DNA from: Methylobacterium radiodurans | GTDB lineage: Bacteria; Pseudomonadota; Alphaproteobacteria; Rhizobiales; Beijerinckiaceae | DNA length: 64,000 bases | NCBI RefSeq assembly: GCF_003173735.1 | Contig: NZ_CP029551.1 | Span: 2,814,001-2,878,000 of the forward strand | Direction: 5' to 3' | Shown here: positions 1-64,000 of the stretch, in pieces | How positions within the stretch are numbered: the stretch's first letter is position 1 | Layout of the letters: every line of letters begins with the position of its first letter | Notes under the pieces: generated by a model | Told to the model about the DNA's origin: nothing | Database searches by the model: none | Seen by the model: the letters and a program-made list of their open reading frames with translations, nothing else | Translations under genes and position numbers: made by a program

Positions 1-248
<248 letters not shown>

Positions 249-269
249 TCCCGTCCCGGCCGTCGCCCG

Positions 270-1286
270 TCACCGCTCCGTGGCGCGTTCGGGCACGAGG
301 CGGTTGATCACGCTGTAGTTCACCGCCGTCCAGAACTCGGACACGTCCGGGTCGGCAAGCTCGGCCTCCGCCGCCTCGATGGCCGCGTAATCGGCGGTGA
401 CGAGGTAGTCCTCGACATCGTTCAGGCTGGCGAAGGAGAGGACGGAGATGCCGTCGATCTTCGAGCCCTCCGGATCGTCCTGGGTCGAGCCGAAGGGATG
501 CAACTGGGCATAGCGCCGGACGAACTCCGTCGTCGCCGGCTGTCCGACGACGAGGTCGCCATGCTCCGAGAGCCAGCGCGCCTGGAACTCCCCGCGGGAC
601 AGGTCCGGCCGGCGGCGGTGGATCTTCACCAGACTCACCGGATCGCGGTGCCGCGCGCTCGGGATGAGGATGTACTCGCGCGCGATCTCGCGGGTGACCA
701 TCCGGAACGCCGTGCGCTCGTCCGCGATGATCCGCTCGGCGTACTGCTCCTGGCCGAGCACCGCCTCGATGTCCTCCTCCGCGCCGTAGGCGATGTAGGC
801 GAACCCGTCCCAGCTCGGGCGGCGGTAGGCCGGCACGCGCGCGGCCGGGTCGTGGACGAGCTTGCCGTCCGCTTCGACCATGGCCCTGTAGGGCGGCCGG
901 GAGGCGGAGGAGGGGCCCGAGGCGATCCGGTGCACTTGGTCGTAGCGCAGCACCCGGTCGTTCGAAGTGCCGGGCTCCGCGTAGGCGAATTTGGGCCCGT
1001 GGACCTTGCGCCAGTATTCGTCCCAGTGCTCGAAGGCGCGGTTCGGGTCCGGCTCCAGGGCGAGTGCCGAGGGGTGCCGGTCCGGATGGGTGACCTCCCG
1101 GCCGGCGGGGCCGACGCCCGAACCGGCATCGCGCGGGCGCTCGTCGTCGGGCGTCGCGTCGGTGCGCGAGACGAAGGTCGGCGTCACGATGAGCGGCCTG
1201 GTGGTCGTGCCGACGACGCGCCCTTGCGGGGGCCGTTGCAGCAGGTCGGAGCGCGCGAGATCGGGCGCGTCGGGCTTGGCGATCAT
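270..1286 (-). CDS. Protein with two EthD-like dimeric alpha/beta-barrel domains
   Basis: A 338-residue cytoplasmic protein whose ATG is preceded by a clean GGGAGG ribosome-binding site. Residues about 70-195 and 200-330 each look like an EthD-type ferredoxin-like domain. The second half contains 'LSRGEFQARWLSEHGDLV', which resembles the EthD helix signature, followed by a YAQLHPFG strand. EthD proteins accompany degradative oxygenase or peroxidase systems and usually have one domain; tandem pairs occur in larger family members. No partner oxidase is adjacent, so the substrate is unknown. The first about 65 residues are low-complexity and probably disordered. Confidence 0.7.
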   Translation of the reverse strand: MIAKPDAPDLARSDLLQRPPQGRVVGTTTRPLIVTPTFVSRTDATPDDERPRDAGSGVGPAGREVTHPDRHPSALALEPDPNRAFEHWDEYWRKVHGPKFAYAEPGTSNDRVLRYDQVHRIASGPSSASRPPYRAMVEADGKLVHDPAARVPAYRRPSWDGFAYIAYGAEEDIEAVLGQEQYAERIIADERTAFRMVTREIAREYILIPSARHRDPVSLVKIHRRRPDLSRGEFQARWLSEHGDLVVGQPATTEFVRRYAQLHPFGSTQDDPEGSKIDGISVLSFASLNDVEDYLVTADYAAIEAAEAELADPDVSEFWTAVNYSVINRLVPERATER

Positions 1287-1543
1287 GGATCCTCCCAGGA
1301 TCGGAGATAAGCCGCACGCCTCGGAATGGTTCGCGAGGCGGCCGAACGCGCCCGTGCCCGTGGCGGACGCGCGGCATGCCAGCCCGGGCCCGACGCCTGC
1401 AGGGCGGTCCGGATTGACCTTTTAAATTACATGCGTCATTTATATAGGCGAAGCGCGGACCGGGCATCGCGATCGGCGAGACCGGACAGAGACGCGGGCG
1501 GCCGGATACCGGCCCCACCCAATAATCCGTCGGAGACAACGCC

Positions 1544-2491
1544 ATGATGCGCAACGTCCTGCCACGCGCCGCCCTGCGGCTGCTCCTCGCATGCGGCACC
1601 CTCGCCCTGAGCGATCCCGGCAGCGCGGCGGGGCCGGACGAGATCGCGCTTCCGGCCTCCGGCCGGCATCCCGAGAACGTCGCGGCCGACGCGAAGGGCA
1701 ATCTCTACGTCAGCAGCATCACGGAGGGCGGGGTCCTGAGGGTGGATGCCGGCAGCGGGGCCGTCACCCCGTTCCTGGCACCCGGCAGCCACGGGACGCG
1801 CTCGACCTTCGGCGTGCTCGTCGACGAGCCCAGCGGGACGCTCTGGGTCGCATCGAACGACGCCTCGATGCTCAGGATCCCGGGGCCGAGCGGAACCGAG
1901 GGCGCCTGGGTCAAGGCGCTCGACCTGCGCACTGGGGCGCTGAAATCCTCCGTCCGCCTGCCCGATCCGCGCTCCATCGCGAACGACTTCGCCCTCGGCA
2001 GCGACGGCGCGCTCTACGTGACGAACACGGCCTCGCCCCAGATCCTCCGGCTGAAGCCGGGCGCGGCCGAGTTCGAGATCTTCGCCGAGGACCCCGCGCT
2101 GAAGGGCGGCCTCGACGGCATCGCCTTCGGGACGGACGGCGATCTCTACGTGAACACCTTCATGACCGGCGAACTCTTCCGCGTCGCCGTCGAGGGCGGT
2201 CGCGCGGGGCGGATCACGAAGCTTGCCACCTCGCGCCCCCTCAAGTTCCCCGACGGCCTGAAGCCACACCGGACCGGGTTCCTCATGGTCGAAGGTGCGG
2301 GTCCGCTCAGTCGCGTCACGATCCGGGGCGAGGAGGCCGTGATCGAGGACGTGCGGCGATTCGACGGCCCCAGCGGCCTGACGATCGTCGGCGACCGGGT
2401 CTGGGTCTCGGAGGGCCGGATCGGCGCGATCGGCGCCGGGGATTCGGGCCAAGCCGCCGGATCGAAGCTGCGCAGCCTCCGGCTGGACTGA
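1544..2491 (+). CDS. Secreted SMP-30/gluconolactonase-like beta-propeller protein
   Basis: A 315-residue protein. An N-terminal signal peptide (hydrophobic stretch at residues about 8-22, likely cleavage near residue 29) predicts periplasmic export. The mature part is made of repeating blade motifs of the type 'DGIAFGTDGDLYVNTF' and 'ANDFALGSDGALYVTN', typical of six-bladed SMP-30/LRE or NHL-type propellers that bind a divalent metal and hydrolyse lactones or similar esters. The substrate cannot be assigned. A CGGAGAC ribosome-binding site at 1531-1537 supports the ATG at 1544; the ATG at 1547 is an equally possible start. It is divergent from the EthD gene across 257 bp that should contain both promoters. 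Confidence 0.75.
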   Translation: MMRNVLPRAALRLLLACGTLALSDPGSAAGPDEIALPASGRHPENVAADAKGNLYVSSITEGGVLRVDAGSGAVTPFLAPGSHGTRSTFGVLVDEPSGTLWVASNDASMLRIPGPSGTEGAWVKALDLRTGALKSSVRLPDPRSIANDFALGSDGALYVTNTASPQILRLKPGAAEFEIFAEDPALKGGLDGIAFGTDGDLYVNTFMTGELFRVAVEGGRAGRITKLATSRPLKFPDGLKPHRTGFLMVEGAGPLSRVTIRGEEAVIEDVRRFDGPSGLTIVGDRVWVSEGRIGAIGAGDSGQAAGSKLRSLRLD

Positions 2492-2606
2492 GGCCCGGCG
2501 CCGGTGGCGCCGCCCGGAAGATCGCCGTTGACGCGGCGATCGCCCCATAATAGATGATTGTCATAATGTTTTGATGGCCGCTGCGTCGGCTGTCGGGAGA
2601 TCGGTG

Positions 2607-3692
2607 ATGACGACGAGATGGCTTCTGGTGCTGGCTGCCCTGCCGCTCGCTTCCTGCTCGCCCGGCGAGACCGCCGTGGCGCCCGAGCCGCCGCTGGTGC
2701 AGACGATCGAGGTCGCCCGCGCCTCGGCCGGCGTGGCCCGCTTCACCGGCGTCGTGCGCGCCCGGACTGAGAGTAATCTCGGCTTCCGGGTCGGCGGCAA
2801 GATCTTCGAGCGCCTCGTGGATCCGGGCGACCGCGTCCGGCTCGGCCAGCCGCTGATGCGTCTCGACCCGACGGATTTCAACCTCGCGCTCAACGCCGCG
2901 CAGGCCTCCGTCGAGGCGGCCCGCGCCCAGATGATCAAGACCCGGGCCGACGAGGAGCGCAGCCGCAAGCTGGTCGGCGACGGCTGGACCTCCAAGCAGA
3001 CCTACGACCAGAACAAGGCCGCCGCCGACGCGGCCGTCGCCCAGCTCGCCAGCGCTGAGGCCCAGGCCCGCCAGATCGCCAACCAGGCGGGCTATGCCGA
3101 ACTGCAGGCCGATGCCGACGGGATCGTCATGGAGGTCCCCTCCTATCCCGGAGAGGTGGTCGCCGCGGGCCAGACTGTGGTCAAGCTCGCCCGCGACGGC
3201 GCGCGTGAGGCGGAGGTCTTCCTGCCCGAGGGCAGCCGGGGCCTCGCGAAGGGGGCGGCCTCGGCCACCCTCTACGCCGAGGGCGAGGCGACCTACCCGG
3301 CGCGGCTCAGGGAACTCTCGGCCACCGCCGATCCGGTGACCCGCACCTACCGCGCCCGCTACATCCTCTCGGGCGGCGGCGAGGCCGCGCCCCTCGGCGC
3401 CACCGTGACCCTGCAGCTGAAGCCGGCCGCGGCCGGGCGGCCCGAGACCCTCGCGGTGCCGCTCGGCGCCCTCTTCGACCAGGGCGGCGGCACCGCCGTG
3501 TGGCGGCTCGACGCCGCCACCGGCACGGTGCGCCCCCGGGTCGTGCAGGTCGCCCGCATGGGCGAGGAGAGCGCCGAGGTGGTCGGCGGCCTCGATCCCG
3601 GCGACCGGATCGTGGCGCTCGGCGCGCACCTGCTGAAGGCCGACCAGAAGGTCCGGCTGGCGCCCTCCAGCATGACGGGTGTCGCGCGATGA
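2607..3692 (+). CDS. RND efflux system periplasmic adaptor lipoprotein (HlyD/MFP family)
   Basis: A 361-residue membrane-fusion protein that bridges the inner-membrane RND pump and an outer-membrane channel. The ATG at 2607 is chosen over an upstream in-frame start at 2571 because it follows GGGAGA by 6 nt and yields a canonical lipoprotein signal with lipobox LASC (Cys17). After it come a barrel-sandwich half (GFRVGGKIFERLVDPGDRV), a coiled-coil hairpin of about 80 residues rich in Ala/Gln/Lys, the second lipoyl half and a beta-barrel. The last codon overlaps the permease start by 4 bp (ATGA), so the two are translationally coupled. No outer-membrane TolC-like gene is present here. Confidence 0.93.
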   Translation: MTTRWLLVLAALPLASCSPGETAVAPEPPLVQTIEVARASAGVARFTGVVRARTESNLGFRVGGKIFERLVDPGDRVRLGQPLMRLDPTDFNLALNAAQASVEAARAQMIKTRADEERSRKLVGDGWTSKQTYDQNKAAADAAVAQLASAEAQARQIANQAGYAELQADADGIVMEVPSYPGEVVAAGQTVVKLARDGAREAEVFLPEGSRGLAKGAASATLYAEGEATYPARLRELSATADPVTRTYRARYILSGGGEAAPLGATVTLQLKPAAAGRPETLAVPLGALFDQGGGTAVWRLDAATGTVRPRVVQVARMGEESAEVVGGLDPGDRIVALGAHLLKADQKVRLAPSSMTGVAR

Positions 3693-6600
3693 GCCCCTCC
3701 GCCTTCAACCTCTCGGCGCTGGCCGTCCGCGAGCGCGCGGTCACGCTCTTCCTCCTCCTCGCGGTCACCGCGGCCGGGTTCTTCGCCTTCGAGAAGCTCG
3801 GCCGCGCCGAGGACCCGACCTTCACCGTGAAGGTGATGTCGGTCTCGGCCGCCTGGCCCGGCGCAAACACCGACGAGATGCAGCGTCAGGTCGCCGACCC
3901 GCTCGAGAAGCGCCTGCAGGAACTCGTCTACTACGACCGCGTCGAGACGACCGTGCGCCCCGGCCTGATGCTGATGAAGGTCTTCTTCCGGGACAACATG
4001 CCGCCCGCCAAGCTGCAGTCGGAGTTCTACCAGGCGCGCAAGAAGCTCTCCGACCAGGCCTCGAGCCTGCCGCGCGGCGTGATGGGCCCGCTGTTCAACG
4101 ACGAGTTCTCGGACATCTACTTCGCCCTCTACGCGCTCCAGGCCCAGGGCCTGCCGCACCGGCACCTCGTGACGCGCGCCGAGGACCTGCGCCAGCGCCT
4201 GCTGCGCGTGCCCGGCGTCGAGAAGATCAACATCCTGGGCGAGCAGGCCCAGAAGATCTTCGTGGAGGTCTCCTACCAGCGACTCGCCACGCTCGGCATC
4301 ACCGGCCAGCAGCTCCTGGCCTCGCTCGCCAACCAGAACGACGTGACGCCCGCGGGTTTCGTGGAGGCGGCGGGTCCGCGCGTCTATCTCCGGCTCGACG
4401 GTGCCATCGACGGCCTCGACGCGATCCGAAACCTGCCGGTGGCGGCGGGCGAGCGCAGCCTCAAGCTCGGCGACATCGCCGAGGTCAAGCGCGGCTACGA
4501 GGATCCGAAGGCCTTCGAGATCCGCAACGACGGCGAGCCGGCCCTGATGCTCGGCGTCGTGATGAAGCCCGGCTTCAACGGCCTGAGCCTCGGCGAGGCG
4601 CTCAACGCCGAGGAAGTGGCGATCCACCACGAGCTGCCCACCGGCATCGGCTTCACCAAGATCACCGACCAGGCCAAGGTCATCGACGAGGCCATCCACG
4701 AGTTCATGGTCAAGTTCTTCACCGCCCTCTCGGTGGTGATCGTGGTCAGCCTCGTGGCGCTCGGCTTCCGGGTCGGCATCGTGGTGGCGCTGGCCGTGCC
4801 GCTGACGCTCTCGGCGGTGTTCGTGGTGATGATGCTCACGGGCCGCGACTTCGACCGCATCACGTTGGGCGCCCTGATCATCTCGCTGGGTCTCCTCGTG
4901 GACGACGCGATCATCGCCATCGAGATGATGGTGGTGCGCATGGAGGAGGGGGCCGACCGGATCGCGGCGGCGACCTACGCCTGGAGCGCCACCGCCGCGC
5001 CGATGCTGACCGGCACGCTCGTCACCATCGCGGGCTTCCTGCCGGTGGGCTTCGCCGCCTCCACGGCGGGCGAGTACGCGGGCAACATCTTCTGGGTGGT
5101 GGCCTTCTCGCTGATCATCTCGTGGATCGTGGCCGTGACCTTCACGCCCTATCTCGGCGTCAAGCTCCTGCCCAACATCAAGAAGGTCGAGGGCGGCCAC
5201 GACGCGATCTACGCCACCAGGAACTACGAGCGCCTGCGCCGCGTGGTGCGCCTCTCGGTCGACCACAAGTGGTGGGCCGCCGGCATCACCGTCGGCCTGT
5301 TCGGGCTCGCCGTGGTGGCCATGGGCCGTGTCGAGCAGCAGTTCTTCCCGAACTCGGAGCGGGCGGAGCTCATCGTCGAGGTGACGCTGCCGGCGGGCTC
5401 CGCCTTCGGCACCACCGAGGCCAGCGTGAAGCGGGTCGAGGCGGCCGTGCGCGAGCTGCCGGAGGCGCGCGAGATCACGAGCTATATCGGCCAGGGCATG
5501 CCGCGCTTCGTGCTCTCGTTCGATCCCGAACTGCCCGACCCGGCCTTCGCGCAGATCGTGGTGCAGACGGCCGACGCCGCCGCCCGCGACGCGCTCAGGG
5601 TCAAGGTGCGCAAGCTCGTCGACGCGGGGCGCTTCCCCGAGGCGCGGGTGCGGGTGCTGCAGATCGTGTTCGGGCCGCCGGTGCGCTTCCCCGTGGCCTT
5701 CCGGGTGGTCGGGCCGGATCTCGACGTCATCCGCCGCATCGCCGCCGAGGTCGCCGAGGCGATGGCCACGAACCCGAACATGCGCATGGTCCACCTCGAC
5801 TGGGGCAACAAGACCCCGAGCCTGCACCTCGCGCTCGACCAGGAGCGCCTGCGCCTGATCGGCCTGACCCCGAAGGAGGCCGGCCAGCAGCTGCAGAACT
5901 ACCTCAACGGCACGCCCGCCACGCAGGTGCGCGAGAACCTGCGCTCCGTGGACGTGCTCCTGCGCAGCCCCGGCCCCGAGCGGCGCTCGCTCGGCGAGAT
6001 CGGCGACCTGACCCTCGCCACGAAGGACGGGCGCCAGGTGCCGCTGTCGCAGGTCGCGCGGCTGGAGAGCCGCACGGAGGACGCGGTCCTGAAGCGCTAC
6101 AACCGCGAGACCTACATACGGGTGCAGGGCGACGTGCTCGACGGCCGGCAGCCGCCCGACATCCACGCGCAGGTCGCGCCTCTGCTCGATCCGATCAAGG
6201 CGAAGATGCCGCCGGGCTACCGCATCGACACCGCCGGCGCCGTGGAGGAGAGCGAGAAGGCGATGAAGTCGCTGGTGCTCGTCTTCCCGCTGATGCTGTT
6301 CGTGACGCTGACGGTCATCATGCTGCAGGTGCGCTCGTTCACGACCATGTTCATGGTCTTCGCCACCGCTCCGCTCGGCCTCGTGGGCGCCGCACCGACG
6401 CTGCTGATCTTCCATCAGCCCTTCGGCTTCAACGCGATCCTCGGGCTGATCGCCCTGTCGGGCATCCTGATGCGCAACACGCTGATCCTCGTGGACCAGA
6501 TCCATCACGACCGCGCGGCGGGCCTGTCGGACTACGATGCCATCGTGGAATCCACCGTGCGCCGGGCGCGACCCGTCATCCTGACGGCCGCGGCCGCGAT

Positions 6601-6805
6601 GCTGGCCTTCATCCCGCTCACCCACTCCGTGTTCTGGGGGGCGCTGGCTTACGTGCTGATCGGCGGCGTCGGCGTCGGCACCCTGCTGACCCTGCTGTTC
6701 CTGCCGGCCCTCTACGCCCTCTGGTTCCGGGTGCGGCGGCCGAGCGAGGCGGCGGCGCAGCCCGAGGGCGCCGGCCGCACGGCCGCGGCCGGTGCATCGG
6801 CCTGA
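3689..6805 (+). CDS. RND-family multidrug efflux permease (AcrB/MexB-like, HAE1 group)
   Basis: A 1038-residue inner-membrane proton/drug antiporter of the family's usual length. It shows the duplicated RND layout: a transmembrane segment near the N-terminus, a large periplasmic loop, a block of membrane helices around residues 340-560, then a second copy of the same plan. TM4 carries the proton-relay Asp pair in 'LGLLVDDAIIAIEMM'. It is translationally coupled to the adaptor gene. The substrate is unknown. A 14-bp-stem terminator follows the stop, and a TetR remnant just beyond suggests the pump once had a linked repressor. Confidence 0.95.
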   Translation: MSPSAFNLSALAVRERAVTLFLLLAVTAAGFFAFEKLGRAEDPTFTVKVMSVSAAWPGANTDEMQRQVADPLEKRLQELVYYDRVETTVRPGLMLMKVFFRDNMPPAKLQSEFYQARKKLSDQASSLPRGVMGPLFNDEFSDIYFALYALQAQGLPHRHLVTRAEDLRQRLLRVPGVEKINILGEQAQKIFVEVSYQRLATLGITGQQLLASLANQNDVTPAGFVEAAGPRVYLRLDGAIDGLDAIRNLPVAAGERSLKLGDIAEVKRGYEDPKAFEIRNDGEPALMLGVVMKPGFNGLSLGEALNAEEVAIHHELPTGIGFTKITDQAKVIDEAIHEFMVKFFTALSVVIVVSLVALGFRVGIVVALAVPLTLSAVFVVMMLTGRDFDRITLGALIISLGLLVDDAIIAIEMMVVRMEEGADRIAAATYAWSATAAPMLTGTLVTIAGFLPVGFAASTAGEYAGNIFWVVAFSLIISWIVAVTFTPYLGVKLLPNIKKVEGGHDAIYATRNYERLRRVVRLSVDHKWWAAGITVGLFGLAVVAMGRVEQQFFPNSERAELIVEVTLPAGSAFGTTEASVKRVEAAVRELPEAREITSYIGQGMPRFVLSFDPELPDPAFAQIVVQTADAAARDALRVKVRKLVDAGRFPEARVRVLQIVFGPPVRFPVAFRVVGPDLDVIRRIAAEVAEAMATNPNMRMVHLDWGNKTPSLHLALDQERLRLIGLTPKEAGQQLQNYLNGTPATQVRENLRSVDVLLRSPGPERRSLGEIGDLTLATKDGRQVPLSQVARLESRTEDAVLKRYNRETYIRVQGDVLDGRQPPDIHAQVAPLLDPIKAKMPPGYRIDTAGAVEESEKAMKSLVLVFPLMLFVTLTVIMLQVRSFTTMFMVFATAPLGLVGAAPTLLIFHQPFGFNAILGLIALSGILMRNTLILVDQIHHDRAAGLSDYDAIVESTVRRARPVILTAAAAMLAFIPLTHSVFWGALAYVLIGGVGVGTLLTLLFLPALYALWFRVRRPSEAAAQPEGAGRTAAAGASA

Positions 6806-6860
6806 CGGCCGCGACCTTCAAGCAGAGATCGCGCGGACGATCCATCGTTGCGCGCGGTGT

Positions 6861-6912
6861 CCCGGCAGGCCCGCCCCAGCCCCCCCGCGGGCCTGCCGGG
6901 AACGATCTTTCT
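6861..6912 (+). terminator. Strong intrinsic terminator after the RND operon
   Basis: A perfect 14-bp stem (6861-6874 paired with 6887-6900) encloses a 12-nt C-rich loop, followed by a T-rich run (atctttcttc). It lies about 55 bp after the permease stop codon. Confidence 0.8.
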
Positions 6913-6981
6913 TCGGATTCCGGCAGGCGCAGGGATCACGAGCGCGATCGCACAGGTCTCCCGAGCCGCAGAAGAGCGTGC

Positions 6982-7137
6982 GAAATCGGGGTCGCCTCCC
7001 GGTTGTTCCGGGAGCGCGGGCTGAATGAGGTCAGCATCGCCGACATCACATCGGAGGCCGCCCTGACCTACGCCTTCCACGGCCTATTCGCCGACCAGGA
7101 AGCGCTGGCAGCCGAGGCGCTGATCTGTGCGCAGTGA
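6982..7137 (+). pseudogene. TetR-family regulator, N-terminal DNA-binding domain remnant
   Basis: About 50 codons read as a TetR helix-turn-helix: ASRLFRERGLNEVSIADI, then a degraded recognition helix (LTYAFHGLFADQEALAAEAL), then a stop. Known TetR proteins are about 190-220 residues, with a ligand-binding domain after this point that is absent here. There is no credible start codon or ribosome-binding site upstream. It lies just past the RND operon terminator, where efflux repressors often sit, so it is most likely a decayed local regulator. It cannot be functional as it stands. Confidence 0.65.
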
Positions 7138-7396
7138 TGACAGCCGCGCCCTGGCGAAGCTTTCGAACAAGGTTGGCGCCGTCATCCTGGAAGGCCCGGC
7201 TTCCACTGAGGATCTCGGTACGGATGTCATTCATGCCAGGCGCGTCCCGGCCACAACCCTTTGCATGCTCCGGACAAAGGCATGACCCTTATCTCGACAC
7301 GCGATGAGCGCGTCATCACTGGCCTGGGGCGGCCGTCACTTCGGCTCTACATGCCCGAGAGCAGGCTATGACAATGGATAGAGCGATCGCAATTTG

Positions 7397-7472
7397 TGGT
7401 GGGCCCGGCAGGACTCGAACCTGCAACCAGACCGTTATGAGCGGTCGGCTCTAACCATTGAGCTACAGGCCC
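7397..7472 (-). tRNA. tRNA with CAU anticodon, most likely tRNA-Ile2 (lysidine-modified)
   Basis: A 76-nt tRNA with encoded CCA. The acceptor stem is GGGCCUG/CGGGCCC (one G-U pair), the D-arm reads UAGCUCAAUGGUUAGAGC, the anticodon stem is GACCG/CGGUC with loop CUCAUAA (anticodon CAU), and the T-arm is GCAGG/CCUGC around UUCGAGU. CAU can be elongator Met, initiator Met or Ile2. The G1-C72 pair rules out a typical bacterial initiator, and the acceptor stem and D-loop resemble bacterial tRNA-Ile2 more than elongator tRNA-Met. The Ile2 assignment is therefore an inference. Confidence 0.93.
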
Positions 7473-7832
7473 ATCCTCAAGAACATCGACCCCTTGAGCG
7501 GGATATCTGACGTCGTGCCCGGCGCGGTCGACGGAAGCGGCGGCAGAAGTCTGGAGGTTGAGTAGCCTTGAGTTACGGTTTCGGCAAGGGGATGGGGGTC
7601 GCGGAAGGGCAAGGGCATCGGGACGGTGTTCCGGAACCTCGCCTCTGTCCCAGCACCTTTGTGTAACCTTGTCCGTACCGATGATCGGTCATCACAGTGG
7701 CGAAGTCACGAAGGTCGATCCTGTCGAAGCAAGGTGATGTTGCGATCGTCTCAATCGCACGACAGCCCGGCCGCGGCGTCCCCCGAACCGCCGACGCTTC
7801 CCCTCGCCAGCGCGCTCTCCACACCGCGTCAT
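7473..7832. other. Intergenic stretch, no recognised gene
   Basis: Between the tRNA and the end of the glycosyltransferase gene I see no credible coding region, hairpin terminator or repeat. The only open frames here are antisense shadows that run into neighbouring genes. Confidence 0.5.
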
Positions 7833-9335
7833 TCAGGGCCGGTGGAACAGGCGCAGCGGCGCTGCCGAGCCGTCGATCACCTCGATCCCGGCCGCCGCGT
7901 TCAGCGTGTGGAGGCGGCGGCCGGGCCAGGCCGGGCCGGGGGCGATGCGCGCGCGCACGGTCTGCGCGAACGCCGTCTCCGTCAGCATCGTGACCTCGGC
8001 GAGGCCCAGCGCCCCCCCGTAGAGGCGGGTGCAGTCCTGGACCGGGCGCCAGAGGCGGCCGTCGCGCACCATCATCGCGCCGGCCGGACGGGCCGCACCC
8101 GCATCGATCAGCGGCGGGTTGGCGCGGTGCGGGCGCCAGGGGCCGACGAGGTCGTCCGCCAGGAACAGGCCGAGCATGTCCGAGTGCGCGCCCGCGCCGT
8201 CGTGAAGGGTGGCGAACATCCACCAGCGCCCCGCGAAGCGGATCGGCGTCGCGTCGCTCGCCACGAGATCGGTGAGGAGATCCCGCACGCGCACCCAGCG
8301 ATGCGGGTAGGGATCGGCCCGGTAGAGCGAGACCGTGCGGTTCTGCGAGGTCTCGGGGATCATCCAGACCGCGCCGTCATGGGCGAACACGAACGGGTAG
8401 GAGAGGTGGAAGGGTTCCTCCAGCACGGGTTCCGGCGCGCCGCGCGGCCCCTCCGGCCCGAAGGCGACGGCCGAGATCACGCCCTTGCCGGTGCGGTGGT
8501 CGAGATCCTCCACGAAGAGGTGGGTCCTGCCCTGCCAGTGGAATAGGAAGGGATCCGCGTAGAAGCGATGGCCGGGATCCGGCAGCACCCGCCACGGCTC
8601 GCCGCCGAGTTCCGCGCTGTCCCAGACGGTGGCGCCGCGGCTGAAGCGCCAGCCGGTGCGCCAGTGGGGGGCATAGAAGCAGAGATGGTAGAGGCGCCGC
8701 GCGAGCATCCGCCCCAGCCGCCGCAGGGCGTGCGCGGCGAGCGGGCGGCCTCGGTCGGGGCGCGGTGCGGCGGGCGCCGAGGGGGTGGGCCGCAGCAGGG
8801 CGGCGGCAAGGATGGGCGTGAGGCGCGCCGTGACCGCCTCGTAGGCCTCGCAAAGATTGGCGGCGGCCTCGACGGAGGGCCGCCCCGCGGCGAGCACGGC
8901 GCCTCCGCCGACGACCTCGACGAGCGGCGCCCCGCCGCGCAGCAGGGCCTGCAGCAGCCCGGCCTCGCCGGGGCGGCCGTCGAACAGGATCGTCCAGGCC
9001 GCCGCGCCGGCCTCCGCCGCGCCCGGCAGGGCGATGCGGACGGAGCCGGTGCCGTCATCCTCGGGCAGCTCCGCCGCGCCGGGTGTCGTGCCCTCGCTCG
9101 GGCGGGGGCCTGGCCGGGGCTGGAGCAGGCGCTCCAGCGCGAACAGCGTCTCCATCCCGGCCGGCGGCGGCTCGGCCTCGGTCCAGGCCACGCGCGGCGC
9201 CGCCCCCGCGGCGCGCAGGCCCGCGACGAGGCGCAGATGCCAGTGCCGAAGGCCGCCGCGGGGCAGGCGGAGAACCGGGGTGGCGCAAGGACCAGGATCA
9301 GCCGCCCGGACGGCGAAGGAGTCTTCGATCGTCAC
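7833..9335 (-). CDS. GINT1-like putative glycosyltransferase with C-terminal five-bladed propeller
   Basis: A 500-residue protein with a GTG start. The C-terminal half (from about residue 260) carries GH43-like propeller blades, for example RFYADPFLFHWQGRTHLFVE, 'YPFVFAHDGAVWMIPE' and 'RWWMFATLHDGAGAHSDML', the pattern of the glucosamine inositolphosphorylceramide transferase 1 (GINT1) N-domain family. The N-terminal about 200 residues are Ala/Pro-rich and resemble the formyltransferase-like half found in bacterial members. It is the last gene of the minus-strand polysaccharide operon, so a role in sugar transfer or modification of the exported glycan is likely but inferred. The start lacks a strong ribosome-binding site and is uncertain. 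Confidence 0.7.
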   Translation of the reverse strand: MTIEDSFAVRAADPGPCATPVLRLPRGGLRHWHLRLVAGLRAAGAAPRVAWTEAEPPPAGMETLFALERLLQPRPGPRPSEGTTPGAAELPEDDGTGSVRIALPGAAEAGAAAWTILFDGRPGEAGLLQALLRGGAPLVEVVGGGAVLAAGRPSVEAAANLCEAYEAVTARLTPILAAALLRPTPSAPAAPRPDRGRPLAAHALRRLGRMLARRLYHLCFYAPHWRTGWRFSRGATVWDSAELGGEPWRVLPDPGHRFYADPFLFHWQGRTHLFVEDLDHRTGKGVISAVAFGPEGPRGAPEPVLEEPFHLSYPFVFAHDGAVWMIPETSQNRTVSLYRADPYPHRWVRVRDLLTDLVASDATPIRFAGRWWMFATLHDGAGAHSDMLGLFLADDLVGPWRPHRANPPLIDAGAARPAGAMMVRDGRLWRPVQDCTRLYGGALGLAEVTMLTETAFAQTVRARIAPGPAWPGRRLHTLNAAAGIEVIDGSAAPLRLFHRP

Positions 9336-9458
9336 GGCCCGAGCGATAGCATCGACCCGACCGCCCTGGCACCCGGCCCGGCCTCAGCATGCACAGATCA
9401 AATTCCAAGTCATTCGGGGATGAAAACTGTATTTCCTCCGTACGCACCTGCGATGAGA

Positions 9459-10679
9459 TCAGGCCGGGCGAGACGCGGCGATCCGCGCGCGCAGGAGGGT
9501 GTCGTAGGCCTCGGCCATTGTGTCGACCGGGAAGCGCCGGCCGAGGCCGCTGCCGCTGCGCACGAGGCGGGTGGCCAGGTCCGGCTCGCGCTCCAGCCGG
9601 TGCACGGCTTCGGCGAAGGCGGCCCCGTCCTCCGTATCGACGAACAGGGCGCAGGGGCCCTCGTCCGTCGCCAGCACCTCCCGCAGCACCGGCAGGGCGT
9701 TGGCTACCACCGGCACGCCGGCCTGCGCCGCCTCCACCGCCGCGAGGCCGAAGGTCTCGGCGCGCGAGGGAAACACGAAGACGTCGAGCGCGCGCAGGAA
9801 GTCGCCGACCCGGTCCGGCGGCAGCTCGCCGACGAGATGCAGGCGCGCCGCGCAGCCGAGCCTCTGCGCGAGACCGGCCAACGCGTCCCGCTCCGCGCCC
9901 TGGCCGGCCAGGGCGAGGTGCCAGGCGGGATCCTGCGGCAGCAGCCGCACGGCCGCCTCAAGGTTCTTGAGTGGGTGCAGGCGCGCGACGCAGCCGAGCA
10001 GGCGCCCGCCCGCCGGGAGGGCGAGGCCGAGGCGGGCACGCGCCTCGGCCAGCGTCAGTGCGCTGTCGCGGCCGACGAAGCCGTGGTCGATATGCACCAC
10101 GCGGGCACGGTAGCCCGCCGGATAATCCGCGAGGTCGCCCGCCGAGTCGTGGGAGTTCACCACGATGCGGCCGTAGAGGCCGAGCGCGCCGAGCCAGCGG
10201 TCGACCAGACGGGCGCGCGGCGGGGTGGTGTCGCGGGCGGAGTTCTGGTTGGCGATCACTACGGGCACGCCGGCCAGCCGCGCGGCGGCGGCTCCGATGA
10301 TGTTGCCGTAGTGCTGGAAGCAGAGCACCGCGTCGGGCCGCGCGCGGCGGATGCGGCGTACGAGGTCGAGGAAGAAGCGCAGGAAGGCCAGCGGCGTTCG
10401 GGGCCGCTCCGCGGCGCAGAAGGCGACGCCCGGCTCCGCGTCGAAGGCGCCGGTCTTGCGGTAGAAGAAGATCTGCCCAGTGCGGTACCCGCGTCCCGCC
10501 AGCGCCGTCGCCAGCATGCGGGCGATGGCCTGGGCGCCGGCATTCTCCGCCTGAGGCTGAACCAGGAGAACGTGCGGACCCGTGGCGGCCGGCACCCGCG
10601 CCTGCGTGCCGGCGCCGGGCGGTTCGGTGAGCTGCGCGTCGCCGGCATCTTGCATCGAGGATCTCATCGAGGATCTCAT
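9459..10679 (-). CDS. Glycosyltransferase family 4 (GT-B fold)
   Basis: A 406-residue cytoplasmic glycosyltransferase. The C-terminal GT4 domain contains a substrate-gate Lys region (LLGCVARLHPLKNLEAAV) and the EX7E donor-binding motif in 'FPSRAETFGLAAVEAAQAG'. The N-terminal half has the Rossmann acceptor domain. Its ATG overlaps the flippase stop by 4 bp (ATGA), so translation is coupled. The first codons contain a 12-bp direct repeat (ATGAGATCCTCG twice, 10656-10679), giving alternative in-frame Met codons at 10667 and 10655. The sugar specificity is unknown. Confidence 0.9.
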   Translation of the reverse strand: MRSSMRSSMQDAGDAQLTEPPGAGTQARVPAATGPHVLLVQPQAENAGAQAIARMLATALAGRGYRTGQIFFYRKTGAFDAEPGVAFCAAERPRTPLAFLRFFLDLVRRIRRARPDAVLCFQHYGNIIGAAAARLAGVPVVIANQNSARDTTPPRARLVDRWLGALGLYGRIVVNSHDSAGDLADYPAGYRARVVHIDHGFVGRDSALTLAEARARLGLALPAGGRLLGCVARLHPLKNLEAAVRLLPQDPAWHLALAGQGAERDALAGLAQRLGCAARLHLVGELPPDRVGDFLRALDVFVFPSRAETFGLAAVEAAQAGVPVVANALPVLREVLATDEGPCALFVDTEDGAAFAEAVHRLEREPDLATRLVRSGSGLGRRFPVDTMAEAYDTLLRARIAASRPA

Positions 10680-12037
10680 GGCAGCGTTTCGCGGGCGCGT
10701 CCGGCGCCGCCGATCAGGCCGAGCACGGAGGGGTCGATGCCGACCCGTCGGCGGCAGACCGCGTTGAGAGTGACGGCGCAGGCGAGCGAGCAGAGGGCGC
10801 TCGCGAGCGTCGCGCCGATCAGCCCGCCCGCCAGGGCCGCGGCGGCGACGCAGGCACAGCGAGCGAGGACGAAGTACCCGGCGATCCGCGCGTAGGCGGC
10901 CTCGTGGCCGGTGAGCCGCATCACCGCCGGGACCGGGCCGCCGAGGGCGATCGCCGCCACGCCGACGGTGAGGATCACCAGCGGCGGATAGGCGGCGTGG
11001 AAGGCCTGCCCGAACAGGTCGAGCAGCCATTGCCCTCCGACAAAGATGACGAGGACGCCGCCGCCGACCGCCAACGCCGTCGCGCCGCCGACGAGACGGA
11101 GCGCCGCGCGCATGCCGGGGCCGGCGGGATCGGCGGCATGGCGCGCGATCTCCCGGCTGGAGAAGACGTGCAGGCCCGCCGAGACGATCGCGAACAGGGC
11201 GGCCAGCCGCGCGGCCGCGTAGTAGAGGCCCGCCTCGACCGGGCTCAACAGAAGGCCGATCAGGAAGACATCGACATACTGGTTTGCGGCGTCGAGCACG
11301 CCGCCGAGCCAGAGCCGCGCCGAGCGGGCCGCCCAGACGGGGAGAGGATCGAGCGCCGCCTTTACGGGCGCCATTCCGGCTGAGGCACCGCGCAGGGCCG
11401 CACCGATCCCCGCAGCCTGGATCCCCAGCGCCACCAGGATGCCGCCGACGGCCCAGGCGAAGAAGGTCTCGGCGTGGAAGGGCACACTCGCCAGCAGAGC
11501 GAGCGCCGCGCCAGCCGTGGGAAACAGGCGCCAAGTCAGCTCGAACTGCCCGTCGCCCCGCGCGATCCCCGCTATGGTGCGGGCGACGTGGGTGCCGTAG
11601 ACCAGGGCGGCGAGGAGCACCGAGAAGGTGCCGGCGAGCGCCGAGAACAGCCAGCCGGCTCCGGCGAGGTGCCCGGCGCAGGCCGTGACGGCGCCGCCCA
11701 CGAGGCCGGAGAGCAGGACGACGCGAGCCGAGCGGCGAAGGCCTGCCCGCGCGGCAGCGGGCCCGCCCGCGTCGAGCGCCCGCTGCCAGTCGATCATGAT
11801 CGCCGCCTCCTGGCCGAGAAGGACGGCGACCGCCGCGAAGGAGAGGGCACTGAACCAGTAGGCGAAGACGCCAAACTCGTGCAGCCCCATCGCGCGGGCG
11901 GCGAGCGTCAGCATCGCGAAGGCGAGGCCCGAGCCGCCGACCTTGAGGACAAGCGCCAGGGCGAGGTCGCGCAGGCCGGGTCGCGCCCCGAGATCGCGCA
12001 GGCGCGGGATCAGGCCTGGAACCGCGAATCCCCTCAT
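10676..12037 (-). CDS. Oligosaccharide flippase-like membrane protein (Wzx/MATE superfamily)
   Basis: A 453-residue polytopic inner-membrane protein with about 12 hydrophobic segments. Its family would flip undecaprenyl-linked repeat units to the periplasm. The characteristic N-terminal pattern is present: 'GGSGLAFAMLTLAARAMG' followed by GEFGVFAYW-like helices (here HEFGVFAYWFSALSF). It is coupled to both neighbours by ATGA overlaps: the polymerase-like gene upstream at 12034-12037 and the GT4 gene downstream at 10676-10679. That tight packing supports a dedicated Wzx/Wzy pathway. The start was chosen from this overlap. Confidence 0.88.
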   Translation of the reverse strand: MRGFAVPGLIPRLRDLGARPGLRDLALALVLKVGGSGLAFAMLTLAARAMGLHEFGVFAYWFSALSFAAVAVLLGQEAAIMIDWQRALDAGGPAAARAGLRRSARVVLLSGLVGGAVTACAGHLAGAGWLFSALAGTFSVLLAALVYGTHVARTIAGIARGDGQFELTWRLFPTAGAALALLASVPFHAETFFAWAVGGILVALGIQAAGIGAALRGASAGMAPVKAALDPLPVWAARSARLWLGGVLDAANQYVDVFLIGLLLSPVEAGLYYAAARLAALFAIVSAGLHVFSSREIARHAADPAGPGMRAALRLVGGATALAVGGGVLVIFVGGQWLLDLFGQAFHAAYPPLVILTVGVAAIALGGPVPAVMRLTGHEAAYARIAGYFVLARCACVAAAALAGGLIGATLASALCSLACAVTLNAVCRRRVGIDPSVLGLIGGAGRARETLP

Positions 12038-13614
12038 GCCGGGCTGCCCTGGGCCGGGCGTCCGGCCGCGCGCGCCTCGGCCAAACCCGCGTCGGCGGGC
12101 AGACGGCAGAGGCCCTCGCCCAGGCGGTCGGCCAGCACAATCATCATGCCTCCGAGCGCGAGGGGTGCGAACAAGGCTTCCTCCTGGAAGAGGCCGTTCA
12201 ACGTCACCGCGAGGGCGCCGAGGGCGAAGAGCCGAAGGTCCCGCGCGAGGGCCTGCCCCTGCAGAGTCGGGAACAAGCGCCGAGACAGACGCCAGGCAGC
12301 GAGCGCCGCGCAGACCGGCACGGCGCAGAGGACGAGCACGCCGGGGCCCACCTGATAGAGCAGGACACCGAAGGCGCTCTCCACCGGCCAATCCGTGCGC
12401 CCGATCGCCTGCGCCTTCTCCCAGTCGATCCGGGTGGCGTCGCCCGCGAGGTTGCCGCCGGCCCCGAGGCCCGCGCCCCAGGGCGCGCCCAGGAAGGCGT
12501 GCAGGCCGCCGAACAGGCCCAGCACGTGGTAGTCGCCGCCCGCGCGCCCGGTCACGATCACCGCGCAGGCGTAGAGGACGAGAACCGCCAGAAAGACCGG
12601 CAGCGTCGCGTCCGAGCGCAGGCGGTCGAGGAGGAGCGCCGCGCAGCACAGGCCGAGGCAGACCAGCGCGCCCTTGGCACCCACCAGCACCAGCAGCAAC
12701 AGCGCGAGGCAGAAGAGCAAGGGCTGGCGCCAGCGCAGCAGCAGGAAGGCGGCCAACATCAGCCCGTAGCCGAAGCTGATCGCGTGGAAGTTAGGCCCGA
12801 GCATCCGGTACATCTTCAGGGCGGAGAAGCCGAACAGGTCGGTGTTCAGGAAGGAGACGACCTGGGTGTCCTGCAGGTCGCGCAAAACGCGCCCGGTCTT
12901 GCGCATCGTCTCGATCCACTCGCCCGAGCGCGCGATGTCGGCGAGGCTGAACGTCATGTAGCTGTTGGCCCGGATCAGGTCGAACAGCGCGTCGCGCGCC
13001 AGGAACTCGGCCAAGCCGTAGGCCAGGAGCAGGTAGACGGGCACGCGCAGGAAGCGCAGCCGGTCGCCCGGCCCATCCGCCGCGACCACCAGGGCGAGCT
13101 GGAACACCAGGAAGGGCGTGACGGCGTTCCGCAGGTAGACCACCGCCGCGTAGGGATCGCGGGCGAGGCCGAGGCCGAAATAGACGCCGATTACCCCCAG
13201 CGCGAGAACGCTCGGCCAGAGCAGAGCGTCGAGTCGCCGGCTCCGGGCCCGGGGTGCGAGGCAGTACCCGCCGACGATCCACAGCCAGAAGGTCGCGGTG
13301 ATGATGAAGTTGTAGCCGCGGGCGGCGTTGAAGGCCGGCGTGTCCGCCAGCCAGGGCGAGACCAGCGACACGAACAGGTTCTGGAACTGGTAGGCGAAGA
13401 TCAGGAGCGCTGGCGCCGCCGCGCGCACGTAGACCGCCGCGACGATTGATCCCGCGGCGCAGAGCGCGATCGCCGCCGCCGGGCTCGCGAGGTGCGCCAC
13501 GATCGGCACGCCGACCAGGGCGACGGCCACGCACAGGAAGAGCAGGTGCTCCAGCACCGCGCGCGACACGCCCCGACCGTCCTGCGGCAAACTGTCCGGA
13601 ATTGAAGACTCCAA
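12034..13614 (-). CDS. O-antigen ligase/polymerase-like multi-pass membrane protein (Wzy/ExoQ-like)
   Basis: A 526-residue inner-membrane protein with 10-12 hydrophobic helices and a large periplasmic loop between residues about 200 and 280, the usual plan of O-antigen ligases and Wzy polymerases. A conserved-looking stretch after that loop (LLVLVGAKGALVCLGLCC) matches the family's 'KGA/KSR' helix region. Sequence alone does not separate ligase from polymerase; the Wzx, Wzc and secreted hydrolase neighbours favour polymerase. The start codon is TTG (13612-13614), preceded by GGAGG about 11 nt upstream. It is first in the minus operon and divergent from the Wzc-like gene. Confidence 0.8.
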   Translation of the reverse strand: MESSIPDSLPQDGRGVSRAVLEHLLFLCVAVALVGVPIVAHLASPAAAIALCAAGSIVAAVYVRAAAPALLIFAYQFQNLFVSLVSPWLADTPAFNAARGYNFIITATFWLWIVGGYCLAPRARSRRLDALLWPSVLALGVIGVYFGLGLARDPYAAVVYLRNAVTPFLVFQLALVVAADGPGDRLRFLRVPVYLLLAYGLAEFLARDALFDLIRANSYMTFSLADIARSGEWIETMRKTGRVLRDLQDTQVVSFLNTDLFGFSALKMYRMLGPNFHAISFGYGLMLAAFLLLRWRQPLLFCLALLLLVLVGAKGALVCLGLCCAALLLDRLRSDATLPVFLAVLVLYACAVIVTGRAGGDYHVLGLFGGLHAFLGAPWGAGLGAGGNLAGDATRIDWEKAQAIGRTDWPVESAFGVLLYQVGPGVLVLCAVPVCAALAAWRLSRRLFPTLQGQALARDLRLFALGALAVTLNGLFQEEALFAPLALGGMMIVLADRLGEGLCRLPADAGLAEARAAGRPAQGSPA

Positions 13615-13937
13615 AGTTCGTCAATCCTCCGGGGACCCACGGCCTCCGGAGGCCGTTCGGTGCTGTTGCGCCCTGAGTTAGGGGCGTGGCCACACGATCC
13701 AACCCGCACTGATCGGATCGTTGAATACGCCGCAGGCGGGCGCTACGTAGTTTTCCACGGGTACATTTTTCCGGCTGTCCGAGCGTTGTTAACCAATCCT
13801 TACGCGAAAGACGGGCCGCACCGTCGCCTACATCTGGAATAAAAGGAGTTCGTCTTCAGGTAACAGATGGTGAGATTCGAGCCGCCCTGGGGAATGCTGG
13901 CGTATCAGCGACCCATACACGGAAGCCGAACATCGGG
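13615..13937. promoter_or_regulatory. Divergent control region of the polysaccharide locus
   Basis: This 323-bp non-coding stretch separates the divergent wzy-like and wzc-like operons, so it should carry both promoters. It is locally AT-richer (around 13745-13810, including ttgttaaccaatcc) than its surroundings. A palindromic repeat lies at 13631-13655 (listed separately). I see no clearly defined sigma-70 hexamer pair. Confidence 0.5.
13631..13655. repeat. Short dispersed palindrome, copy A
   Basis: It contains cggcctccggaggccg, a perfect inverted repeat. The segment GGGGACCCACGGCCTCCGG (13631-13649) recurs with one mismatch at 35975-35993, where it forms part of a terminator-like hairpin. 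Confidence 0.5.
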
Positions 13938-16193
13938 ATGGTTGAACACTTCTACCCTGTTGCGCACGCCGATCTTTCGACACGGATCGACAGAGGTCGC
14001 TCGGAGGGTCGGGCGGACGCGATCGTCGACCTGGCGGCGGCCCGGCGCTTCCTCGCCCGGCGCTGGTGGCTGATCGCGGGCGTCGCGCTGCTCTGCGTCG
14101 TGACGGCGGGAATCGTCCTGTCTCTGGTGCCCAAGACCTACACGGCCACCGCGATCCTCATCGTCGATCCGCGCACGCAGAAGGTGGCGCAATCCGAGGT
14201 CGTGCTCGGCGGCATCGGGTCCGACGCGGCGGCGGTCGAGAGCCAGGTCGAGATCCTGGAATCCTCCACGCTCGCCAAGCGCGTGGTGGCCGAACTCGGC
14301 CTCGACCGCGCGGGCGAGCTGAGCGAGACCTCGGCGATCGAGCGCGCCGCGGCCGGCCTGCGCGGTCTCCTCGGCCTCGCCACCCCCGCCCCGAGCGCGG
14401 CGGAGCAGCGGGAGCGGGTGCTGCAGCGCTTCGGCGAGCGTCTGCGCGTGCGCCGCCGCGGCCTCACCTACGTGCTGGAGATCGCCTACAGCTCGGGCTC
14501 CGCCGAGACCGCCGCGCAGGTCGCCAACGCGCTGGCCGGCGCCTACCTGGCGGACCAGCAGCGCCAGAAGCAGGAGGCGGCCAGGAACGCCGCCGGCATG
14601 CTGGGCGGACGCCTCGACGAGCTGCGGGCGCGGGCGCGGGACACCGAGCGCGCGGTCTCGACCTTCAAGAACCAGAACGGCATCGTCGATCTGGGCTCCG
14701 CTCAGACCCTACTCGACCGCGAGATCGCCGAGCAGAGCCAGCAGCTCACCCAGGCCCAGGCCCGGGGTGCCGAAGCGGGCGCGCGCTACGCGCAGGCGCG
14801 GCGGGCCACGGCCTCCGGCGCCGAGGGCGGGGGCACGCTCGCCGAGGCGCTGCAATCGAGCGTCGTGACCAACCTGCGCCAGCAATACGCCCAGCTCGGC
14901 GCGCAACTCGCGGACCTGCGCAACAATCTGGGCCCGCGCCATCCGGCCGTCGGCGCCGCGGAGGCGCAGGTCCGCACCGTCGCGGGCCAGATCCGGACGG
15001 AGATCGGCCGCCTCGCGCAAGGGCTGCGCAACGAGGCCGAGGCGGCGAGCGCGCGCGAGCGCACCCTCACGGCGAGCCTCGAGCGCCTCAAGAAGCAGGC
15101 CGCCCAGCGCGGCCAGGCGCGGGTGCGGCTCGCCGAGCTGGAGCGCGAGGCGCAGGCCAGCAAGGTCATCCTGGAGCAGTACCTGCTGCGCCAGAAGGAG
15201 ACGAGCGAGCAGCAGAACCTCGTCGGCGCCGAGGCGCGGGTGCTCACGCCCGCGGCCCCGCCCCTGCGGCCGAGCGCGCCGAAGACCGGGCTCCTGCTCC
15301 TCGTCGCCCTGGCGGGCGGGCTGGTGCTCGGGCTCGGCGCGGCGGCGGCCGCCGAGGCGATGGAGCCGGGGCTGCGGCACGCGGGCGCGGTCGAGCGGGG
15401 TCTCGGCGTGCCCCTGCTCGGCACCCTGCCGCGGGTCTCCGCGAGCCGGCTCGCGGCGGGCGGGGGGCGCGATGGCGGCCAGGGCGGCTCCGGACACGCG
15501 CGGCTCATCGGCGACAGCCGCGAGCACGCGCGCTTCGACGAGGCGATCCGGATGCTCGCCCTGCCGCTCAATGCCGGGGCCGGGGCACAGGGCTTGGACC
15601 GGTCCGGACTCGATCAGCGCGGCATCGCGGGGCGCAGCGGCGACACCCTGCTGGTGACCTCGGCGCTGCCGGGCGAGGGCAAGTCGACGGTCGCCGAGCA
15701 TCTCGCGGCGGCGTTCGCGGCCCAGGGCCGCAAGGTTCTGCTGGTCGATCTCGACACGCGCGACGCGCGCCTCACCCGCTCCCGCCGGGCCGGACAGAGC
15801 CCCGGCCTCCTCGACGCGCTGCGCAACGCGTCCGATCCCGGCAACTTCGTCCACCACGGGACCGTCGACGCGATCAGCTTCCTGCCCATCGGCATCGCTC
15901 GGGACGACCCCAAGGCCGCGGAGCTGTTCTTCAGCCCGGCGCTCGGACGGGCGGTGGCGGACCTGCGCCGCCGCTTCGACCTGATCGTGCTGGACGGGTC
16001 GAGCCTCCTGCGCGGCGTCGAGGGACGGCTGCTCCTCGCCCACGCGGACCGGACGGCCCTGGTGGTCGAGTGGGGCCGGACGAGCCGCGACGACGTCAAG
16101 GCGGCGCTCGACCTGTTCGGGCGCGCGCCCGGCAGCCTCGCCGGCATCATCCTCAACAAGGTCGATCGGAAGGCGCTGCGACGCTATGGCTGA
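13938..16193 (+). CDS. Polysaccharide co-polymerase with BY-kinase-like ATPase domain (Wzc/ExoP/GumC type)
   Basis: A 751-residue inner-membrane protein. Residues about 35-65 (RRWWLIAGVALLCVVTAGI) form TM1, followed by a Wzz domain, a long Gln/Ala/Arg-rich periplasmic coiled coil (about 200-430), TM2 near 455-480, and a cytoplasmic P-loop ATPase. Walker A is 'ALPGEGKST' (Lys582) and Walker A-prime is LLVDLDTRDARL. Family members set chain length and drive export of capsule or EPS. The protein ends RRYG, with one Tyr (Tyr750) instead of the usual C-terminal Tyr cluster. It leads the plus-strand operon and overlaps the next gene by 8 bp. Confidence 0.9.
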   Translation: MVEHFYPVAHADLSTRIDRGRSEGRADAIVDLAAARRFLARRWWLIAGVALLCVVTAGIVLSLVPKTYTATAILIVDPRTQKVAQSEVVLGGIGSDAAAVESQVEILESSTLAKRVVAELGLDRAGELSETSAIERAAAGLRGLLGLATPAPSAAEQRERVLQRFGERLRVRRRGLTYVLEIAYSSGSAETAAQVANALAGAYLADQQRQKQEAARNAAGMLGGRLDELRARARDTERAVSTFKNQNGIVDLGSAQTLLDREIAEQSQQLTQAQARGAEAGARYAQARRATASGAEGGGTLAEALQSSVVTNLRQQYAQLGAQLADLRNNLGPRHPAVGAAEAQVRTVAGQIRTEIGRLAQGLRNEAEAASARERTLTASLERLKKQAAQRGQARVRLAELEREAQASKVILEQYLLRQKETSEQQNLVGAEARVLTPAAPPLRPSAPKTGLLLLVALAGGLVLGLGAAAAAEAMEPGLRHAGAVERGLGVPLLGTLPRVSASRLAAGGGRDGGQGGSGHARLIGDSREHARFDEAIRMLALPLNAGAGAQGLDRSGLDQRGIAGRSGDTLLVTSALPGEGKSTVAEHLAAAFAAQGRKVLLVDLDTRDARLTRSRRAGQSPGLLDALRNASDPGNFVHHGTVDAISFLPIGIARDDPKAAELFFSPALGRAVADLRRRFDLIVLDGSSLLRGVEGRLLLAHADRTALVVEWGRTSRDDVKAALDLFGRAPGSLAGIILNKVDRKALRRYG

Positions 16194-17121
16194 GACCCAC
16201 TTCGACGGCGGCCAGGGAGCGGCGCCCGGCGGACGGCCTGGCCGAGGCCGCGGGCGGGGCATCCCGTTGAAGGCAATCGGCCGCGCTGAGCCGCGGGCGC
16301 GCCGCTCGCCCGCGGTGCCGGAGCGCGCGACGCCGCGCGGCCTCCACCGCGATCCGATCCTGGCGGCGGTGCCGCGCGTCGGCCTGGGCGGCCTGCCGAT
16401 CGCGGTGCACGGGCGCGAGGAGGCGACCGCCCTTCTGGTCGATCTCGCCCTCGACCGCCGGGGCCGCGACGCGCCGCCCCCGATCATCACCTCGGCCAAC
16501 GGTCAGGTCCTCTCGCTCTGCGCGCGCGACCCAGAGATCCGGCGGCTGTTCGAGACGAGCGACCTCATCCACGCGGACGGCGCCCCCCTGGTCTTCGCCT
16601 CGTACCTGCGGGATCGCGCCCTCCGCCTGCCCGAGCGCGTGGCGACCACGGACCTCTTCCACGACGTCGCCCAGGAGGCCGTGCGGCTGGACCTCAGCTT
16701 CTACATGCTGGGCTCCACGGAGGCTGGCATGGCACGGGCCGCGGCGAACGTGCGTGCCCGTTATCCCACCCTGCGGCTCGCGGGCGCCCATCACGGCTAC
16801 ATCGAGGGCGCGCAGGCGGCCGAGCAGGTCGCAGCGATCGCGCGGGCGCAGCCCGACATCCTCTGGCTCGGCATGGGCGTGCCGCGCGAGCAGGCCTTCG
16901 CCCTGCGCTGGCAAGCGGCGCTCGCGGGCGTCGGCGTGATCAAGACGTCCGGCGGCCTGTTCGACTTCCTGTCGGGCGCGCGCAGCCGGGCACCGGACTG
17001 GATGCAGCGCTTCGGTCTCGAATGGGCCTACCGCGCGAGCCTCGAACCCGCGCGCCTGCTGCCGCGCTACGCGGTGACGAACCCGCACGCGCTCTACCTG
17101 CTGCTGACGCGGCGCGGCTGA
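16186..17121 (+). CDS. WecG/TagA/CpsF family glycosyltransferase (GT26)
   Basis: A 311-residue glycosyltransferase with an Arg/Gly-rich N-terminal extension of about 60 residues before the GT26 core. Signatures include 'ITSANGQVLSLCARDPEIR', an 'IHADGAPLVFASY' catalytic Asp region, 'YMLGSTEAGMARAAANV' and the C-terminal 'DFLSGARSRAPDWMQRFGLEW' region (cited in part). Members transfer N-acetylmannosaminuronate, ManNAc or glucose to a lipid-linked acceptor at the membrane. The start overlaps the Wzc-like gene by 8 bp and a GGAAGG ribosome-binding site lies inside that gene. Donor identity is unknown. Confidence 0.92.
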   Translation: MAETHFDGGQGAAPGGRPGRGRGRGIPLKAIGRAEPRARRSPAVPERATPRGLHRDPILAAVPRVGLGGLPIAVHGREEATALLVDLALDRRGRDAPPPIITSANGQVLSLCARDPEIRRLFETSDLIHADGAPLVFASYLRDRALRLPERVATTDLFHDVAQEAVRLDLSFYMLGSTEAGMARAAANVRARYPTLRLAGAHHGYIEGAQAAEQVAAIARAQPDILWLGMGVPREQAFALRWQAALAGVGVIKTSGGLFDFLSGARSRAPDWMQRFGLEWAYRASLEPARLLPRYAVTNPHALYLLLTRRG

Positions 17122-17129
17122 GCCTTCCG

Positions 17130-18338
17130 ATGCGCGCCCTCGTGCCAGGTCTCCTGCCCGGTCTCCTGCCCGGTCTCCTGCCCGGTCTCCTGCTCGCTCT
17201 CCTGCTCGCCCTGCCGGGCCCGGCCGCCGCGGCGCCCGGCCGGGCCGCGCTCTGCGCGGCGCAGGGCGACTCCGAGCGCGGGGTGCCGGCTTCCCTCGTC
17301 GGCCGGCTCGCCCGGGGCTTCAACCTGACGGGCTGGATCGAGGGGGACGCCCCGACGCCGCCCGATCCCGTCCTGCTGCGCCGGCTGCTCGCCCGCGGCC
17401 TGACCCATGTGCGCCTGCCCTTCGACGGCGAGCACCTGATGCCGGCCCTGGGCACGGGCACAGGCCAGGCCGAGCGGCTCGGGCGCCTCGACGCGGCTCT
17501 GCGGCAGCTCCTCGATGCCGGCTTCACCGTGAGCCTCGACATGCATCCGGGCGACCGCTTCGGCGCCCTGCACCGCGCCGAGCCCGAGCGGGCGCTGGCG
17601 CTGCTCGACGCGGCCTGGGCGGTCCTGGCGCGGCGCTACGCACGCCTCGCCCCGGACCGGCTGCTGTTCGAGGTGCTGAACGAACCGCCGAACGCGGAGG
17701 CCTGGACCGGGCAGCTGCCGCGCGCGGTGGCTGCCCTGCGGGTCCACGCGCCGGAGCGGATCCTCGTCGTGTCGCCCGGTGGGCCGCAGCGTGTCGAGGC
17801 GATGGCCGCGCTCACCCCCCTCGACGACCCGCGCCTCGTCTACGCCTTTCACTTCTACGATCCGATGGCCTTCACCCACCAGGGCAACGACTGGGGCGCG
17901 GCCGACGACCCGCTGCGCTTTCTCGGCGGTCTGCCCTTCCCGGCCGCGTCGCAAGACCCGGCCGTGCGGGCGGTCGCGGCGCGCCTCGCGCGCGAAGGCC
18001 GGGCGGACTCGGCGGCCGAGCTCGCCCGGCAGATCCGGCAGCCCTGGACCGCAGAGGCGATCGACCGTCAGTTCGCCCCGGTCGGCGACTGGATCGCGCG
18101 CCACCGCCGCCCGGTCATCGCCAACGAGTTCGGCGCCCTCGACACCGCTCCCCTGGCCGACCGCGCCCGTTGGCTCGCCGCCGTCCGGGCAGCGGCCGAG
18201 CGGCGCTGCATCGGCTGGACCCACTGGGACTACGCCGACGCCTTCGGCTTCGTCACGCGCCGCGACGGGGCCGAGCGGCCGGTGGCGGCGCTCCTCGACG
18301 CCCTCATCCCCCCGAAGGCCGCGGGCCGCGCGCCCTGA
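17130..18338 (+). CDS. Secreted glycoside hydrolase family 5 (endoglucanase-like)
   Basis: A 402-residue protein. It has an N-terminal signal peptide built of Gly-Leu-Leu-Pro repeats, likely cleaved after the Ala-rich stretch near residue 37. The GH5 TIM barrel shows RGFNLTGWIEG at the N-terminus of the barrel, the general acid in LNEPPN (Glu185) and the nucleophile in ANEFGALD (Glu333). Secreted GH5 or GH8 hydrolases are common in EPS and cellulose loci, where they trim the nascent polymer in the periplasm. The start at 17130 is 9 bp after the WecG-like stop and follows only a weak ribosome-binding site. Confidence 0.87.
   Translation: MRALVPGLLPGLLPGLLPGLLLALLLALPGPAAAAPGRAALCAAQGDSERGVPASLVGRLARGFNLTGWIEGDAPTPPDPVLLRRLLARGLTHVRLPFDGEHLMPALGTGTGQAERLGRLDAALRQLLDAGFTVSLDMHPGDRFGALHRAEPERALALLDAAWAVLARRYARLAPDRLLFEVLNEPPNAEAWTGQLPRAVAALRVHAPERILVVSPGGPQRVEAMAALTPLDDPRLVYAFHFYDPMAFTHQGNDWGAADDPLRFLGGLPFPAASQDPAVRAVAARLAREGRADSAAELARQIRQPWTAEAIDRQFAPVGDWIARHRRPVIANEFGALDTAPLADRARWLAAVRAAAERRCIGWTHWDYADAFGFVTRRDGAERPVAALLDALIPPKAAGRAP
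17148..17207 (+). repeat. 12-bp tandem repeat inside a signal-peptide coding region
   Basis: Five head-to-tail copies of ggtctcctgccc, the last two degenerate, encode the GLLP/GLLL/ALLL hydrophobic core of the GH5 signal peptide. The 12-bp unit keeps the frame, so copy-number change would only lengthen or shorten the hydrophobic core by four residues. Confidence 0.85.
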
Positions 18339-18361
18339 AGCCGCTGCGAGGAGGACTCGAC

Positions 18362-19354
18362 ATGGACGATGTCATGAACTTCATCGACGCGATCATCCGG
18401 CGCGTCTCCTCGGGCAACCTGCTCGCCGCGGGGCTCCTGCTCGCCACCGCGCTCGTCTGCGCGCTGGTCGCCTACCTGCGCACGGCCGAGCGCTACTCGT
18501 TCCGGGAGTTCTTCGAGTTCGCGATCCCGCACGAGGTGATCGTCCACCCCTCGGCGCGCGCCGACGTGCTGTTCTGGATCACGCGGCGTGTCTTGATGCC
18601 GTTTCTGATGCTGCCGGCGGGCATCACCTTCGTGGTCGCGGTGGGCTACGCCACGAACCGCGGGTTCGGCGCCCTCTTCGGCATCGACCAGCCGATCCTC
18701 GGCGAGCCCGGCCCGGTGACAGTGGTGGTCTTCACCCTCACGATGCTGCTGGCCTACGACCTGTCCTACTATCTCTACCACACCGCGCAGCACCGCTTCC
18801 CCTTCCTGTGGGAGCTGCACAAGGTGCACCACTCGGCCGAGGTGATGATCGGCATCACGAAGGACCGGGTCCACCCGCTCGACGAGCTGATGAACCGCGC
18901 CTGGGACGGCGTGATCCCCGGCATCTGCTTCGGGATCTGGACGCTGCTCTCGCTCGATCCGGTCGAGGTCACGATCTTCGGCGTCAACGTCTACGTGATG
19001 CGCAACATCCTGATGATGGACTTCGTGCGCCACACCCATTTCAAGATCTCGTTCGGGGCGCTCAACCACGTGGTCCTGTGCCCGCACTGGCACCAGCTGC
19101 ACCACTCCACCGACCCGCGCCACTACGACAAGAACTTCGGCCTGCTGTTCTCGTTCTGGGACCGGCTCTTCGGCACGCTCTGCGTCCCGAAGCCCGACGA
19201 GGATTTCAAGTTCGGCATCATGGACCGGGACGCGGCGGCCTATCAGTCGCTCTCCGGCCTCTACATCCTGCCCCTGAAGAAGATGGGCCGGCACATCGCC
19301 CGCTTCGTCCGGCGTCTGCGCGGGCAGCCGGAGCGGCCCCGGCAGAGCGCCTGA
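18362..19354 (+). CDS. Fatty acid hydroxylase / sterol desaturase superfamily membrane protein
   Basis: A 330-residue integral membrane di-iron protein. All histidine boxes of the superfamily are visible: HTAQH, 'LHKVHHSAE', 'RHTHF' and 'HWHQLHHSTD', set among about four hydrophobic helices. Members insert oxygen or unsaturation into lipids at the membrane. A GAGGAGG ribosome-binding site supports the ATG at 18362, 23 bp after the GH5 stop. Its place in an EPS operon suggests it modifies a lipid carrier or a lipid substituent of the exported product. That is inference, and the substrate is unknown. Confidence 0.9.
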   Translation: MDDVMNFIDAIIRRVSSGNLLAAGLLLATALVCALVAYLRTAERYSFREFFEFAIPHEVIVHPSARADVLFWITRRVLMPFLMLPAGITFVVAVGYATNRGFGALFGIDQPILGEPGPVTVVVFTLTMLLAYDLSYYLYHTAQHRFPFLWELHKVHHSAEVMIGITKDRVHPLDELMNRAWDGVIPGICFGIWTLLSLDPVEVTIFGVNVYVMRNILMMDFVRHTHFKISFGALNHVVLCPHWHQLHHSTDPRHYDKNFGLLFSFWDRLFGTLCVPKPDEDFKFGIMDRDAAAYQSLSGLYILPLKKMGRHIARFVRRLRGQPERPRQSA

Positions 19355-19367
19355 CGGAGAGCCTGCG

Positions 19368-20501
19368 ATGGAACGGTTCGAGATCGTCGGCACGGCCGAG
19401 CGGCTCCGGGCGGTCGGCCCGGCCTGGACGGGGCTCTGGAAGGCCCGCGGCGCCCTGGTGTTCCAGAGCCACGCCTGGATCTCGGCGTGGTGGGACAGCG
19501 TGCGGGACGGCGGGGGGCGGCGCCTCGCCATCGTGCTGGCCTGGCGCGGCGCGGACCTCGTCGGCGTGCTGCCGCTCGCCACCGTGCGCCGCCGCGGCCT
19601 GCGCGTCCTCGAATGGGCCGCCAAGGATTGCAGCGACTTCGCGGACGCGCTCCTCGCCCCTGACATGGGCGCGGATCTCCTGCCCCGGATGTGGGCCCAT
19701 CTTTCGGGCGCGGGCGGGTTCGACCTCGCCTATCTGAGCCATCTGCGTCCCGAGGCCCGGGCCGGCGCGCTGGTCGGTGCGCCCTCGGGCGGGGTCCGCC
19801 TGCGCCCGAACCACCGCACCGAGCAGAACTGGCGAGTGTGCGGCCCCTTCCCGAGCGGGAAGGCATGGTTCGACGGGCAGCCGAAGAAGATGCGCCAGAA
19901 CCACCGCAGGGGTCAGAAGTTCATTGCCGAGCGGGGGCCGATGACCTCCCGCCTGCTCGCGCCCGGCGCGGACCTCGACGACCTGATCGGCTGGTTCATC
20001 GCCAGGAAGCGCGCCTGGCTCACGGCCAACGGTCTGCCACCGGGCCTGTTCTACGCGGAGGGCTCGGGCGCGCTCGCCGCGATGGTGCGCGTGCTGGACG
20101 AGGCCGGGCTGCTGCGCGTCTTCGTGCTGGAATGCGACGGCGCACCGGTCGCCGCCTCAATCAACTTCGTGCAGGGCGGCACGCTGATGGCGTTCGTCAC
20201 CACCTACGACCCGGATTTCGAGCGCGCCTCGCCGGGCCTCGTGCTGATGATCGACTACATCGTCTGGGCCTTCGACCACGGCCTGCACACGGTCGACTTC
20301 CTCTGCGGCGACGAGGGCTTCAAGGGTCGCTTCGGCACGCAGTGCCTCACACTCGGCTCCCTGATGGGCGCCCGTACGCTGCCGGGGGTGGCCGCGCACC
20401 TGCTCGACCGCGGCGGGCGCGGACTGTCCCGCCGCCTCGCGGCGCGCCGGACAGCGCCGGCCGAACCGCGGACGAGGCCGTCGGAGGACGCTGCGGCCTG
20501 A
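19368..20501 (+). CDS. GNAT-fold acyltransferase, CelD/BcsL-like
   Basis: A 377-residue cytoplasmic protein of the FemAB-like GNAT group found in cellulose and EPS operons (CelD/BcsL). The C-terminal acetyltransferase half includes 'VAASINFVQGGTLMAFVTTY' and DFLCGDEGFKGRFGT, and the N-terminal half has 'FQSHAWISAWWDS', a frequent entry motif of this family. It probably acylates a sugar of the exported glycan. The ribosome-binding site is CGGAGAG just upstream of the ATG. The C-terminus is basic and Ala/Arg-rich. The acyl donor and acceptor are unknown. Confidence 0.8.
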   Translation: MERFEIVGTAERLRAVGPAWTGLWKARGALVFQSHAWISAWWDSVRDGGGRRLAIVLAWRGADLVGVLPLATVRRRGLRVLEWAAKDCSDFADALLAPDMGADLLPRMWAHLSGAGGFDLAYLSHLRPEARAGALVGAPSGGVRLRPNHRTEQNWRVCGPFPSGKAWFDGQPKKMRQNHRRGQKFIAERGPMTSRLLAPGADLDDLIGWFIARKRAWLTANGLPPGLFYAEGSGALAAMVRVLDEAGLLRVFVLECDGAPVAASINFVQGGTLMAFVTTYDPDFERASPGLVLMIDYIVWAFDHGLHTVDFLCGDEGFKGRFGTQCLTLGSLMGARTLPGVAAHLLDRGGRGLSRRLAARRTAPAEPRTRPSEDAAA

Positions 20502-20566
20502 AAAACGCCCGGGGCGATCGCGGCGCGACAAACGGGCAGGGTTCGGGCTAAAGGAAAGGACGGAAG

Positions 20567-22048
20567 GTGGCGGGAGTGCCACCGCAGGATCCCGGCGACC
20601 ACACCATGTCCGAGCCTTCGACCCTCATCCGTCCCGTGATCCTGTGCGGGGGCTCCGGCACACGGCTCTGGCCTGCATCGCGCGAGAGCATGCCCAAGCA
20701 GTTCGCCCGCCTGGTCGATCCGGAACAGTCCACCTTCCAGGCCACGGCCCTGCGCGTGGCCGAGCCCGGCCTGTTCGCCCGGGCCACCGTGATCGCGGCG
20801 GCCGAGTCCCGCTTCATCGTCGCCGAGCAGCTCCTGCAGGCCGGCCTCACCGCCGACATCGTCCTCGAACCGCAAGGCCGCGACTCGGCCGCGGCCGTCG
20901 CGGTCGCGGCGCTGCACGCGGCCAAGGCCGACCCGCAGGCCATCGTGCTCATCATGGCCGCCGACCACGTCATCGGCGACGCCCCTGCCTTCCGCCGCGC
21001 CGTCGCCGCGGCCGCCGAGGGCGCGCGCGCGGGCGCCATCATGACGCTGGGCATCGAGCCGACCCGGCCCGCCACCGATTACGGCTACATCCGCCGCGGC
21101 AGCCCGCTCGCCGCCGAGGCGGGCGAGGCGCACGGCGCCTGTGCGGTCGAGCGCTTCGTCGAGAAGCCGGATGCGGCGGGCGCCGTGCGTCTCATCGCCG
21201 AAGGCGCGCTCTGGAACTCCGGTTACTTCCTGTTCCGCGCCGACGTGATGCTGGCCGAACTCGAAGCCTTCGCCCCGGCGGTAATGGCCGGCGCCCAGGC
21301 GGCCCTGGCGGCGGCGGCCAGCGACCTCGATTTCGTGCGCCTCGATGCCGAAGCCTTCGGCCAGATCCCAAAGATCTCGATCGACTACGCGGTGATGGAG
21401 CGCACGGCCCGCGCGGGCGTGCTGCCGGTCTCCTTCCCCTGGTCGGACGTGGGTACCTGGGACGCGGTCTGGGGCGTGCTGGAGCGCGACGGAGACGGCA
21501 ACGCGCTGCGCGGCCGGGTCGAGCTGATCGGCACGCGGAACAGCCTCGTGCACAGCGAGGGCGAGGGGCTGACCACGGTGGTGGGCCTGGAGGACGTGGT
21601 CGTGGTGACCACGCCCGACGCGGTGCTGGTGGCCTCCAAGGCGCATTCGGGGCGGGTCAAGGAGCTGGTGGGCCAGCTGCGCGCCCGCGCGCATCCGGAG
21701 GCGGACGCGCATCTGCGCATGTACCGGCCCTGGGGCTGGTACCAGCGCATCGACATCGGCGCACGCTTCCAGGTGAAGCGGATCATGGTGACGCCGGGCG
21801 GACGCCTCTCCCTTCAGAAGCACTACCACAGGGCCGAGCACTGGGTGGTGGTCAAGGGCACGGCCGAGGTAACGGTGGACGAGCGGGTGGTGCTGGTCCA
21901 CGAGAACGAGGCGGTCTACCTGCCGATCGGCTCGATGCACCGGCTGACCAACCCGGGCAAGATCCCGCTCGAGCTCATCGAGGTCCAGGTCGGATCCTAC
22001 ACCGGCGAGGACGACATCATCCGCGTCGAGGACATCTACGGGCGCTGA
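20567..22048 (+). CDS. manC: Mannose-1-phosphate guanylyltransferase / mannose-6-phosphate isomerase, bifunctional
   Basis: A 493-residue enzyme for GDP-mannose synthesis. The N-terminal nucleotidyltransferase has 'PVILCGGSGTRLWPASRE', a MAADHV metal site and 'VERFVEKPDA'. The C-terminal type II isomerase is a cupin with 'LQKHYHRAEHWVVVKG' supplying metal ligands. GDP-mannose would supply the glycosyltransferases of this locus. The GTG at 20567 is chosen because AAGGAAAGGA lies 6 nt upstream. An ATG at 20606 (MSEPSTL) is an alternative that lacks a ribosome-binding site. It is the last gene of the EPS operon, 65 bp after the acyltransferase. Confidence 0.92.
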   Translation: MAGVPPQDPGDHTMSEPSTLIRPVILCGGSGTRLWPASRESMPKQFARLVDPEQSTFQATALRVAEPGLFARATVIAAAESRFIVAEQLLQAGLTADIVLEPQGRDSAAAVAVAALHAAKADPQAIVLIMAADHVIGDAPAFRRAVAAAAEGARAGAIMTLGIEPTRPATDYGYIRRGSPLAAEAGEAHGACAVERFVEKPDAAGAVRLIAEGALWNSGYFLFRADVMLAELEAFAPAVMAGAQAALAAAASDLDFVRLDAEAFGQIPKISIDYAVMERTARAGVLPVSFPWSDVGTWDAVWGVLERDGDGNALRGRVELIGTRNSLVHSEGEGLTTVVGLEDVVVVTTPDAVLVASKAHSGRVKELVGQLRARAHPEADAHLRMYRPWGWYQRIDIGARFQVKRIMVTPGGRLSLQKHYHRAEHWVVVKGTAEVTVDERVVLVHENEAVYLPIGSMHRLTNPGKIPLELIEVQVGSYTGEDDIIRVEDIYGR

Positions 22049-22314
22049 CACGGCCCTCGCGCGGTGAGGTTCCCCGGCTACCGGCGCGGGGCGCCTCCGC
22101 TCGCCGCGCGGGGCCTCACGGCACGAAAGCTGCGTGCCGCGGGACGGTGGCGTGCAACCGCTTTCATCCGACGCGAATCCTATACTCGTGTCTTGATTCG
22201 CTCGGCTGAACTGGTTGTCCGATGCGCCAGCTTGCAGGAAACCCCGAGCATCCGACACTGGGACCGCGCGGCCGGATGGGGCGGGCGCGGCGCGATTGAA
22301 GAGGGACCGAGAGG

Positions 22315-23973
22315 ATGCCGAAGGGATCCGACCTGCTCGTGCAAGCGCTGGAGAACGAGGGCGTCGACCGCGTCTTCGGCATCCCGGGCGAGGAGAACCT
22401 CGACATCGTCGAGTCCCTGCGCACCTCGAAGATCGAGCTCGTCCTGACCCGCCACGAGCAGGCCGCAGCCTTCATGGCCGCAACCTACGGGCGGCTCACC
22501 GGCAAGCCCGGCGTCTGCCTCGCCACGCTCGGCCCGGGCGCGCTCAACTTCTCGACCGGCGCCGCCTACGCGCATCTGGGCGCCATGCCGATGATCATCA
22601 TCACCGGCCAGAAGGGCATCCTCTCCTCGCGCCAGGCCCGCTTCCAGATCGTCGACGTCATCGCCTCGATGAAGCCGATCACCAAGATGGCGCGCCAGAT
22701 CGTCTCCGCCTCCTCGATCCCCACCATCGTGCGCGACGCCTTCCGGGTCGCCATGGAGGAGCGGCCCGGCCCGGTCCTCTTGGAGCTGCCCGAGGACATC
22801 GCGGCCGAGGAAGCCGATTCGTACACGGTGCCCTCCCACCCGATCGACATCCCGGTCGCCCATCCGAAGGCGATCGAGCGCGCCGCCGAGATGATCGTCG
22901 CGGCCAAGCGCCCGCTGGTGATGCTGGGCGCGGCCGCCTCCCGCCCGCGCTCGACGAGCGACCTCGGCGGCTTCGTGCAGCGCACCGGAATCCCGTTCTT
23001 CACCACCCAGATGGGCAAGGGCACGGTCGCGCACGGCACCCGCCTCTACATGGGCACCGCCGCCCTGTCGGAGCGCGACTACGTGCACGAGGCGATCGAC
23101 GCCGCCGACCTCATCATCGCCATCGGCCACGACACGGTGGAGAAGCCGCCCTTCTTCATGGGCCAGCCGGACCAGAAGGTGCTGCACATCAGCTACACCC
23201 CGGCCAATGTCGAGCAGGTCTACTACCCCGACGCCGAGGTGGTGGGCGATCTCGGCCCCACCCTGAAGCTGCTCGCCGACCGGCTGGAGGACAGGCTGCC
23301 GAACGCGGGCGCGTTGCTGCCGCTGCGCGAGCACATCCTGTCCCGCATCGCCGACCGGGCCGACGAGGACCGCTTCCCCGTCACCCCGCAGCGGCTGGTG
23401 CGCGACGTGCGCCGGGTGATCCCCGAGGACGGCATCGTCTGCCTCGACAACGGGATGTACAAGATCTGGTTCGCCCGCAACTATCGCACCTACGTGGCCA
23501 ACACGCTGCTGCTCGACAACGCGCTGGCCACGATGGGCGCGGGCCTGCCCTCGGCGATGATGGCGGCGCTGCTCTACCCGAAGCGCCGTGTCATGGCGGT
23601 GTGCGGCGACGGCGGCTTCATGATGAACAGCCAGGAGATGGAGACGGCCGTGCGGCTCGGCCTCAACCTCGTGGTGCTGATCCTGGACGACTCGGCCTAC
23701 GGCATGATCCGCTGGAAGCAGGCGGTGGACGAGTTCCCGGATTACGGCATGACCTTCAAGAACCCGGACTTCGTGAAGTACGCCGAGTCCTACGGCGCCA
23801 CGGGACACCGGGTCGGCGCGGTCGAGGATCTGGGGCCGACGCTGGAGAAGGCGTTCCAGGCCGGCGGCGTCCACCTCGTGGCGGTGCCGATCGACTACTC
23901 GGAGAACACCCGCGTGCTCGTGAAGGAGCTGCGCGAGAAGGTGAAGCCGTCGCAGCCCGAGGCGACCGCCTGA
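22315..23973 (+). CDS. ThDP-dependent acetolactate-synthase-like enzyme; candidate 2-oxoglutarate decarboxylase
   Basis: A 552-residue ThDP enzyme with the usual three domains. The catalytic Glu48 lies in TRHEQAAAFMA and the ThDP/Mg motif starts at GDGGFMMNSQEM (431 on), followed by ILDDSAYGMIRWKQ. By annotation rules this is acetolactate synthase large subunit, but there is no ilvN-type regulatory subunit nearby and all operon partners handle C4 or PHA chemistry. Cyanobacterial 2-oxoglutarate decarboxylases (e.g. Synechococcus 7002 A2770) were likewise annotated as acetolactate synthase and sit beside a succinate-semialdehyde dehydrogenase, as here. I favour 2-oxoglutarate to succinate semialdehyde plus CO2, as inference. 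A 266-bp upstream gap probably holds the operon promoter. Confidence 0.88.
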   Translation: MPKGSDLLVQALENEGVDRVFGIPGEENLDIVESLRTSKIELVLTRHEQAAAFMAATYGRLTGKPGVCLATLGPGALNFSTGAAYAHLGAMPMIIITGQKGILSSRQARFQIVDVIASMKPITKMARQIVSASSIPTIVRDAFRVAMEERPGPVLLELPEDIAAEEADSYTVPSHPIDIPVAHPKAIERAAEMIVAAKRPLVMLGAAASRPRSTSDLGGFVQRTGIPFFTTQMGKGTVAHGTRLYMGTAALSERDYVHEAIDAADLIIAIGHDTVEKPPFFMGQPDQKVLHISYTPANVEQVYYPDAEVVGDLGPTLKLLADRLEDRLPNAGALLPLREHILSRIADRADEDRFPVTPQRLVRDVRRVIPEDGIVCLDNGMYKIWFARNYRTYVANTLLLDNALATMGAGLPSAMMAALLYPKRRVMAVCGDGGFMMNSQEMETAVRLGLNLVVLILDDSAYGMIRWKQAVDEFPDYGMTFKNPDFVKYAESYGATGHRVGAVEDLGPTLEKAFQAGGVHLVAVPIDYSENTRVLVKELREKVKPSQPEATA

Positions 23974-24000
23974 GGCGGGACGACCCAGGCACCTGATACT

Positions 24001-24027
24001 GCCGCGCGCGGACTCCCGCGCGCGGGC
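24001..24027. other. GC-rich stem-loop between the ThDP enzyme and dehydrogenase genes
   Basis: Alternating CG tracts (ccgcgcgcgg ... cgcgcgcggg) can pair around an ACTCC loop, with one mismatch or bulge. It has no T tract, so it is more likely an mRNA-processing or stability element than a terminator. Confidence 0.4.
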
Positions 24028-24054
24028 CCGACGCCGAAGCCGAGGATGCGCGCC

Positions 24055-25233
24055 ATGAAGCCCTTCACCTTCCAGACCACGCCGAACGTGCTGTTCGAGG
24101 CGGGCGCCTCGGCCAAGCTCCCCGAGATCGTGGCCGGGCTGAAGGCCAAGCGCGTCCTGCTCGTCACCGACAAGGGCGTACGGGATGCCGGGCTGACCGC
24201 CGCGGCCGAGACGGCGCTGGCCGAGGCCGGCGTGCAGATCGATGTGTACGACGACGTGAAGGCGGACCCGCCGGCCAGCATCATTGAGGCGGCCGCCGCC
24301 CGTGCCCGCGAGGCCAGCACCGATCTCGTCCTCTCGATCGGCGGCGGCTCGGCCCTCGATACGGCCAAGCTCGTGGCCTACCTCGCCAAGTCCGACGAGC
24401 GGCTCGACGACATCTACGGCGTCGGCCTGGCGCTGGGCGAGCGCCTGCCCCTGATCCTGGTGCCCACCACCGCGGGCACCGGCTCGGAGGTGACGCCGAT
24501 CTCGATCGTGACCACGCCCACCACCGAGAAGAAGGGCGTGGTCTCCCACAAGCTCCTGCCCGATTGGGCGGTGCTCGACCCTGAACTGACCCTGGGACTT
24601 CCGGCCCACGTCACCGCCGCCACCGGCATCGACGCGATGGTGCACGCCACCGAGGCCTTCACCAGCAAGAACAAGAAGAACCCGATCTCGGACCAGCTCG
24701 CCAAGCAGGCGCTGGCGCTGCTCTCGACCCATATCCGCACCGCCTGCACGGAGCCGAAGAACCTCGAGGCACGCTCGGGCATGCTGCTCGGCTCGATGCT
24801 GGCCGGCATGGCCTTCGCCAACGCGCCGGTCGCGGCCGTGCACGCGCTGGCCTATCCGATCGGCGCAATCTTCCACGTGCCGCACGGGCTCTCGAACGCC
24901 CTCGTGCTGATGGGCGTGATGCGGTTCAACCTCAGCCACGCGCAGGGGCTCTACGCCGAGCTCGCGCCGATCCTCGATCCGGAGGCGATCAACCTGCCCG
25001 AGAGCGAGGCCGCCGCCCGCTTCGTGGACGGGCTCGCGGCGATCTGCCGGGATTGCAAGGTTCCGGCCTCGCTGGCGGAAGTCGGCGTGAAGCAGGATGA
25101 CCTTGAGCGGCTCGCCACCGACGCGATGAAGCAGACCCGCCTCCTCGTGAACAACCCGCGCGAGGTCACCCACAAGGACGCCTACGCGATCTACGCCGAG
25201 GCCCTCGACGGCACGGCCCAGAAGGCGGCCTGA
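24055..25233 (+). CDS. Iron-containing (group III) alcohol dehydrogenase; candidate 4-hydroxybutyrate dehydrogenase
   Basis: A 392-residue NAD(P)-dependent dehydrogenase. The N-terminal nucleotide-binding domain has 'SIGGGSALDTAK' and 'PTTAGTGSEVT'. Metal ligands lie in DPELTLGLP, 'GIDAMVHATEAF' and AVHALAYPIG...FHVPHG (Asp plus three His). Clostridial and Ralstonia 4-hydroxybutyrate dehydrogenases belong to this family. With PhaEC, a CoA-transferase and GabD alongside, reduction of succinate semialdehyde to 4-hydroxybutyrate is the most economical role (inference). The ATG at 24055 is preferred because GAGG lies 9 nt upstream; the track-length ATG at 24046 (MRAMKPF) is possible. Confidence 0.92.
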   Translation: MKPFTFQTTPNVLFEAGASAKLPEIVAGLKAKRVLLVTDKGVRDAGLTAAAETALAEAGVQIDVYDDVKADPPASIIEAAAARAREASTDLVLSIGGGSALDTAKLVAYLAKSDERLDDIYGVGLALGERLPLILVPTTAGTGSEVTPISIVTTPTTEKKGVVSHKLLPDWAVLDPELTLGLPAHVTAATGIDAMVHATEAFTSKNKKNPISDQLAKQALALLSTHIRTACTEPKNLEARSGMLLGSMLAGMAFANAPVAAVHALAYPIGAIFHVPHGLSNALVLMGVMRFNLSHAQGLYAELAPILDPEAINLPESEAAARFVDGLAAICRDCKVPASLAEVGVKQDDLERLATDAMKQTRLLVNNPREVTHKDAYAIYAEALDGTAQKAA

Positions 25234-25302
25234 GGCGATCGGGATCCCGCCGGGCCTGGACGCCCGGCGGCGCGAGGGTTCGGGACAGGGGAGGCGGTGT
25301 CG

Positions 25303-26094
25303 ATGGATCCCTTCGAGAGCGTGAAGGCGATGGCGGAGCTTTGGGGGCGGGGTGCGCGCTCCTTCGCCGAGGCGCAGGCCAACATGATGGGCGCCTTCGC
25401 GGCCGGTCCCGCCCTCGCGGCGGATTCCGACGCGGCGCAGAAGGCGCAAGCGGCTTACGCCCGCGCCTGGGCCGACGCGCAGGCGGTCGCCGCGAGCTTC
25501 ACGACGAGCCTCCGGGACAAGGAGGGCCAGGACCCGGTCGCCGCCGAGGTGCTGGCCAAGGTGTTCGACCCGCGCGGCTGGCTCTCGGCCACCAGCGAGG
25601 TGGATGCGGCGCTCAGCCGGATGGCCGAGGGCCCGCAATTCGCCGACCTGTTCCAGGTCGAGCGCAAGTTCGCCGCGCTCACCGCGGCCTGGACGGCACT
25701 GAGGCGGCGCAACCTCGAGCACAACACCCTGATGCTGGAGGCCTGGACGCGCGCCACCGGCGCCTTCTCGCAAGCGGTGAACGCCCGGGCCGAGGCCGGC
25801 AAGCCGCTCGAATCGGCCCGCGAACTGATGGCGCTCTGGATCGAGACGGCGAACGACGTGCTGGTCGAGACCCAGCGCTCGGAGGCTTTCCTGACGAGCC
25901 AGCGCGACTCGCTGAAGGCGGCTACCGAGCTGCGCGTCGCGCAAGGGGATCTCGCCGAGTTCTACAGCCGGATGTTCGGCTACCCGACCCGCTCGGAACT
26001 GGACGACCTGCACAAGACCGTCACCGAACTGCGCCGGGAACTGCGCGCGCTCAAGCGCGCGAGACGCTCCGGCCGGATGGAGGCCACCGCGTGA
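25303..26094 (+). CDS. phaE: Class III PHA synthase subunit PhaE
   Basis: A 263-residue, mostly helical, Ala-rich protein matching the poly(R)-hydroxyalkanoic acid synthase III subunit E. It contains 'MALWIETANDVLVETQRSE', 'AQGDLAEFYSRMFGYPTRSELDDL' (cited in part) and a terminal basic coiled helix ending in RALKRARR. PhaE activates and stabilises PhaC on granules. The ATG at 25303 is 8 nt after GGGGAGG; the GTG at 25297 is too close to that site. It overlaps PhaC by 4 bp (GTGA), as in other class III pairs. Confidence 0.88.
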   Translation: MDPFESVKAMAELWGRGARSFAEAQANMMGAFAAGPALAADSDAAQKAQAAYARAWADAQAVAASFTTSLRDKEGQDPVAAEVLAKVFDPRGWLSATSEVDAALSRMAEGPQFADLFQVERKFAALTAAWTALRRRNLEHNTLMLEAWTRATGAFSQAVNARAEAGKPLESARELMALWIETANDVLVETQRSEAFLTSQRDSLKAATELRVAQGDLAEFYSRMFGYPTRSELDDLHKTVTELRRELRALKRARRSGRMEATA

Positions 26095-27197
26095 GCAGCA
26101 GCCGCCCCACCATCACGCCCGCCGACGCCGTGGCGGAGGCCTCCGCGCTCGGACGCCGCCTCGCGGAGGGCGCCAAGCTCTTCGGCGAGATCCGCGACGC
26201 GGACGTGCAGATCGCCACCACGCCGAAGGACCTCGTCTGGAGCCAGGACAAGGTCTCGCTCTACCGCTACCGGCCGCTCGCCGAATCCAAGGGCCTGCCC
26301 CCGGTGCTGATCGTCTACGGGCTGATCGGCCGCTACACCATGGCGGATCTGCAGGAGGACCGCTCGCTGGTGCGCAACCTCTTGAACCTCGGCCTCGACC
26401 TCTGGGTGGTCGACTGGGGCAATCCCGGCCGGGCCGAGCGCTTCGTCACCATCGACGACTACGTGGACGGCTACCTCGCCGAGTGCGTCAACGTGATCCA
26501 GGAGCGCACGCAGCGCGAGCGGCTGAACCTGCTCGGCATCTGCGAGGGCGGCGTCTTCACCACCTGCTACGCGGCGCTCAACCCCGATCAGGTCAACGCG
26601 ATGGTGCTCACCATCACGCCGATCGACTTCCACGCCGACCAGGTCGACAACCGTCCGGGCCACGGCTTCATCAACCTCTGGGCGCGCTCACTGCGGCCGG
26701 AGGACATCGACCGGCTGATCGAGACGCAAGGGTCTCTGCCCGGCGCCTTCATGGGCTCGGTCTTCTCCATGATGACGCCGATGCGGACGCTGACGAAGTA
26801 CAACCTCGACCTGCTCGACGCGCTCGCCGATAAGAAGAAGTTCCTGAACTTCCTGCGCATGGAGAAGTGGATCGCCGACCGGCCGGACCATCCGGGCGAG
26901 GCGGCCAAGCAGTGGCTGAAGGACCTCTACCAGGAGAACAAGCTGGTCGAGAGCCGCTTCGAATTGTCGGGCCGCACGGTGAAGCTCTCCGACATCACCT
27001 GCCCGGTGCTCAACGTCTTCGCCAAGGACGACCACATCATCCCGCCCGCCACGTCGCGGGCCCTCCAGGGCAAGATCGGCACGCAGGACTACACGGAGCT
27101 GGGGCTGCCCGGCGGCCATGTCGGCGTCTTCGTCGGCGGCAAGGCGCAGGCGCTGCTCGGCTCCGGCATCGCCGACTGGCTGAGCGCGCGCGGCTAG
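26091..27197 (+). CDS. phaC: Class III PHA synthase catalytic subunit PhaC
   Basis: A 368-residue alpha/beta-hydrolase-fold polymerase, the length typical of class III rather than the about 590 residues of class I. The nucleophile Cys151 lies in a lipase-like box (GICEGG), the catalytic Asp at 313-314 in FAKDDHIIPP, and the general base His343 in GLPGGHVGVF. It polymerises hydroxyacyl-CoA on granules. The start is a GTG overlapping the PhaE stop. Methylobacterium normally makes PHB with a class I synthase, so a class III pair inside a C4-acid operon implies a second, different polyester substrate. Confidence 0.93.
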   Translation: MSSSRPTITPADAVAEASALGRRLAEGAKLFGEIRDADVQIATTPKDLVWSQDKVSLYRYRPLAESKGLPPVLIVYGLIGRYTMADLQEDRSLVRNLLNLGLDLWVVDWGNPGRAERFVTIDDYVDGYLAECVNVIQERTQRERLNLLGICEGGVFTTCYAALNPDQVNAMVLTITPIDFHADQVDNRPGHGFINLWARSLRPEDIDRLIETQGSLPGAFMGSVFSMMTPMRTLTKYNLDLLDALADKKKFLNFLRMEKWIADRPDHPGEAAKQWLKDLYQENKLVESRFELSGRTVKLSDITCPVLNVFAKDDHIIPPATSRALQGKIGTQDYTELGLPGGHVGVFVGGKAQALLGSGIADWLSARG

Positions 27198-27217
27198 CGA
27201 GGGGAGGGGGCGTCGCG

Positions 27218-29215
27218 ATGGGCAGCCTGAAGAACAAGATCGTCAGCGCCGACGAGGCCGCCGCCATCATCCACGACGGCGACATGGTGGCGGTGTCGGG
27301 CTTCGTCGGCATCGGCACGCCCGACGAGCTGATCCTGGCGCTCGCCCGCCGCTTCGAGGCGACGGGCGCGCCGCGCGACCTCGGGCTGATGTTCGCGGCC
27401 GCCCCCGGCGACGGCAAGGAGCGGGGCCTCAACCGGCTGGCGCTGCCGGGCCTGGTGCGGCGGGTCGTGGGCGGCCACTGGTCGCTGGTGCCCAAGCTCG
27501 GCGCCATGGCGGTCGAGGGGGAGATCGAGGCCTACAACCTGCCGCTCGGCGTCGTCTCGCACCTCTACCGCGAGATCGCCGCGCACACGCCCGGCCACAT
27601 CACCAAGGTCGGCCTCAACACCTTCGTGGACCCGCGGCTCGAGGGCGGCAAGCTCAACGCGAAGACCACCGAAGATCTCGTCAACGTGGTCGAGCTCGGC
27701 GGCGAGCCCTGGCTCCATTACCGGGCCTTCCCGGTCCACGTCGCGCTGATCCGCGGCACGACCGCGGACCCGGCCGGCAACATCACGATGGAGCGCGAGG
27801 CGCTGACGCTGGACAACCTCGCGGCCGCCATGGCCGCGAAGAACTCGGGCGGCTTCGTGATCGCGCAGGTCGAGCGGCTGGCCGAGGCAGGCTCGCTCAA
27901 CCCGCGCGAGGTGCAGGTGCCTGGCGTGCTGGTCGATTGCGTGGTGCTGAGCCAGCCGGAGAACCACCGCCAGACCTATGGCACCGCCTACAACCACGCC
28001 TATACGGGCCGCCAGCGCGTGCCGCTGGACCGGATCGCGCCGATCGGGCTCGACGAGCGCAAGGTGATCGCGCGGCGCTGCGCCTTCGAGCTGCCGCCGG
28101 GCGGCGTGGTCAATCTCGGCATCGGCATGCCGGAGGGCGTGGCCGCGGTCGCCGCCGAGGAGCGGGTGCTGAAATACCTGACGCTCACCGCCGAGCCCGG
28201 CGTGATCGGCGGCCTGCCGCAGGGCGGGCTCGATTTCGGTGCGGCGCTCAATCCCGCGGCGGTGCTGCACCAGAACCAGCAATTCGACTTCTACGACGGC
28301 GGCGGGCTCGACCTCGCCTGCCTCGGCCTCGCCCAGTGCGACGGCCAAGGCAACGTCAACGTCAGCCGCTTCGGCAAAAGGCTCGCGGGGGCGGGCGGCT
28401 TCATCAACATCTCGCAGAACGCCAAGAGCCTCGTCTTCGCCGGCACCTTCACGGCGGGCGGGCTGGGGATCGCGATCGAGGACGGGCAGGTGCGCATCCT
28501 GCAGGAGGGGCGCTCGCGGAAGTTCATCGCTGCGGTGGAGCAGGTGACCTTCTCCGGCGCCTTCGCGGCCGAGCGCGGGCAGCCCGTGCTCTACGTGACG
28601 GAGCGCTGCGTCTTCCGGCGCACCCGGGCCGGCATGGAACTCATCGAGGTGGCGCCCGGCATCGACATCGAGCGGGACATCCTCGCCCAGATGGGCTTCG
28701 CGCCGATCGTCCAGAATCCGAGGCCGATGGACCCGCGCCTGTTCCGCGAGGGCGTGATGGGGCTGGAGCCCTGGCTGCTCGGCCTCTCTCTTGCAGAGCG
28801 GATCAGCTACGATCCGGAGCGCAACATCCTGTTCTCGAATCTCGAAGGCCACCAGATCCGCACGATCGACGACGTCGAGCTGGTGCGCCGCGAGTACGAG
28901 CGAGCCTGCCAGGAGATCGGCCGCAAGGTCCATCTCGTGGCGAACTACGACGGGTTCGAGTGCGACCCGACGGTGAGCGACGCCTATTTCTCCACCATCG
29001 CGTATCTGGAGAATCGCTACTACGAGACCGCGGCGCGTTACACCACGAGCGCCTTCATGCGGCTGAAGCTCGGCGCCTCGCTGGCAAGTCGCGATCTGGC
29101 GCCCCACGTGTTCGAGACAAAAGCAGAGGCACAGGCGAGGAATACGGCCCTAAGCGTGCCCATCAAGCCGCGGCCCGCCACGCCGCAGCCTCCTAAGGAA
29201 CCCCAGAATGCCTGA
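27218..29215 (+). CDS. Family I acyl-CoA:carboxylate CoA-transferase (Pct/YdiF-like) with C-terminal extension
   Basis: A 665-residue protein. Residues 1-about 515 align by eye with propionate CoA-transferase/YdiF: a fused alpha-beta CoA-transferase with 'GFVGIGTPDELILAL', 'AALNPAAVLHQNQQFDFYDG' and the thioester-forming Glu326 in LTAEPGVIGG. About 150 extra residues follow (LAERISYDPERNILF... to ARYTTSAFMRLKLG). Pct-type enzymes activate small hydroxyacids, including 4-hydroxybutyrate, using acetyl-CoA or propionyl-CoA. The ribosome-binding site is GGGGAGGGGG, 7 nt before the ATG. It lies downstream of PhaC and overlaps gabD by 8 bp. Confidence 0.9.
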   Translation: MGSLKNKIVSADEAAAIIHDGDMVAVSGFVGIGTPDELILALARRFEATGAPRDLGLMFAAAPGDGKERGLNRLALPGLVRRVVGGHWSLVPKLGAMAVEGEIEAYNLPLGVVSHLYREIAAHTPGHITKVGLNTFVDPRLEGGKLNAKTTEDLVNVVELGGEPWLHYRAFPVHVALIRGTTADPAGNITMEREALTLDNLAAAMAAKNSGGFVIAQVERLAEAGSLNPREVQVPGVLVDCVVLSQPENHRQTYGTAYNHAYTGRQRVPLDRIAPIGLDERKVIARRCAFELPPGGVVNLGIGMPEGVAAVAAEERVLKYLTLTAEPGVIGGLPQGGLDFGAALNPAAVLHQNQQFDFYDGGGLDLACLGLAQCDGQGNVNVSRFGKRLAGAGGFINISQNAKSLVFAGTFTAGGLGIAIEDGQVRILQEGRSRKFIAAVEQVTFSGAFAAERGQPVLYVTERCVFRRTRAGMELIEVAPGIDIERDILAQMGFAPIVQNPRPMDPRLFREGVMGLEPWLLGLSLAERISYDPERNILFSNLEGHQIRTIDDVELVRREYERACQEIGRKVHLVANYDGFECDPTVSDAYFSTIAYLENRYYETAARYTTSAFMRLKLGASLASRDLAPHVFETKAEAQARNTALSVPIKPRPATPQPPKEPQNA

Positions 29216-30680
29216 GACCGAGACCCTGTCCCTGAAGGACCCGAGCCTGCTCGTCGATGCCTGCCTGATCGGCGGCGAATGGTCGAAGAGCGGGTCCGGG
29301 TCGATCGAGGTGACGAACCCCGCCACCGGCGCCGTCATTGCACGCGTGCCCAACATAGGCGCCGAGGAGACGCGCCGGGCGATCGAGGCGGCGCACGCGG
29401 CCTATCCGGCCTGGCGCGCCAAGACCGCCGCCGAGCGCGCCACGCTGCTCAAGAAGCTCGCGGCGCTGATCACCGAGAACCAGGAGGATCTCGCCCGCAT
29501 CCTCACCGCCGAGCAGGGCAAGTCGCTCGCCGAGGCGCGGGCCGAGGTCACCATGTCGGCGGGTTATGTCACGTGGTTCGCCGAGGAGGCCCGGCGCGTC
29601 TACGGCGAGGTCATCCCCTCGCCCTGGCAGAACCGGCGCATCCTGGTCACCAAGGAGCCGGTCGGCGTGGTGGGGGCGATCACGCCCTGGAACTTCCCGT
29701 CCTCGATGATCGCCCGCAAGCTCGCCCCCGCGCTCGCCGCCGGCTGCCCGATCGTGATCAAGCCCGCCACCCAGACCCCGCTCTCGGGCTTGGTCTGGGG
29801 CCTGCTCTGTGAGCGGGCCGGCATCCCGGCGGGCCTCGTCTCGATCCTCACCGGCTCGGCCCGGGCGATCGGGGGCGAACTCACCGGCAACCCGCTGGTG
29901 AAGAAGATCACCTTCACGGGCTCGACCGAGGTCGGCAAGATCCTGATGAGCCAGGCCGCCGGCACGGTGAAGAAGGTGTCGATGGAGCTCGGCGGCAACG
30001 CGCCCTTCATCGTCTTCGACGACGCCGACCTCGACCGGGCGGTCGAGGGCGCGATGCTGGCCAAGTACCGCAACTCGGGCCAGACCTGCGTCTGCACCAA
30101 CCGGGTGCTGGTGCAGGACGGCATCTACGACGCCTTCGCGGAGAAGATGGCCGCAGCCGCCAAGGCCCTGAAGGTCGGCAACGGCGCGGAGGAGGGCGTG
30201 GTGCAGGGCCCGCTCATCGACCACGCCGCGGTCGAGAAGGTCGAGGCGCATATCCGCGACGCCACCGCCAAGGGCGCGCGGGTGATCGCGGGGGGCCGCC
30301 GCCACGCGCTCGGCGGCTCGTTCTTCGAGCCGACCGTGCTGGTCGACGTGGTGCCGGGCATGGATGTCGCCAAGGAGGAGACCTTCGGGCCGTTGGCGCC
30401 GCTCTTCCGCTTCCGCGACGAGGCGGAGGCGATCCGGATGGCCAACGACACGGAGTTCGGGCTGGCCTGCTACTTCTACACGCGCGATCTCGGGCGGGTC
30501 TTCCGGGTCTCGGAGGCGCTGGAATACGGCATGGTCGGCGTCAACGAGGGCATCATCACCACCGAGGTGGCGCCCTTCGGCGGCGTGAAGGAGTCGGGCG
30601 TCGGCCGCGAGGGCGGCCACCAGGGCATCGACGACTACCTGAACACCAAGTACGTCTGCGTCGGCGGCCTCGGCACCTGA
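29208..30680 (+). CDS. gabD: NAD(P)-dependent succinate-semialdehyde dehydrogenase
   Basis: A 490-residue aldehyde dehydrogenase. It is close to E. coli GabD throughout, including VVGAITPWNFP, 'KPATQTPLSGL', 'MELGGNAPFIVFDDADLDRA', and catalytic Cys294 with the neighbouring regulatory Cys296 in GQTCVCTN. It oxidises succinate semialdehyde to succinate in the cytoplasm. In this operon it would drain the proposed 2-oxoglutarate decarboxylase product back to the TCA cycle, competing with the 4-hydroxybutyrate branch. The start overlaps the CoA-transferase stop by 8 bp, and a stem-loop follows the stop. Confidence 0.94.
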   Translation: MPETETLSLKDPSLLVDACLIGGEWSKSGSGSIEVTNPATGAVIARVPNIGAEETRRAIEAAHAAYPAWRAKTAAERATLLKKLAALITENQEDLARILTAEQGKSLAEARAEVTMSAGYVTWFAEEARRVYGEVIPSPWQNRRILVTKEPVGVVGAITPWNFPSSMIARKLAPALAAGCPIVIKPATQTPLSGLVWGLLCERAGIPAGLVSILTGSARAIGGELTGNPLVKKITFTGSTEVGKILMSQAAGTVKKVSMELGGNAPFIVFDDADLDRAVEGAMLAKYRNSGQTCVCTNRVLVQDGIYDAFAEKMAAAAKALKVGNGAEEGVVQGPLIDHAAVEKVEAHIRDATAKGARVIAGGRRHALGGSFFEPTVLVDVVPGMDVAKEETFGPLAPLFRFRDEAEAIRMANDTEFGLACYFYTRDLGRVFRVSEALEYGMVGVNEGIITTEVAPFGGVKESGVGREGGHQGIDDYLNTKYVCVGGLGT

Positions 30681-30693
30681 GGCAGGTCTCCGG

Positions 30694-30713
30694 CCCGCCC
30701 CCGTGGGGGCGGG
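30694..30713 (+). terminator. GC-rich hairpin after gabD
   Basis: A perfect 9-bp stem, CCCGCCCCC/GGGGGCGGG, around a GT turn lies 14 bp after the gabD stop. There is no T tract, so it may be a weak or factor-assisted terminator. Confidence 0.5.
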
Positions 30714-31064
30714 TCGGCAGACAGCTCACGCCGCGGGACATGGCCTCGACCGACGCGACTCCGTCGCGGTCGGCCCGGTCCGAAGAGACCGGAAACAAGG
30801 CTCCCCGTGCCGCTCTTGAGCCCGGCGCCCGGCGATGCGGGCGAGGGTCTCCACAGCGGTCCGACCAGGGTAGCGCCTCACAGACAGAATAGCCGCAGGC
30901 GGACACACGCCAGAAATGCGTGCGTCCGAAACTCTGCCGGCCGGGTCGCGATCCGCGACACGGCTGGCGGGCCGCCACCGACGCCCCCTCCGCCGGGGGC
31001 GGCCCGCCGCGCCTCGGCGTCGGAAGCGAGCCGGCGCTCCAGCCACCCCTCGGTGAGCCGCGTG
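30714..31064. other. Intergenic stretch between converging transcription units
   Basis: The stretch lies between the gabD hairpin and the CHAD gene stop (gabD and the CHAD gene converge). No protein with family features, RNA or repeat is recognisable; open frames here are antisense extensions of the neighbour. Confidence 0.45.
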
Positions 31065-32597
31065 TCAGCGCCAGAACGGCTTCACGTCGACCAAGTCGTC
31101 GTGGGCCTCGGCCGCCTTCTCGAGGAGGGCGTCGGCGTCCGCCTCCTTGTCGGCGGCGGTGAGGCCCGCCGCGAACGCGACCATTCCGTCCGCCGGTCCG
31201 TCCTCTGGCACGGCGAGGTCCGCCATCACCGTGTGGGCCGTGGCGAGATCGTTGAGCGCGCCGAGATGGTCCTGCAGATCGGAGAGCGCGTCGCCGAAGA
31301 CCTTGTGGCGCTTGCGGGCCTTCTTGGAATCGTAGAGCCCGGCGAAGAACTCGGCGCCGTAGCGCAGCTTCTTGGCGGCGATGCGGACCCGGTGGCGCTC
31401 CTCCGGGTCGAGCCGGTCGAGGTGGCGGCCGCGCTGCTTCACGCGGCGCCGGAAGCGATCGAGCACCCGGGCGGCGAAGTCGCGGGCATCCTCGTCGGCG
31501 CCGGGGGCCTCGCGCCATGGCCCGGTCTCGATCCAGGCGACGAGATCGATCAGCAGCGCGCGCCATTCCGGGGCGTCGAGGGTGGCCAGCACGGCGGCGT
31601 AGGCGCGGGCGTGCTCGGCCTCCAGCCGCTCGCGCAGGGCCACAAGGCCGGGCTCGTCCGGCCGGCGCTCGATCTCGGCGGGCAGGGTGGTGGCCAGGAA
31701 GACGTCGAGGTTGCGCGCCTGCCCGAAAGGCTCGGTGACCCGCTTGATCTCGTCGTTGAGGATCGCGGCGCGCGGGTCGGCCGAGAGCAGCGGCTTGAAC
31801 AGCGAGAAGGCCGAGCGGAGGCGACGGATCGCGACCCGCATCTGGTGCAGAGCCTCCGGCGGCTTCGCGGCCAGAAAGACGGCCTCGTTCAGGCGCAACT
31901 GGCGCAGGCAGGCCAGCGCGATCAGGCGGAAGGCGTCCGCCGCGCGCGCACCCTCCGGCATCACGACCGGCTCGGCCTTCGTCGGGCGGAGCGAGCGGCC
32001 GTCGAGGAGGGCGAAGCCGCGCTCGCTCTTGGCGCGCGCCCCGAGGCGCAGCGGGACGGTCTCGGCGAGCGCCTGGGCCAGGGCGAAGAGATCGCCGGCC
32101 GTGCCGGATTCGAGTTCGAGTTCCAGCTCGGTCAGGGCGGCGTCCCCGCTCGACGGCGTCTCGACCCGGCCCTCGTCGCGGGTCACCAGGATGCGCGAGG
32201 CCCCGTAATCGACCGGGTGCTCGGCCCGCATCACCACGGTGCTGAACTGGGGCGCGAGCGCTGGATCCTTCGCCCCCTCCAGCACCGCGCGGACCGGCGT
32301 GTCGGCGAAGCCCTCCGGTTCCGGCGCCTCGCCCGGGACGGGCACTTCCCACTCGGCCCGGTCGAACAGGCCGATGCCGCCCTCGCCGGACTTCACGGTC
32401 TGCACGAAGGTCTCGCCCTTGCGCCGGACCCGGAGCGTCAGCCCGGCCGCGCGCAGGTCCTGGTCGGCGGTGTCGAAGTAGGTGGAGACGATAAGCCGGG
32501 GCTCCGGTGCCCCCTGGAGCAGCGGGTGCCTGGCCAGGGCGGAGAGATCCGGCCCGACGCATTCCAGTTTCAGCTCGACCTCGCGCGGCGCGCTCAT
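31065..32597 (-). CDS. CYTH-CHAD protein (inorganic triphosphatase-like domain plus polyphosphate-binding CHAD domain)
   Basis: A 510-residue cytoplasmic protein. Residues 1-about 200 are a CYTH triphosphate-tunnel domain with the ExExK start (EVELKLE) and paired basic/acidic strands (LRVRRKG, ELELELES). Residues about 225-500 are a CHAD domain, a helical bundle with basic His/Arg motifs 'LHQMRVAIRRLRSAF' and RHRVRIAAKKLRYGAEFF. CYTH domains hydrolyse triphosphates, and CHAD domains bind polyphosphate and localise to granules. The ATG at 32597 is chosen because the domain begins immediately there; longer upstream frames lack homology. Its nearness to a PHA operon may be coincidental, since CHAD proteins can also associate with PHA granules. 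Confidence 0.9.
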   Translation of the reverse strand: MSAPREVELKLECVGPDLSALARHPLLQGAPEPRLIVSTYFDTADQDLRAAGLTLRVRRKGETFVQTVKSGEGGIGLFDRAEWEVPVPGEAPEPEGFADTPVRAVLEGAKDPALAPQFSTVVMRAEHPVDYGASRILVTRDEGRVETPSSGDAALTELELELESGTAGDLFALAQALAETVPLRLGARAKSERGFALLDGRSLRPTKAEPVVMPEGARAADAFRLIALACLRQLRLNEAVFLAAKPPEALHQMRVAIRRLRSAFSLFKPLLSADPRAAILNDEIKRVTEPFGQARNLDVFLATTLPAEIERRPDEPGLVALRERLEAEHARAYAAVLATLDAPEWRALLIDLVAWIETGPWREAPGADEDARDFAARVLDRFRRRVKQRGRHLDRLDPEERHRVRIAAKKLRYGAEFFAGLYDSKKARKRHKVFGDALSDLQDHLGALNDLATAHTVMADLAVPEDGPADGMVAFAAGLTAADKEADADALLEKAAEAHDDLVDVKPFWR

Positions 32598-32869
32598 GCA
32601 GTGTCTTTCCGTCTCCTCGGGACCGCCCGCAGGGCGGCCGATGCCGTCGATTCGCGTCCGTCGCGCGTGCGGCGTCGTGTCATAGCACGTCCTGGCCCAC
32701 GCGCCGGTCCGCGTCGGCAACGCGCGAACCGGCGAAGGGATCGACGGCGGCGCGCGGAAGGCGACGCCCGAAGCCTGCGGACGCGGCGGCGCGTCGCGCA
32801 CCGGAACCCGCGGGCGCCCGCCCGCACTGTCTGCACGGATTTCCCGACCCTGGAGACGGAGCGGACGCA

Positions 32870-33334
32870 ATGCGATTCACCCCCCGGCACACGTTGCTGG
32901 TCGGCAGCCTGATCACGGCCTTGGCGCTCGCGGGCCCGGCCTCGGCCGAGCAGACGAAGCCGCTGCCGAAGCCCGCTACCGACGCCATGCCCCCCATCGA
33001 GCTGACCATCGACGAGCAAGACGGGAAGCCCGTCTGCGCCCCCGCGGAGCTGCGCCTGCCGGCCGACACCAATGTGGAGATCCGCGTGGTCAGCCACGCT
33101 AAGACGCCGGTGACGATCACGGCGCCGGGCCAGTTCGAGAACGCCCGTGTTCTCCACGCGGACGGCGACCTCGTCCATGTGGCGAGCGAGAAGGGCTACC
33201 TCGTCAAGCAGAACGGGAAGGGGACGCTGCGGCTTCGCACCCTGCCGGCGGGCGAGCACGACTTCGCCTGCACCGCCACGACGAAGCAGAACGCGCCCTT
33301 CGTGGGCAAGCTCGTCCTCACGCCGCCGGCCTGA
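32870..33334 (+). CDS. Periplasmic cupredoxin-like protein
   Basis: A 154-residue protein with a cleavable signal peptide (MRFTPRHTLL...PASA, cut near residue 26). The mature domain has a beta-sandwich pattern ending in 'LPAGEHDFACTATTKQ', with a Cys and nearby His that resemble EfeO-type cupredoxin domains. The full type 1 copper ligand set (His, Cys, His, Met) is not clear, so copper binding is uncertain. A GGAGACGGAG ribosome-binding region supports the ATG. It is divergent from the CYTH-CHAD gene. Confidence 0.65.
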   Translation: MRFTPRHTLLVGSLITALALAGPASAEQTKPLPKPATDAMPPIELTIDEQDGKPVCAPAELRLPADTNVEIRVVSHAKTPVTITAPGQFENARVLHADGDLVHVASEKGYLVKQNGKGTLRLRTLPAGEHDFACTATTKQNAPFVGKLVLTPPA

Positions 33335-33409
33335 CGGCCCTTCCGGTCCGAGCCATTTCGGTTCATGCCTCTCCGGCATTGCACAGCCCGCATGCCGGAG
33401 GGGGGATTC

Positions 33410-34039
33410 GTGTACGAGCCGCAGCATTTTCGCGAGGACGACCCCACGCTCCTGGCCGGACTGGTGCGTGCCCACCCCCTCGGCCTCCTCGTCAGCGCCG
33501 GCCCGGGCGGCCTGCTGGCGAACCCGATCCCGTTCCTGCTCGACGACGACGGCGCGCACGGCACGCTCCGCGCCCACTTGGCCCGCCCCAACCTGCAATG
33601 GCAGGATCTCGCGACCGTGAGTGAGTGCCTCTGCGTGTTCCAGGGGCCTCAGGCCTATGTGACGCCCTCTTGGTACGCGACCAAGCGCGAGACCGGTCGG
33701 GTCGTGCCGACTTGGAACTACGCGGTGGTCCAGGCCTGGGGCCGCCCCCGCGTCGTCGAGGACGAAGGCTGGCTGCGCCGCCAGATCGAGGACCTGACGG
33801 CGGCCCGCGAGGCCGCACGGCCCGAGCCCTGGGCGGTCTCCGATGCGCCCGAGGCGTTCACCGCCGCCCAGATCCGCGGCATCGTCGGGATCGAGATCAC
33901 GCTCACGCGCATCGCCGGCAAGTGGAAGATGAGCCAGAACCGCTCGGAGGCCGACCGGGCAGGCGTCGTCGCCGGACTGACGGAGGAAGGCGGCCCGGCC
34001 GATCCGGTCGCGGCGCTGGTGGGACGCTCCCGGCCGTGA
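33410..34039 (+). CDS. FMN-binding negative transcriptional regulator, PaiB family
   Basis: A 209-residue split-barrel flavin-binding protein. The motifs match PaiB: YEPQHFREDDPTLLAGLV at the start, 'GLLANPIPFLLDDDGAHGTL', 'AYVTPSWYATKRETGRVVPT' and the terminal KWKMSQNR. B. subtilis PaiB represses sporulation and degradative enzymes; the target here is unknown. The GTG at 33410, 8 nt after GGAGG, gives the family's usual N-terminus and length. An ATG at 33365 would add 15 unrelated residues. It converges with the SDR gene across a hairpin. Confidence 0.9.
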   Translation: MYEPQHFREDDPTLLAGLVRAHPLGLLVSAGPGGLLANPIPFLLDDDGAHGTLRAHLARPNLQWQDLATVSECLCVFQGPQAYVTPSWYATKRETGRVVPTWNYAVVQAWGRPRVVEDEGWLRRQIEDLTAAREAARPEPWAVSDAPEAFTAAQIRGIVGIEITLTRIAGKWKMSQNRSEADRAGVVAGLTEEGGPADPVAALVGRSRP

Positions 34040-34088
34040 TCGCCTGCCGCAACATCCCCCGCCGACCGGGTGATCACACCGGCCAGCG

Positions 34089-34114
34089 GGCGAGCGCTTC
34101 CGGGCGCGCTCGCC
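34089..34114. terminator. Bidirectional hairpin between paiB-like and SDR genes
   Basis: A perfect 9-bp stem, GGCGAGCGC/GCGCTCGCC, with an 8-nt loop lies between two convergent stop codons. It lacks a T tract. Confidence 0.45.
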
Positions 34115-34123
34115 GCCGCGCCG

Positions 34124-34870
34124 TCAGCGGATGCCGCCGCTGGCGTTGATCACCTCGCCGGTCAGCCAGCGGGCCTCGTCGGAGGCGAGGAACGCCACCA
34201 CCCCGGCGATGTCGTCCGGCTGGCCCGCGCGGCCGAGCGGCGTCTGCGCGACGATGCCGGCCTCCATGTCCGAGCCGACGACGCCGGCCGTGTGCGTGCC
34301 CTCGGTGACCACCAGGCCGGGGCTCACCACGTTGACGCGGATCTTGCGGGGGGCCAGTTCGTTGGCGAGCACGCCCGAGAGCGCGTTCACCGCACCCTTG
34401 GTACCCGCATAGGCCGCCGCGGTCGGGGTGTGCACGTCGGTGATCGCCGACGAGATGTTGATGATGCTGCCCCCTTCGCCCAGATGCTTCGCGGCCGCCT
34501 GGGTCGCCAGCAGGACGCCCAGCACGTTCACGTCGAAGAGGCGGCGGTAATGCGCCTCCGTCACCTCCTCGATCGCGGCGAACTCGTAGACGCCGGAATT
34601 GTTGACCAGCACGTCGAGACGGCCGAACCGCTCCACCGCCGCCTCGATCAGGCCATGAGCCTGCTCGGCCTTGGAGACGTCGCCCTGGACCGCGACGGCC
34701 CGGCCGCCGGCCGCCGTGATGGCCGCGACCACCGCCTCCGCGCCCGCCTTGCTCGACGCGTAGTTGACAACCACCGCCGCGCCCTCGCGCCCCAGCGCCC
34801 TGGCGATACCGGCGCCGATGCCCTTCGATGCGCCGGTCACGACCGCGACCTTGCCTTCAAGCTTTGCCAT
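34124..34870 (-). CDS. Short-chain dehydrogenase/reductase (classical SDR)
   Basis: A 248-residue NAD(P)-dependent oxidoreductase. It shows the cofactor motif TGASKGIG (residues about 12-19), the NNSG motif, a catalytic Ser in 'SIINISSAI' and YAGTK (YxxxK). Similar proteins are annotated as 3-oxoacyl-ACP reductase or glucose 1-dehydrogenase; the substrate cannot be deduced. It is divergent from an ArsR-type regulator with 133 bp between the ATG codons. This arrangement suggests the regulator controls it. Confidence 0.9.
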   Translation of the reverse strand: MAKLEGKVAVVTGASKGIGAGIARALGREGAAVVVNYASSKAGAEAVVAAITAAGGRAVAVQGDVSKAEQAHGLIEAAVERFGRLDVLVNNSGVYEFAAIEEVTEAHYRRLFDVNVLGVLLATQAAAKHLGEGGSIINISSAITDVHTPTAAAYAGTKGAVNALSGVLANELAPRKIRVNVVSPGLVVTEGTHTAGVVGSDMEAGIVAQTPLGRAGQPDDIAGVVAFLASDEARWLTGEVINASGGIR

Positions 34871-34947
34871 GTGGGCGAACCTTCCGTGCTATCCTTCGCA
34901 GATGACCTGCGCATGGGCCGGCGCCCGGACGGCGGCCTCGGTCCCAT

Positions 34948-34966
34948 AGTTCGGAAGTTTGGAACT
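34948..34966. promoter_or_regulatory. Inverted repeat, candidate operator in the SDR/ArsR divergent region
   Basis: AGTTC and GAACT arms flank a 9-bp spacer within the shared control region, 38 bp before the ArsR-type ATG. ArsR dimers bind imperfect palindromes of this size, but binding here is inferred. Confidence 0.4.
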
Positions 34967-35003
34967 GTGGCGCGATGGTTCAAGACCCCCATATGAGAAA
35001 ACG

Positions 35004-35384
35004 ATGAGGCCGCTGTTCCACCCAGACATCGAGGACGTGCCCCCCGAGGCGATCCTGCACGCCTTGTCCGACCCGAACCGCGCGGCGATCTTCGCGAGGA
35101 TCATGAAGGCGGGCTGCGTCGAGGCCTGCTCGGCCGTCTCCGCCCTGGGAGACCGGGTCCTGCCGAAATCGTCGCTGTCCAACCACGTCAAGGTGCTGCG
35201 CGAGGCCGGCCTGATCCGCAGCGAGCGTCACGGCGTGGAGATGCGCAACCATTCGCGCTGCGCCGAGGTGGAGGCGCGGTTCCCGGGGCTCCTCGCCGCG
35301 ATCATCAATGCCTACGCCTCGGATGCCGCCGACCGCTCGGCCGTCGTGCCAGGCGGCGCACCACCGGACCGGGTTGAGGGCTGA
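35004..35384 (+). CDS. ArsR-family winged-helix transcriptional regulator
   Basis: A 126-residue DNA-binding protein. The winged helix-turn-helix spans about residues 12-95: ILHALSDPNRAAIFARIM, the recognition helix 'KSSLSNHVKVLREAGLIRSE', then the wing 'RHGVEMRNHSR'. There is a single Cys-containing stretch (GCVEACSAV), but not the classic CVC metal site, so a non-metal effector is likely. The ATG at 35004 is preferred to an upstream TTG at 34959. It probably regulates the divergent SDR and itself through the inverted repeat upstream. Confidence 0.88.
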   Translation: MRPLFHPDIEDVPPEAILHALSDPNRAAIFARIMKAGCVEACSAVSALGDRVLPKSSLSNHVKVLREAGLIRSERHGVEMRNHSRCAEVEARFPGLLAAIINAYASDAADRSAVVPGGAPPDRVEG

Positions 35385-35679
35385 TCCCGGCGTTCGGGCT
35401 GCCCCGGGGCCGGGCCGGCGTCAGGATCCCCATCCGAGCGGCTGCGCGCCGCCGCCCGCTTTCACTGGAGCCGTCGGCGATCAGATGTGAATGGAACACG
35501 TCTCTCCGGTCGAAGGCTGCTCGGCCACAGAGTCCGTTCCGACTTCGGCCGAGCCTGCTCTAGCTGCATCGCAGCAAAACGTTCCGAGCGATTGTATAGA
35601 ACCTTTCCTGATCCGGATCGTTCGTAGGTGGATCACTGTGGATCACCGCAGGACATCTCTTCAGAACCCGGAGAACACC

Positions 35680-35952
35680 ATGCGCGCAACCGCCCTCGCC
35701 TTCGCCGCCACGCTCGCCCTGACCGGCGCAGCCTTCGCGCAGGCGACCACGACGCCCGGCAGCACGGTCGGCATGCCCGCCGGCAGCGCCGAGCAGAACA
35801 TGAACAATCCGGGCAGCGTGAAGAGCAACGCCGAGAAGGGCATGCCGGGCCGCGACATGCCGGGCGCGACCGGGACGGTGGCGCCCGGCGGCGCGGGCAC
35901 CGGAACCGGGGCCACGATGCCGCGCACCGGCACCGCCCCCGCGGCCCGCTGA
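35680..35952 (+). CDS. Small secreted Gly/Pro/Thr-rich protein
   Basis: A 90-residue protein with a clear signal peptide (MRATALAFAATLALTGAAFA, cleaved before QATTTPG). The mature part is about 70 residues, low in complexity, with 'MPGRDMPGATGTVAPGG'-type stretches and no Cys. I do not recognise a family with known function. A CGGAGAA ribosome-binding site precedes the ATG, and a 15-bp-stem hairpin follows the stop, so it is probably monocistronic. It resembles the 99-residue protein at 56181 in design, though not evidently in sequence. Confidence 0.7.
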   Translation: MRATALAFAATLALTGAAFAQATTTPGSTVGMPAGSAEQNMNNPGSVKSNAEKGMPGRDMPGATGTVAPGGAGTGTGATMPRTGTAPAAR

Positions 35953-35966
35953 TCTAACACCGGAGG

Positions 35967-35999
35967 CGTGCCCTGGGGACCCACGGTCTCCGGGGCACG
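35967..35999 (+). terminator. Long hairpin after the small secreted protein gene (dispersed palindrome copy B)
   Basis: CGTGCCC (35967-35973) pairs with GGGCACG (35993-35999), and the pairing continues inward with two G-T pairs for a 15-bp stem and CAC loop. It includes the 19-bp block shared with 13631-13649. There is no strong T tract. Confidence 0.55.
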
Positions 36000-36091
36000 T
36001 CTGTGCCTGCGACGCCGCGCCCGATACAGGCCGGGGCGGCCGGGGCCCGAACCGCTTGGCCCCTCTGGCGTTCGGGTCTAGATCTGCGCCT

Positions 36092-37297
36092 ATGGAGACA
36101 CCCGGTTCGCCCCGCGAGACCGCCTCTGCCCTGCAGGTGCGCGCGCTCGCCGGCCTGAAGGAGATCGGCGCGGCCGCCTGGGACGCCTGCGCCACCTCGG
36201 CCGAGACCCTCGGCGACGGCGACGAGACACACAATCCTTTCGTCTCCCACGCCTTCCTGTCGGCGCTCGAGGATTCCGCTTGCGTCTCCCGCGAGACCGG
36301 ATGGCTTCCCCTCCACATCAGCCTGGAGCGGGACGGCGCGCTCCTCGGCGCCGTGCCCTGCTACCTGAAGAGCCACAGCCAGGGCGAGTACGTGTTCGAC
36401 CACGGCTGGGCCGACGCCTACGAGCGGGCGGGCGGCTCCTACTACCCGAAGCTGCAGGTGAGCGTGCCGTTCACCCCCGTCACCGGCCCGCGCTTCCTGA
36501 TCGCGCCGGGTGCCGACCCGGACGTCACCACGGCCGGGCTGATCGCGGGCCTGCGGGCGCTGCGCGACCAGGCGGAGGCTTCCTCGATCCACGTCACCTT
36601 CATGCGGCAGGCCGAGTGGGAGCGGGCGGGCGCGGCCGGCTTCCTCAAGCGCACCGACCAGCAGTTCCACTGGGTGAACGAGGGCTACGCCAGCTTCGAC
36701 GCCTTCCTGGAAGCGCTGGCCTCACGCAAGCGCAAGAGCATCCGGCGCGAGCGGCGCGACGCGCTCGCCGATGGCATCACGGTGGAGCACCTCACGGGCT
36801 CGGACATCACCGAGGCGCACTGGGACGCGTTCTTCGCCTTCTACACCGACACCGGGGCTCGCAAATGGGGTCGCCCCTACCTCAACCGCCGCTTCTTCTC
36901 GCTGCTTTCTGAGCGGATGGCCGACCGGGTGCTACTGATCATGGCCCGGCGCGAGGGCCGCTACATCGCGGGCGCAATCAACCTGATCGGGGACGTCGCT
37001 CTCTACGGGCGCAATTGGGGCTGCATCGAGGACCACCCCTTCCTGCACTTCGAGATCTGCTACTACCAGGCGATCGACTTCGCGATCGCGCGCGGACTGA
37101 AGCGCGTCGAGGCGGGCGCGCAAGGGGAGCACAAGCTCGCCCGCGGCTACCGACCTGTCCTGATGCACTCGGCCCACGACATTGCCGACCCAGGGTTGCG
37201 CAAAGCCGTGGCCGACTACTTGCAGAGAGAGCGTGCCCACGTGAAAGCCCTCGTGGGGGAATTCGACAGCCTGACCCCGTTCAAGCGCGAGACCTGA
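36092..37297 (+). CDS. FemAB-like GNAT protein (peptidogalycan biosynthesis/recognition family)
   Basis: A 401-residue cytoplasmic protein of the DUF482 family. Characteristic stretches are 'NPFVSHAFLSALEDS', 'YVFDHGWADAYERAGG', YYPKLQVSVPFTPVTGPRFL, 'ASRKRKSIRRERRDAL' and 'HEIC'-like 'LHFEICYYQAIDFAI'. Members have a GNAT fold and are thought to transfer amino acids or acyl groups from a tRNA or CoA donor; the real substrate is not established. The ATG at 36092 is preferred to an in-frame TTG at 36056. The next gene starts 7 bp after the stop, so they form an operon. Confidence 0.88.
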   Translation: METPGSPRETASALQVRALAGLKEIGAAAWDACATSAETLGDGDETHNPFVSHAFLSALEDSACVSRETGWLPLHISLERDGALLGAVPCYLKSHSQGEYVFDHGWADAYERAGGSYYPKLQVSVPFTPVTGPRFLIAPGADPDVTTAGLIAGLRALRDQAEASSIHVTFMRQAEWERAGAAGFLKRTDQQFHWVNEGYASFDAFLEALASRKRKSIRRERRDALADGITVEHLTGSDITEAHWDAFFAFYTDTGARKWGRPYLNRRFFSLLSERMADRVLLIMARREGRYIAGAINLIGDVALYGRNWGCIEDHPFLHFEICYYQAIDFAIARGLKRVEAGAQGEHKLARGYRPVLMHSAHDIADPGLRKAVADYLQRERAHVKALVGEFDSLTPFKRET

Positions 37298-37304
37298 GTC
37301 CGAG

Positions 37305-38465
37305 ATGAGCCCAATCGACCGCATCAAGACCTACGCCGACGAGCTGACCGCGCTCCGGCGCGACCTTCACGCCCATCCTGAACTCGGCTTCGAGGAGGTG
37401 CGTACCGCCGGCATCGTGGCGGATCTCCTGGAGGGCTACGGGATCGAGGTGCACCGGGGTATCGGCGGCACCGGGGTGGTGGGCGTGCTCAAGGGGCGCG
37501 GCGGCGGCGGCCGGCGCGTCGGACTGCGGGCCGACATGGACGCCCTGCCGATCGAGGAGGAGACCAATCTCCCCTACCGCTCGACCTATCCGGGCAAGAT
37601 GCACGCCTGCGGCCATGACGGGCACACCACGATGCTGGTTGGCGCGGCCCGCTACCTCGCCGAGACCCGCGACTTCGACGGCACCGCGATCTTCGTGTTC
37701 CAGCCCGCCGAGGAGGGCCGCGGCGGCGCCCGCGCCATGCTGGCCGACGGCCTGTTCGAGAAATTTCCCTGCGACGAGATCTACGGCCTGCACAACCAGC
37801 CGAACGGGCCGCACGGCGCGATCGGCCTGCGCCCCGGCCCGATCATGGCGGCGGCCGACTTCTTCGACATCCGGGTCCAGGGCCGCGGAATCCACGCGGC
37901 GCAGCCGCACAAGGGCATCGACCCGATCGTGATCATCACGGGCCTCGCCCAGGCGATGCAGTCGATCGTCTCGCGCAACGCCGACCCGCTGAAGTCGATC
38001 GTGCTGTCGATCACCCGGCTCAACGCCGGCTCGGCCTACAACGTGGTGCCCGAGAGCGCCGACATGGCCGGCACCATCCGGACTTTCGACCGGGATCTGC
38101 GGGCGCTGGCCGCCCGCCGCATCCGGGAGCTCGCGGCGGGCTTCGCGGCGGCCTACGGCGCCGAGATCACGGTCGAGATCCAGGACGTGTTCTCGGTGCT
38201 GGAGAACGCCCCAGAGCAGACGCGGGCCGCGGCCGAGATCGCCGCCGAGCTGTTCGGGGACGCACAGGTCAACACCAGCGCCCCGCCCCGCATGGGCAGC
38301 GAGGACTTCGCCGACATGGCGCTGAAGGTGCCGGCCGCCTATGCCTGGCTCGGCTCGAACCCGGGGCCGGGCCTGCACAACGCGAGCTACAACTTCGACG
38401 ACACGATCATCCCGATCGGCAGCGCCTACCTCGCCCGCCTGGTCGAGCGGCGCGCGACGGCCTAG
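37305..38465 (+). CDS. M20 family amidohydrolase (hippurate/N-acyl amino acid hydrolase type)
   Basis: A 386-residue di-metal hydrolase. Metal-site motifs are GLRADMDALPI, 'MHACGHDGHTTMLVG' and 'FVFQPAEEGRGGARAML' (Glu-Glu general base), and the last His is in LHNASYNFDD. A dimerisation insert lies at about residues 180-290. Members cleave N-acyl, hippurate or indoleacetyl-amino acid amides in the cytoplasm. Cotranscription with the upstream FemAB-like gene is likely from the 7-bp gap. The exact substrate is undetermined. Confidence 0.93.
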   Translation: MSPIDRIKTYADELTALRRDLHAHPELGFEEVRTAGIVADLLEGYGIEVHRGIGGTGVVGVLKGRGGGGRRVGLRADMDALPIEEETNLPYRSTYPGKMHACGHDGHTTMLVGAARYLAETRDFDGTAIFVFQPAEEGRGGARAMLADGLFEKFPCDEIYGLHNQPNGPHGAIGLRPGPIMAAADFFDIRVQGRGIHAAQPHKGIDPIVIITGLAQAMQSIVSRNADPLKSIVLSITRLNAGSAYNVVPESADMAGTIRTFDRDLRALAARRIRELAAGFAAAYGAEITVEIQDVFSVLENAPEQTRAAAEIAAELFGDAQVNTSAPPRMGSEDFADMALKVPAAYAWLGSNPGPGLHNASYNFDDTIIPIGSAYLARLVERRATA

Positions 38466-38472
38466 CTGTCGG

Positions 38473-38496
38473 AGGCGCCCCGCCCCCGGGGCGCCT
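38473..38496 (+). terminator. Stem-loop between the M20 hydrolase and glutathione peroxidase genes
   Basis: AGGCGCCCC (38473-38481) pairs perfectly with GGGGCGCCT (38488-38496) around a 6-nt loop. It starts 7 bp after the stop and has no T tract, so it may attenuate rather than stop transcription. Confidence 0.45.
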
Positions 38497-38510
38497 GGTT
38501 CGGACGACCC

Positions 38511-38993
38511 ATGACCACGATCCACGACTTCGCGCCGCGCGCCGCGGACGGCAGCCCGCACGCGCTCGCGCAGTATCGCGGGCGGCCGGTTCTCATCGTG
38601 AACACCGCCTCGAAATGCGGCTTCACAGGGCAGTATGCCGGCCTGGAGGCGCTGTGGCGGCGCCACCGCGACCGCGGGCTCGCGGTGCTGGCCTTCCCGT
38701 GCAACCAGTTCGGCGCGCAGGAGCCGGGCGATGCCGCGGAGATCGCGCAGTTCTGCACGCTCGGTTACGACGTGACGTTCCCGGTACTGGCCAAGGTCGC
38801 GGTGAACGGCCCCGAGGCCGACCCGCTCTTCGTCCACCTGAAGCGCGAGCGGCCGGGCCTCCTCGGCACGGGCGCGATCAAGTGGAACTTCACCAAGTTC
38901 CTCTGCGACGGCGACGGCCGGGTGATCGACCGCTACGCGCCGCAGACCAAGCCCGAGGCGCTGGAAGGGGCGATCGCTGCGGCGCTCGGCTGA
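38511..38993 (+). CDS. Glutathione/thioredoxin peroxidase (non-seleno GPx family)
   Basis: A 160-residue thioredoxin-fold peroxidase. The peroxidatic Cys36 is in NTASKCGFTGQY, the second signature is 'LAFPCNQFGAQEPG' with the catalytic Gln and a candidate resolving-region Cys, and the Trp/Asn pair is in IKWNFTKFL. It reduces H2O2 and lipid hydroperoxides in the cytoplasm. It converges with the 2-hydroxyacid dehydrogenase gene, sharing a hairpin that covers both stop codons. Confidence 0.94.
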   Translation: MTTIHDFAPRAADGSPHALAQYRGRPVLIVNTASKCGFTGQYAGLEALWRRHRDRGLAVLAFPCNQFGAQEPGDAAEIAQFCTLGYDVTFPVLAKVAVNGPEADPLFVHLKRERPGLLGTGAIKWNFTKFLCDGDGRVIDRYAPQTKPEALEGAIAAALG

Positions 38994-39008
38994 TCCAGCG
39001 ATCAGCCG
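38987..39008. terminator. Bidirectional hairpin over two convergent stop codons
   Basis: CGGCTGATC (38987-38995) pairs with GATCAGCCG (39000-39008) around CAGC. The stem contains the stop codons of the peroxidase and dehydrogenase genes. Confidence 0.5.
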
Positions 39009-39979
39009 TAGATCTCCGGGTTGACCACCGTCGCCGGCCGCTCGCCGCGCAGGATCGCTAGCATCGCGTCGACCGCGCCGAGTCCCATCGTGCGCAGGCT
39101 GGTGGCGGTGGTGCCGGCGACGTGCGGCGTGAGGAGCAGGTTCGGGCAGCCGCGCAGGCGGTGATCCTCGGGCAGGGGCTGCACCGCGAAGACGTCGAGC
39201 GCCGCGCCGCCGATCCGGCCCGCTTCCAGAGCGTCGGCCAGAGCATCGGCCTCCACGATCGGGCCGCGGGCGACGTTGATCAGCACCGCGTCGGGCCGCA
39301 TCCGCCCGATCAGGCCGGCCCCGACGAGGCCTCGCGTCTCCGGGGTCAGCGGGCAGGCGATCACCACCGCGTCGCTCTCCGCGAAGAGGCGCTCGATCGG
39401 GACCGGCTCGACGAGACCGTCGAGGCCCTGGCGGCTGCGCGCGGTTCCCAGCACCCGCATCCCGAAGCCGTGCTGGCCGATCCCCGCCACCGCCCGTCCG
39501 ATCTCACCGAGACCCAGCACGCCGAGCGTCGTGCCGCCGATCTCGGGCAGGTCGTTCGCCAGCGTCTTGGCGGCGAGCCAGCCGCTCTCGCGGAGCGTCC
39601 GGTCGAGATGGGCGAGCCGGCGGCGAAGGTCGAACAGGGCGGCGAAGACGTACTCGGCCACCGCGCGGGTGTTGCTGCCCGGAAGGTTCACGACCGGCAG
39701 CCCGCGGGCGGTCGCCGCTGCCAGCGGCACGAAATCGAGCCCGACCCCGTGCCGGACGATGCCGCGGAGGCGCGGCGCGTGGTCGAGGATGTCGTCGGGC
39801 AACTGCGCCCGAACGATCATACCGGCCGCACCCTCGGCGAGGCGCCGCAGCGTGTCGGCTCCCGTATCCGGCGCGGTCACCACGCGGGCCCCGGTCTCCA
39901 GCCGCGCCACCGCCTCCGGGTGGATCGGGTTCGTCAGCAAGATCAGGGGCTTGGCGTCCGCGGCGTCGGTCACCGGCAT
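39002..39979 (-). CDS. D-2-hydroxyacid dehydrogenase family protein
   Basis: A 325-residue NAD(P)-dependent dehydrogenase. The Rossmann motif is 'LGVLGLGEIGRAVAGIG', the catalytic Arg lies in 'INVARGPIVEADALADAL' and the catalytic His in 'LLTPHVAGTT'. The acidic residue between them sits in the 'LDVFAVQPLPEDHRL' block. Relatives include phosphoglycerate, glyoxylate/hydroxypyruvate and formate dehydrogenases. The length and N-terminus fit hydroxypyruvate reductase-like enzymes, but without the ACT domain of SerA. In a methylotroph a serine-cycle role is possible but unproven. Confidence 0.9.
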   Translation of the reverse strand: MPVTDAADAKPLILLTNPIHPEAVARLETGARVVTAPDTGADTLRRLAEGAAGMIVRAQLPDDILDHAPRLRGIVRHGVGLDFVPLAAATARGLPVVNLPGSNTRAVAEYVFAALFDLRRRLAHLDRTLRESGWLAAKTLANDLPEIGGTTLGVLGLGEIGRAVAGIGQHGFGMRVLGTARSRQGLDGLVEPVPIERLFAESDAVVIACPLTPETRGLVGAGLIGRMRPDAVLINVARGPIVEADALADALEAGRIGGAALDVFAVQPLPEDHRLRGCPNLLLTPHVAGTTATSLRTMGLGAVDAMLAILRGERPATVVNPEIYG

Positions 39980-40107
39980 TCTCCGGGCGAGGGGTCCGGC
40001 CGCTCTATGCCGGGATCCGGCCGCGCCGTCATCCGCCGCACCACGCCGAAGCGCGGCATTTCATCCGCCGCGCTTGATCCAAGTTAGCCGCGCGCAATCT
40101 CGGCCCG

Positions 40108-41580
40108 ATGCCCGAGCCCGGAAATTCTCCTGACCTCATGGTCTGCCTGCACTTCCTGGGCGGCTCCGCCCGGACCTGGGAGCCGGTCGCCCACCGGCTC
40201 GCCGGCACGGTGCGCTGTCTCGCCCTCGATCTGCCGGGCTTCGGCGCGGCGGCGGAGGCGACGGGCTATGACGTCGCCGCGATGGCCGAGCGCGTCGCCA
40301 CCGCGATCCGGGCGGCCCGCCCCGGCCGCTTCGCGCTCGCCGGGCACAGCATGGGCGCCAAGGTGGCGCTCGCCCTGGCGCGCCGCGCCGAGGACGGCGA
40401 CCCCGACCTCGTGGGCCTGAGCCACCTCGTCCTCGTGGCGGGCTCGCCGCCGAGCCCGGAGCCGATCGCGGAGGATCGGCGCCGGAAGATGCTGGCCTGG
40501 ATCGGGGCCGATCCCGAGACGCGGGCGCGCGCGGCCCGCGCCTTCATCCGGCAGAACGTCAGCGCGCCGCTGGCCCCCGAGGACGAGGACAAGGCGACCG
40601 CCGACGTGCTGCGGGCCGCGCCGGAGGCTTGGCGCGCCTGGCTCGAATCCGGCGCGAACGAGGATTGGGCTGCCCGCATCGGGGTCCTGCGCACGCCCGC
40701 GCTGATCCTGGCGGGCAGCGAGGACGCCGATCTCGGCCCCACGGGGCAGGCTGCCCTAACGGCGCCGCACCTCGCCCACGCGCGCACCGAGATCCTCGAC
40801 GGGACCGGCCACCTGCTGCCGCTGGAGCGGCCGGACGCCGTCGCGGCCGCGATCGCCGCCCACCTCGCGGGCGCACCGCCCCAGCGCGCTCGGACGGCGG
40901 AGATCCCCGACTCCTACGCCGCTCTGATCGCCTCCGACCGGGTCAATCCGCGCCTGCGCGCCGCGCTCGCGGAGCGGGCCCGGCCGGACGATCCGGCCTA
41001 CACGCCCGCAGCCCTCGACCCGGTCGAGCTGGCGCTGCTGCGCGCCGTGGTGGCCCGCGTGCTGCCCGAGGCCGGGTTCGACATCGCGGCGCGGCTCGAC
41101 GCGCGGCTGGCGAGCGGCGTGGGCGACGGATGGCGCTTCGCCCGCCTGCCACCCGACGCGGATGCCTACCGTGCCGGCCTGCGCAGCCTCGACGCGGCCG
41201 CCCGGGCGACGGGGGCACCGTTCCTGGCCCGCGACGGCGCGGGGCAGGACGCGCTGCTGCGGGCGGCCCAGGAGGGCCGGCTCGCGGTGCCCGGGGCGGC
41301 GCATCCGCGACTCGACCCGGAGCGGATGGTGCTCTGGTTCGAGGATGTGCGGGCCGACGCGGTGCGGACCTATCTGTCTCACCCGGCGACACTCGCCCGC
41401 CTCGGCTTCTCGGGGATCGGCGCAGGGGGCACCGGCACGGTCGGCGCGGACGGGCTCGCCCGCGACCTGCCGGGCTTCGTCCGGACCGGCCGGAACGACC
41501 CCGAGCCCTGGGAGCCCGAACCTCCGGAGCCGGCACCCGCGCATCCGGCCCGGCGCGAACCCGCGGAGGTGGTCCGATGA
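40108..41580 (+). CDS. Alpha/beta hydrolase fused to a gluconate 2-dehydrogenase subunit 3-like domain
   Basis: A 490-residue two-domain protein. Residues 1-about 255 form an alpha/beta hydrolase with the nucleophile elbow GHSMGAK, acid region '[13 protein letters not shown]' and catalytic His in TGHLLPLE. Residues about 265-455 match the gluconate 2-dehydrogenase subunit 3 pattern ([20 protein letters not shown], '[21 protein letters not shown]'). Normal subunit 3 proteins are Tat-exported; this one has no signal peptide and carries the hydrolase instead. Its stop overlaps the GMC oxidoreductase start by 4 bp (ATGA). A lactone-hydrolysing role coupled to sugar oxidation is an inference. Confidence 0.82.
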
Positions 41581-43133
41581 AGCTCGACGGGATGCGGCGC
41601 TACGCCGGGACCGAGTCCGTCGACGCGGTGGTGATCGGCACGGGGGCCGGCGGCGCGCCCGTGCTAGCGCGGCTCGCCGCGGCCGGCCTGAAGGTGGTGG
41701 CGCTCGAAGCGGGGCCGAATTTCGAGCCCGCCCAGTTCGCCTTCGACGAGCCGCTCGCCGACGAGATCTACTGGACTCAGGAGCGCCTCAGCGGCGGCAC
41801 CACGCCTGAGGCCTTCGGGGCCAACAACAGCGGGACCGGCGTCGGCGGCTCGACCCTGCACTGGGGTGCCTTCGTGCCCCGTCCCGATGCCCGCGACCTC
41901 GCGCTCCGCACGGAGACCGGCGAGGGCTGCGACTGGCCGGTCGGCCTGGAGGATCTCATCCCGTTCTACGAGCGGGTCGAGCGCTTCATCGGAGTCTCGG
42001 GCGCCGACCCCTACCCGTGGGATCCGGGCCGGCACTACCCGCTCCCGCCCGTGCGGCGCAACGGCCCGGCCGAGATCATGGCGCTCGCCTGCGGGCGGAG
42101 CGGGATCCGCGCCGCCGACGCGCCGGCGGCGGTCGTCTCGCGCGATTTCTCCCAGGAGGGCGGTCCGGCGCGCGAGGGCTGCATCAATTGCGGCTACTGC
42201 CACCAGGGCTGCCGCAACGGCGCCAAGACCAGCATGGACGTGACCTACCTTCCTCACGCGCTCCGCCACGGCGCCGAGATCCGGCCGGAGAGCGTCGCGC
42301 ACGGGCTGGAGCGGGACGCAGGCGGCCGGATCACCGGCGTGGTCTACCGGCGGGACGGGATCGACCACCGCCAGCTTTGCGGGGCGGTCTTCCTCTGCGC
42401 GGGCGCCGTCGAGACGCCGCGGCTTCTGCTCAACCTCGGGCTCGCCAATTCGAGCGACCAGGTCGGGCGCAACTACATGGGCCACGTCGCGACCCAGGTC
42501 TGGGGCAGCTTTCCCGACCCGATTCGCATGAACCGGGGCTACCCGTCCTCGCTCATCACCGAGGACATGGTCCGGCCGCGGGACGCCGATTTCGCGGGCG
42601 GCTACCTCGTGCAGAGCCTCGGCGTGCAGCCTCTCACGCTCGCCAACGCCGTCGCCCGCACCCGCGGCCTCTGGGGTCCGGCGCTCCACGCCTGCCTCGA
42701 CGGCTACAACCATCTGGCCGGCATCGGCATCAACGGCGAGACGCTGCCCTGCGACGAGAACCGGCTGACGCTCTCGGACGAGACCGACGCGCTGGGCCTG
42801 CGCCGGGCCCATATCAGCTTCGGCTACGGCGAGAACGAGCGCCGCCTCAACGCCCACGCGACCGCGCTGATGCGGGGGCTCTGGGAGGCGGCGGGCGCGC
42901 GCGACATCTGGGTTCTGGAGCGCGTCGCCCACACGATCGGGACCTGCCGGATGGGCCGGAGCGGCGACGCGGCCGTGGTCGATCCCTACGGGCGGAGCTT
43001 CGACATCCCGAACCTCTGGATCAGCGACGGCTCGACCTTCGCGAGCTCGCTCGCGGCGAACCCCGCGCTCACCATCATGGCCCTGGCGCTGCGAAGCGCC
43101 GAGGCGTTCCTCAAGGGAGCGCAGGACGGCTGA
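41577..43133 (+). CDS. GMC family FAD oxidoreductase with Cys-rich motif
   Basis: A 518-residue flavoenzyme. The FAD motif is '[20 protein letters not shown]' near residue 18, the substrate-domain lead is '[12 protein letters not shown]', and the C-terminal catalytic block has HTIGTCRMG and '[13 protein letters not shown]'. Cys202, 205, 208 and 212 form CxxCxxCxxxC ([11 protein letters not shown]), which could ligate an iron-sulphur cluster as in some sugar dehydrogenases. No export signal is seen. Translational coupling to the subunit-3-like fusion indicates a complex. The substrate (sugar, polyol or long-chain alcohol) is unknown. Confidence 0.88.
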
Positions 43134-43165
43134 CACGCTTCCGATCAATCAATCCGGTGCCGCGG

Positions 43166-43250
43166 ATCCCCTCTCCCCGCTCGCGGGGAGAGGGCCTCGG
43201 CGACCTTGTCGTCGCCGAAGCGAGGCGGCAGCCGAGGGTGAGGGGGGAGC
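43166..43250. repeat. Rhizobiales-type intergenic palindromic element
   Basis: A perfect inverted repeat, CTCTCCCC/GGGGAGAG around GCTCGC (from about 43173), is followed by a second imperfect hairpin (cctcggcgacc...gtcgccgaag) and gaggcggcagccgagggtgagggg. The pattern is that of small mobile palindromes common between genes in this order. It separates the convergent GMC and GDPD genes and may act as a terminator. Confidence 0.55.
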
Positions 43251-43259
43251 CGCGCTCCC

Positions 43260-44009
43260 TCAGGGCACGAAGCCCTCGAACACCATCTGGTCGGCATGGG
43301 CCTCGGCCCGCGCGCGCTGGTCGGGATTGCGCACCGTCCAGGCCATCACCGGCAGGTGGCCGAGGAAGCGGCCGAGATGCGTCGCCGCGCAGGGCAGGTC
43401 GTCGACGCGCCAGGACAGGAAGTCCGGCCGGGTCTCCTCCAGGTGGAGAAGGTTCGCGAGCGCGCGCCGCTCGCTCTCGGGCAGGGCGGCGTAGGCGGGG
43501 TCGTCCTGGGTCGACTCGGCCACGATCCCGCGCGGGATCCGCTCCGGCACGAGGTCACGGAGCGCGGCCACCACGCGCGGGTCGAAGGACTTGAGCGCGA
43601 GCGGTCCGTCGTAGCCGGACGCGATCTCGGCGACGCGCCGCGCGAGCGCGAGGTCGCCGTCGAAGCGCGATTTGATCTCGACGACGAGCGGTACGGCGCC
43701 CCCGACGGCGGCGAGAAAAGCGGGCAGGGGGGTGATGGTCTCGTCCGTCCCCGCGACCGCGAGGCGCGCGAGATCCGCGGCGGGCAGGCTCGCCACCGGC
43801 TCGCTCCGCCCCGTCAGCCGGCCGAGGGCGAAGTCGTGGAACACCACGGCCTCGCCGTCGGCGGTGCGCTGGACGTCGCACTCGATCGCGAAGCCTCGTG
43901 CGACCGCGGCGCGCGCCGCCGCCAGCGTGTTCTCGGGGATGGCCGCCGCCCGGTCGTGCAGGCCGCGATGGGCGATCGGCCGCGCGGTGAGCCAGTCGGG
44001 CGCCCGCAT
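43260..44009 (-). CDS. Glycerophosphodiester phosphodiesterase family protein
   Basis: A 249-residue TIM-barrel phosphodiesterase. Catalytic His residues appear in IAHRGLHD and VVFHDFALGRLTG, metal Glu residues in 'IPENTLAA' and 'IECDVQ', and a later Glu-Lys in LVVEIKSRF. It hydrolyses glycerophosphodiesters to glycerol-3-phosphate and an alcohol; no signal peptide is present, so it is cytoplasmic. The ATG at 44009 shares one base with the RidA stop (TGATG), so the two form an operon. Confidence 0.93.
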   Translation of the reverse strand: MRAPDWLTARPIAHRGLHDRAAAIPENTLAAARAAVARGFAIECDVQRTADGEAVVFHDFALGRLTGRSEPVASLPAADLARLAVAGTDETITPLPAFLAAVGGAVPLVVEIKSRFDGDLALARRVAEIASGYDGPLALKSFDPRVVAALRDLVPERIPRGIVAESTQDDPAYAALPESERRALANLLHLEETRPDFLSWRVDDLPCAATHLGRFLGHLPVMAWTVRNPDQRARAEAHADQMVFEGFVP

Positions 44010-44482
44010 CAGCGCACCGCGAACATCGCCTCGACCTCGACCGCGGCGTCGAGGGGCAGCTCCGCGACGCCGACTGTCGAGCGGGCGTGGCGGCCGCGGT
44101 CGCCGAGCACCTCCACCATCAGGTCGGAGGCGCCGTTCATGATCGGCGCCAGCCCGGCGAAGGTCGGGACCGCGTTGATGAAGCCGCCGAGCCGCACGCA
44201 CTGGTCGACCGCGCGGTCGAGATCGCCCACCGCCGCCTCGAGCTGGGCCAGGACGTTGAGGGCGCAGAGCCGCGCTGCCGCGATGCCCGCCTCGTTCGAG
44301 ACTGTGTCGCCGAGCTTGCCGGTGTGCTCAGGCGCGAGCTTGCCGTCCGGGCCGAAGCAGATCTGGCCGGAGATCACCACGAGGTTGCCCGTGCGCACGA
44401 AGGGCACGTAGTTCGCCACGGGGGCTGCCGCCTTCGGCAGTGCGAGGCCGAGCGCCTGTAGCCGTTCCTTGATCGAGCTCAT
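44009..44482 (-). CDS. RidA (YjgF/YER057c/UK114) family protein
   Basis: A 157-residue protein of the RidA superfamily. The key Arg of the imine-deaminase site falls in the C-terminal half (HARSTVGVAELPLDAAVEVE), and 'LVVISGQICFGPDGKL' marks the N-terminal beta sheet. RidA hydrolyses reactive enamine/imine intermediates. Longer than the classic 128 residues, it fits the RidA-like subgroup often paired with GDPD, which follows here with a 1-bp overlap. The ATG at 44482 is chosen because homology begins there. Confidence 0.9.
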   Translation of the reverse strand: MSSIKERLQALGLALPKAAAPVANYVPFVRTGNLVVISGQICFGPDGKLAPEHTGKLGDTVSNEAGIAAARLCALNVLAQLEAAVGDLDRAVDQCVRLGGFINAVPTFAGLAPIMNGASDLMVEVLGDRGRHARSTVGVAELPLDAAVEVEAMFAVR

Positions 44483-44624
44483 GCTGATTCCCTTCGTGGC
44501 GGTCCGTCGGGCGGGGTCTGAGCACAGGGGCGGCGGGCCGCGCAAGGGGGCGGAGCAGAGGCGCGTAAGGCGGCAGGGGCTGGCCCAGAAGCCCCTCCGC
44601 ATGGCTGTCAGGTCCGTCAAATCA

Positions 44625-44652
44625 TTGACAGGAGACGGCTGTTTCATAGTAA
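44625..44652 (+). promoter_or_regulatory. Candidate promoter upstream of argD
   Basis: A perfect -35 hexamer TTGACA (44625-44630) is followed 14 nt later by CATAGT (44645-44650) or 16 nt later by TAGTAA, both weak -10 matches. It lies about 115 bp before the argD ATG, in the only AT-rich part of this gap. Confidence 0.35.
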
Positions 44653-44763
44653 TCGCGCGCGTGCCGCCCCGGTGACGAGGCGGCACTTTCATTTCTGGGC
44701 GGGTGCTGAGGGCCGTGGTGGCCGAGGGCCCGCGCCGCGCGCCGGACACAGGAGCTGGGACCC

Positions 44764-45957
44764 ATGACGTCCGTCCTTCTGCCGAACTATGTGCGGGCCC
44801 CGATCGCGTTCGAGCGCGGCGAGGGCGCGTGGCTGGTCGCGCGCGGCGGCGAGCGATACCTCGATTTCGGCGCGGGCGTCGCGGTCAACGCGCTCGGCCA
44901 CGCCCACCCGCACCTCGTCGCCGCACTGACCGAGCAGGCCGGCAAGGTCTGGCACGTCTCGAACCTCTACGAGATCCCGGAGGGCGAGCGGCTGGGCCAG
45001 CGGCTGGTCGATGCGACGTTTGCCGACATCGCCTTCTTCTGCAACTCGGGCGCTGAGGCCAACGAGGCCGCCATCAAGATGGCGCGCAAGTACCACGCGG
45101 CCGGCGGTCATCCGGAGCGGTTCCGGATCGTCACCTTCGAGGGCGCCTTCCACGGGCGCACGCTCGCCACCATCGCGGCGGGCGGCCAACAGAAGTACAT
45201 CGAGGGCTTCGGCCCGAAGGTCGACGGCTTCGACCAGGTGCCGGCGGGCGACATGGCGGCACTGGAGGCGGCCATTACCCCCGAGACCGCCGCGCTGATG
45301 ATCGAGCCGATCCAGGGCGAGGGCGGCGTGCGGGTGGTGCCGGCGGCAGAACTCCGCCACCTGCGCGCGCTCTGCGACCGGCACGGCCTGCTCCTGATCA
45401 TGGACGAGGTCCAGACCGGGGTCGGGCGCACCGGCAAGCTCTTCGCGCACGAGTGGTCGGGCGTCACGCCCGACATCATGAGCGCGGCCAAGGGCATCGG
45501 CGGCGGCTTCCCGCTCGGCGTCTGCCTCGCCACCCGGGAGGCGGCGCGCGGCATGGTGCCGGGCTCGCACGGCACCACCTTCGGGGGCAACCCGCTCGCC
45601 ATGGCGGTCGGCAACGCCGTGCTCGACGTGGTGCTGGCCCCGGGCTTCCTGGAGCAGGTCGGCCGCACGGCGCTCAACCTCAAGCAGAAGCTCGCCGGCC
45701 TGATGGACCGCCACCCCGGCGTCGTCGAGGAGATCCGCGGCGAGGGCCTGATGCTCGGCCTCAAGCTCCGGGTGCCGAACACCGACTTCGCGGCCGCGGC
45801 CCGGGCCGAGCACCTGCTCTGCATCCCGGCCGGCGACAATGTGGTCCGACTCCTGCCTCCGCTGATCATCACGGAGGACGACGTGGCGCAGGCCGTCGAC
45901 CGCCTGGAGGCGGCGGCCTCCAGCCTCGACGGGGCACTGCGCGGCGCCGCCGAGTAG
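44764..45957 (+). CDS. argD: Acetylornithine aminotransferase
   Basis: A 397-residue class III PLP aminotransferase of arginine biosynthesis (N-acetylglutamate semialdehyde to N-acetylornithine). It has '[18 protein letters not shown]', '[18 protein letters not shown]', '[18 protein letters not shown]' and the PLP Lys in '[13 protein letters not shown]'. The order argD-argF-hslO is the conserved arrangement in Hyphomicrobiales, and argF begins 128 bp downstream in the same direction. Confidence 0.95.
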
Positions 45958-46084
45958 ACCGACGATCCACCGGGCGGGCACCCGCTCGCCCGGCGGCAAG
46001 CACGACTGCGCGCCGGCGCCGATGCGCCGGGTCGCACGGGGTCGGACCGATCCCGTGCACGGATGATGAGAAACGACGTGTGAG

Positions 46085-47053
46085 ATGATTGCCCAGACGA
46101 ACGGTCACGCGGTCCCCGCCGAGGGTGCCGGCCCGCGCCACTTCCTCGACCTGAAGGACCTCTCGGCGGAGACGCTGCGCGCCGTGCTCGACGCGAGCGC
46201 CGCCATGAAGGCGCGCCGCCGCCGGGGCGAGCCCCCCGCCGAGCGCCCGCTCGCCGGCAAGTATCTCGGCATGGTGTTCGACCGGCCCTCGACCCGCACC
46301 CGTGTCTCCTTCGACGTCGCCATGCGCGACCTCGGCGGCGAGACCCTGATGCTGACGGGCAGCGAGATGCAGCTCGGCCGCGGCGAGACCATCGGTGATA
46401 CCGCGCAGGTGCTCTCCCGCTTCGTCGACGCGATCATGATCCGCATCCTCGACCACGGGCTGATGCTGGAACTCGCCGAGAACGCGACCGTGCCGGTAAT
46501 CAACGCGCTCACCAAGGTCTCGCATCCCTGCCAGATCATGGCCGACTTGCTGACCTTCGAGGAGCATCGCGGGCCGATCAAGGGCCGCACGGTGGCGTGG
46601 TCGGGCGACGGCAACAACGTGCTGGCGAGCTGGGTCCACGCCGCCGCGCGCTTCGACTTCACGCTGAACGTCGCGGCCCCGCCTGAACTGGCGCCGCCCG
46701 CCGCCGTGATGGCCTGGGCTAAGCAGGAAGGCGCGCGCGTCAACCTCACCACCGACGCCTTCGCGGCGGTGGACGGCGCCGACGCGGTGGTCACCGATTG
46801 CTGGGTCTCGATGGGCGACGAGGACGGCGAGCACCGCCACAACCTGCTCTCGCCCTATCAGGTCAACGCGGAGCTGATGGCGGCGGCGGCCAAGGACGCG
46901 ATCTTCATGCACTGCCTGCCCGCCCATCGCGGCGAGGAGGTGACGGCGGAGGTCATGGACGGCCCGCAATCCGTGGTGTTCGACGAGGCCGAGAACCGCC
47001 TGCACGCCCAGAAGGGCGTGCTGGCCTGGTGCCTCCGCGCGAACGGGCTCTGA
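46085..47053 (+). CDS. argF: Ornithine carbamoyltransferase
   Basis: A 322-residue anabolic OTCase that forms citrulline from ornithine and carbamoyl phosphate. Carbamoyl-phosphate motif STRTRVSFD, '[11 protein letters not shown]', ornithine-binding 'DCWVSMGDE' and '[12 protein letters not shown]' are all present. The first about 18 residues, before the core, are a short non-conserved extension. It lies between argD and hslO. The 127-bp gap upstream could hold an internal promoter, but none is obvious. Confidence 0.96.
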
Positions 47054-47233
47054 CGCGCGCCGATCCTCTCTCTGCCCGGGGGAGGGCGGCGCTCTCGCGA
47101 AAATCCGGCGGCAGCCCCATATGGGGGCCTCGTCGGGCAACGCGCCCGTCCCCCATCCCCCGGCCCGGCGCGCTGACCCAAAGCCCCTCCGTCGGGCGGC
47201 CGCGTTCGTGGCCGACGACCTCGCGGAGCAGGC

Positions 47234-48241
47234 ATGACGTCCGGAACCGAAGTCCAAACCAACGGCCACGCGGGCGGCGACGACGCCGTGCTGCCCTTCG
47301 CGGTCGAGGCCCTCGACGTGCGCGGGCGCGCTGTGCGGCTTGGGCCGTCGATCGACACCATCCTGCGCCGCCACGGCTATCCGGACCCGGTCGCGCGCCT
47401 CATCGGCGAGGCGGCGGCGCTGACCGTGCTGCTCGGCTCTTCGCTGAAGTTCGAGGGCCGCTTCCAGCTTCAGACCAAGACCGACGGGCCGGTCGCGATG
47501 ATCGTCGTGGACTTCGAGGCCCCCGACCGGCTCCGCGCCACCGCCCGCTTCGACGCGGAGCGGGTCGCCGCGCTCGGTGCCGGACCGCTGAAGGCGGCCG
47601 ACCTCGTCGGTCGCGGCCACCTCGCCATGACGATCGACCAGGGTTCGGCGGCCAGCCGCTACCAGGGCGTCGTCGCGCTGGAGGGCCAGAGCTTCGAGGA
47701 GGCGGCGCACCAGTATTTCCGCCAGTCCGAGCAGATCCCGACGCAGGTCCGGCTCGCGGTCGCCGAGGCCTTCGAGGACGGCGCGAGCCGCTGGCGTGCG
47801 GGCGGTCTGCTGGTGCAGTTCCTGCCGCAATCCATCGACCGCGCGCGGCTCGCCGACCTGCCACCGGGCGACGTCCCGGAGGGCCACGCGCATCTCGGGG
47901 AAGGCGCGCCCGAGGACGATGCCTGGGTTGAGGCCCGCTCGCTCACCGGCACGATCGAGGACCACGAGCTGGTCGATCCGAACCTGTCGAGCGAGAGCCT
48001 GCTCTACCGCCTGTTCCACGAGCGCGGGGTGCGGGTTTTCGAGGCGCAAGAGGTGCGCGAGACCTGCCGCTGCTCGCGCGAGCGGGTGATGGGCATGATC
48101 CGCTCTTTCACGCCTGAGGATCGCCGGGACATGGTGGCCGATGACGGGCGCATCGTGATCACCTGCGAGTTCTGCTCGCGCCGCTACGCGCTGGATCCGG
48201 CCGAGGTCGAGCGCGAGATCGCGGATCGCCCGGCCCAGTAA
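47234..48241 (+). CDS. hslO: Redox-regulated chaperonin Hsp33
   Basis: A 335-residue cytoplasmic holdase activated by oxidation. The C-terminal zinc switch is intact: CRC (in ETCRCSRERV) and CEFC (in ITCEFCSRRY), the CxC...CxxC arrangement of Hsp33. The N-terminal domain has 'LIGEAAALTVLLGSSLKFEG' and 'MIVVDFEAPDRLR'. It is the third gene after argD and argF, with a 180-bp gap in front, so it may have its own promoter. Confidence 0.95.
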   Translation: MTSGTEVQTNGHAGGDDAVLPFAVEALDVRGRAVRLGPSIDTILRRHGYPDPVARLIGEAAALTVLLGSSLKFEGRFQLQTKTDGPVAMIVVDFEAPDRLRATARFDAERVAALGAGPLKAADLVGRGHLAMTIDQGSAASRYQGVVALEGQSFEEAAHQYFRQSEQIPTQVRLAVAEAFEDGASRWRAGGLLVQFLPQSIDRARLADLPPGDVPEGHAHLGEGAPEDDAWVEARSLTGTIEDHELVDPNLSSESLLYRLFHERGVRVFEAQEVRETCRCSRERVMGMIRSFTPEDRRDMVADDGRIVITCEFCSRRYALDPAEVEREIADRPAQ

Positions 48242-48362
48242 CCGTCCGCGAATAGCCAAGCTTTCGCGACTGATGAGGCCAACATCGGAGGCTCACTTTT
48301 CGCGTGAACCCTTTCGGGTTCTGCGACGTTTCGAGGCGTCTCAGAATTCCGGAGGAAACACG

Positions 48363-49577
48363 ATGAACAAGATTGCGGTGGGCCTCGCGGCCCTTCTGTT
48401 CAGCACCTCGGTCTACGCGCAGAACGCGGCCGGCACGGCCGGCGGCGAGGCCGGGGCGCGGGGGGGCGCCGCCGGGTCGAGCATGAAGGCCGGCGGCGGC
48501 GCGGAGGCCCGGGGCGGGGCGGAGCGCGGCGGCATGGAGCGCGGCTCCGGCGCGATGGGGCAGGGCGCCGAGGCGCGTGGCGGCGAGGCGGCTCGCGGCG
48601 GAGCGGACCGGGGCGCGACGGCCGAGCGCGGCGGTGAGCGCGGCGAGGCTCGTGACGGTGCACGGGCCGAGGGCCGCGGCAACCGCGACGGCGACCGGGC
48701 CGAGCGTGGCGAGGTGCGGGGTGAGCGCGGCGCGCGCGACGAGCGCCGCAGCGAGGTTCGCGGCCGGTCCGACGTGAGCTCCCGCACCGACATCCGCAGC
48801 CGCACGAACGTGGTCGACGGCGGCTTTCGCCGCGAGGGCCGCTACGTCTTCATCGGCGGCCGCCGGGTGGTCTACGGCTCGCCCGAGTACCGCCGCCTGA
48901 TCGTCACCGAGCACCGCAGCGGCCCGCGGGAGCGCTACGTCGTGATCCGCGGCCAGCGCGTCCTCTACGGCTCGCCCGAGTATCGCCGCCTGGTCGCCGT
49001 GAAGGGCGGCACGCGCGAGCGCTACGTGGTGATCCGCGGCCAGCGTGTGCTCTACGGCTCGCCCGAGTACCGCCGTCTCGTCAGCGTCCGGGAGACCGGC
49101 CCGCGCGAGCGCTACGTCGTGGTCCGCGGCCAGCGCGTCCTCTACGGCTCGCCGGAGTATCGTCGCCTGACGGTCAGCACCAGCGAGCGCCGCGGCGGGA
49201 CCATCAATGCGGGCTTCAGCGAGCGCAGCCGCACCGACGTGCGGGCGGACCGCGCGGAGCGCAATGAGCGGGGCTTCGGCCGCGATGCCGAGCGCCGGGA
49301 CGGGCGTAACGAGGGCCGCGACCGCGCCGGGATGGAGGCGCGCGAGCAGAACGGCGCCCGCAACGCCGGCATGCGCGAGCAGGGCGGTCGCGACGGCGGC
49401 ATGCGCAACGTCTCCGACCGGAGCGAGCGCGGCGGCATGGGCGAGAACCGCGGCGGCGCCGAGCGCGGCGGCATGAATGCCGGCGGCCGCCAGGGCATGC
49501 AGGGTGGCGGCATGCAGGGCGGCGCGGGCGCCGGCCGAGAGACCGGAGCCGGCGGCAACATGGGCGGCCGCAACTGA
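48363..49577 (+). CDS. Secreted Gly/Arg/Glu-rich protein with four tandem YGSPEYRRL repeats
   Basis: A 404-residue protein with a signal peptide (MNKIAVGLAALLFSTSVYA) and a strong GGAGGAAA ribosome-binding site. Residues about 20-155 and 285-404 are low complexity, rich in Gly, Arg, Glu and Ala (for example AERGGERGEARDG). The centre (about 158-270) has four repeats of roughly 30 residues with core RYVVIRGQRVLYGSPEYRRL, the first copy diverged (RYVFIGGRRVVYGSPEYRRL). No Cys is visible. I do not recognise the family; the arrangement suggests an exported, highly charged structural or matrix protein. It is monocistronic with a strong terminator. Confidence 0.8.
   Translation: MNKIAVGLAALLFSTSVYAQNAAGTAGGEAGARGGAAGSSMKAGGGAEARGGAERGGMERGSGAMGQGAEARGGEAARGGADRGATAERGGERGEARDGARAEGRGNRDGDRAERGEVRGERGARDERRSEVRGRSDVSSRTDIRSRTNVVDGGFRREGRYVFIGGRRVVYGSPEYRRLIVTEHRSGPRERYVVIRGQRVLYGSPEYRRLVAVKGGTRERYVVIRGQRVLYGSPEYRRLVSVRETGPRERYVVVRGQRVLYGSPEYRRLTVSTSERRGGTINAGFSERSRTDVRADRAERNERGFGRDAERRDGRNEGRDRAGMEAREQNGARNAGMREQGGRDGGMRNVSDRSERGGMGENRGGAERGGMNAGGRQGMQGGGMQGGAGAGRETGAGGNMGGRN
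48838..49170 (+). repeat. Four in-frame tandem repeats within the secreted protein gene
   Basis: Units are about 84-90 bp, each encoding (R)RYVVIRGQRVLYGSPEYRRL plus a short variable linker. Copies 2-4 are nearly identical at protein level and close at DNA level, and copy 1 is degenerate. This is the pattern of internal duplication by recombination. Confidence 0.85.
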
Positions 49578-49598
49578 GCCGACGCATCGGGATCGAAG

Positions 49599-49628
49599 GG
49601 GAGGCGCCGGCAACGGCGCCTCCCTTTT
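49599..49628. terminator. Strong terminator with GCAA tetraloop between convergent genes
   Basis: A perfect 11-bp stem (49599-49609 with 49614-49624) carries a GNRA-type GCAA loop and is followed by TTTT. It lies after the repeat-protein gene and before the speG stop, so it can serve both directions. Confidence 0.85.
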
Positions 49629-49633
49629 CGTGT

Positions 49634-50197
49634 TCAGGTCTTCAGCACCGGCTCGGCGATGTCGCCGCTGCCGCGGCTGGCCAAGTATTCGGGCTGGAAC
49701 AGGCACATCCGCACCGCGTCCCGATAGCGGCCGTTCATGAAGAACTCGTCCTTCAGCACGCCCTCGGGCCGGAAGCCGCAGCGCTCGTAGATGTGCACCG
49801 CCCGCTTGTTGTCCTTGTCCACGTGCAGGTAGAGCTTGTGGATGTTGAGCACGCTGAAGGCGTAGTCGATCGCGACGCGCGTCGCCTGCCAGGCGTAGCC
49901 GCGGCCCTGGAAGCCCGGATGCACGGCGATCTGGAATTCGCAGCGCCGGTGCAGGTGGTTGATCTCCACGAGCTCGACCATGCCGGCCCGCTCGTTGCCG
50001 TCGTTGGCGATGATGAAGCGCCGCTCGGTCTGGTTGTGGATGTTGCGCTCGTAGAGCTGCGCCAGCTCGGCAAAGGACTCGTAGGCCTCCTCGAACCAGT
50101 AGCGCATGATGCTGTCGTTGTTGTTGAGCTGGTGCACGAAGAGCAGGTCCTCGCGCTCCAGAGGGCGCAGCTTCACCCGGTCGGGCGGCGGTTTCAT
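49634..50197 (-). CDS. speG: Spermidine N1-acetyltransferase
   Basis: A 187-residue GNAT protein, near-identical in length and pattern to E. coli SpeG: '[20 protein letters not shown]' at the start, '[12 protein letters not shown]', [20 protein letters not shown] (acetyl-CoA loop) and [19 protein letters not shown]. SpeG acetylates spermidine and spermine to detoxify excess polyamine. Its ATG overlaps the argE-like stop by 4 bp, so the two are translationally coupled. Confidence 0.93.
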
Positions 50198-51360
50198 CGG
50201 CAGCACTCCGCGATCAGGCGGCGCAGGAAGGCCTCGCCCTGGCCAAGCGCCGCCAGCGTGATGAACTCGTCCGGCTGGTGCGCCTGATCGATGGAGCCGG
50301 GCCCGCACACGACGGTCGGGATTCCCGTTGCCTGGAAGCGCCCGGCCTCGGTGGCGTAGGGCACCGAGACCGTCCGGTTGCGCCTGGCTGCCCGCAGGGC
50401 GAGCCGCTCGGCCTCGGAGCCGGGCTCCGGCGCGAGGCCCGGCACCGCCACCTCCTCCAGGGTCTCGATGCGCCCGTAATCGCCGTAGCGGTTGAGCCGC
50501 TCGGCGGTGACGCGCGCCACCGCCGCGCCGAACAGGGCCGGGATCTCGGCCGGGTCGAGGTCGGGCAGGCCGCGATACTCCCAGTTGAAGCTGCAGACCT
50601 TCGGCAGGATGTTGCGGGCCGTGCCGCCCTGGATCGTGCCGACATGGACCGTCGAGAAGGGCGGATCGAACCGGCCCGAGGGATCGCCCCGCCCGATCAT
50701 CGTGTCGGCGATGCCGTTGAGCGCGGCGACGAGATCACCGGCCGCCATCACGGCGTTGGCGCCGAGCATGGGCTTGGAAGAATGCGCCTCGTGCCCGTGC
50801 ACCGTGGTCAGGCAGGTCACCACGCTCTTGTGCGCGTCGGCGACCTCAAGGTTCGTGGGCTCGCCGACGATCACGGCACCGGGCCGCGGCAGGTCGCGGC
50901 CGAAGACCGCAATCGTGTCCGCGACGCCGAGGCAGGTCGTCTCCTCGTCGTAGGAGAGCAGGATGTGGATCGGCCGCCGCAGGTCCGCCGCCAGCATCTC
51001 CGGAACGAGCGCCAGCGCCAGCGCGCAGAAGCCCTTCATGTCGACCGCGCCTCGTCCGTAGGCGCGCCCGTCCGCGACCCGCAGGGTGAAGGGGTCGGCG
51101 CTCCAGCTCTGGCCCGCCACCGGCACCACGTCGGTGTGGCCGGAGAGGACGACGCCGCCGTCTACCTCCGGCCCCAGCGTCGCGAACAGGGCGGCCTTAT
51201 CGCCGGCCACATTCGGCACTGTCACGTAGCGGACGCCCCAGCCATCGAGATAGGCAGAGACCCAGGCGATCAGGTCCAGGTTCGACTTGCTGCTCTCGGT
51301 GTCGAACGCGACGAGCCGGGCGAGCAGATCGAGGGGTTCGAGCCGGTCACCGGTCCGCAT
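50194..51360 (-). CDS. argE: Acetylornithine deacetylase-like M20 peptidase
   Basis: A 388-residue M20 metal hydrolase. Metal motifs are '[10 protein letters not shown]', '[11 protein letters not shown]', '[11 protein letters not shown]' (Glu-Glu) and the C-terminal [10 protein letters not shown]. It is annotated as ArgE, which releases acetate from N-acetylornithine, though many alphaproteobacteria recycle acetyl via ArgJ. Coupling to speG (4-bp overlap) raises the possibility that it also acts on acetylated polyamines. The ATG at 51360 fits the family length. Confidence 0.88.
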
Positions 51361-51418
51361 GGGGCGTTCTTCCTCGGGCGCGTCCTGCCCGCACGGGTGC
51401 TGCGCACATGCGCCCGGT

Positions 51419-51811
51419 TCAGTGCAGGCTGCGGCGCACGTGCGGGCTGTCGAGGGAGAAGGCGGGGATCTCGGCCTCGAAGCTCTCGCCGGCCACCGTC
51501 GCCATGGTGTAGCTGCCGGCCATCAGGCCGTCGGGCGTCGTGAGCGGGCAGCCGCTCGTGTAGCTGAAGGACTCGCCCGGCTCCAGCACCGGCTGCTTGC
51601 CGACGACGCCGGTGCCACGCACCTCCTGGCACGCCCCGCGCCCGTCGATGATCCGCCAGTGGCGAGCGCGCAGCTGAACCTGCTCGTCGCCGTTGTTCAC
51701 GATCTCGACCGTGTAGGCGAAGAAGTAGCGGCTCTCGCCGGGGGAAGACTCTTCCTCGACGAAACGGGGCATGACGGTCACGCTGATTCCGCGCGTCTCT
51801 GCCTTGTACAT
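51419..51811 (-). CDS. apaG: ApaG (Co2+/Mg2+ efflux-associated) protein
   Basis: A 130-residue FnIII-fold protein. Motifs typical of ApaG are 'YFFAYTVEIVNNGDEQVQL', 'ARHWRIIDGRGACQEVRGTG', 'VVGKQPVLEPGESFSYTSGC' and PHVRRSLH-like end. Its biochemical role is not established. The ATG at 51811 is used because the family N-terminus starts there; upstream in-frame sequence lacks homology. It is 58 bp before the argE-like gene in the same direction. Confidence 0.93.
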   Translation of the reverse strand: MYKAETRGISVTVMPRFVEEESSPGESRYFFAYTVEIVNNGDEQVQLRARHWRIIDGRGACQEVRGTGVVGKQPVLEPGESFSYTSGCPLTTPDGLMAGSYTMATVAGESFEAEIPAFSLDSPHVRRSLH

Positions 51812-51969
51812 CGTGCTGAAACGCCTCTCGCCGAGGAACTCCCCCAGGACCCCGCAGGGGGCATCGGGACCGATTCGGCGCCGCTTCTCCGCCCGGGGAG
51901 CCACGTGGTAGTTCTCGCCGGAATCGGCGTCAATCGCGGCGGAGTACGTCGCGGCGGGGCCGGGCACGG

Positions 51970-52383
51970 ATGAAGCGGGGCACCAGGATGCTGACAGGAC
52001 GCTGCCATTGCGGCGCGATCTCCTACGCGATGCCCTCGGAGGTCGTTCACAGCGCGCTGTGCCACTGCACGGATTGCCGCCGCCACGCGGGGGCACCGAT
52101 GGTGGCGTGGGCGATGGTGCCCGCGCAGTCCCTGCAGGTTACCGGGACGCCCACGACCTACCGCTCATCCGAGCACGGACGGCGGCTCTTCTGCGGCGCC
52201 TGCGGCACAGGCCTGTTCTACGTCAACGAGCACACGCTGCCGGGCATGATCGACGTGCAGACCGGCACCCTCGACGAGCCCGCGGCCCTGCCGCCGACCG
52301 CCCATATCCAGACCGCCGAGCGTCTCGCCTGGATGGCGGCGGCGAAGGACCTGCCGTCCTTCGCCCGCTTCCCCGAGGGCTGA
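51970..52383 (+). CDS. GFA/CENP-V family zinc-binding protein
   Basis: A 137-residue protein of the glutathione-dependent formaldehyde-activating enzyme family. Zinc-binding Cys pairs are visible: 'GRCHCGAISYAMP', 'ALCHCTDCRRHAGAP' and 'FCGACGTGLFYVNE'. Most family members' substrates are unknown; the GSH-formaldehyde role is proven for only a few. ATG codons at 51970 and 51988 are both possible. It is divergent from apaG. Confidence 0.88.
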   Translation: MKRGTRMLTGRCHCGAISYAMPSEVVHSALCHCTDCRRHAGAPMVAWAMVPAQSLQVTGTPTTYRSSEHGRRLFCGACGTGLFYVNEHTLPGMIDVQTGTLDEPAALPPTAHIQTAERLAWMAAAKDLPSFARFPEG

Positions 52384-52638
52384 TCCGGCGGCCGCCCGCT
52401 TGGCCGAGCGGTGCCCGCGTGGACGCCGAGCGGATGTCGGCCTCGACCCTCGGAAGGGTCTTCGACGATGCTCGGATCATCGGAAGATCCCGTGCCGTCG
52501 CGGGCGCCCCATCATTGTACAGCGAGCCGGCCCCCATCTCGCGGACACATGCCGTAGCGCCGCAGTCCCCCGCCCGCACGCATCCGAACCCGCCCTGTCG
52601 CGTTACCGGTTCGTTCGAGCGGGGGAACATCAGTCCAG

Positions 52639-53604
52639 ATGGAGCGCGACAGCGTCATCGTCGGCATTCACGGCTTGGCCAACAAGCCGCCCGTCGATGA
52701 GAAGACGCGCTGGTGGCGGACCGCGATCGCCGAGGGACTAGCTGGTACGGGGCCGACCACGGATCCGGTCTTCTCCTTCGCCTTCGTTTACTGGGCCGAT
52801 CTCCGTTACGACACGCCCTTGTCGGACGAGAGCAACCGGGAGCCCTATCGTCCCCGCGACGAGGCCGGGGCACCGCAGGAGGGCGAGGCGGCGTCCGCGA
52901 TCACCGCGAAGGACGCGCTGGCGCCGGTCTATGCCGGCATCGACCGCATCGAGGAGGCGACGGGCCTCACGCTGGTAGACGACCTGATCCTCGAACACCG
53001 CTTCGACGACCTCTGGCACTATCACGGCGAGCGGCGCTTCGCGCGCGAGGTCCGCGACCGGCTGGCCGAGCGCCTGAGAGCGTACCGGAACCGCCGCATC
53101 CTGCTCGTCGCGCACTCGATGGGCTCGGTCGTCGCGTACGACGTGCTACGCACGCTTGAGCGCGAGGATCCGGTCCTGCGCGTGGCGCACCTCGTCACGA
53201 TGGGCTCGCCCCTGGGGCTGGCGAAGGTGAAGCTCAAGTTCGAGGCCGAGCACGGAGCCCTGCGGGTGCCGAACAACGTCTCGGCCTGGACGAATCTCGC
53301 CGACGGGAACGACATCGTCTCGATCATGGGCGCGCTGGACGCGGACTACGCGGAGAGTGATGCTGGTATCAGTCTCGTCGACAAGCGGGTCGTCAACGAT
53401 TTCCGGCGCCTCGACGGCGAGCCGAACCACCACAAATCCTACGGTTACCTGCGAACGCCAGAATTCGCGTCCATCGCTCGCGCCTATACCGCCGCCCCGC
53501 ACGACATCGGTGCAGGCGCAGAGGGCATCCGGGCCGCAGGGGCGGAGCCCGCAACAGCCCGTCAGTGTCGGGCGACGCCATCACGGAACAGCGAATGCCG
53601 TTGA
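52639..53604 (+). CDS. Alpha/beta hydrolase (lipase/serine-esterase-like)
   Basis: A 321-residue cytoplasmic protein. It opens with a strand and oxyanion region (VIVGIHGLANKPP) and has the nucleophile elbow VAHSMGSVVAYD. Further features are 'MGSPLGLAKVKLK', 'NNVSAWTNLADGNDIVS' and a late His region 'NHHKSYGYL'. The catalytic acid and His cannot be confirmed by eye. The last about 35 residues are low complexity and may be non-conserved. A GGGGGA ribosome-binding site lies in the 255-bp gap upstream. The substrate is unknown. Confidence 0.8.
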   Translation: MERDSVIVGIHGLANKPPVDEKTRWWRTAIAEGLAGTGPTTDPVFSFAFVYWADLRYDTPLSDESNREPYRPRDEAGAPQEGEAASAITAKDALAPVYAGIDRIEEATGLTLVDDLILEHRFDDLWHYHGERRFAREVRDRLAERLRAYRNRRILLVAHSMGSVVAYDVLRTLEREDPVLRVAHLVTMGSPLGLAKVKLKFEAEHGALRVPNNVSAWTNLADGNDIVSIMGALDADYAESDAGISLVDKRVVNDFRRLDGEPNHHKSYGYLRTPEFASIARAYTAAPHDIGAGAEGIRAAGAEPATARQCRATPSRNSECR

Positions 53605-53620
53605 TGGATACAACCACAGA

Positions 53621-53640
53621 TTTCAAAATCAATATTGAAA
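53621..53640. promoter_or_regulatory. AT-rich palindrome upstream of the chemotaxis receptor
   Basis: TTTCAA and TTGAAA arms flank 8 nt (aatcaata), about 90 bp before the receptor ATG, in a strikingly AT-rich patch. It may be an operator or upstream activating site. Nothing names the factor. Confidence 0.3.
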
Positions 53641-53728
53641 TGTCGCATCAAGGCAGGAATCGCCGTATATTTAGGTCAACATTAACGTCCCCAACCGAGG
53701 ATGCGCAAAACCGTTCGGTGAGGGGCGC

Positions 53729-55399
53729 ATGGGCATCAGGATCTCGCACGCACTTCGGGGAGCGATCGCGCTCCTTGCTGTGTGCATACTCGCTCAAGGT
53801 GTGCTCAGCACCGTGCAGTTGCGCGCGGTGTACGGCAACGCCCTGGAGATATCAGAGAACTGGATGCCGAGCGTGCGCGAGCTTGGCGAGCTGAAGTACA
53901 AGGTCGCCCGTCTGCGGACGGTGGATGCGCGCTACGTCACGGGTATCGAGCCTGTGAGCGAGCTCAACGCGGCCTCGGACTTGCGCCTGAAAGAGGTGGA
54001 AGAGGTCGCCAAGCGGTACGAGAAGCTGATCTCGAGCGCGGAGGAGCGCGCGCTCTGGGAAACCTTCGGGACGAGCTGGACAGCCTATCTCGCGCAGAGA
54101 ACGAAGTTGATCGCCTCCGCCGAGTCGAAGAGCCAGAATGCCCTGAACGACATCTTCCAGGATTCGCGCAAGAACTTCAACGCTGCCCTCGACGCGCTCG
54201 ATCGCGACACGCTCCTGAACGTCGCCGGCGGCGACAAAGCCCGCGCCGTCGCGGAGGCGACCTACGGCTCGGGAATGTGGTTCACGCTCCTGCTCTGCGG
54301 CGCGGCGCTGATCGTTGCTCTCGCGGGCATCCTCTACGTTCTCGCCGGCGTCACCCGGCCGATCGATCGCCTGATCCTGCGAATGCGCGCGCTGGCTGCG
54401 GGCGACGTGGAGGCTCCGGTGCCCCACACCGATCGTGCCAACGAGATCGGCTCCATCGCGGGCGCCCTCGAAGCGTCGCGGCAGAACCTCATCCGGACCC
54501 GCCAGCTGGAAGCCGACACGGCGCTCGCCCGCGCCTCGGCGGAGGAACAGCGCCGGACCGGCATGCGCCAGATGGCGGACAGCTTCGAGGCGGCGGTCGG
54601 CGGCATCGTCGGCACGGTCTCCGCAGCGGCGGGCCAGTTGCAGGCTACCGCCCAGAGCATGAGCGCCACCGCCGACGAGACGGCCGCGCAATCGACCACG
54701 GTCGCTGCCGCGGCCGCTCAGGCGGCGGCCAACGTCACCACGGTCGCGGCGGCGACCGAGGAACTCGGCTCCTCGGTCGGCGAGATCGGCCGGCAGGTGG
54801 ACGGCTCCGCCGAACTCGCCCGACAGGCGGTCGGCGAGGCGGTGCAGACCTCCGCACTCGTACAAGAATTGAGCGGCGCGACCGCCCGCATCGGCGACGT
54901 GGTGGCGCTGATCTCGCAGATCGCGGGCCAGACCAATCTCCTGGCCTTGAACGCGACGATCGAGGCCGCGCGGGCCGGCGAGGCGGGGCGCGGCTTCGCG
55001 GTGGTGGCCGCCGAGGTCAAGGAACTCGCCAACCAGACCGCGCGCGCCACCGAGGAGATCACCAGCCAGATCGGCCGGATCCAGGGCGCGACCGGCGAGG
55101 CGGTCCGGGCCATTGGCGGCATCACGGGCCGGATCCGCGAGATCTCCGGCGTGGCGACCTCGATCGCGGCAGCGGTGGAGGAGCAGGGCGCGGCGACGCA
55201 GGAGATCGTGCGCAACGTCTCACAGGCCTCCGCCGGCACCACCCAGGTGACCACGAACATAGCGGGCGTGGCGGGAACGGCCGAGGAGACTGGCGCCGCT
55301 GCCGCCCAGGTGCTGGTCTCGGCCTCCGAGCTGTCGCGCCAGTCAGAGCACCTGAACGCCGAGGTGCGGCGCTTCCTCGCGACCGTGCGGGCCGCCTGA
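53729..55399 (+). CDS. Methyl-accepting chemotaxis protein
   Basis: A 556-residue transmembrane receptor. TM1 spans residues about 10-32, a four-helix-bundle periplasmic domain follows to about 185 ([16 protein letters not shown] is typical of the 4HB_MCP sensor), TM2 spans about 188-210, HAMP about 212-265, and then the signalling domain. The hairpin tip is '[20 protein letters not shown]' followed by '[20 protein letters not shown]'. No CheR/CheB pentapeptide is seen at the C-terminus. The ligand is unknown. The start follows GAGGGG. Confidence 0.93.
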
Positions 55400-55441
55400 T
55401 CGACCGCAAAGCGGAATCGATCGTCACTGGGATCCGTTCGC

Positions 55442-55469
55442 GGCCCGTCCCTGGCTACAGGGACGGGCC
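55442..55469. terminator. Bidirectional hairpin after the chemotaxis receptor
   Basis: A perfect 12-bp stem (GGCCCGTCCCTG with CAGGGACGGGCC) around GCTA lies between the receptor stop and the convergent small gene. It has no strong T tract on either side. Confidence 0.6.
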
Positions 55470-55483
55470 TGACGCGCTGGCCG

Positions 55484-55702
55484 TCAGCGGGCGATTGCCT
55501 CGGCGACGACCCGCGGGTTGGCCGGGGCTGCCGGGACGAGGCGCGGCGTGGTGGTCAGCTCGGAAGCGGGCCGGACCGCTGCCGTGGCGCGAGCCTGCTC
55601 GCGGTAGAGCGTGGGGGTGAGATCGATGCGCTCGCCCGCCGTCGCGGAACCCGCGACGGTGGCGGCAGCGACAGCGGCGAGAACGAGGGTACGGACGGTC
55701 AT
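55484..55702 (-). CDS. Small secreted protein of unknown function
   Basis: A 72-residue protein with a signal peptide (MTVRTLVLAAVAAATVAGSATA, cleaved before GERIDL). The mature 50 residues are Ala/Pro/Arg-rich, with no Cys and no recognised domain. The ATG at 55702 gives a proper signal peptide; the longer reading from 55777 does not. It converges with the chemotaxis receptor. Confidence 0.6.
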   Translation of the reverse strand: MTVRTLVLAAVAAATVAGSATAGERIDLTPTLYREQARATAAVRPASELTTTPRLVPAAPANPRVVAEAIAR

Positions 55703-56180
55703 GATGCTGAGCCTTCTCGAGTTTTGCGGGGCGATGCCTCGCTTCGAGAGGTTATTTGCGTTGCATCGCACCATCATTCAAACAGCTGCGATCGATACCC
55801 GTTATTGATTGTATCGATATGGATCGGGCAGCCGGCACGGGGATGCGCTGACTTGCGAACGGGATCTGCCGCGTCGCTCGCGGTGGGAAGGCGATGACCT
55901 CGGAGGGCACGATCACGGGGTCAGCTGTCCAGGCCGAGGAGCGATCACAGGCGCACCCGTCGTCTGCCGCAGCGCGAATGTGGGTGCGGCGTGTCGGCGA
56001 TCCGAGAGGGTGGCTCGGATCGCCTGTCACGCGCTGCCCCGGTGTTGAGACGGTGACCGGCAGCTCGGTATTCCGGCTACGCCGCTATGGTTAACCGTTT
56101 CTTACCTCCCGGCGACACCGGGGGTTGAACACCCGGAGATCTCGCGGGTTGTGCTCCGACCTCAGCAACCGGATCATCGA
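55703..56180. promoter_or_regulatory. Long divergent intergenic region with an inverted repeat
   Basis: 478 bp lie between two small secreted-protein genes. The perfect inverted repeat ATCGATAC (55791-55798) / GTATCGAT (55811-55818), with a 12-bp spacer, sits about 90 bp upstream of the minus-strand gene in an AT-rich patch and may be an operator. No coding region here shows family features or a signal peptide. Confidence 0.4.
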
Positions 56181-56480
56181 ATGCGAAAGACGACGGCCCT
56201 TGCGGCAGCGCTCACCCTCTCTCTGGCCAGCCCGGCTGCCGCGCAGGTTGTGACCGGCGGCGCGGGCAATACCGGCGTCCGAGCGCCGGCGGAAACCGGC
56301 GGCGTGCAACCGGGAGACCGGGATCTTGGTCCGAGCCCGCCCACACGGGGGAACGCGGCCAATCCGAGCAACAGTTCCATCCCCGGCACGACACCGGGAG
56401 TGAACATCGGCGGGACGCCGACGAGCGGGCCGCCCGGCACGGGCGGAACGGCCGGAGGGCCGGCGCTCGGCAACAGGTGA
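56181..56480 (+). CDS. Small secreted Gly/Pro/Asn-rich protein
   Basis: A 99-residue protein with a signal peptide (MRKTTALAAALTLSLASPAAA, cleaved before QVVTGG). The mature region is low complexity, with repeating Gly-Thr-Pro/Asn-Pro turns (for example 'NNSSIPGTTPGVNIGG'-like stretches) and no Cys. No family was recognised. It ends 50 bp before the IS5-type element, which therefore inserted downstream and not inside it. Confidence 0.65.
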   Translation: MRKTTALAAALTLSLASPAAAQVVTGGAGNTGVRAPAETGGVQPGDRDLGPSPPTRGNAANPSNSSIPGTTPGVNIGGTPTSGPPGTGGTAGGPALGNR

Positions 56481-56529
56481 ACGCACCCGCCCGATGGGTC
56501 AGCCCGATCGTCCTCGCTGAGGTGCGCTA

Positions 56530-57378
56530 GGGTGTGAACCGGACCAAGGCGTTGCGAGGGTTTTGGTTTTGTGATTCACCGCCGCCGTTTGCAGCACGGA
56601 GGCGGCGATGGCGGATCTGTTCTGGCTCTCGGACGACCAGTGGGCAGTGATCGAGCCGTTCATGCCGAAGGACCAACCTGGGCCCGAGCGCAAGGACGAC
56701 CGGCAGGTCATCTCGGCATCCTGCACGTGCTCACCTCGGGCTGCCGCTGGCGCGACTGCCCGGCCGCGTATGGCAAGCGCACAACCGTCTACAACCGCTT
56801 CAATCGCTGGTCCCGTCGTGGCTTCTGGCGCGCGATGCTCTCTGCCCTGGCTAAGGCCGGATGGGCGGGTGACGCTGCGGCCATCGACAGCAGCTACGTC
56901 CGGGCCCACCGCTCGGCCCACGGCGGCAAAGGGGGGCTCGCGCGCAGGGCATCGGCCCGTCGCGCGGCGGCCAGACGACCAAGATCCACGCCCTCACCGA
57001 CGTGCTCGGGCGCCCCGGCGTCCTCCTGCTGACGCCGGGAAATGCCAGCGACGTGACGACCGCCCCGGCGGTGCTCGCCGAAGCGCCGGGGCGTATCCGA
57101 CGCTTGGCCGCCGACAAAGGCTACGACGCCGACTGGCTGCGCGCCGACCTGCGCGGTCAGGGCATCACCCCGGTCATCCCAGGCAAGCGCGGCCGCAAGC
57201 GCAAGATCCATCATGACAGGCGCCGCTACCGCGAACGCTGGCGGATCGAGGCCACCTTCTGCCGCCTCAAGGACTTCCGCCGCGTCGCGACCCGCTACGA
57301 CAAGCTCGCCCGCAACTACGCCTCGGCTCTCGCGCTGGCCGCCGTCATCACCTTCTGGTGCTGATCGAGTCCAAACCC
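56530..57378 (+). mobile_element. IS5-family insertion sequence (IS427-like), degenerate
   Basis: An 849-bp element. The left end GGGTGTGAACCGGACC and the inverted right end GGGTTTGGACTCGATC match imperfectly. TA flanks both ends (56528-56529 and 57379-57380), consistent with the 2-bp TA duplication of IS5 relatives. It carries one transposase gene (separate entry) that needs two frame changes to read through. The end assignment is by eye and is the least certain part. Confidence 0.7.
56608..57364 (+). pseudogene. IS5-family (IS427 group) transposase, frameshifted
   Basis: Read across three frames, it gives a typical IS427-group transposase: 'LSDDQWAVIEPFMPK', GCRWRDCPAAYGKRTTVYNR, then 'GIGPSRGGQTTKIHALTD' and the catalytic Glu region RYRERWRIEATFCRLKDFRR. 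The second shift (-1) occurs at the slippery AAAGGGGGG (56928-56936), where this group uses programmed frameshifting. The first shift, at 56713-56715, looks like a one-base loss and has no slippery motif. The gene is therefore probably dead in its first half. Confidence 0.8.
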
Positions 57379-57789
57379 TAAGCCGGAGGCGCCACAACAA
57401 CTGGCTCCGTTCTGCGCCTCGACGGGTGTCCTGCCAGAAGGAACGCGCCGGGCTTGCTCGCATGATGTGGAGAGCGAGCTCCGCCTTCGGGCCGTCCTTC
57501 GTTGCGTCCGCCTTGTGCTTTGCGATCAGCCGGAAGCCGACCGCTCCGAGCAGCAGGTCGTTGACCTGAAACAGGATGTCCGCCGCGGAGTCCTCGTAGC
57601 GGCGCCGGCGGACCGGCCGATGATCAATCTTGCTGTCGCGTCGGACGGCGAAGTTCGCGGTCCGTCGGAAGAACTGCAGCGGGATGTAGCTATTCCTTTT
57701 GTCGAATAGAACTGCGAACTTTGAATTAATCGGATAGGCGCGGGCGAAATTGGGCAGCACGTGATGGAAAAATTTGTTTTACCCCGCCT
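57379..57789 (-). pseudogene. Remnant open frame cut by the IS element
   Basis: On the minus strand, an open stretch reads FFHHVLPNFARAYPINSKFA, LFDKRNSYIPLQFFRR and 'DILFQVNDLLLGAVGFRL', then runs into the IS at 57378. It begins after an in-frame stop without an ATG and has a more AT-rich, less biased composition than the core genes. I do not recognise a family. It may be the interrupted part of an older accessory gene, or chance. Confidence 0.3.
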
Positions 57790-58347
57790 CCGGGAGACTA
57801 TCGTTGTTCCTGTCGTCATCGACATTGTCCATGCAGATGATGACCGTGTGGAACTGCATCACGCGGTGTTGGACGATGAGCGCTATCGCGGCTTTAGCTA
57901 GAGCGCTCTCCGCCGAAGTTGACGCCGGTTTGGCGCAAGAGAGGGCGTCAAAACAATAGCTTAGAGCCGTCTCCGATTGCAACGCGATCGGGAACAGCTC
58001 TAGCCGCTTGTTCCGCTCAAGGAGCTTCCGGTCTGTTCGCTTTCAGTTCATTTCGCCCTACACCGCCATCGTCCGCTTCATCGCCAGGAACTTTGCGCGC
58101 ACATGCGCAAGGTGCTCGTCAGGCACGACGAGTGTGCCGAGTGCCATCCACCGATGCTTGGTTTGGAGGTCTCGTCTTCGAAGACGTGGAGCAGCTTCAA
58201 CTCTTCTCCGGCGATCGATTGGGTTCGGGGCATGGGAGAGCCGAAGGAGGGAACCCATCCTACCTCGGGACGGCTGCCCTGTACCGGCTATGCGGCGAGC
58301 CGGCGGAGTTGGCGCTCGTCTGTCCGAGCAGGCTTCTCCTCAAGTAA
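57790..58347. other. Decayed accessory DNA, no recognised gene
   Basis: AT-richer than the flanks and broken in all frames. Open frames here lack start sites and family motifs. The region lies between IS and integrase relics and is most likely eroded island DNA. Confidence 0.5.
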
Positions 58348-58884
58348 GACAAGCCGCACGTCCTGCCGATCACCCCCGAGGTGGCGGAGCTGCTGCGGAC
58401 CGAGGAGGGAAACCACCGGGAGGAGGTGTTCACCTACCTGTACCAGCGGACCCGGACCTGTGTCCGTTTAAAGACGGCGCTGGAGAAGGGGTGCGCTATC
58501 CGATCACGGCGCGGGGCCTCGCGACCTACATGCGGCGCGCGATCGAGAAGGCGGGCATCAAAGACCTTCGGCCGATGCACGACGTCCGGCACGCCGCCGC
58601 GCTGACCTTGAGGGCGACGGGGAATCTGCGCCTTGTGCAGAACCTCCTCGGCCACCACCGCCAATTACGCCCAGACAACGCTGGACGACATCCGGGAACG
58701 GATGGCCAAAGCGGCTGACGAGAGCGCGGCCCGACGCTCAAACTCCCGGATTATTTACCGGGACGGACAAGGAAAGGTGGAGCGGGCGATCGGGATCGAA
58801 CCGACGACATTCAGCTTGGGAAGCTATATGGCCCAAGTGAACCCCTCCCGATATTCAGTTAACCATCTCCTCAGAAGCCATTGA
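58348..58884 (+). pseudogene. Tyrosine recombinase (phage-type integrase), C-terminal remnant with two frameshifts
   Basis: Three frame segments join into an integrase C-terminus: PHVLPITPEVAELLRTEEGN, then 'YPITARGLATYMRRAIEKAG', the box II motif MHDVRHAAALTLRATGNLRL (HxxR) with LGHH, then, shifted again, 'TTANYAQTTLDDIRERMAKA'. The N-terminal core-binding half is absent. The final reading frame crosses the partial tRNA-Gly at 58778-58825, giving GIEPTTFSLGS, the read-through peptide often seen where integrase genes abut a tRNA attachment site. Confidence 0.75.
58778..58825 (-). other. Partial tRNA-Gly(CCC) 3' half: predicted attachment core (attL)
   Basis: On the minus strand these 48 bp read as the end of tRNA-Gly(CCC): loop TTCCCAA with its 3' stem strand, T-arm GTCGG-TTCGATC-CCGAT, acceptor strand CGCCCGC, then TCCA. 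The 5' half is missing on the right, where unrelated island DNA begins. Integrases that target tRNA 3' ends leave exactly this kind of copy at the far border. It fits an attL-type core, inferred by analogy. Confidence 0.75.
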
Positions 58885-58979
58885 TCCTGCGTGTTTTTCC
58901 ACGTTTAGAGGGGTGACAACTTCGTTGCCACGGCCCGAATACCCGTGTTGTATCCCCGTTGTATCCCGGGGGATGGGCC

Positions 58980-60500
58980 ATGGCGAAGGCGGCAGGCAGG
59001 GGCAGCTACGAGCGCGAGCGCGTGAAGATGACGGCGGCGACCGTCGAGCGCGCGGCCCGCATGATCCAGGAGGGGAAGCTCGTCGGCCGCGGCGCGGAGA
59101 TCGCCGACGTGGACACCCCGGGCCTCACCCTGCGGATCACGCGTGCGGCGGGCACGTGGTACCTCCGCCACCGCAAGGGGACGTTCCGCCTCGGCTCCAT
59201 GGACGCCCTGACCCTGCCGGCGGCCCGGCTCGCCGCCGACCGCGCGCGCCGGGACGTCGAGGCCGGGGTCAACCCGCGCGAGGATCTGCACGTGTTCGAG
59301 GCGGTGCTGGCCAAGGGCAAGCCGGTCGAGCTCGCCGCGGACGCCGCCTTCGCGGAGACTGTCGAGGTGCAGTCCGACGAGGACCGCCGCCGGCGCGGGC
59401 CATGGCAGTGGCAGGACCTCATGGCCGAGTTCCTCGCCGCGAAGCTGCCTGACCTGAAGGAGAGCTACCGGCGCAGCTACTCGGCCTACCATGCGGGTCC
59501 CGAGTTCGAGCCCATCGAGAGGCTGGAGCTGGCCTCGATCGAGATCTCGGATCTGGAGGAGCTGCGCGACCGCGTGATCGAATCCCGCACGCTCTCCGCC
59601 GCGGCCCGCGTCGTCGCGCAGTGCAAGGAAGCGCTGACCTGGGGGTGGCGCAGTCATGCGACGCGCTCGGGGCTCGCGGACGAAAAGCACGCGTGGTGGC
59701 AGGAGCGCTGGCACATCGAGTACAGCCCGAAGGCTCGCGAGCACACGCCGACGATCCAGGAGCTCGTCCGAACGCTGCTCGTCATCGAGCATCACCGTAC
59801 CCTCAGCTCGACTGACCAGGAGACCGAGAACGGCATGCTGGCAGCCGTCTGGGCAGTCGTCCTGACCGGGCAGAGGACGGGCAGCCTCGGACGCACCCGG
59901 CGCGACGGCGTCATCCCCATGCCCGACATGCCCGGCTGGGAGGTTTGGACTTGGACCGCGAAGGAAATGAAGAGCGGCCGGAGGGGAGGCCGCCCGCACG
60001 CACTGCCGATCCCGCCGGCCGCGATCGCGGCGATCGATCGGCTCGGGGCGGACCCGTCATCGCCGTGGCGCTTCCCCAGTCGGGTCGACGGTAAGCACGT
60101 GACCCCGGCCGGGTTCACCGGCCTCTTCCATCGGTTGGAGGGCAAGACGAAGGCCGGCAAGACGAGGAAGGGCAAGAAGGGGCCGCTGTTCAAGCGTCCT
60201 CACGGCAACCTGTTCGAGCGCTACGGCATCAGGGTCTGGACCCCGCACGATGCCCGGCGCACGCTCGGAACCTTCCTCGACGAGGAGCAGCTCGGGGGCG
60301 CCGGCTCGGCGATCCTGGCGCACGCGCGGGACAAGACCGAGAACCGCGAGGAGGCACGCATCGAGGACGTGACCCGCAAGGTGTACGCTCGGGCTCAGCG
60401 CCTGAAGCTTAAGGCGAGCGGCATGGCCCCCTGGATCGACCACGTCCTGGAGCACTACGAGCGCGAGCGCGCGCGCTTCAAGCCCCTTCCCCTGCCATGA
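58980..60500 (+). CDS. Tyrosine recombinase / integrase of the island
   Basis: A 506-residue site-specific recombinase. The N-terminal arm-binding part resembles DUF4102-type integrases ('PGLTLRITRAAGTWYLRHR', 'RLGSMDALTLPAARLAADRA'). The C-terminal catalytic part keeps an Arg-containing box I (TGQRTGSLGRTRRDGV), His423 and Arg426 in PHDARRTLGTF, and a Tyr candidate at 469 in VTRKVYARAQR. Box I and the Tyr are by eye and less certain. The ATG at 58980 follows GGGGGAT; the upstream TTG at 58959 is weaker. It lies just inside the predicted att core. Confidence 0.85.
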   Translation: MAKAAGRGSYERERVKMTAATVERAARMIQEGKLVGRGAEIADVDTPGLTLRITRAAGTWYLRHRKGTFRLGSMDALTLPAARLAADRARRDVEAGVNPREDLHVFEAVLAKGKPVELAADAAFAETVEVQSDEDRRRRGPWQWQDLMAEFLAAKLPDLKESYRRSYSAYHAGPEFEPIERLELASIEISDLEELRDRVIESRTLSAAARVVAQCKEALTWGWRSHATRSGLADEKHAWWQERWHIEYSPKAREHTPTIQELVRTLLVIEHHRTLSSTDQETENGMLAAVWAVVLTGQRTGSLGRTRRDGVIPMPDMPGWEVWTWTAKEMKSGRRGGRPHALPIPPAAIAAIDRLGADPSSPWRFPSRVDGKHVTPAGFTGLFHRLEGKTKAGKTRKGKKGPLFKRPHGNLFERYGIRVWTPHDARRTLGTFLDEEQLGGAGSAILAHARDKTENREEARIEDVTRKVYARAQRLKLKASGMAPWIDHVLEHYERERARFKPLPLP

Positions 60501-60679
60501 GCGACCCCGTCACGATTACAGTCCGCCTCCACGCCGACGGCGAGCTCGTCGTCTCGTCGCCCGGGACGCCCCCGCACCGGATCGTTGCCATCCGGGCGAA
60601 GCAGGCCTGCGCCGCGGGGCAGCGGGTCGCGGAGCTCGTGGAGGAGGCCCTGCAGGCGCGAGAGCGCCGGGGGGCCTGA
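60497..60679 (+). CDS. Small hypothetical protein overlapping the integrase stop
   Basis: A 60-residue acidic/Arg-rich protein (MSDPVTITVRLHADGELVVS...). Its ATG overlaps the integrase stop by 4 bp (ATGA), so it is translationally coupled. It is predicted as two or three beta strands followed by a helix (AAGQRVAELVEEALQARERR). I recognise no family; an excisionase-like or accessory regulatory role is possible from position but not supported by a helix-turn-helix. Confidence 0.55.
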   Translation: MSDPVTITVRLHADGELVVSSPGTPPHRIVAIRAKQACAAGQRVAELVEEALQARERRGA

Positions 60680-60749
60680 GCGATCCCCTGGACTCCACTA
60701 GGTTGCATGGTATGCCGAGCGGCAAGAACGATGTTGCCGGGGCGGGGAC

Positions 60750-61265
60750 TTGATCAGCCGGGAGCACACCCAGGAGGCCCTGTCGCTCGCGTACGTCCAT
60801 GCCCTGGCCGGCCGCGCCGGGCTCAACATCGCCGCCAAGCCGATCTTCGACTACGGCATCGACGGCTACTTCTACCGGGTGAAGATGCGCGGGCGGGAGC
60901 GCGTCGAGACCGGCACCCCCGTCCGCTTCCAGATGAAGGCGAGCGTCGACTGGGAGCACGAGGAAGAGCACGTCGTCTACGACCTGGAGGCGCGCGCGCA
61001 CCGGACCATCGCCGAGCGCGACCCTGGCGATGTCATGACCATCCTCATCCTGCTCTGCCTGCCCCGGGACGAGGTCCAGTGGCTGACCGGGTCCGAGACC
61101 GAGATGTACCTGCGGCACTGCTGCTACTGGTACCGGACGGAGGATCCGCCGACCGACAACGTCTCGACGAAGCGCATCCGGATCCCGCGCAGCAACGTGC
61201 TGACACCCGACAGCCTCCAGGGCATCATGACGCTCGCCCGCGAGGAGGCGCTGGCAGGCCGATGA
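60750..61265 (+). CDS. DUF4365-type protein (PD-(D/E)xK nuclease-like)
   Basis: A 171-residue protein. A DUF4365 pattern is visible: an N-terminal helix (EALSLAYVHALAGRAGL), 'FDYGIDGYFYRV' with Asp34 and Asp38, then a strand with FQMKAS (Gln61 and Lys63). In PD-(D/E)xK folds these positions supply the catalytic Asp and the (D/E/Q)xK pair; assignment as an active nuclease is inference. The start is TTG, supported by a GGGGCGGGGA tract just upstream, with no better ATG or GTG nearby. It overlaps the next gene by 4 bp (ATGA), so the two are a coupled pair. Confidence 0.72.
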   Translation: MISREHTQEALSLAYVHALAGRAGLNIAAKPIFDYGIDGYFYRVKMRGRERVETGTPVRFQMKASVDWEHEEEHVVYDLEARAHRTIAERDPGDVMTILILLCLPRDEVQWLTGSETEMYLRHCCYWYRTEDPPTDNVSTKRIRIPRSNVLTPDSLQGIMTLAREEALAGR

Positions 61266-62392
61266 CCAGCGAGCCAGACGACATCGAGCGTGTGCCGCTC
61301 GGCTCCCTCAAGCGCTACCTGGCGACGGCCGGGTGGCGCAGGCAGGCGCTGCGCAGCGGGCTGGAGCTCTTCGCCCTTGGGCCCGATGACGACGAGATCG
61401 AGATCCTCCTGCCCGGCACGTCGCAGGCTCGCGACGCCCAGGTTCGGATCGGCCAAGCCGTCCGGACGCTGACCGCGCTCGAAGACCGGGACCCGGCCGC
61501 GGTCATCGCGGCGATCCGGGCCATCAGCTACGACCTGATCAAGTCGCGGCTGCCGGACTCGGTCATCCGGCACGACACGATCAAGCTCGGCACCGCCGAA
61601 GAGTTCATCCGGCGGATGGCCCGGCTCCTCGCCGCCTCCGCCCATGCCGAGCTCCACGCGAGCGCCTACTTCACCCGCGTCGACGGCGTGGCGCAGCGCT
61701 ACGCCGACGAGTGCCGGTTCGGGCACACGTTCCGCGGCTCCTTCGGCTTCACGGTCGAGAGCCCAGTCGGCCCGAACACGATCATGCCCGGCGAGGCCGC
61801 CCCGCCGGCACCGCCCCTGGAGCGCCGCACGGTGCAGCGGCTCGCCCGCGGGTTGCGCCTCATCGAGGGGGCGATCGCCCGCGAGGACCCCGGCGAGATC
61901 GTGCGGGGATACGAGGCCGGGCTCAACGCGAACGCATGCGAGGAGCTCGCCGCCCTGGTCGAGGTTCCGCATGCCGGCGAGGTGCGGCTCGACATCGTCT
62001 TCTCGCCCGAGTGGGGCATGCCAGACGTCGGGGCGGCCCCCTCGTTTGAGATCCGGCACGCGCTATCGGCCGAGATCATGCGCGAGGCGGCGAAGGCCCT
62101 GCGCCACTCCGACGAGGAGCGGCGGCGCACGATCGTCGGCAAGATCCGGACGCTCCACTCGAACGAGAACCCGAGCGACCTCTTCAGCATCTCGGGCACC
62201 CAGGACGTCATCGTCGAGTGGGACAGCGACGAGCACGGCATGATCCGGGTGCGGGTCTCGCTGCCCCCCGAGGAGTACCTGCAGGCGGTCGACGCCCATA
62301 AGACAGGGCGGATGGTCTCGATCCACGGCGAGCTCAAGCCGCCGGGTCGGTTCTGGCGCCTCGAAAACCCCAGAGACTTCACCCTGCTCTGA
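61262..62392 (+). CDS. Hypothetical partner of the DUF4365 protein
   Basis: A 376-residue cytoplasmic protein, no signal peptide or membrane segments. I recognise no family. The N-terminus reads 'VPLGSLKRYLATAGWRRQAL', the middle has predicted long helices (DPAAVIAAIRAISYDLIKSR, 'EEFIRRMARLLAASAHAELHA'), and the C-terminal half is a beta-rich region ('EVRLDIVFSPEW', 'VIVEWDSDEHGMIRVRVSLP'). It is translationally coupled to DUF4365 by ATGA and ends 4 bp from the convergent phage-like array. A sensor or regulatory subunit of a nuclease system is the best guess from position alone. Confidence 0.65.
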   Translation: MTSEPDDIERVPLGSLKRYLATAGWRRQALRSGLELFALGPDDDEIEILLPGTSQARDAQVRIGQAVRTLTALEDRDPAAVIAAIRAISYDLIKSRLPDSVIRHDTIKLGTAEEFIRRMARLLAASAHAELHASAYFTRVDGVAQRYADECRFGHTFRGSFGFTVESPVGPNTIMPGEAAPPAPPLERRTVQRLARGLRLIEGAIAREDPGEIVRGYEAGLNANACEELAALVEVPHAGEVRLDIVFSPEWGMPDVGAAPSFEIRHALSAEIMREAAKALRHSDEERRRTIVGKIRTLHSNENPSDLFSISGTQDVIVEWDSDEHGMIRVRVSLPPEEYLQAVDAHKTGRMVSIHGELKPPGRFWRLENPRDFTLL

Positions 62393-62396
62393 CCGG

Positions 62397-62747
62397 CTAA
62401 GCCCGCCTCGCCATGAGCGCGAGGGGCGACAGGGCGACCCGCACCGGCCCGAGGGCGGGTGTCGCCGGCGCCGGGATCGCGGCCGTCTCGTTCGCCTTGA
62501 GCCAGGCGAGCTGCGCGGCGGTGGCGACGTTCATCATGAGGCCGGCCGGGGCGATGCCGGGCTCGGCCGAGACGCCGACCCGCCGGAGCCGGTCGACGCC
62601 CTGCCGGAAGCCGCGCTTCCGCACGCGCTCCCAGTCCTCCTTGGTCTCCGCGTAGATCCCTGGCTGGATCGCCCCCTCGATCGGGGCGCCCGTCAGGGGG
62701 GAGAGCTCGGACGGCCAGTAGCGGTCCTTGTGCCAGAGGGTCGTCAT
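62397..62747 (-). CDS. Hypothetical phage-like protein
   Basis: A 116-residue protein beginning MTTLWHKDRYWPSELSPLTG. It is Ala/Pro-rich with no clear domain. The ATG at 62747 is 2 bp after the preceding gene's stop. It is the distal gene of the minus-strand array and converges with the DUF4365 module. A WPSEL/ETKEDWERVRKRG section could be a short alpha/beta fold. Function unknown. Confidence 0.55.
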   Translation of the reverse strand: MTTLWHKDRYWPSELSPLTGAPIEGAIQPGIYAETKEDWERVRKRGFRQGVDRLRRVGVSAEPGIAPAGLMMNVATAAQLAWLKANETAAIPAPATPALGPVRVALSPLALMARRA

Positions 62748-62749
62748 GG

Positions 62750-63271
62750 TCAGGCGGCCTCCGCCAGTTCGCGCTTGGCCTCGCTGAGGGCGTAAGCCTT
62801 CATGCCGAGATCGTACGGGCAGTTCGGATCCAGCTGGTCCCAGGCCGGGCGACCCCTGACCCGCTTCCTGCCGGCTTCGTAGAGCTCGCGGGCGCGTCGC
62901 TCGACCCGGGCCTGCGCGATGCACTCGGCCGGGCTGTAGGCCGCCGGTTGCAGGAGCGCCTCGGCGTTGATGCCGACAGCGCTGGCAAGCTGGAGCAACC
63001 TCCGCTGAGCCTCGCGCGCCTGGTCCAGCGCGTTCCCCTCCAAGTCTTCCAGCGGTCGGTTCGGGCAGGTGTGCTCGATCCCCGCGATGCGGGCGTGCTT
63101 CTCGGCGAACCGGACGGGGCCGCACATGTAGGCGTCCTCGACCATGTCCTTCGCCTCTTTGAGCCCGACGCCCAAGGCGCGGCGCAGCCATTTGATGGCT
63201 TCGATCTTGGGGGACGTGGTCTGCTCGGACGCCCTGATGGCGAGCCGGACGATGGCCAGCAGGTCGATCAT
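62750..63271 (-). CDS. Phage-like protein with ribosomal L7/L12 C-terminal-like motif
   Basis: A 173-residue protein. Residues about 22-45 (KIEAIKWLRRALGVGLKEAK followed by DMVE) match the helix-turn region of the ribosomal protein L7/L12 C-terminal domain (consensus KIxVIKxVRxxTGLGLKEAKDLVE). The rest is not L7/L12-like; it is helical and ends 'YDLGMKAYALSEAKRELAEA'. L7/L12-CTD-like folds occur in unrelated small proteins, so a ribosomal role is not implied. The start at 63271 follows GAGGGAGG by about 7 nt. Confidence 0.6.
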   Translation of the reverse strand: MIDLLAIVRLAIRASEQTTSPKIEAIKWLRRALGVGLKEAKDMVEDAYMCGPVRFAEKHARIAGIEHTCPNRPLEDLEGNALDQAREAQRRLLQLASAVGINAEALLQPAAYSPAECIAQARVERRARELYEAGRKRVRGRPAWDQLDPNCPYDLGMKAYALSEAKRELAEAA

Positions 63272-63282
63272 GGGTTCCTCCC

Positions 63283-63507
63283 TCAGCTCCAGAAGCTCGC
63301 CACCGCCGGCAGCTCGCCCGCCGGGGCCTTCCTCTCTCGCGGGAGGCCGCAGCCCGTGGCGCGGATCATCCGCGCCGCGGAGCTCTCCATCTCCGGCACG
63401 GCAGGTACGGAGGGGGTCTCGAACTCTTCGACGGAGAGGCCGACGCACCGGGCGAGGTGCTCCACCATGAAGCGTCGGAAGCCGTCGGCGTCGCGGTTCT
63501 CGCTCAC
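63283..63507 (-). CDS. Small hypothetical phage-like protein
   Basis: A 74-residue protein with a GTG start that overlaps the stop of the preceding 54-residue gene (GTGA). It is predicted mostly helical in the first half ('DADGFRRFMVEHLARCVGL'), with a Pro-rich tail. No family was recognised. Confidence 0.5.
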   Translation of the reverse strand: MSENRDADGFRRFMVEHLARCVGLSVEEFETPSVPAVPEMESSAARMIRATGCGLPRERKAPAGELPAVASFWS

Positions 63508-63668
63508 GGGCAGTTGTCCTTCTTGGCCGAGACCTCCCGCAGAAGGTCGTCGAGGCGCCCCTTCAGCAGGGGCCGGCGCAGCTCCTGGAGGGCGATCACG
63601 GCGACGATCGCGACGGCCACGCACAGGAGGGCGGCCGAGGTCAGGACGACGATGTCGGTCGTGCTCAT
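63504..63668 (-). CDS. 54-residue single-pass membrane protein
   Basis: A short gene beginning MSTTDIVVLTSAALLCVAVA, with one hydrophobic helix (residues about 6-26) followed by a basic/acidic cytoplasmic tail (LRRPLLKGRLDDLLREVSAK). Its ATG overlaps the preceding stop (ATGA) and its stop overlaps the next GTG, so it sits in an unbroken coupled chain. Small one-TM proteins of this sort in phage clusters are often holin- or spanin-like, but nothing here proves that. Confidence 0.55.
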   Translation of the reverse strand: MSTTDIVVLTSAALLCVAVAIVAVIALQELRRPLLKGRLDDLLREVSAKKDNCP

Positions 63669-63919
63669 GGGGCACCCCCGAGCAGCGCGGTCGCGATCGG
63701 GGCGCGCTCGCTCTCCGGGAGCAGGGCGAGCCGCTCCTCGACGAGCTCCCAGATGACGATCGTCACCCGGCGGTCGAGGATGTCCTCGCCGATGTCGAGG
63801 GCGGCCCAGGCCTCCCGCACGGCCTCGGGGGCGCGGCCCTCCCGCATGTCCGTGACCGCCGCGCGGAAGGCGTGCTGCTGCTCGGGGACGAGGGCGGCGT
63901 AGAAGGCGCGGCTGCTCAT
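63665..63919 (-). CDS. Hypothetical phage-like protein (84 residues)
   Basis: Highly helical, acidic/Arg protein (MSSRAFYAALVPEQQHAF...). Both ends overlap neighbours by ATGA junctions, at 63665-63668 and 63916-63919. No family was recognised. Confidence 0.55.
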   Translation of the reverse strand: MSSRAFYAALVPEQQHAFRAAVTDMREGRAPEAVREAWAALDIGEDILDRRVTIVIWELVEERLALLPESERAPIATALLGGAP

Positions 63920-64000
63920 ACCCGGCCCTCGGTGATCAGCCCGCGGGCGACGAGCACCCCGTAGATGCCTACCGCCGTTTCGCTCTCATTCAGGCCGTGG
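63916..64000 (-). CDS. C-terminal end of another array gene, cut by the window edge
   Basis: The minus-strand frame reads ...HGLNESETAVGIYGVLVARG LITEGRV and a stop at 63916-63918, overlapping the next start by 4 bp. Only 27 residues are visible. It shows that the overlapping array continues to the right. Confidence 0.5.
   Translation of the reverse strand, partial: HGLNESETAVGIYGVLVARGLITEGRV

What the first reader, a model, noticed from the sequence alone, without database searches (positions are those of the whole stretch)
22315..30680. Putative 2-oxoglutarate to poly-4-hydroxybutyrate operon
Six co-directional genes encode a ThDP enzyme, iron alcohol dehydrogenase, class III PhaE-PhaC, Pct/YdiF-like CoA-transferase and GabD. 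These are the steps needed to decarboxylate 2-oxoglutarate, reduce succinate semialdehyde to 4-hydroxybutyrate, activate it to CoA and polymerise it, with GabD as the return to succinate. The ThDP enzyme would be misannotated as acetolactate synthase, as happened with cyanobacterial 2-oxoglutarate decarboxylases next to an SSADH. The combination as a single operon in an alphaproteobacterium is, to my knowledge, not described. Other readings, such as 2-hydroxyisobutyrate or lactate-type monomers, remain possible.
Basis: partly seen in the sequence, partly recalled or inferred. Interest (0 to 1): 0.87.

Follow-up and report, generated by a model that had tools for sequence, protein, structure and literature searches.

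The report
Natural 2-oxoglutarate-to-poly(4-hydroxybutyrate) operon
Six neighbouring Methylobacterium genes look like a complete natural assembly line that turns a central metabolite, 2-oxoglutarate, into a 4-hydroxybutyrate bioplastic, a route that engineers have built by hand; related operons in other bacteria add the matching upstream genes, but no enzyme has been assayed.

Summary
Of 40 Methylobacterium genomes with a close CoA-transferase, 38 keep ThDP enzyme, Fe-ADH, PhaE, PhaC, CoA-transferase and GabD in this order on one strand; contig ends cut the other two. The ThDP enzyme differs by 1 of 544 residues from a second copy in the same genome, in a KgtP-like (2-oxoglutarate permease) - ThDP - GabD - two-component operon. 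Related operons in Bradyrhizobium, Bosea and two Methylobacterium have isocitrate dehydrogenase, in two cases also aconitase, upstream of the ThDP gene. The core order recurs with a ThDP enzyme only 41% identical that carries much of the residue signature of a characterised cyanobacterial 2-oxoglutarate decarboxylase. In a tree the ThDP enzyme lies outside IlvB/IlvI and AlsS. Best reading: 2-oxoglutarate -> succinate semialdehyde -> 4-hydroxybutyrate -> 4HB-CoA -> 4HB polyester, with GabD as return to succinate. Activity and polymer composition are untested; no cyanobacterial sequence could be fetched; most literature searches failed. In the two reviews seen in passages this decarboxylase route appears only in an engineered strain. 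A new variant of a known kind, of high interest.

The parts
22315..23973 (+). ThDP-dependent 2-oxo acid decarboxylase, proposed 2-oxoglutarate decarboxylase (database name: acetolactate synthase large subunit)
   Evidence: NF006187 839 bits over cut-off 509; E48, D432, D459, Y462, Y528 and lysines K383, K468 match MaKGD positions; clade outside IlvB/AlsS
24046..25233 (+). iron-type alcohol dehydrogenase, proposed succinate semialdehyde reductase / 4-hydroxybutyrate dehydrogenase (relatives start at the ATG at 24055)
   Evidence: PF00465 + PF25137 over cut-off; NCBIfam models ErcA, SarD, 4HB dehydrogenase all below cut-off; a Zn-ADH stands beside ThDP instead in L073, L080, L214, L215, L219, L222
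25297..26094 (+). PhaE, class III PHA synthase subunit
   Evidence: PF09712 76.6/25.7; TIGR01834 68, below its cut-off 155
26091..27197 (+). PhaC, class III PHA synthase catalytic subunit
   Evidence: TIGR01836 373.8/365.3; C of GICEGG, D of AKDDHIIP, H of GGHVG present (their catalytic role is recalled)
27218..29215 (+). class I CoA-transferase (YdiF-like, about 140-residue C-terminal extension), proposed acetyl-CoA:4-hydroxybutyrate CoA-transferase
   Evidence: PF01144; YdiF 2ahu 432 bits over residues 10-518 of the query; EPGVIGG motif; start codon
29208..30680 (+). GabD-type succinate semialdehyde dehydrogenase
   Evidence: TIGR01780 694.8/646.35; 61% identical to E. coli GabD over 481 residues

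Best explanation
The operon makes a 4-hydroxybutyrate-containing polyester from 2-oxoglutarate. The ThDP enzyme decarboxylates 2-oxoglutarate to succinate semialdehyde and CO2; the Fe-ADH reduces it to 4-hydroxybutyrate with NAD(P)H; the CoA-transferase makes 4HB-CoA, most likely from acetyl-CoA; PhaE-PhaC polymerises it. GabD oxidises surplus succinate semialdehyde to succinate, so the branch point can serve either storage or a TCA-cycle bypass. Shown: gene content, order, family membership, conservation, context. Inferred: substrates, direction, CoA donor, polymer.
For: Six genes over Pfam or NCBIfam cut-offs, packed head to tail. Order kept in 38 of 40 Methylobacterium genomes with the CoAT, 2 cut. 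The window ThDP protein differs by 1 of 544 residues from a copy in a KgtP-ThDP-GabD-histidine kinase-sigma54 regulator operon of the same genome; that KgtP is 63% identical over 420 residues to E. coli KgtP, annotated alpha-ketoglutarate:H+ symporter. Isocitrate dehydrogenase-type gene directly before ThDP in two Methylobacterium (L265, L266) and, with aconitase, in Bradyrhizobium Ec3.3 L069 and Bosea L216; in B. canariense L070 the order is IDH-KgtP-ThDP. Phasin genes in L069, L070, L216. Acs similarity in L069, L216, L217, L218, with Ppa and Adk in L216, and an Acs-like piece, Ppa and Adk in L070, as expected if the transferase releases acetate. ThDP-FeADH-PhaE-PhaC-CoAT recurs in G157, G262 and G604 with a ThDP enzyme 41% identical to the window's in G157 and G262 that matches MaKGD at V382, A384, H385, K386, Y465, L467. 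Lysine at MaKGD K386 in 26 of 26 clade members and 0 of 9 IlvB/AlsS/Gcl/other rows; at K471 Lys in 22 and His in 4 of 26, neither in the 9. Tree.
Against: No enzyme assay or polymer analysis. No characterised KGD sequence could be fetched for the tree. The window ThDP differs from MaKGD at V382, A384, H385, L467, and MaKGD's substrate contacts are from docking to a predicted model. 37 of 80 named ThDP loci have no recognised ALDH, ADH, CoAT or PhaC partner. The CoAT family also occurs alone: 14 of 16 neighbourhoods lack the module, and the genome has a 58% paralog. Fe-ADH is below every NCBIfam cut-off it was scored against; the IDH-type gene is below its model's cut-off (428.6/510). The genome also has SucA and a class I PhaC, so 4HB could enter a copolymer or the branch could be silent.
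Confidence: 0.82

Rival explanations
1. The ThDP enzyme and GabD are only a TCA bypass (2-oxoglutarate to succinate); Fe-ADH, PhaEC and CoAT handle another monomer such as 3HB or 3-hydroxypropionate.
For: ThDP-GabD without the other four occurs in L031, L059 and L229; the CoAT family exists alone.
Against: The four genes lie between ThDP and GabD in 38 of 40 Methylobacterium genomes with the CoAT; L070, L216 and L217 keep ThDP, FeADH, PhaE, PhaC and CoAT on one strand with no GabD/ALDH recognised in the stretch.
Confidence: 0.08
2. The ThDP enzyme decarboxylates oxaloacetate to malonate semialdehyde; the product is poly-3-hydroxypropionate.
For: Same chemistry with a shorter dicarboxylic 2-oxo acid; Fe-ADH and CoAT are not specific by sequence.
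Against: KgtP, aconitase, IDH and GabD neighbours point to 2-oxoglutarate and succinate semialdehyde.
Confidence: 0.04
3. The ThDP enzyme is an acetolactate synthase as annotated and feeds acetoin or 2-hydroxy acids.
For: NCBIfam NF006187 name; the best PDB match, 13bb, is called acetolactate synthase.
Against: Clade apart from IlvB and AlsS; its direct neighbours are a mannose-1-phosphate guanylyltransferase-type gene and the Fe-ADH, not budA or ilvH/N, while both AlsS controls have budA beside them; the genome has its own IlvB-like enzyme, which joins E. coli IlvI.
Confidence: 0.03
4. The ThDP enzyme acts as a carboligase on 2-oxoglutarate, as Mycobacterium Rv1248c does with glyoxylate.
For: PMC10418658 introduction reports such chemistry for Rv1248c.
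Against: Semialdehyde dehydrogenase and alcohol dehydrogenase partners fit a free aldehyde product; MaKGD gives succinate semialdehyde (abstract).
Confidence: 0.03

Closest known systems
Engineered P(3HB-co-4HB) pathway in Synechococcus sp. PCC 7002 (2-oxoglutarate decarboxylase + P. gingivalis 4HB dehydrogenase and 4HB-CoA transferase + phaABEC), described in PMC7147479 and PMC8659255
   Same: Same reaction sequence and the same synthase class (passages).
   Different: Assembled by people from several organisms and includes PhaAB for 3HB; here one natural operon with GabD and a YdiF-type transferase.
Clostridium kluyveri succinate pathway (Cat1, SucD, 4HbD, OrfZ)
   Same: Succinate semialdehyde -> 4HB -> 4HB-CoA.
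   Different: Starts from succinyl-CoA and makes no polymer (passage). Here decarboxylation supplies the semialdehyde, and the CoA-transferase is PF01144 type (OrfZ family recalled as PF02550).
Cyanobacterial KGD-SSADH bypass (ScKGD A2770; MaKGD)
   Same: ThDP decarboxylase working with SSADH; catalytic residues and two substrate-contacting lysines shared.
   Different: No PHA genes in the bypass; several pocket residues differ in the window branch.
Class III PHA synthase PhaE-PhaC
   Same: PhaC motif residues and TIGR01836 match, adjacent PhaE.
   Different: Linked here to 4HB supply genes; PhaA/PhaB are not among the six.

Membership tests
2-oxoglutarate decarboxylase (cyanobacterial KGD type) | ThDP enzyme domains, catalytic Glu and GDG motif | tested here: met
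   PF02775/02776/00205; E48 in RHEQ, GDGGF
2-oxoglutarate decarboxylase (cyanobacterial KGD type) | Lysines that contact 2-oxoglutarate in the MaKGD docking model (K386, K471) | tested here: met
   K383 and K468; positions derived from residue numbers in PMC10418658, not from an alignment to MaKGD
2-oxoglutarate decarboxylase (cyanobacterial KGD type) | Other pocket residues V382, A384, H385, L467 | tested here: not met
   N, M, Y, M in the window; met in L165/L166/L213
2-oxoglutarate decarboxylase (cyanobacterial KGD type) | Groups with characterised KGD sequences | tested here: inconclusive
   No cyanobacterial sequence obtainable
2-oxoglutarate decarboxylase (cyanobacterial KGD type) | Activity on 2-oxoglutarate, none on pyruvate | not testable with these tools
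   needs purified enzyme
Acetolactate synthase (IlvB or AlsS) | Clusters with IlvB/IlvI or AlsS | tested here: not met
Class III PHA synthase | PhaC over TIGR01836 cut-off with Cys-Asp-His motifs | tested here: met
Class III PHA synthase | Adjacent PhaE | tested here: met
   PF09712 over gathering score; the stricter TIGR01834, 68/155, is not reached
Class I PHA synthase | TIGR01838 cut-off 622.65 | tested here: not met
   131.9 bits
Succinate semialdehyde dehydrogenase GabD | TIGR01780 cut-off, GQTC motif | tested here: met
   694.8/646.35; GQTC; the narrower PRK11241 model, 736.9/828, is not reached
4-hydroxybutyrate dehydrogenase (NF058672) | Score over 500 | tested here: not met
   250.4; function by context only
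4HB CoA-transferase OrfZ/Cat2 (PF02550 type, recalled) | PF02550 over cut-off | tested here: not met
   21.6 under 24; PF01144 instead

The most novel reading that the evidence does not exclude
Bacteria of several alphaproteobacterial families carry a dedicated natural citrate/2-oxoglutarate-to-poly(4-hydroxybutyrate) granule system (transport, aconitase, IDH, decarboxylase, reductase, transferase, PhaEC, phasin, acetate recycling) that runs beside PHB and draws on the 2-oxoglutarate that piles up under nitrogen limitation; araD-linked versions would explain 4HB polymer from L-arabinose in organisms such as Hydrogenophaga pseudoflava (not checked in its genome).
Probability: 0.5. Interest if true: 0.88.

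Novelty: new variant of a known kind. Interest (0 to 1): 0.8.

Why it matters
P4HB is an approved medical polymer made commercially with engineered strains; passages of two reviews say that wild types generally need 4HB precursors, naming as exceptions Hydrogenophaga pseudoflava on L-arabinose, whose pathway they say should be investigated, and Bacillus cereus. A natural one-operon route from 2-oxoglutarate would supply ready-matched enzymes, give a concrete hypothesis for such exceptions, add a storage polymer that could be tied to nitrogen status, and suggest that a curated 'acetolactate synthase' model (NF006187) covers a large clade of 2-oxoglutarate decarboxylases.

Tried and rejected
Acetolactate synthase, 3HP and carboligase readings were considered and ranked low (see rivals). 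The CoA-transferase alone is not a marker of the pathway. Paper searches were answered twice and then failed; one paper look-up failed. A promoter scan found 0 sites, and the 6 terminator-like matches (2.7 expected) lie inside genes. One Pfam query (window 18400-19351) was out of frame and is ignored. No structure prediction was run.
Full report
What is there. The window is position 2814001-2878000 of a 5.54 Mb single-contig genome whose same-genus hits are Methylobacterium; the closest named relative found is M. hispanicum DSM 16372, ThDP protein 99% identical. Six + strand genes run from 22315 to 30680 with gaps of 72, 63, -4, 20 and -8 bases (20 replaces the 14 printed after the CoAT start was corrected). 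Family searches give ThDP enzyme, Fe-ADH, PhaE, class III PhaC, PF01144 CoA-transferase and GabD-type SSADH. PhaC keeps GICEGG, AKDDHIIP and GGHVG and the CoAT its EPGVIGG motif. The gene before the operon is of mannose-1-phosphate guanylyltransferase type.

Conservation. Of 25 same-genus genomes (own included), 13 have a close ThDP homologue and 9 the full six-gene order (own plus 8 of the 18 neighbourhoods fetched). In one search, 40 of 111 Methylobacterium-genus genomes have a CoAT match at E <= 1e-300; nine were the ones already seen, and I fetched the other 31: 29 of 31 have all six in order on one strand, and L258 and L264 are cut by contig ends. So 38 of 40; the other 71 genomes have no CoAT match at that threshold. 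In two of the 38 (L265, L266) adenylate kinase and hydrolase genes lie between CoAT and a GabD of 60-63% identity. The named Methylobacterium loci overlap this set and are not added to it.

Substrate evidence 1: a second copy in the same genome. At 5.01 Mb the genome holds KgtP - ThDP - GabD - sensor kinase - sigma54 response regulator, all on one strand ('Dct' in my scripts is only a label; the domains found are). ThDP differs from the window copy at 7 of 1632 bases and 1 of 544 residues, GabD at 31 of 1470 bases and 6 of 490 residues. The KgtP-like protein is 63% identical over 420 residues to E. coli KgtP, annotated alpha-ketoglutarate:H+ symporter. L059 repeats the arrangement; L033 and L060 (both from a 60764-base contig, so probably the same one) have it with another ALDH in place of GabD. 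M. nodulans has MFS transporter - ThDP - gabD.

Substrate evidence 2: upstream enzymes. In Bradyrhizobium Ec3.3 (L069) the order is CitS - aconitase - isocitrate dehydrogenase-type - ThDP - ALDH - Fe-ADH - PhaE - PhaC - CoAT - phasin - alpha/beta hydrolase - Acs similarity to the end of the stretch. In Bosea vaviloviae (L216, annotation as in the record) it is acnA - isocitrate/isopropylmalate family dehydrogenase - ThDP - Fe-ADH - phaE - phaC - CoA-transferase - phaP - hydrolase - acs - ppa - adenylate kinase - citrate symporter. B. canariense (L070) has IDH - KgtP - ThDP, then phasin, an Acs-like piece, Ppa, Adk, Fe-ADH, PhaE, PhaC, CoAT. Two Methylobacterium (L265, L266) have IDH directly before ThDP. 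The L069 IDH scores 428.6 against a cut-off of 510 for the isocitrate dehydrogenase model, so its name rests on family rank, the aconitase beside it and the RSVNVRLR motif (meaning of the motif recalled).

Substrate evidence 3: a second ThDP branch in the same operon. G157, G262 and G604 keep ThDP-FeADH-PhaE-PhaC-CoAT, but the ThDP enzyme of G157 and G262 is only 41% identical to the window's (that of G604 is 73% identical to G157's) and reads DVGAHKMW and YGLI, matching MaKGD V382, A384, H385, K386, Y465 and L467 (residues from the introduction and results of PMC10418658). Across 35 sequences of my choice, lysine at K386 is found in 26 of 26 clade members and 0 of 9 others; at K471 Lys in 22 and His in 4 of 26, and neither in the 9. 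The window branch departs at V382, A384, H385 and L467; Q254 could not be placed with confidence.

Tree. 35 ThDP sequences: window in a 26-row clade (99/96), AlsS pair outside it, IlvB/IlvI/own 4.57 Mb enzyme and Gcl further out. The program warns of long branches (two own paralogs, E. coli IlvB, the haloarchaeal, Pectobacterium and Staphylococcus rows).

CoA donor. Acs similarity accompanies the module in L069, L216, L217 and L218 (L218 lacks PhaE/PhaC), with Ppa and Adk in L216 and L070. This fits an acetyl-CoA-dependent transferase whose acetate is re-activated; it is inference.

Variants. A Zn-ADH stands beside ThDP in L073, L080, L214, L215, L219 and L222. L080 and L214 have L-arabinonate dehydratase and an RraA-like gene upstream. 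Betaproteobacterial L215, L219 and L222 have CoAT - ThDP - Zn-ADH with no PhaE/PhaC recognised nearby.

Against. CoAT occurs in 16 of 385 class genomes and 29 of 398 phylum genomes at E <= 1e-170; of 16 neighbourhoods fetched, 2 hold the module; of 26 short phylum loci with about 1.5 kb flanks, 1 has PhaC beside it. The genome has SucA and a class I PhaC, so the bypass is not needed to close the TCA cycle and 4HB might be a co-monomer.

Literature. Passages of PMC7147479 and PMC8659255: wild types mostly need 4HB precursors; the 2-oxoglutarate decarboxylase + 4HB dehydrogenase + CoA-transferase + class III synthase combination was engineered in Synechococcus 7002; H. pseudoflava makes 4HB polymer from L-arabinose by a pathway said to need study, and natural 4HB polymer from unrelated carbon is also reported for Bacillus cereus. 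Neither main text mentions Methylobacterium or Bradyrhizobium (0 occurrences each). Two paper searches were answered and showed no natural operon of this kind in the rows listed (20 of 322); eight later ones failed, so 'not described' is weakly supported.

Verdict.

Noticed in passing
G000:C1:5003000-5021000 (L031:4052-12087): Second copy of ThDP and GabD between a KgtP-like permease and a sensor kinase/sigma54 regulator; ThDP almost identical to the window copy, suggesting recent duplication or gene conversion.
   Followed up: yes
NCBIfam NF006187: The 'acetolactate synthase large subunit' model scores all seven tested members of the SSADH/PHA-linked ThDP clade, of both branches, over its cut-off; probably a misnomer.
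   Followed up: partly
L216:12010-16574; L070:10682-13300: Phasin, acetyl-CoA synthetase (a piece of one in L070), pyrophosphatase and adenylate kinase travel with the module, an apparent acetate-recycling set.
   Followed up: partly
L080:6468-8995; L214:2013-5371: L-arabinonate dehydratase and RraA-like genes directly upstream of ThDP, which recalls 4HB polymer made from L-arabinose by Hydrogenophaga pseudoflava.
   Followed up: no
L215, L219, L222: Betaproteobacterial CoAT-ThDP-Zn-ADH sets with no PhaE/PhaC recognised nearby (a phasin gene is annotated beside them in L219 and L222).
   Followed up: no
window 27218-29215: CoA-transferase carries about 140 residues beyond the YdiF-like part; many relatives align over most of it.
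   Followed up: no
window 25297-26094: PhaE is only 46-54% identical to the window's in most Methylobacterium with the operon (62-95% in the others), while PhaC stays at 76-96%.
   Followed up: no
window 31065-32870, minus strand: CYTH+CHAD domain protein lies next to the operon, convergent with it.
   Followed up: no
G000:C1:2189220-2191130: A second CoA-transferase paralog, 58% identical, in another context.
   Followed up: partly
L039:11372-12859; similar translations in L035, L037, L038, L040: A DUF2252 gene lies divergently upstream of the operon in several Methylobacterium.
   Followed up: no
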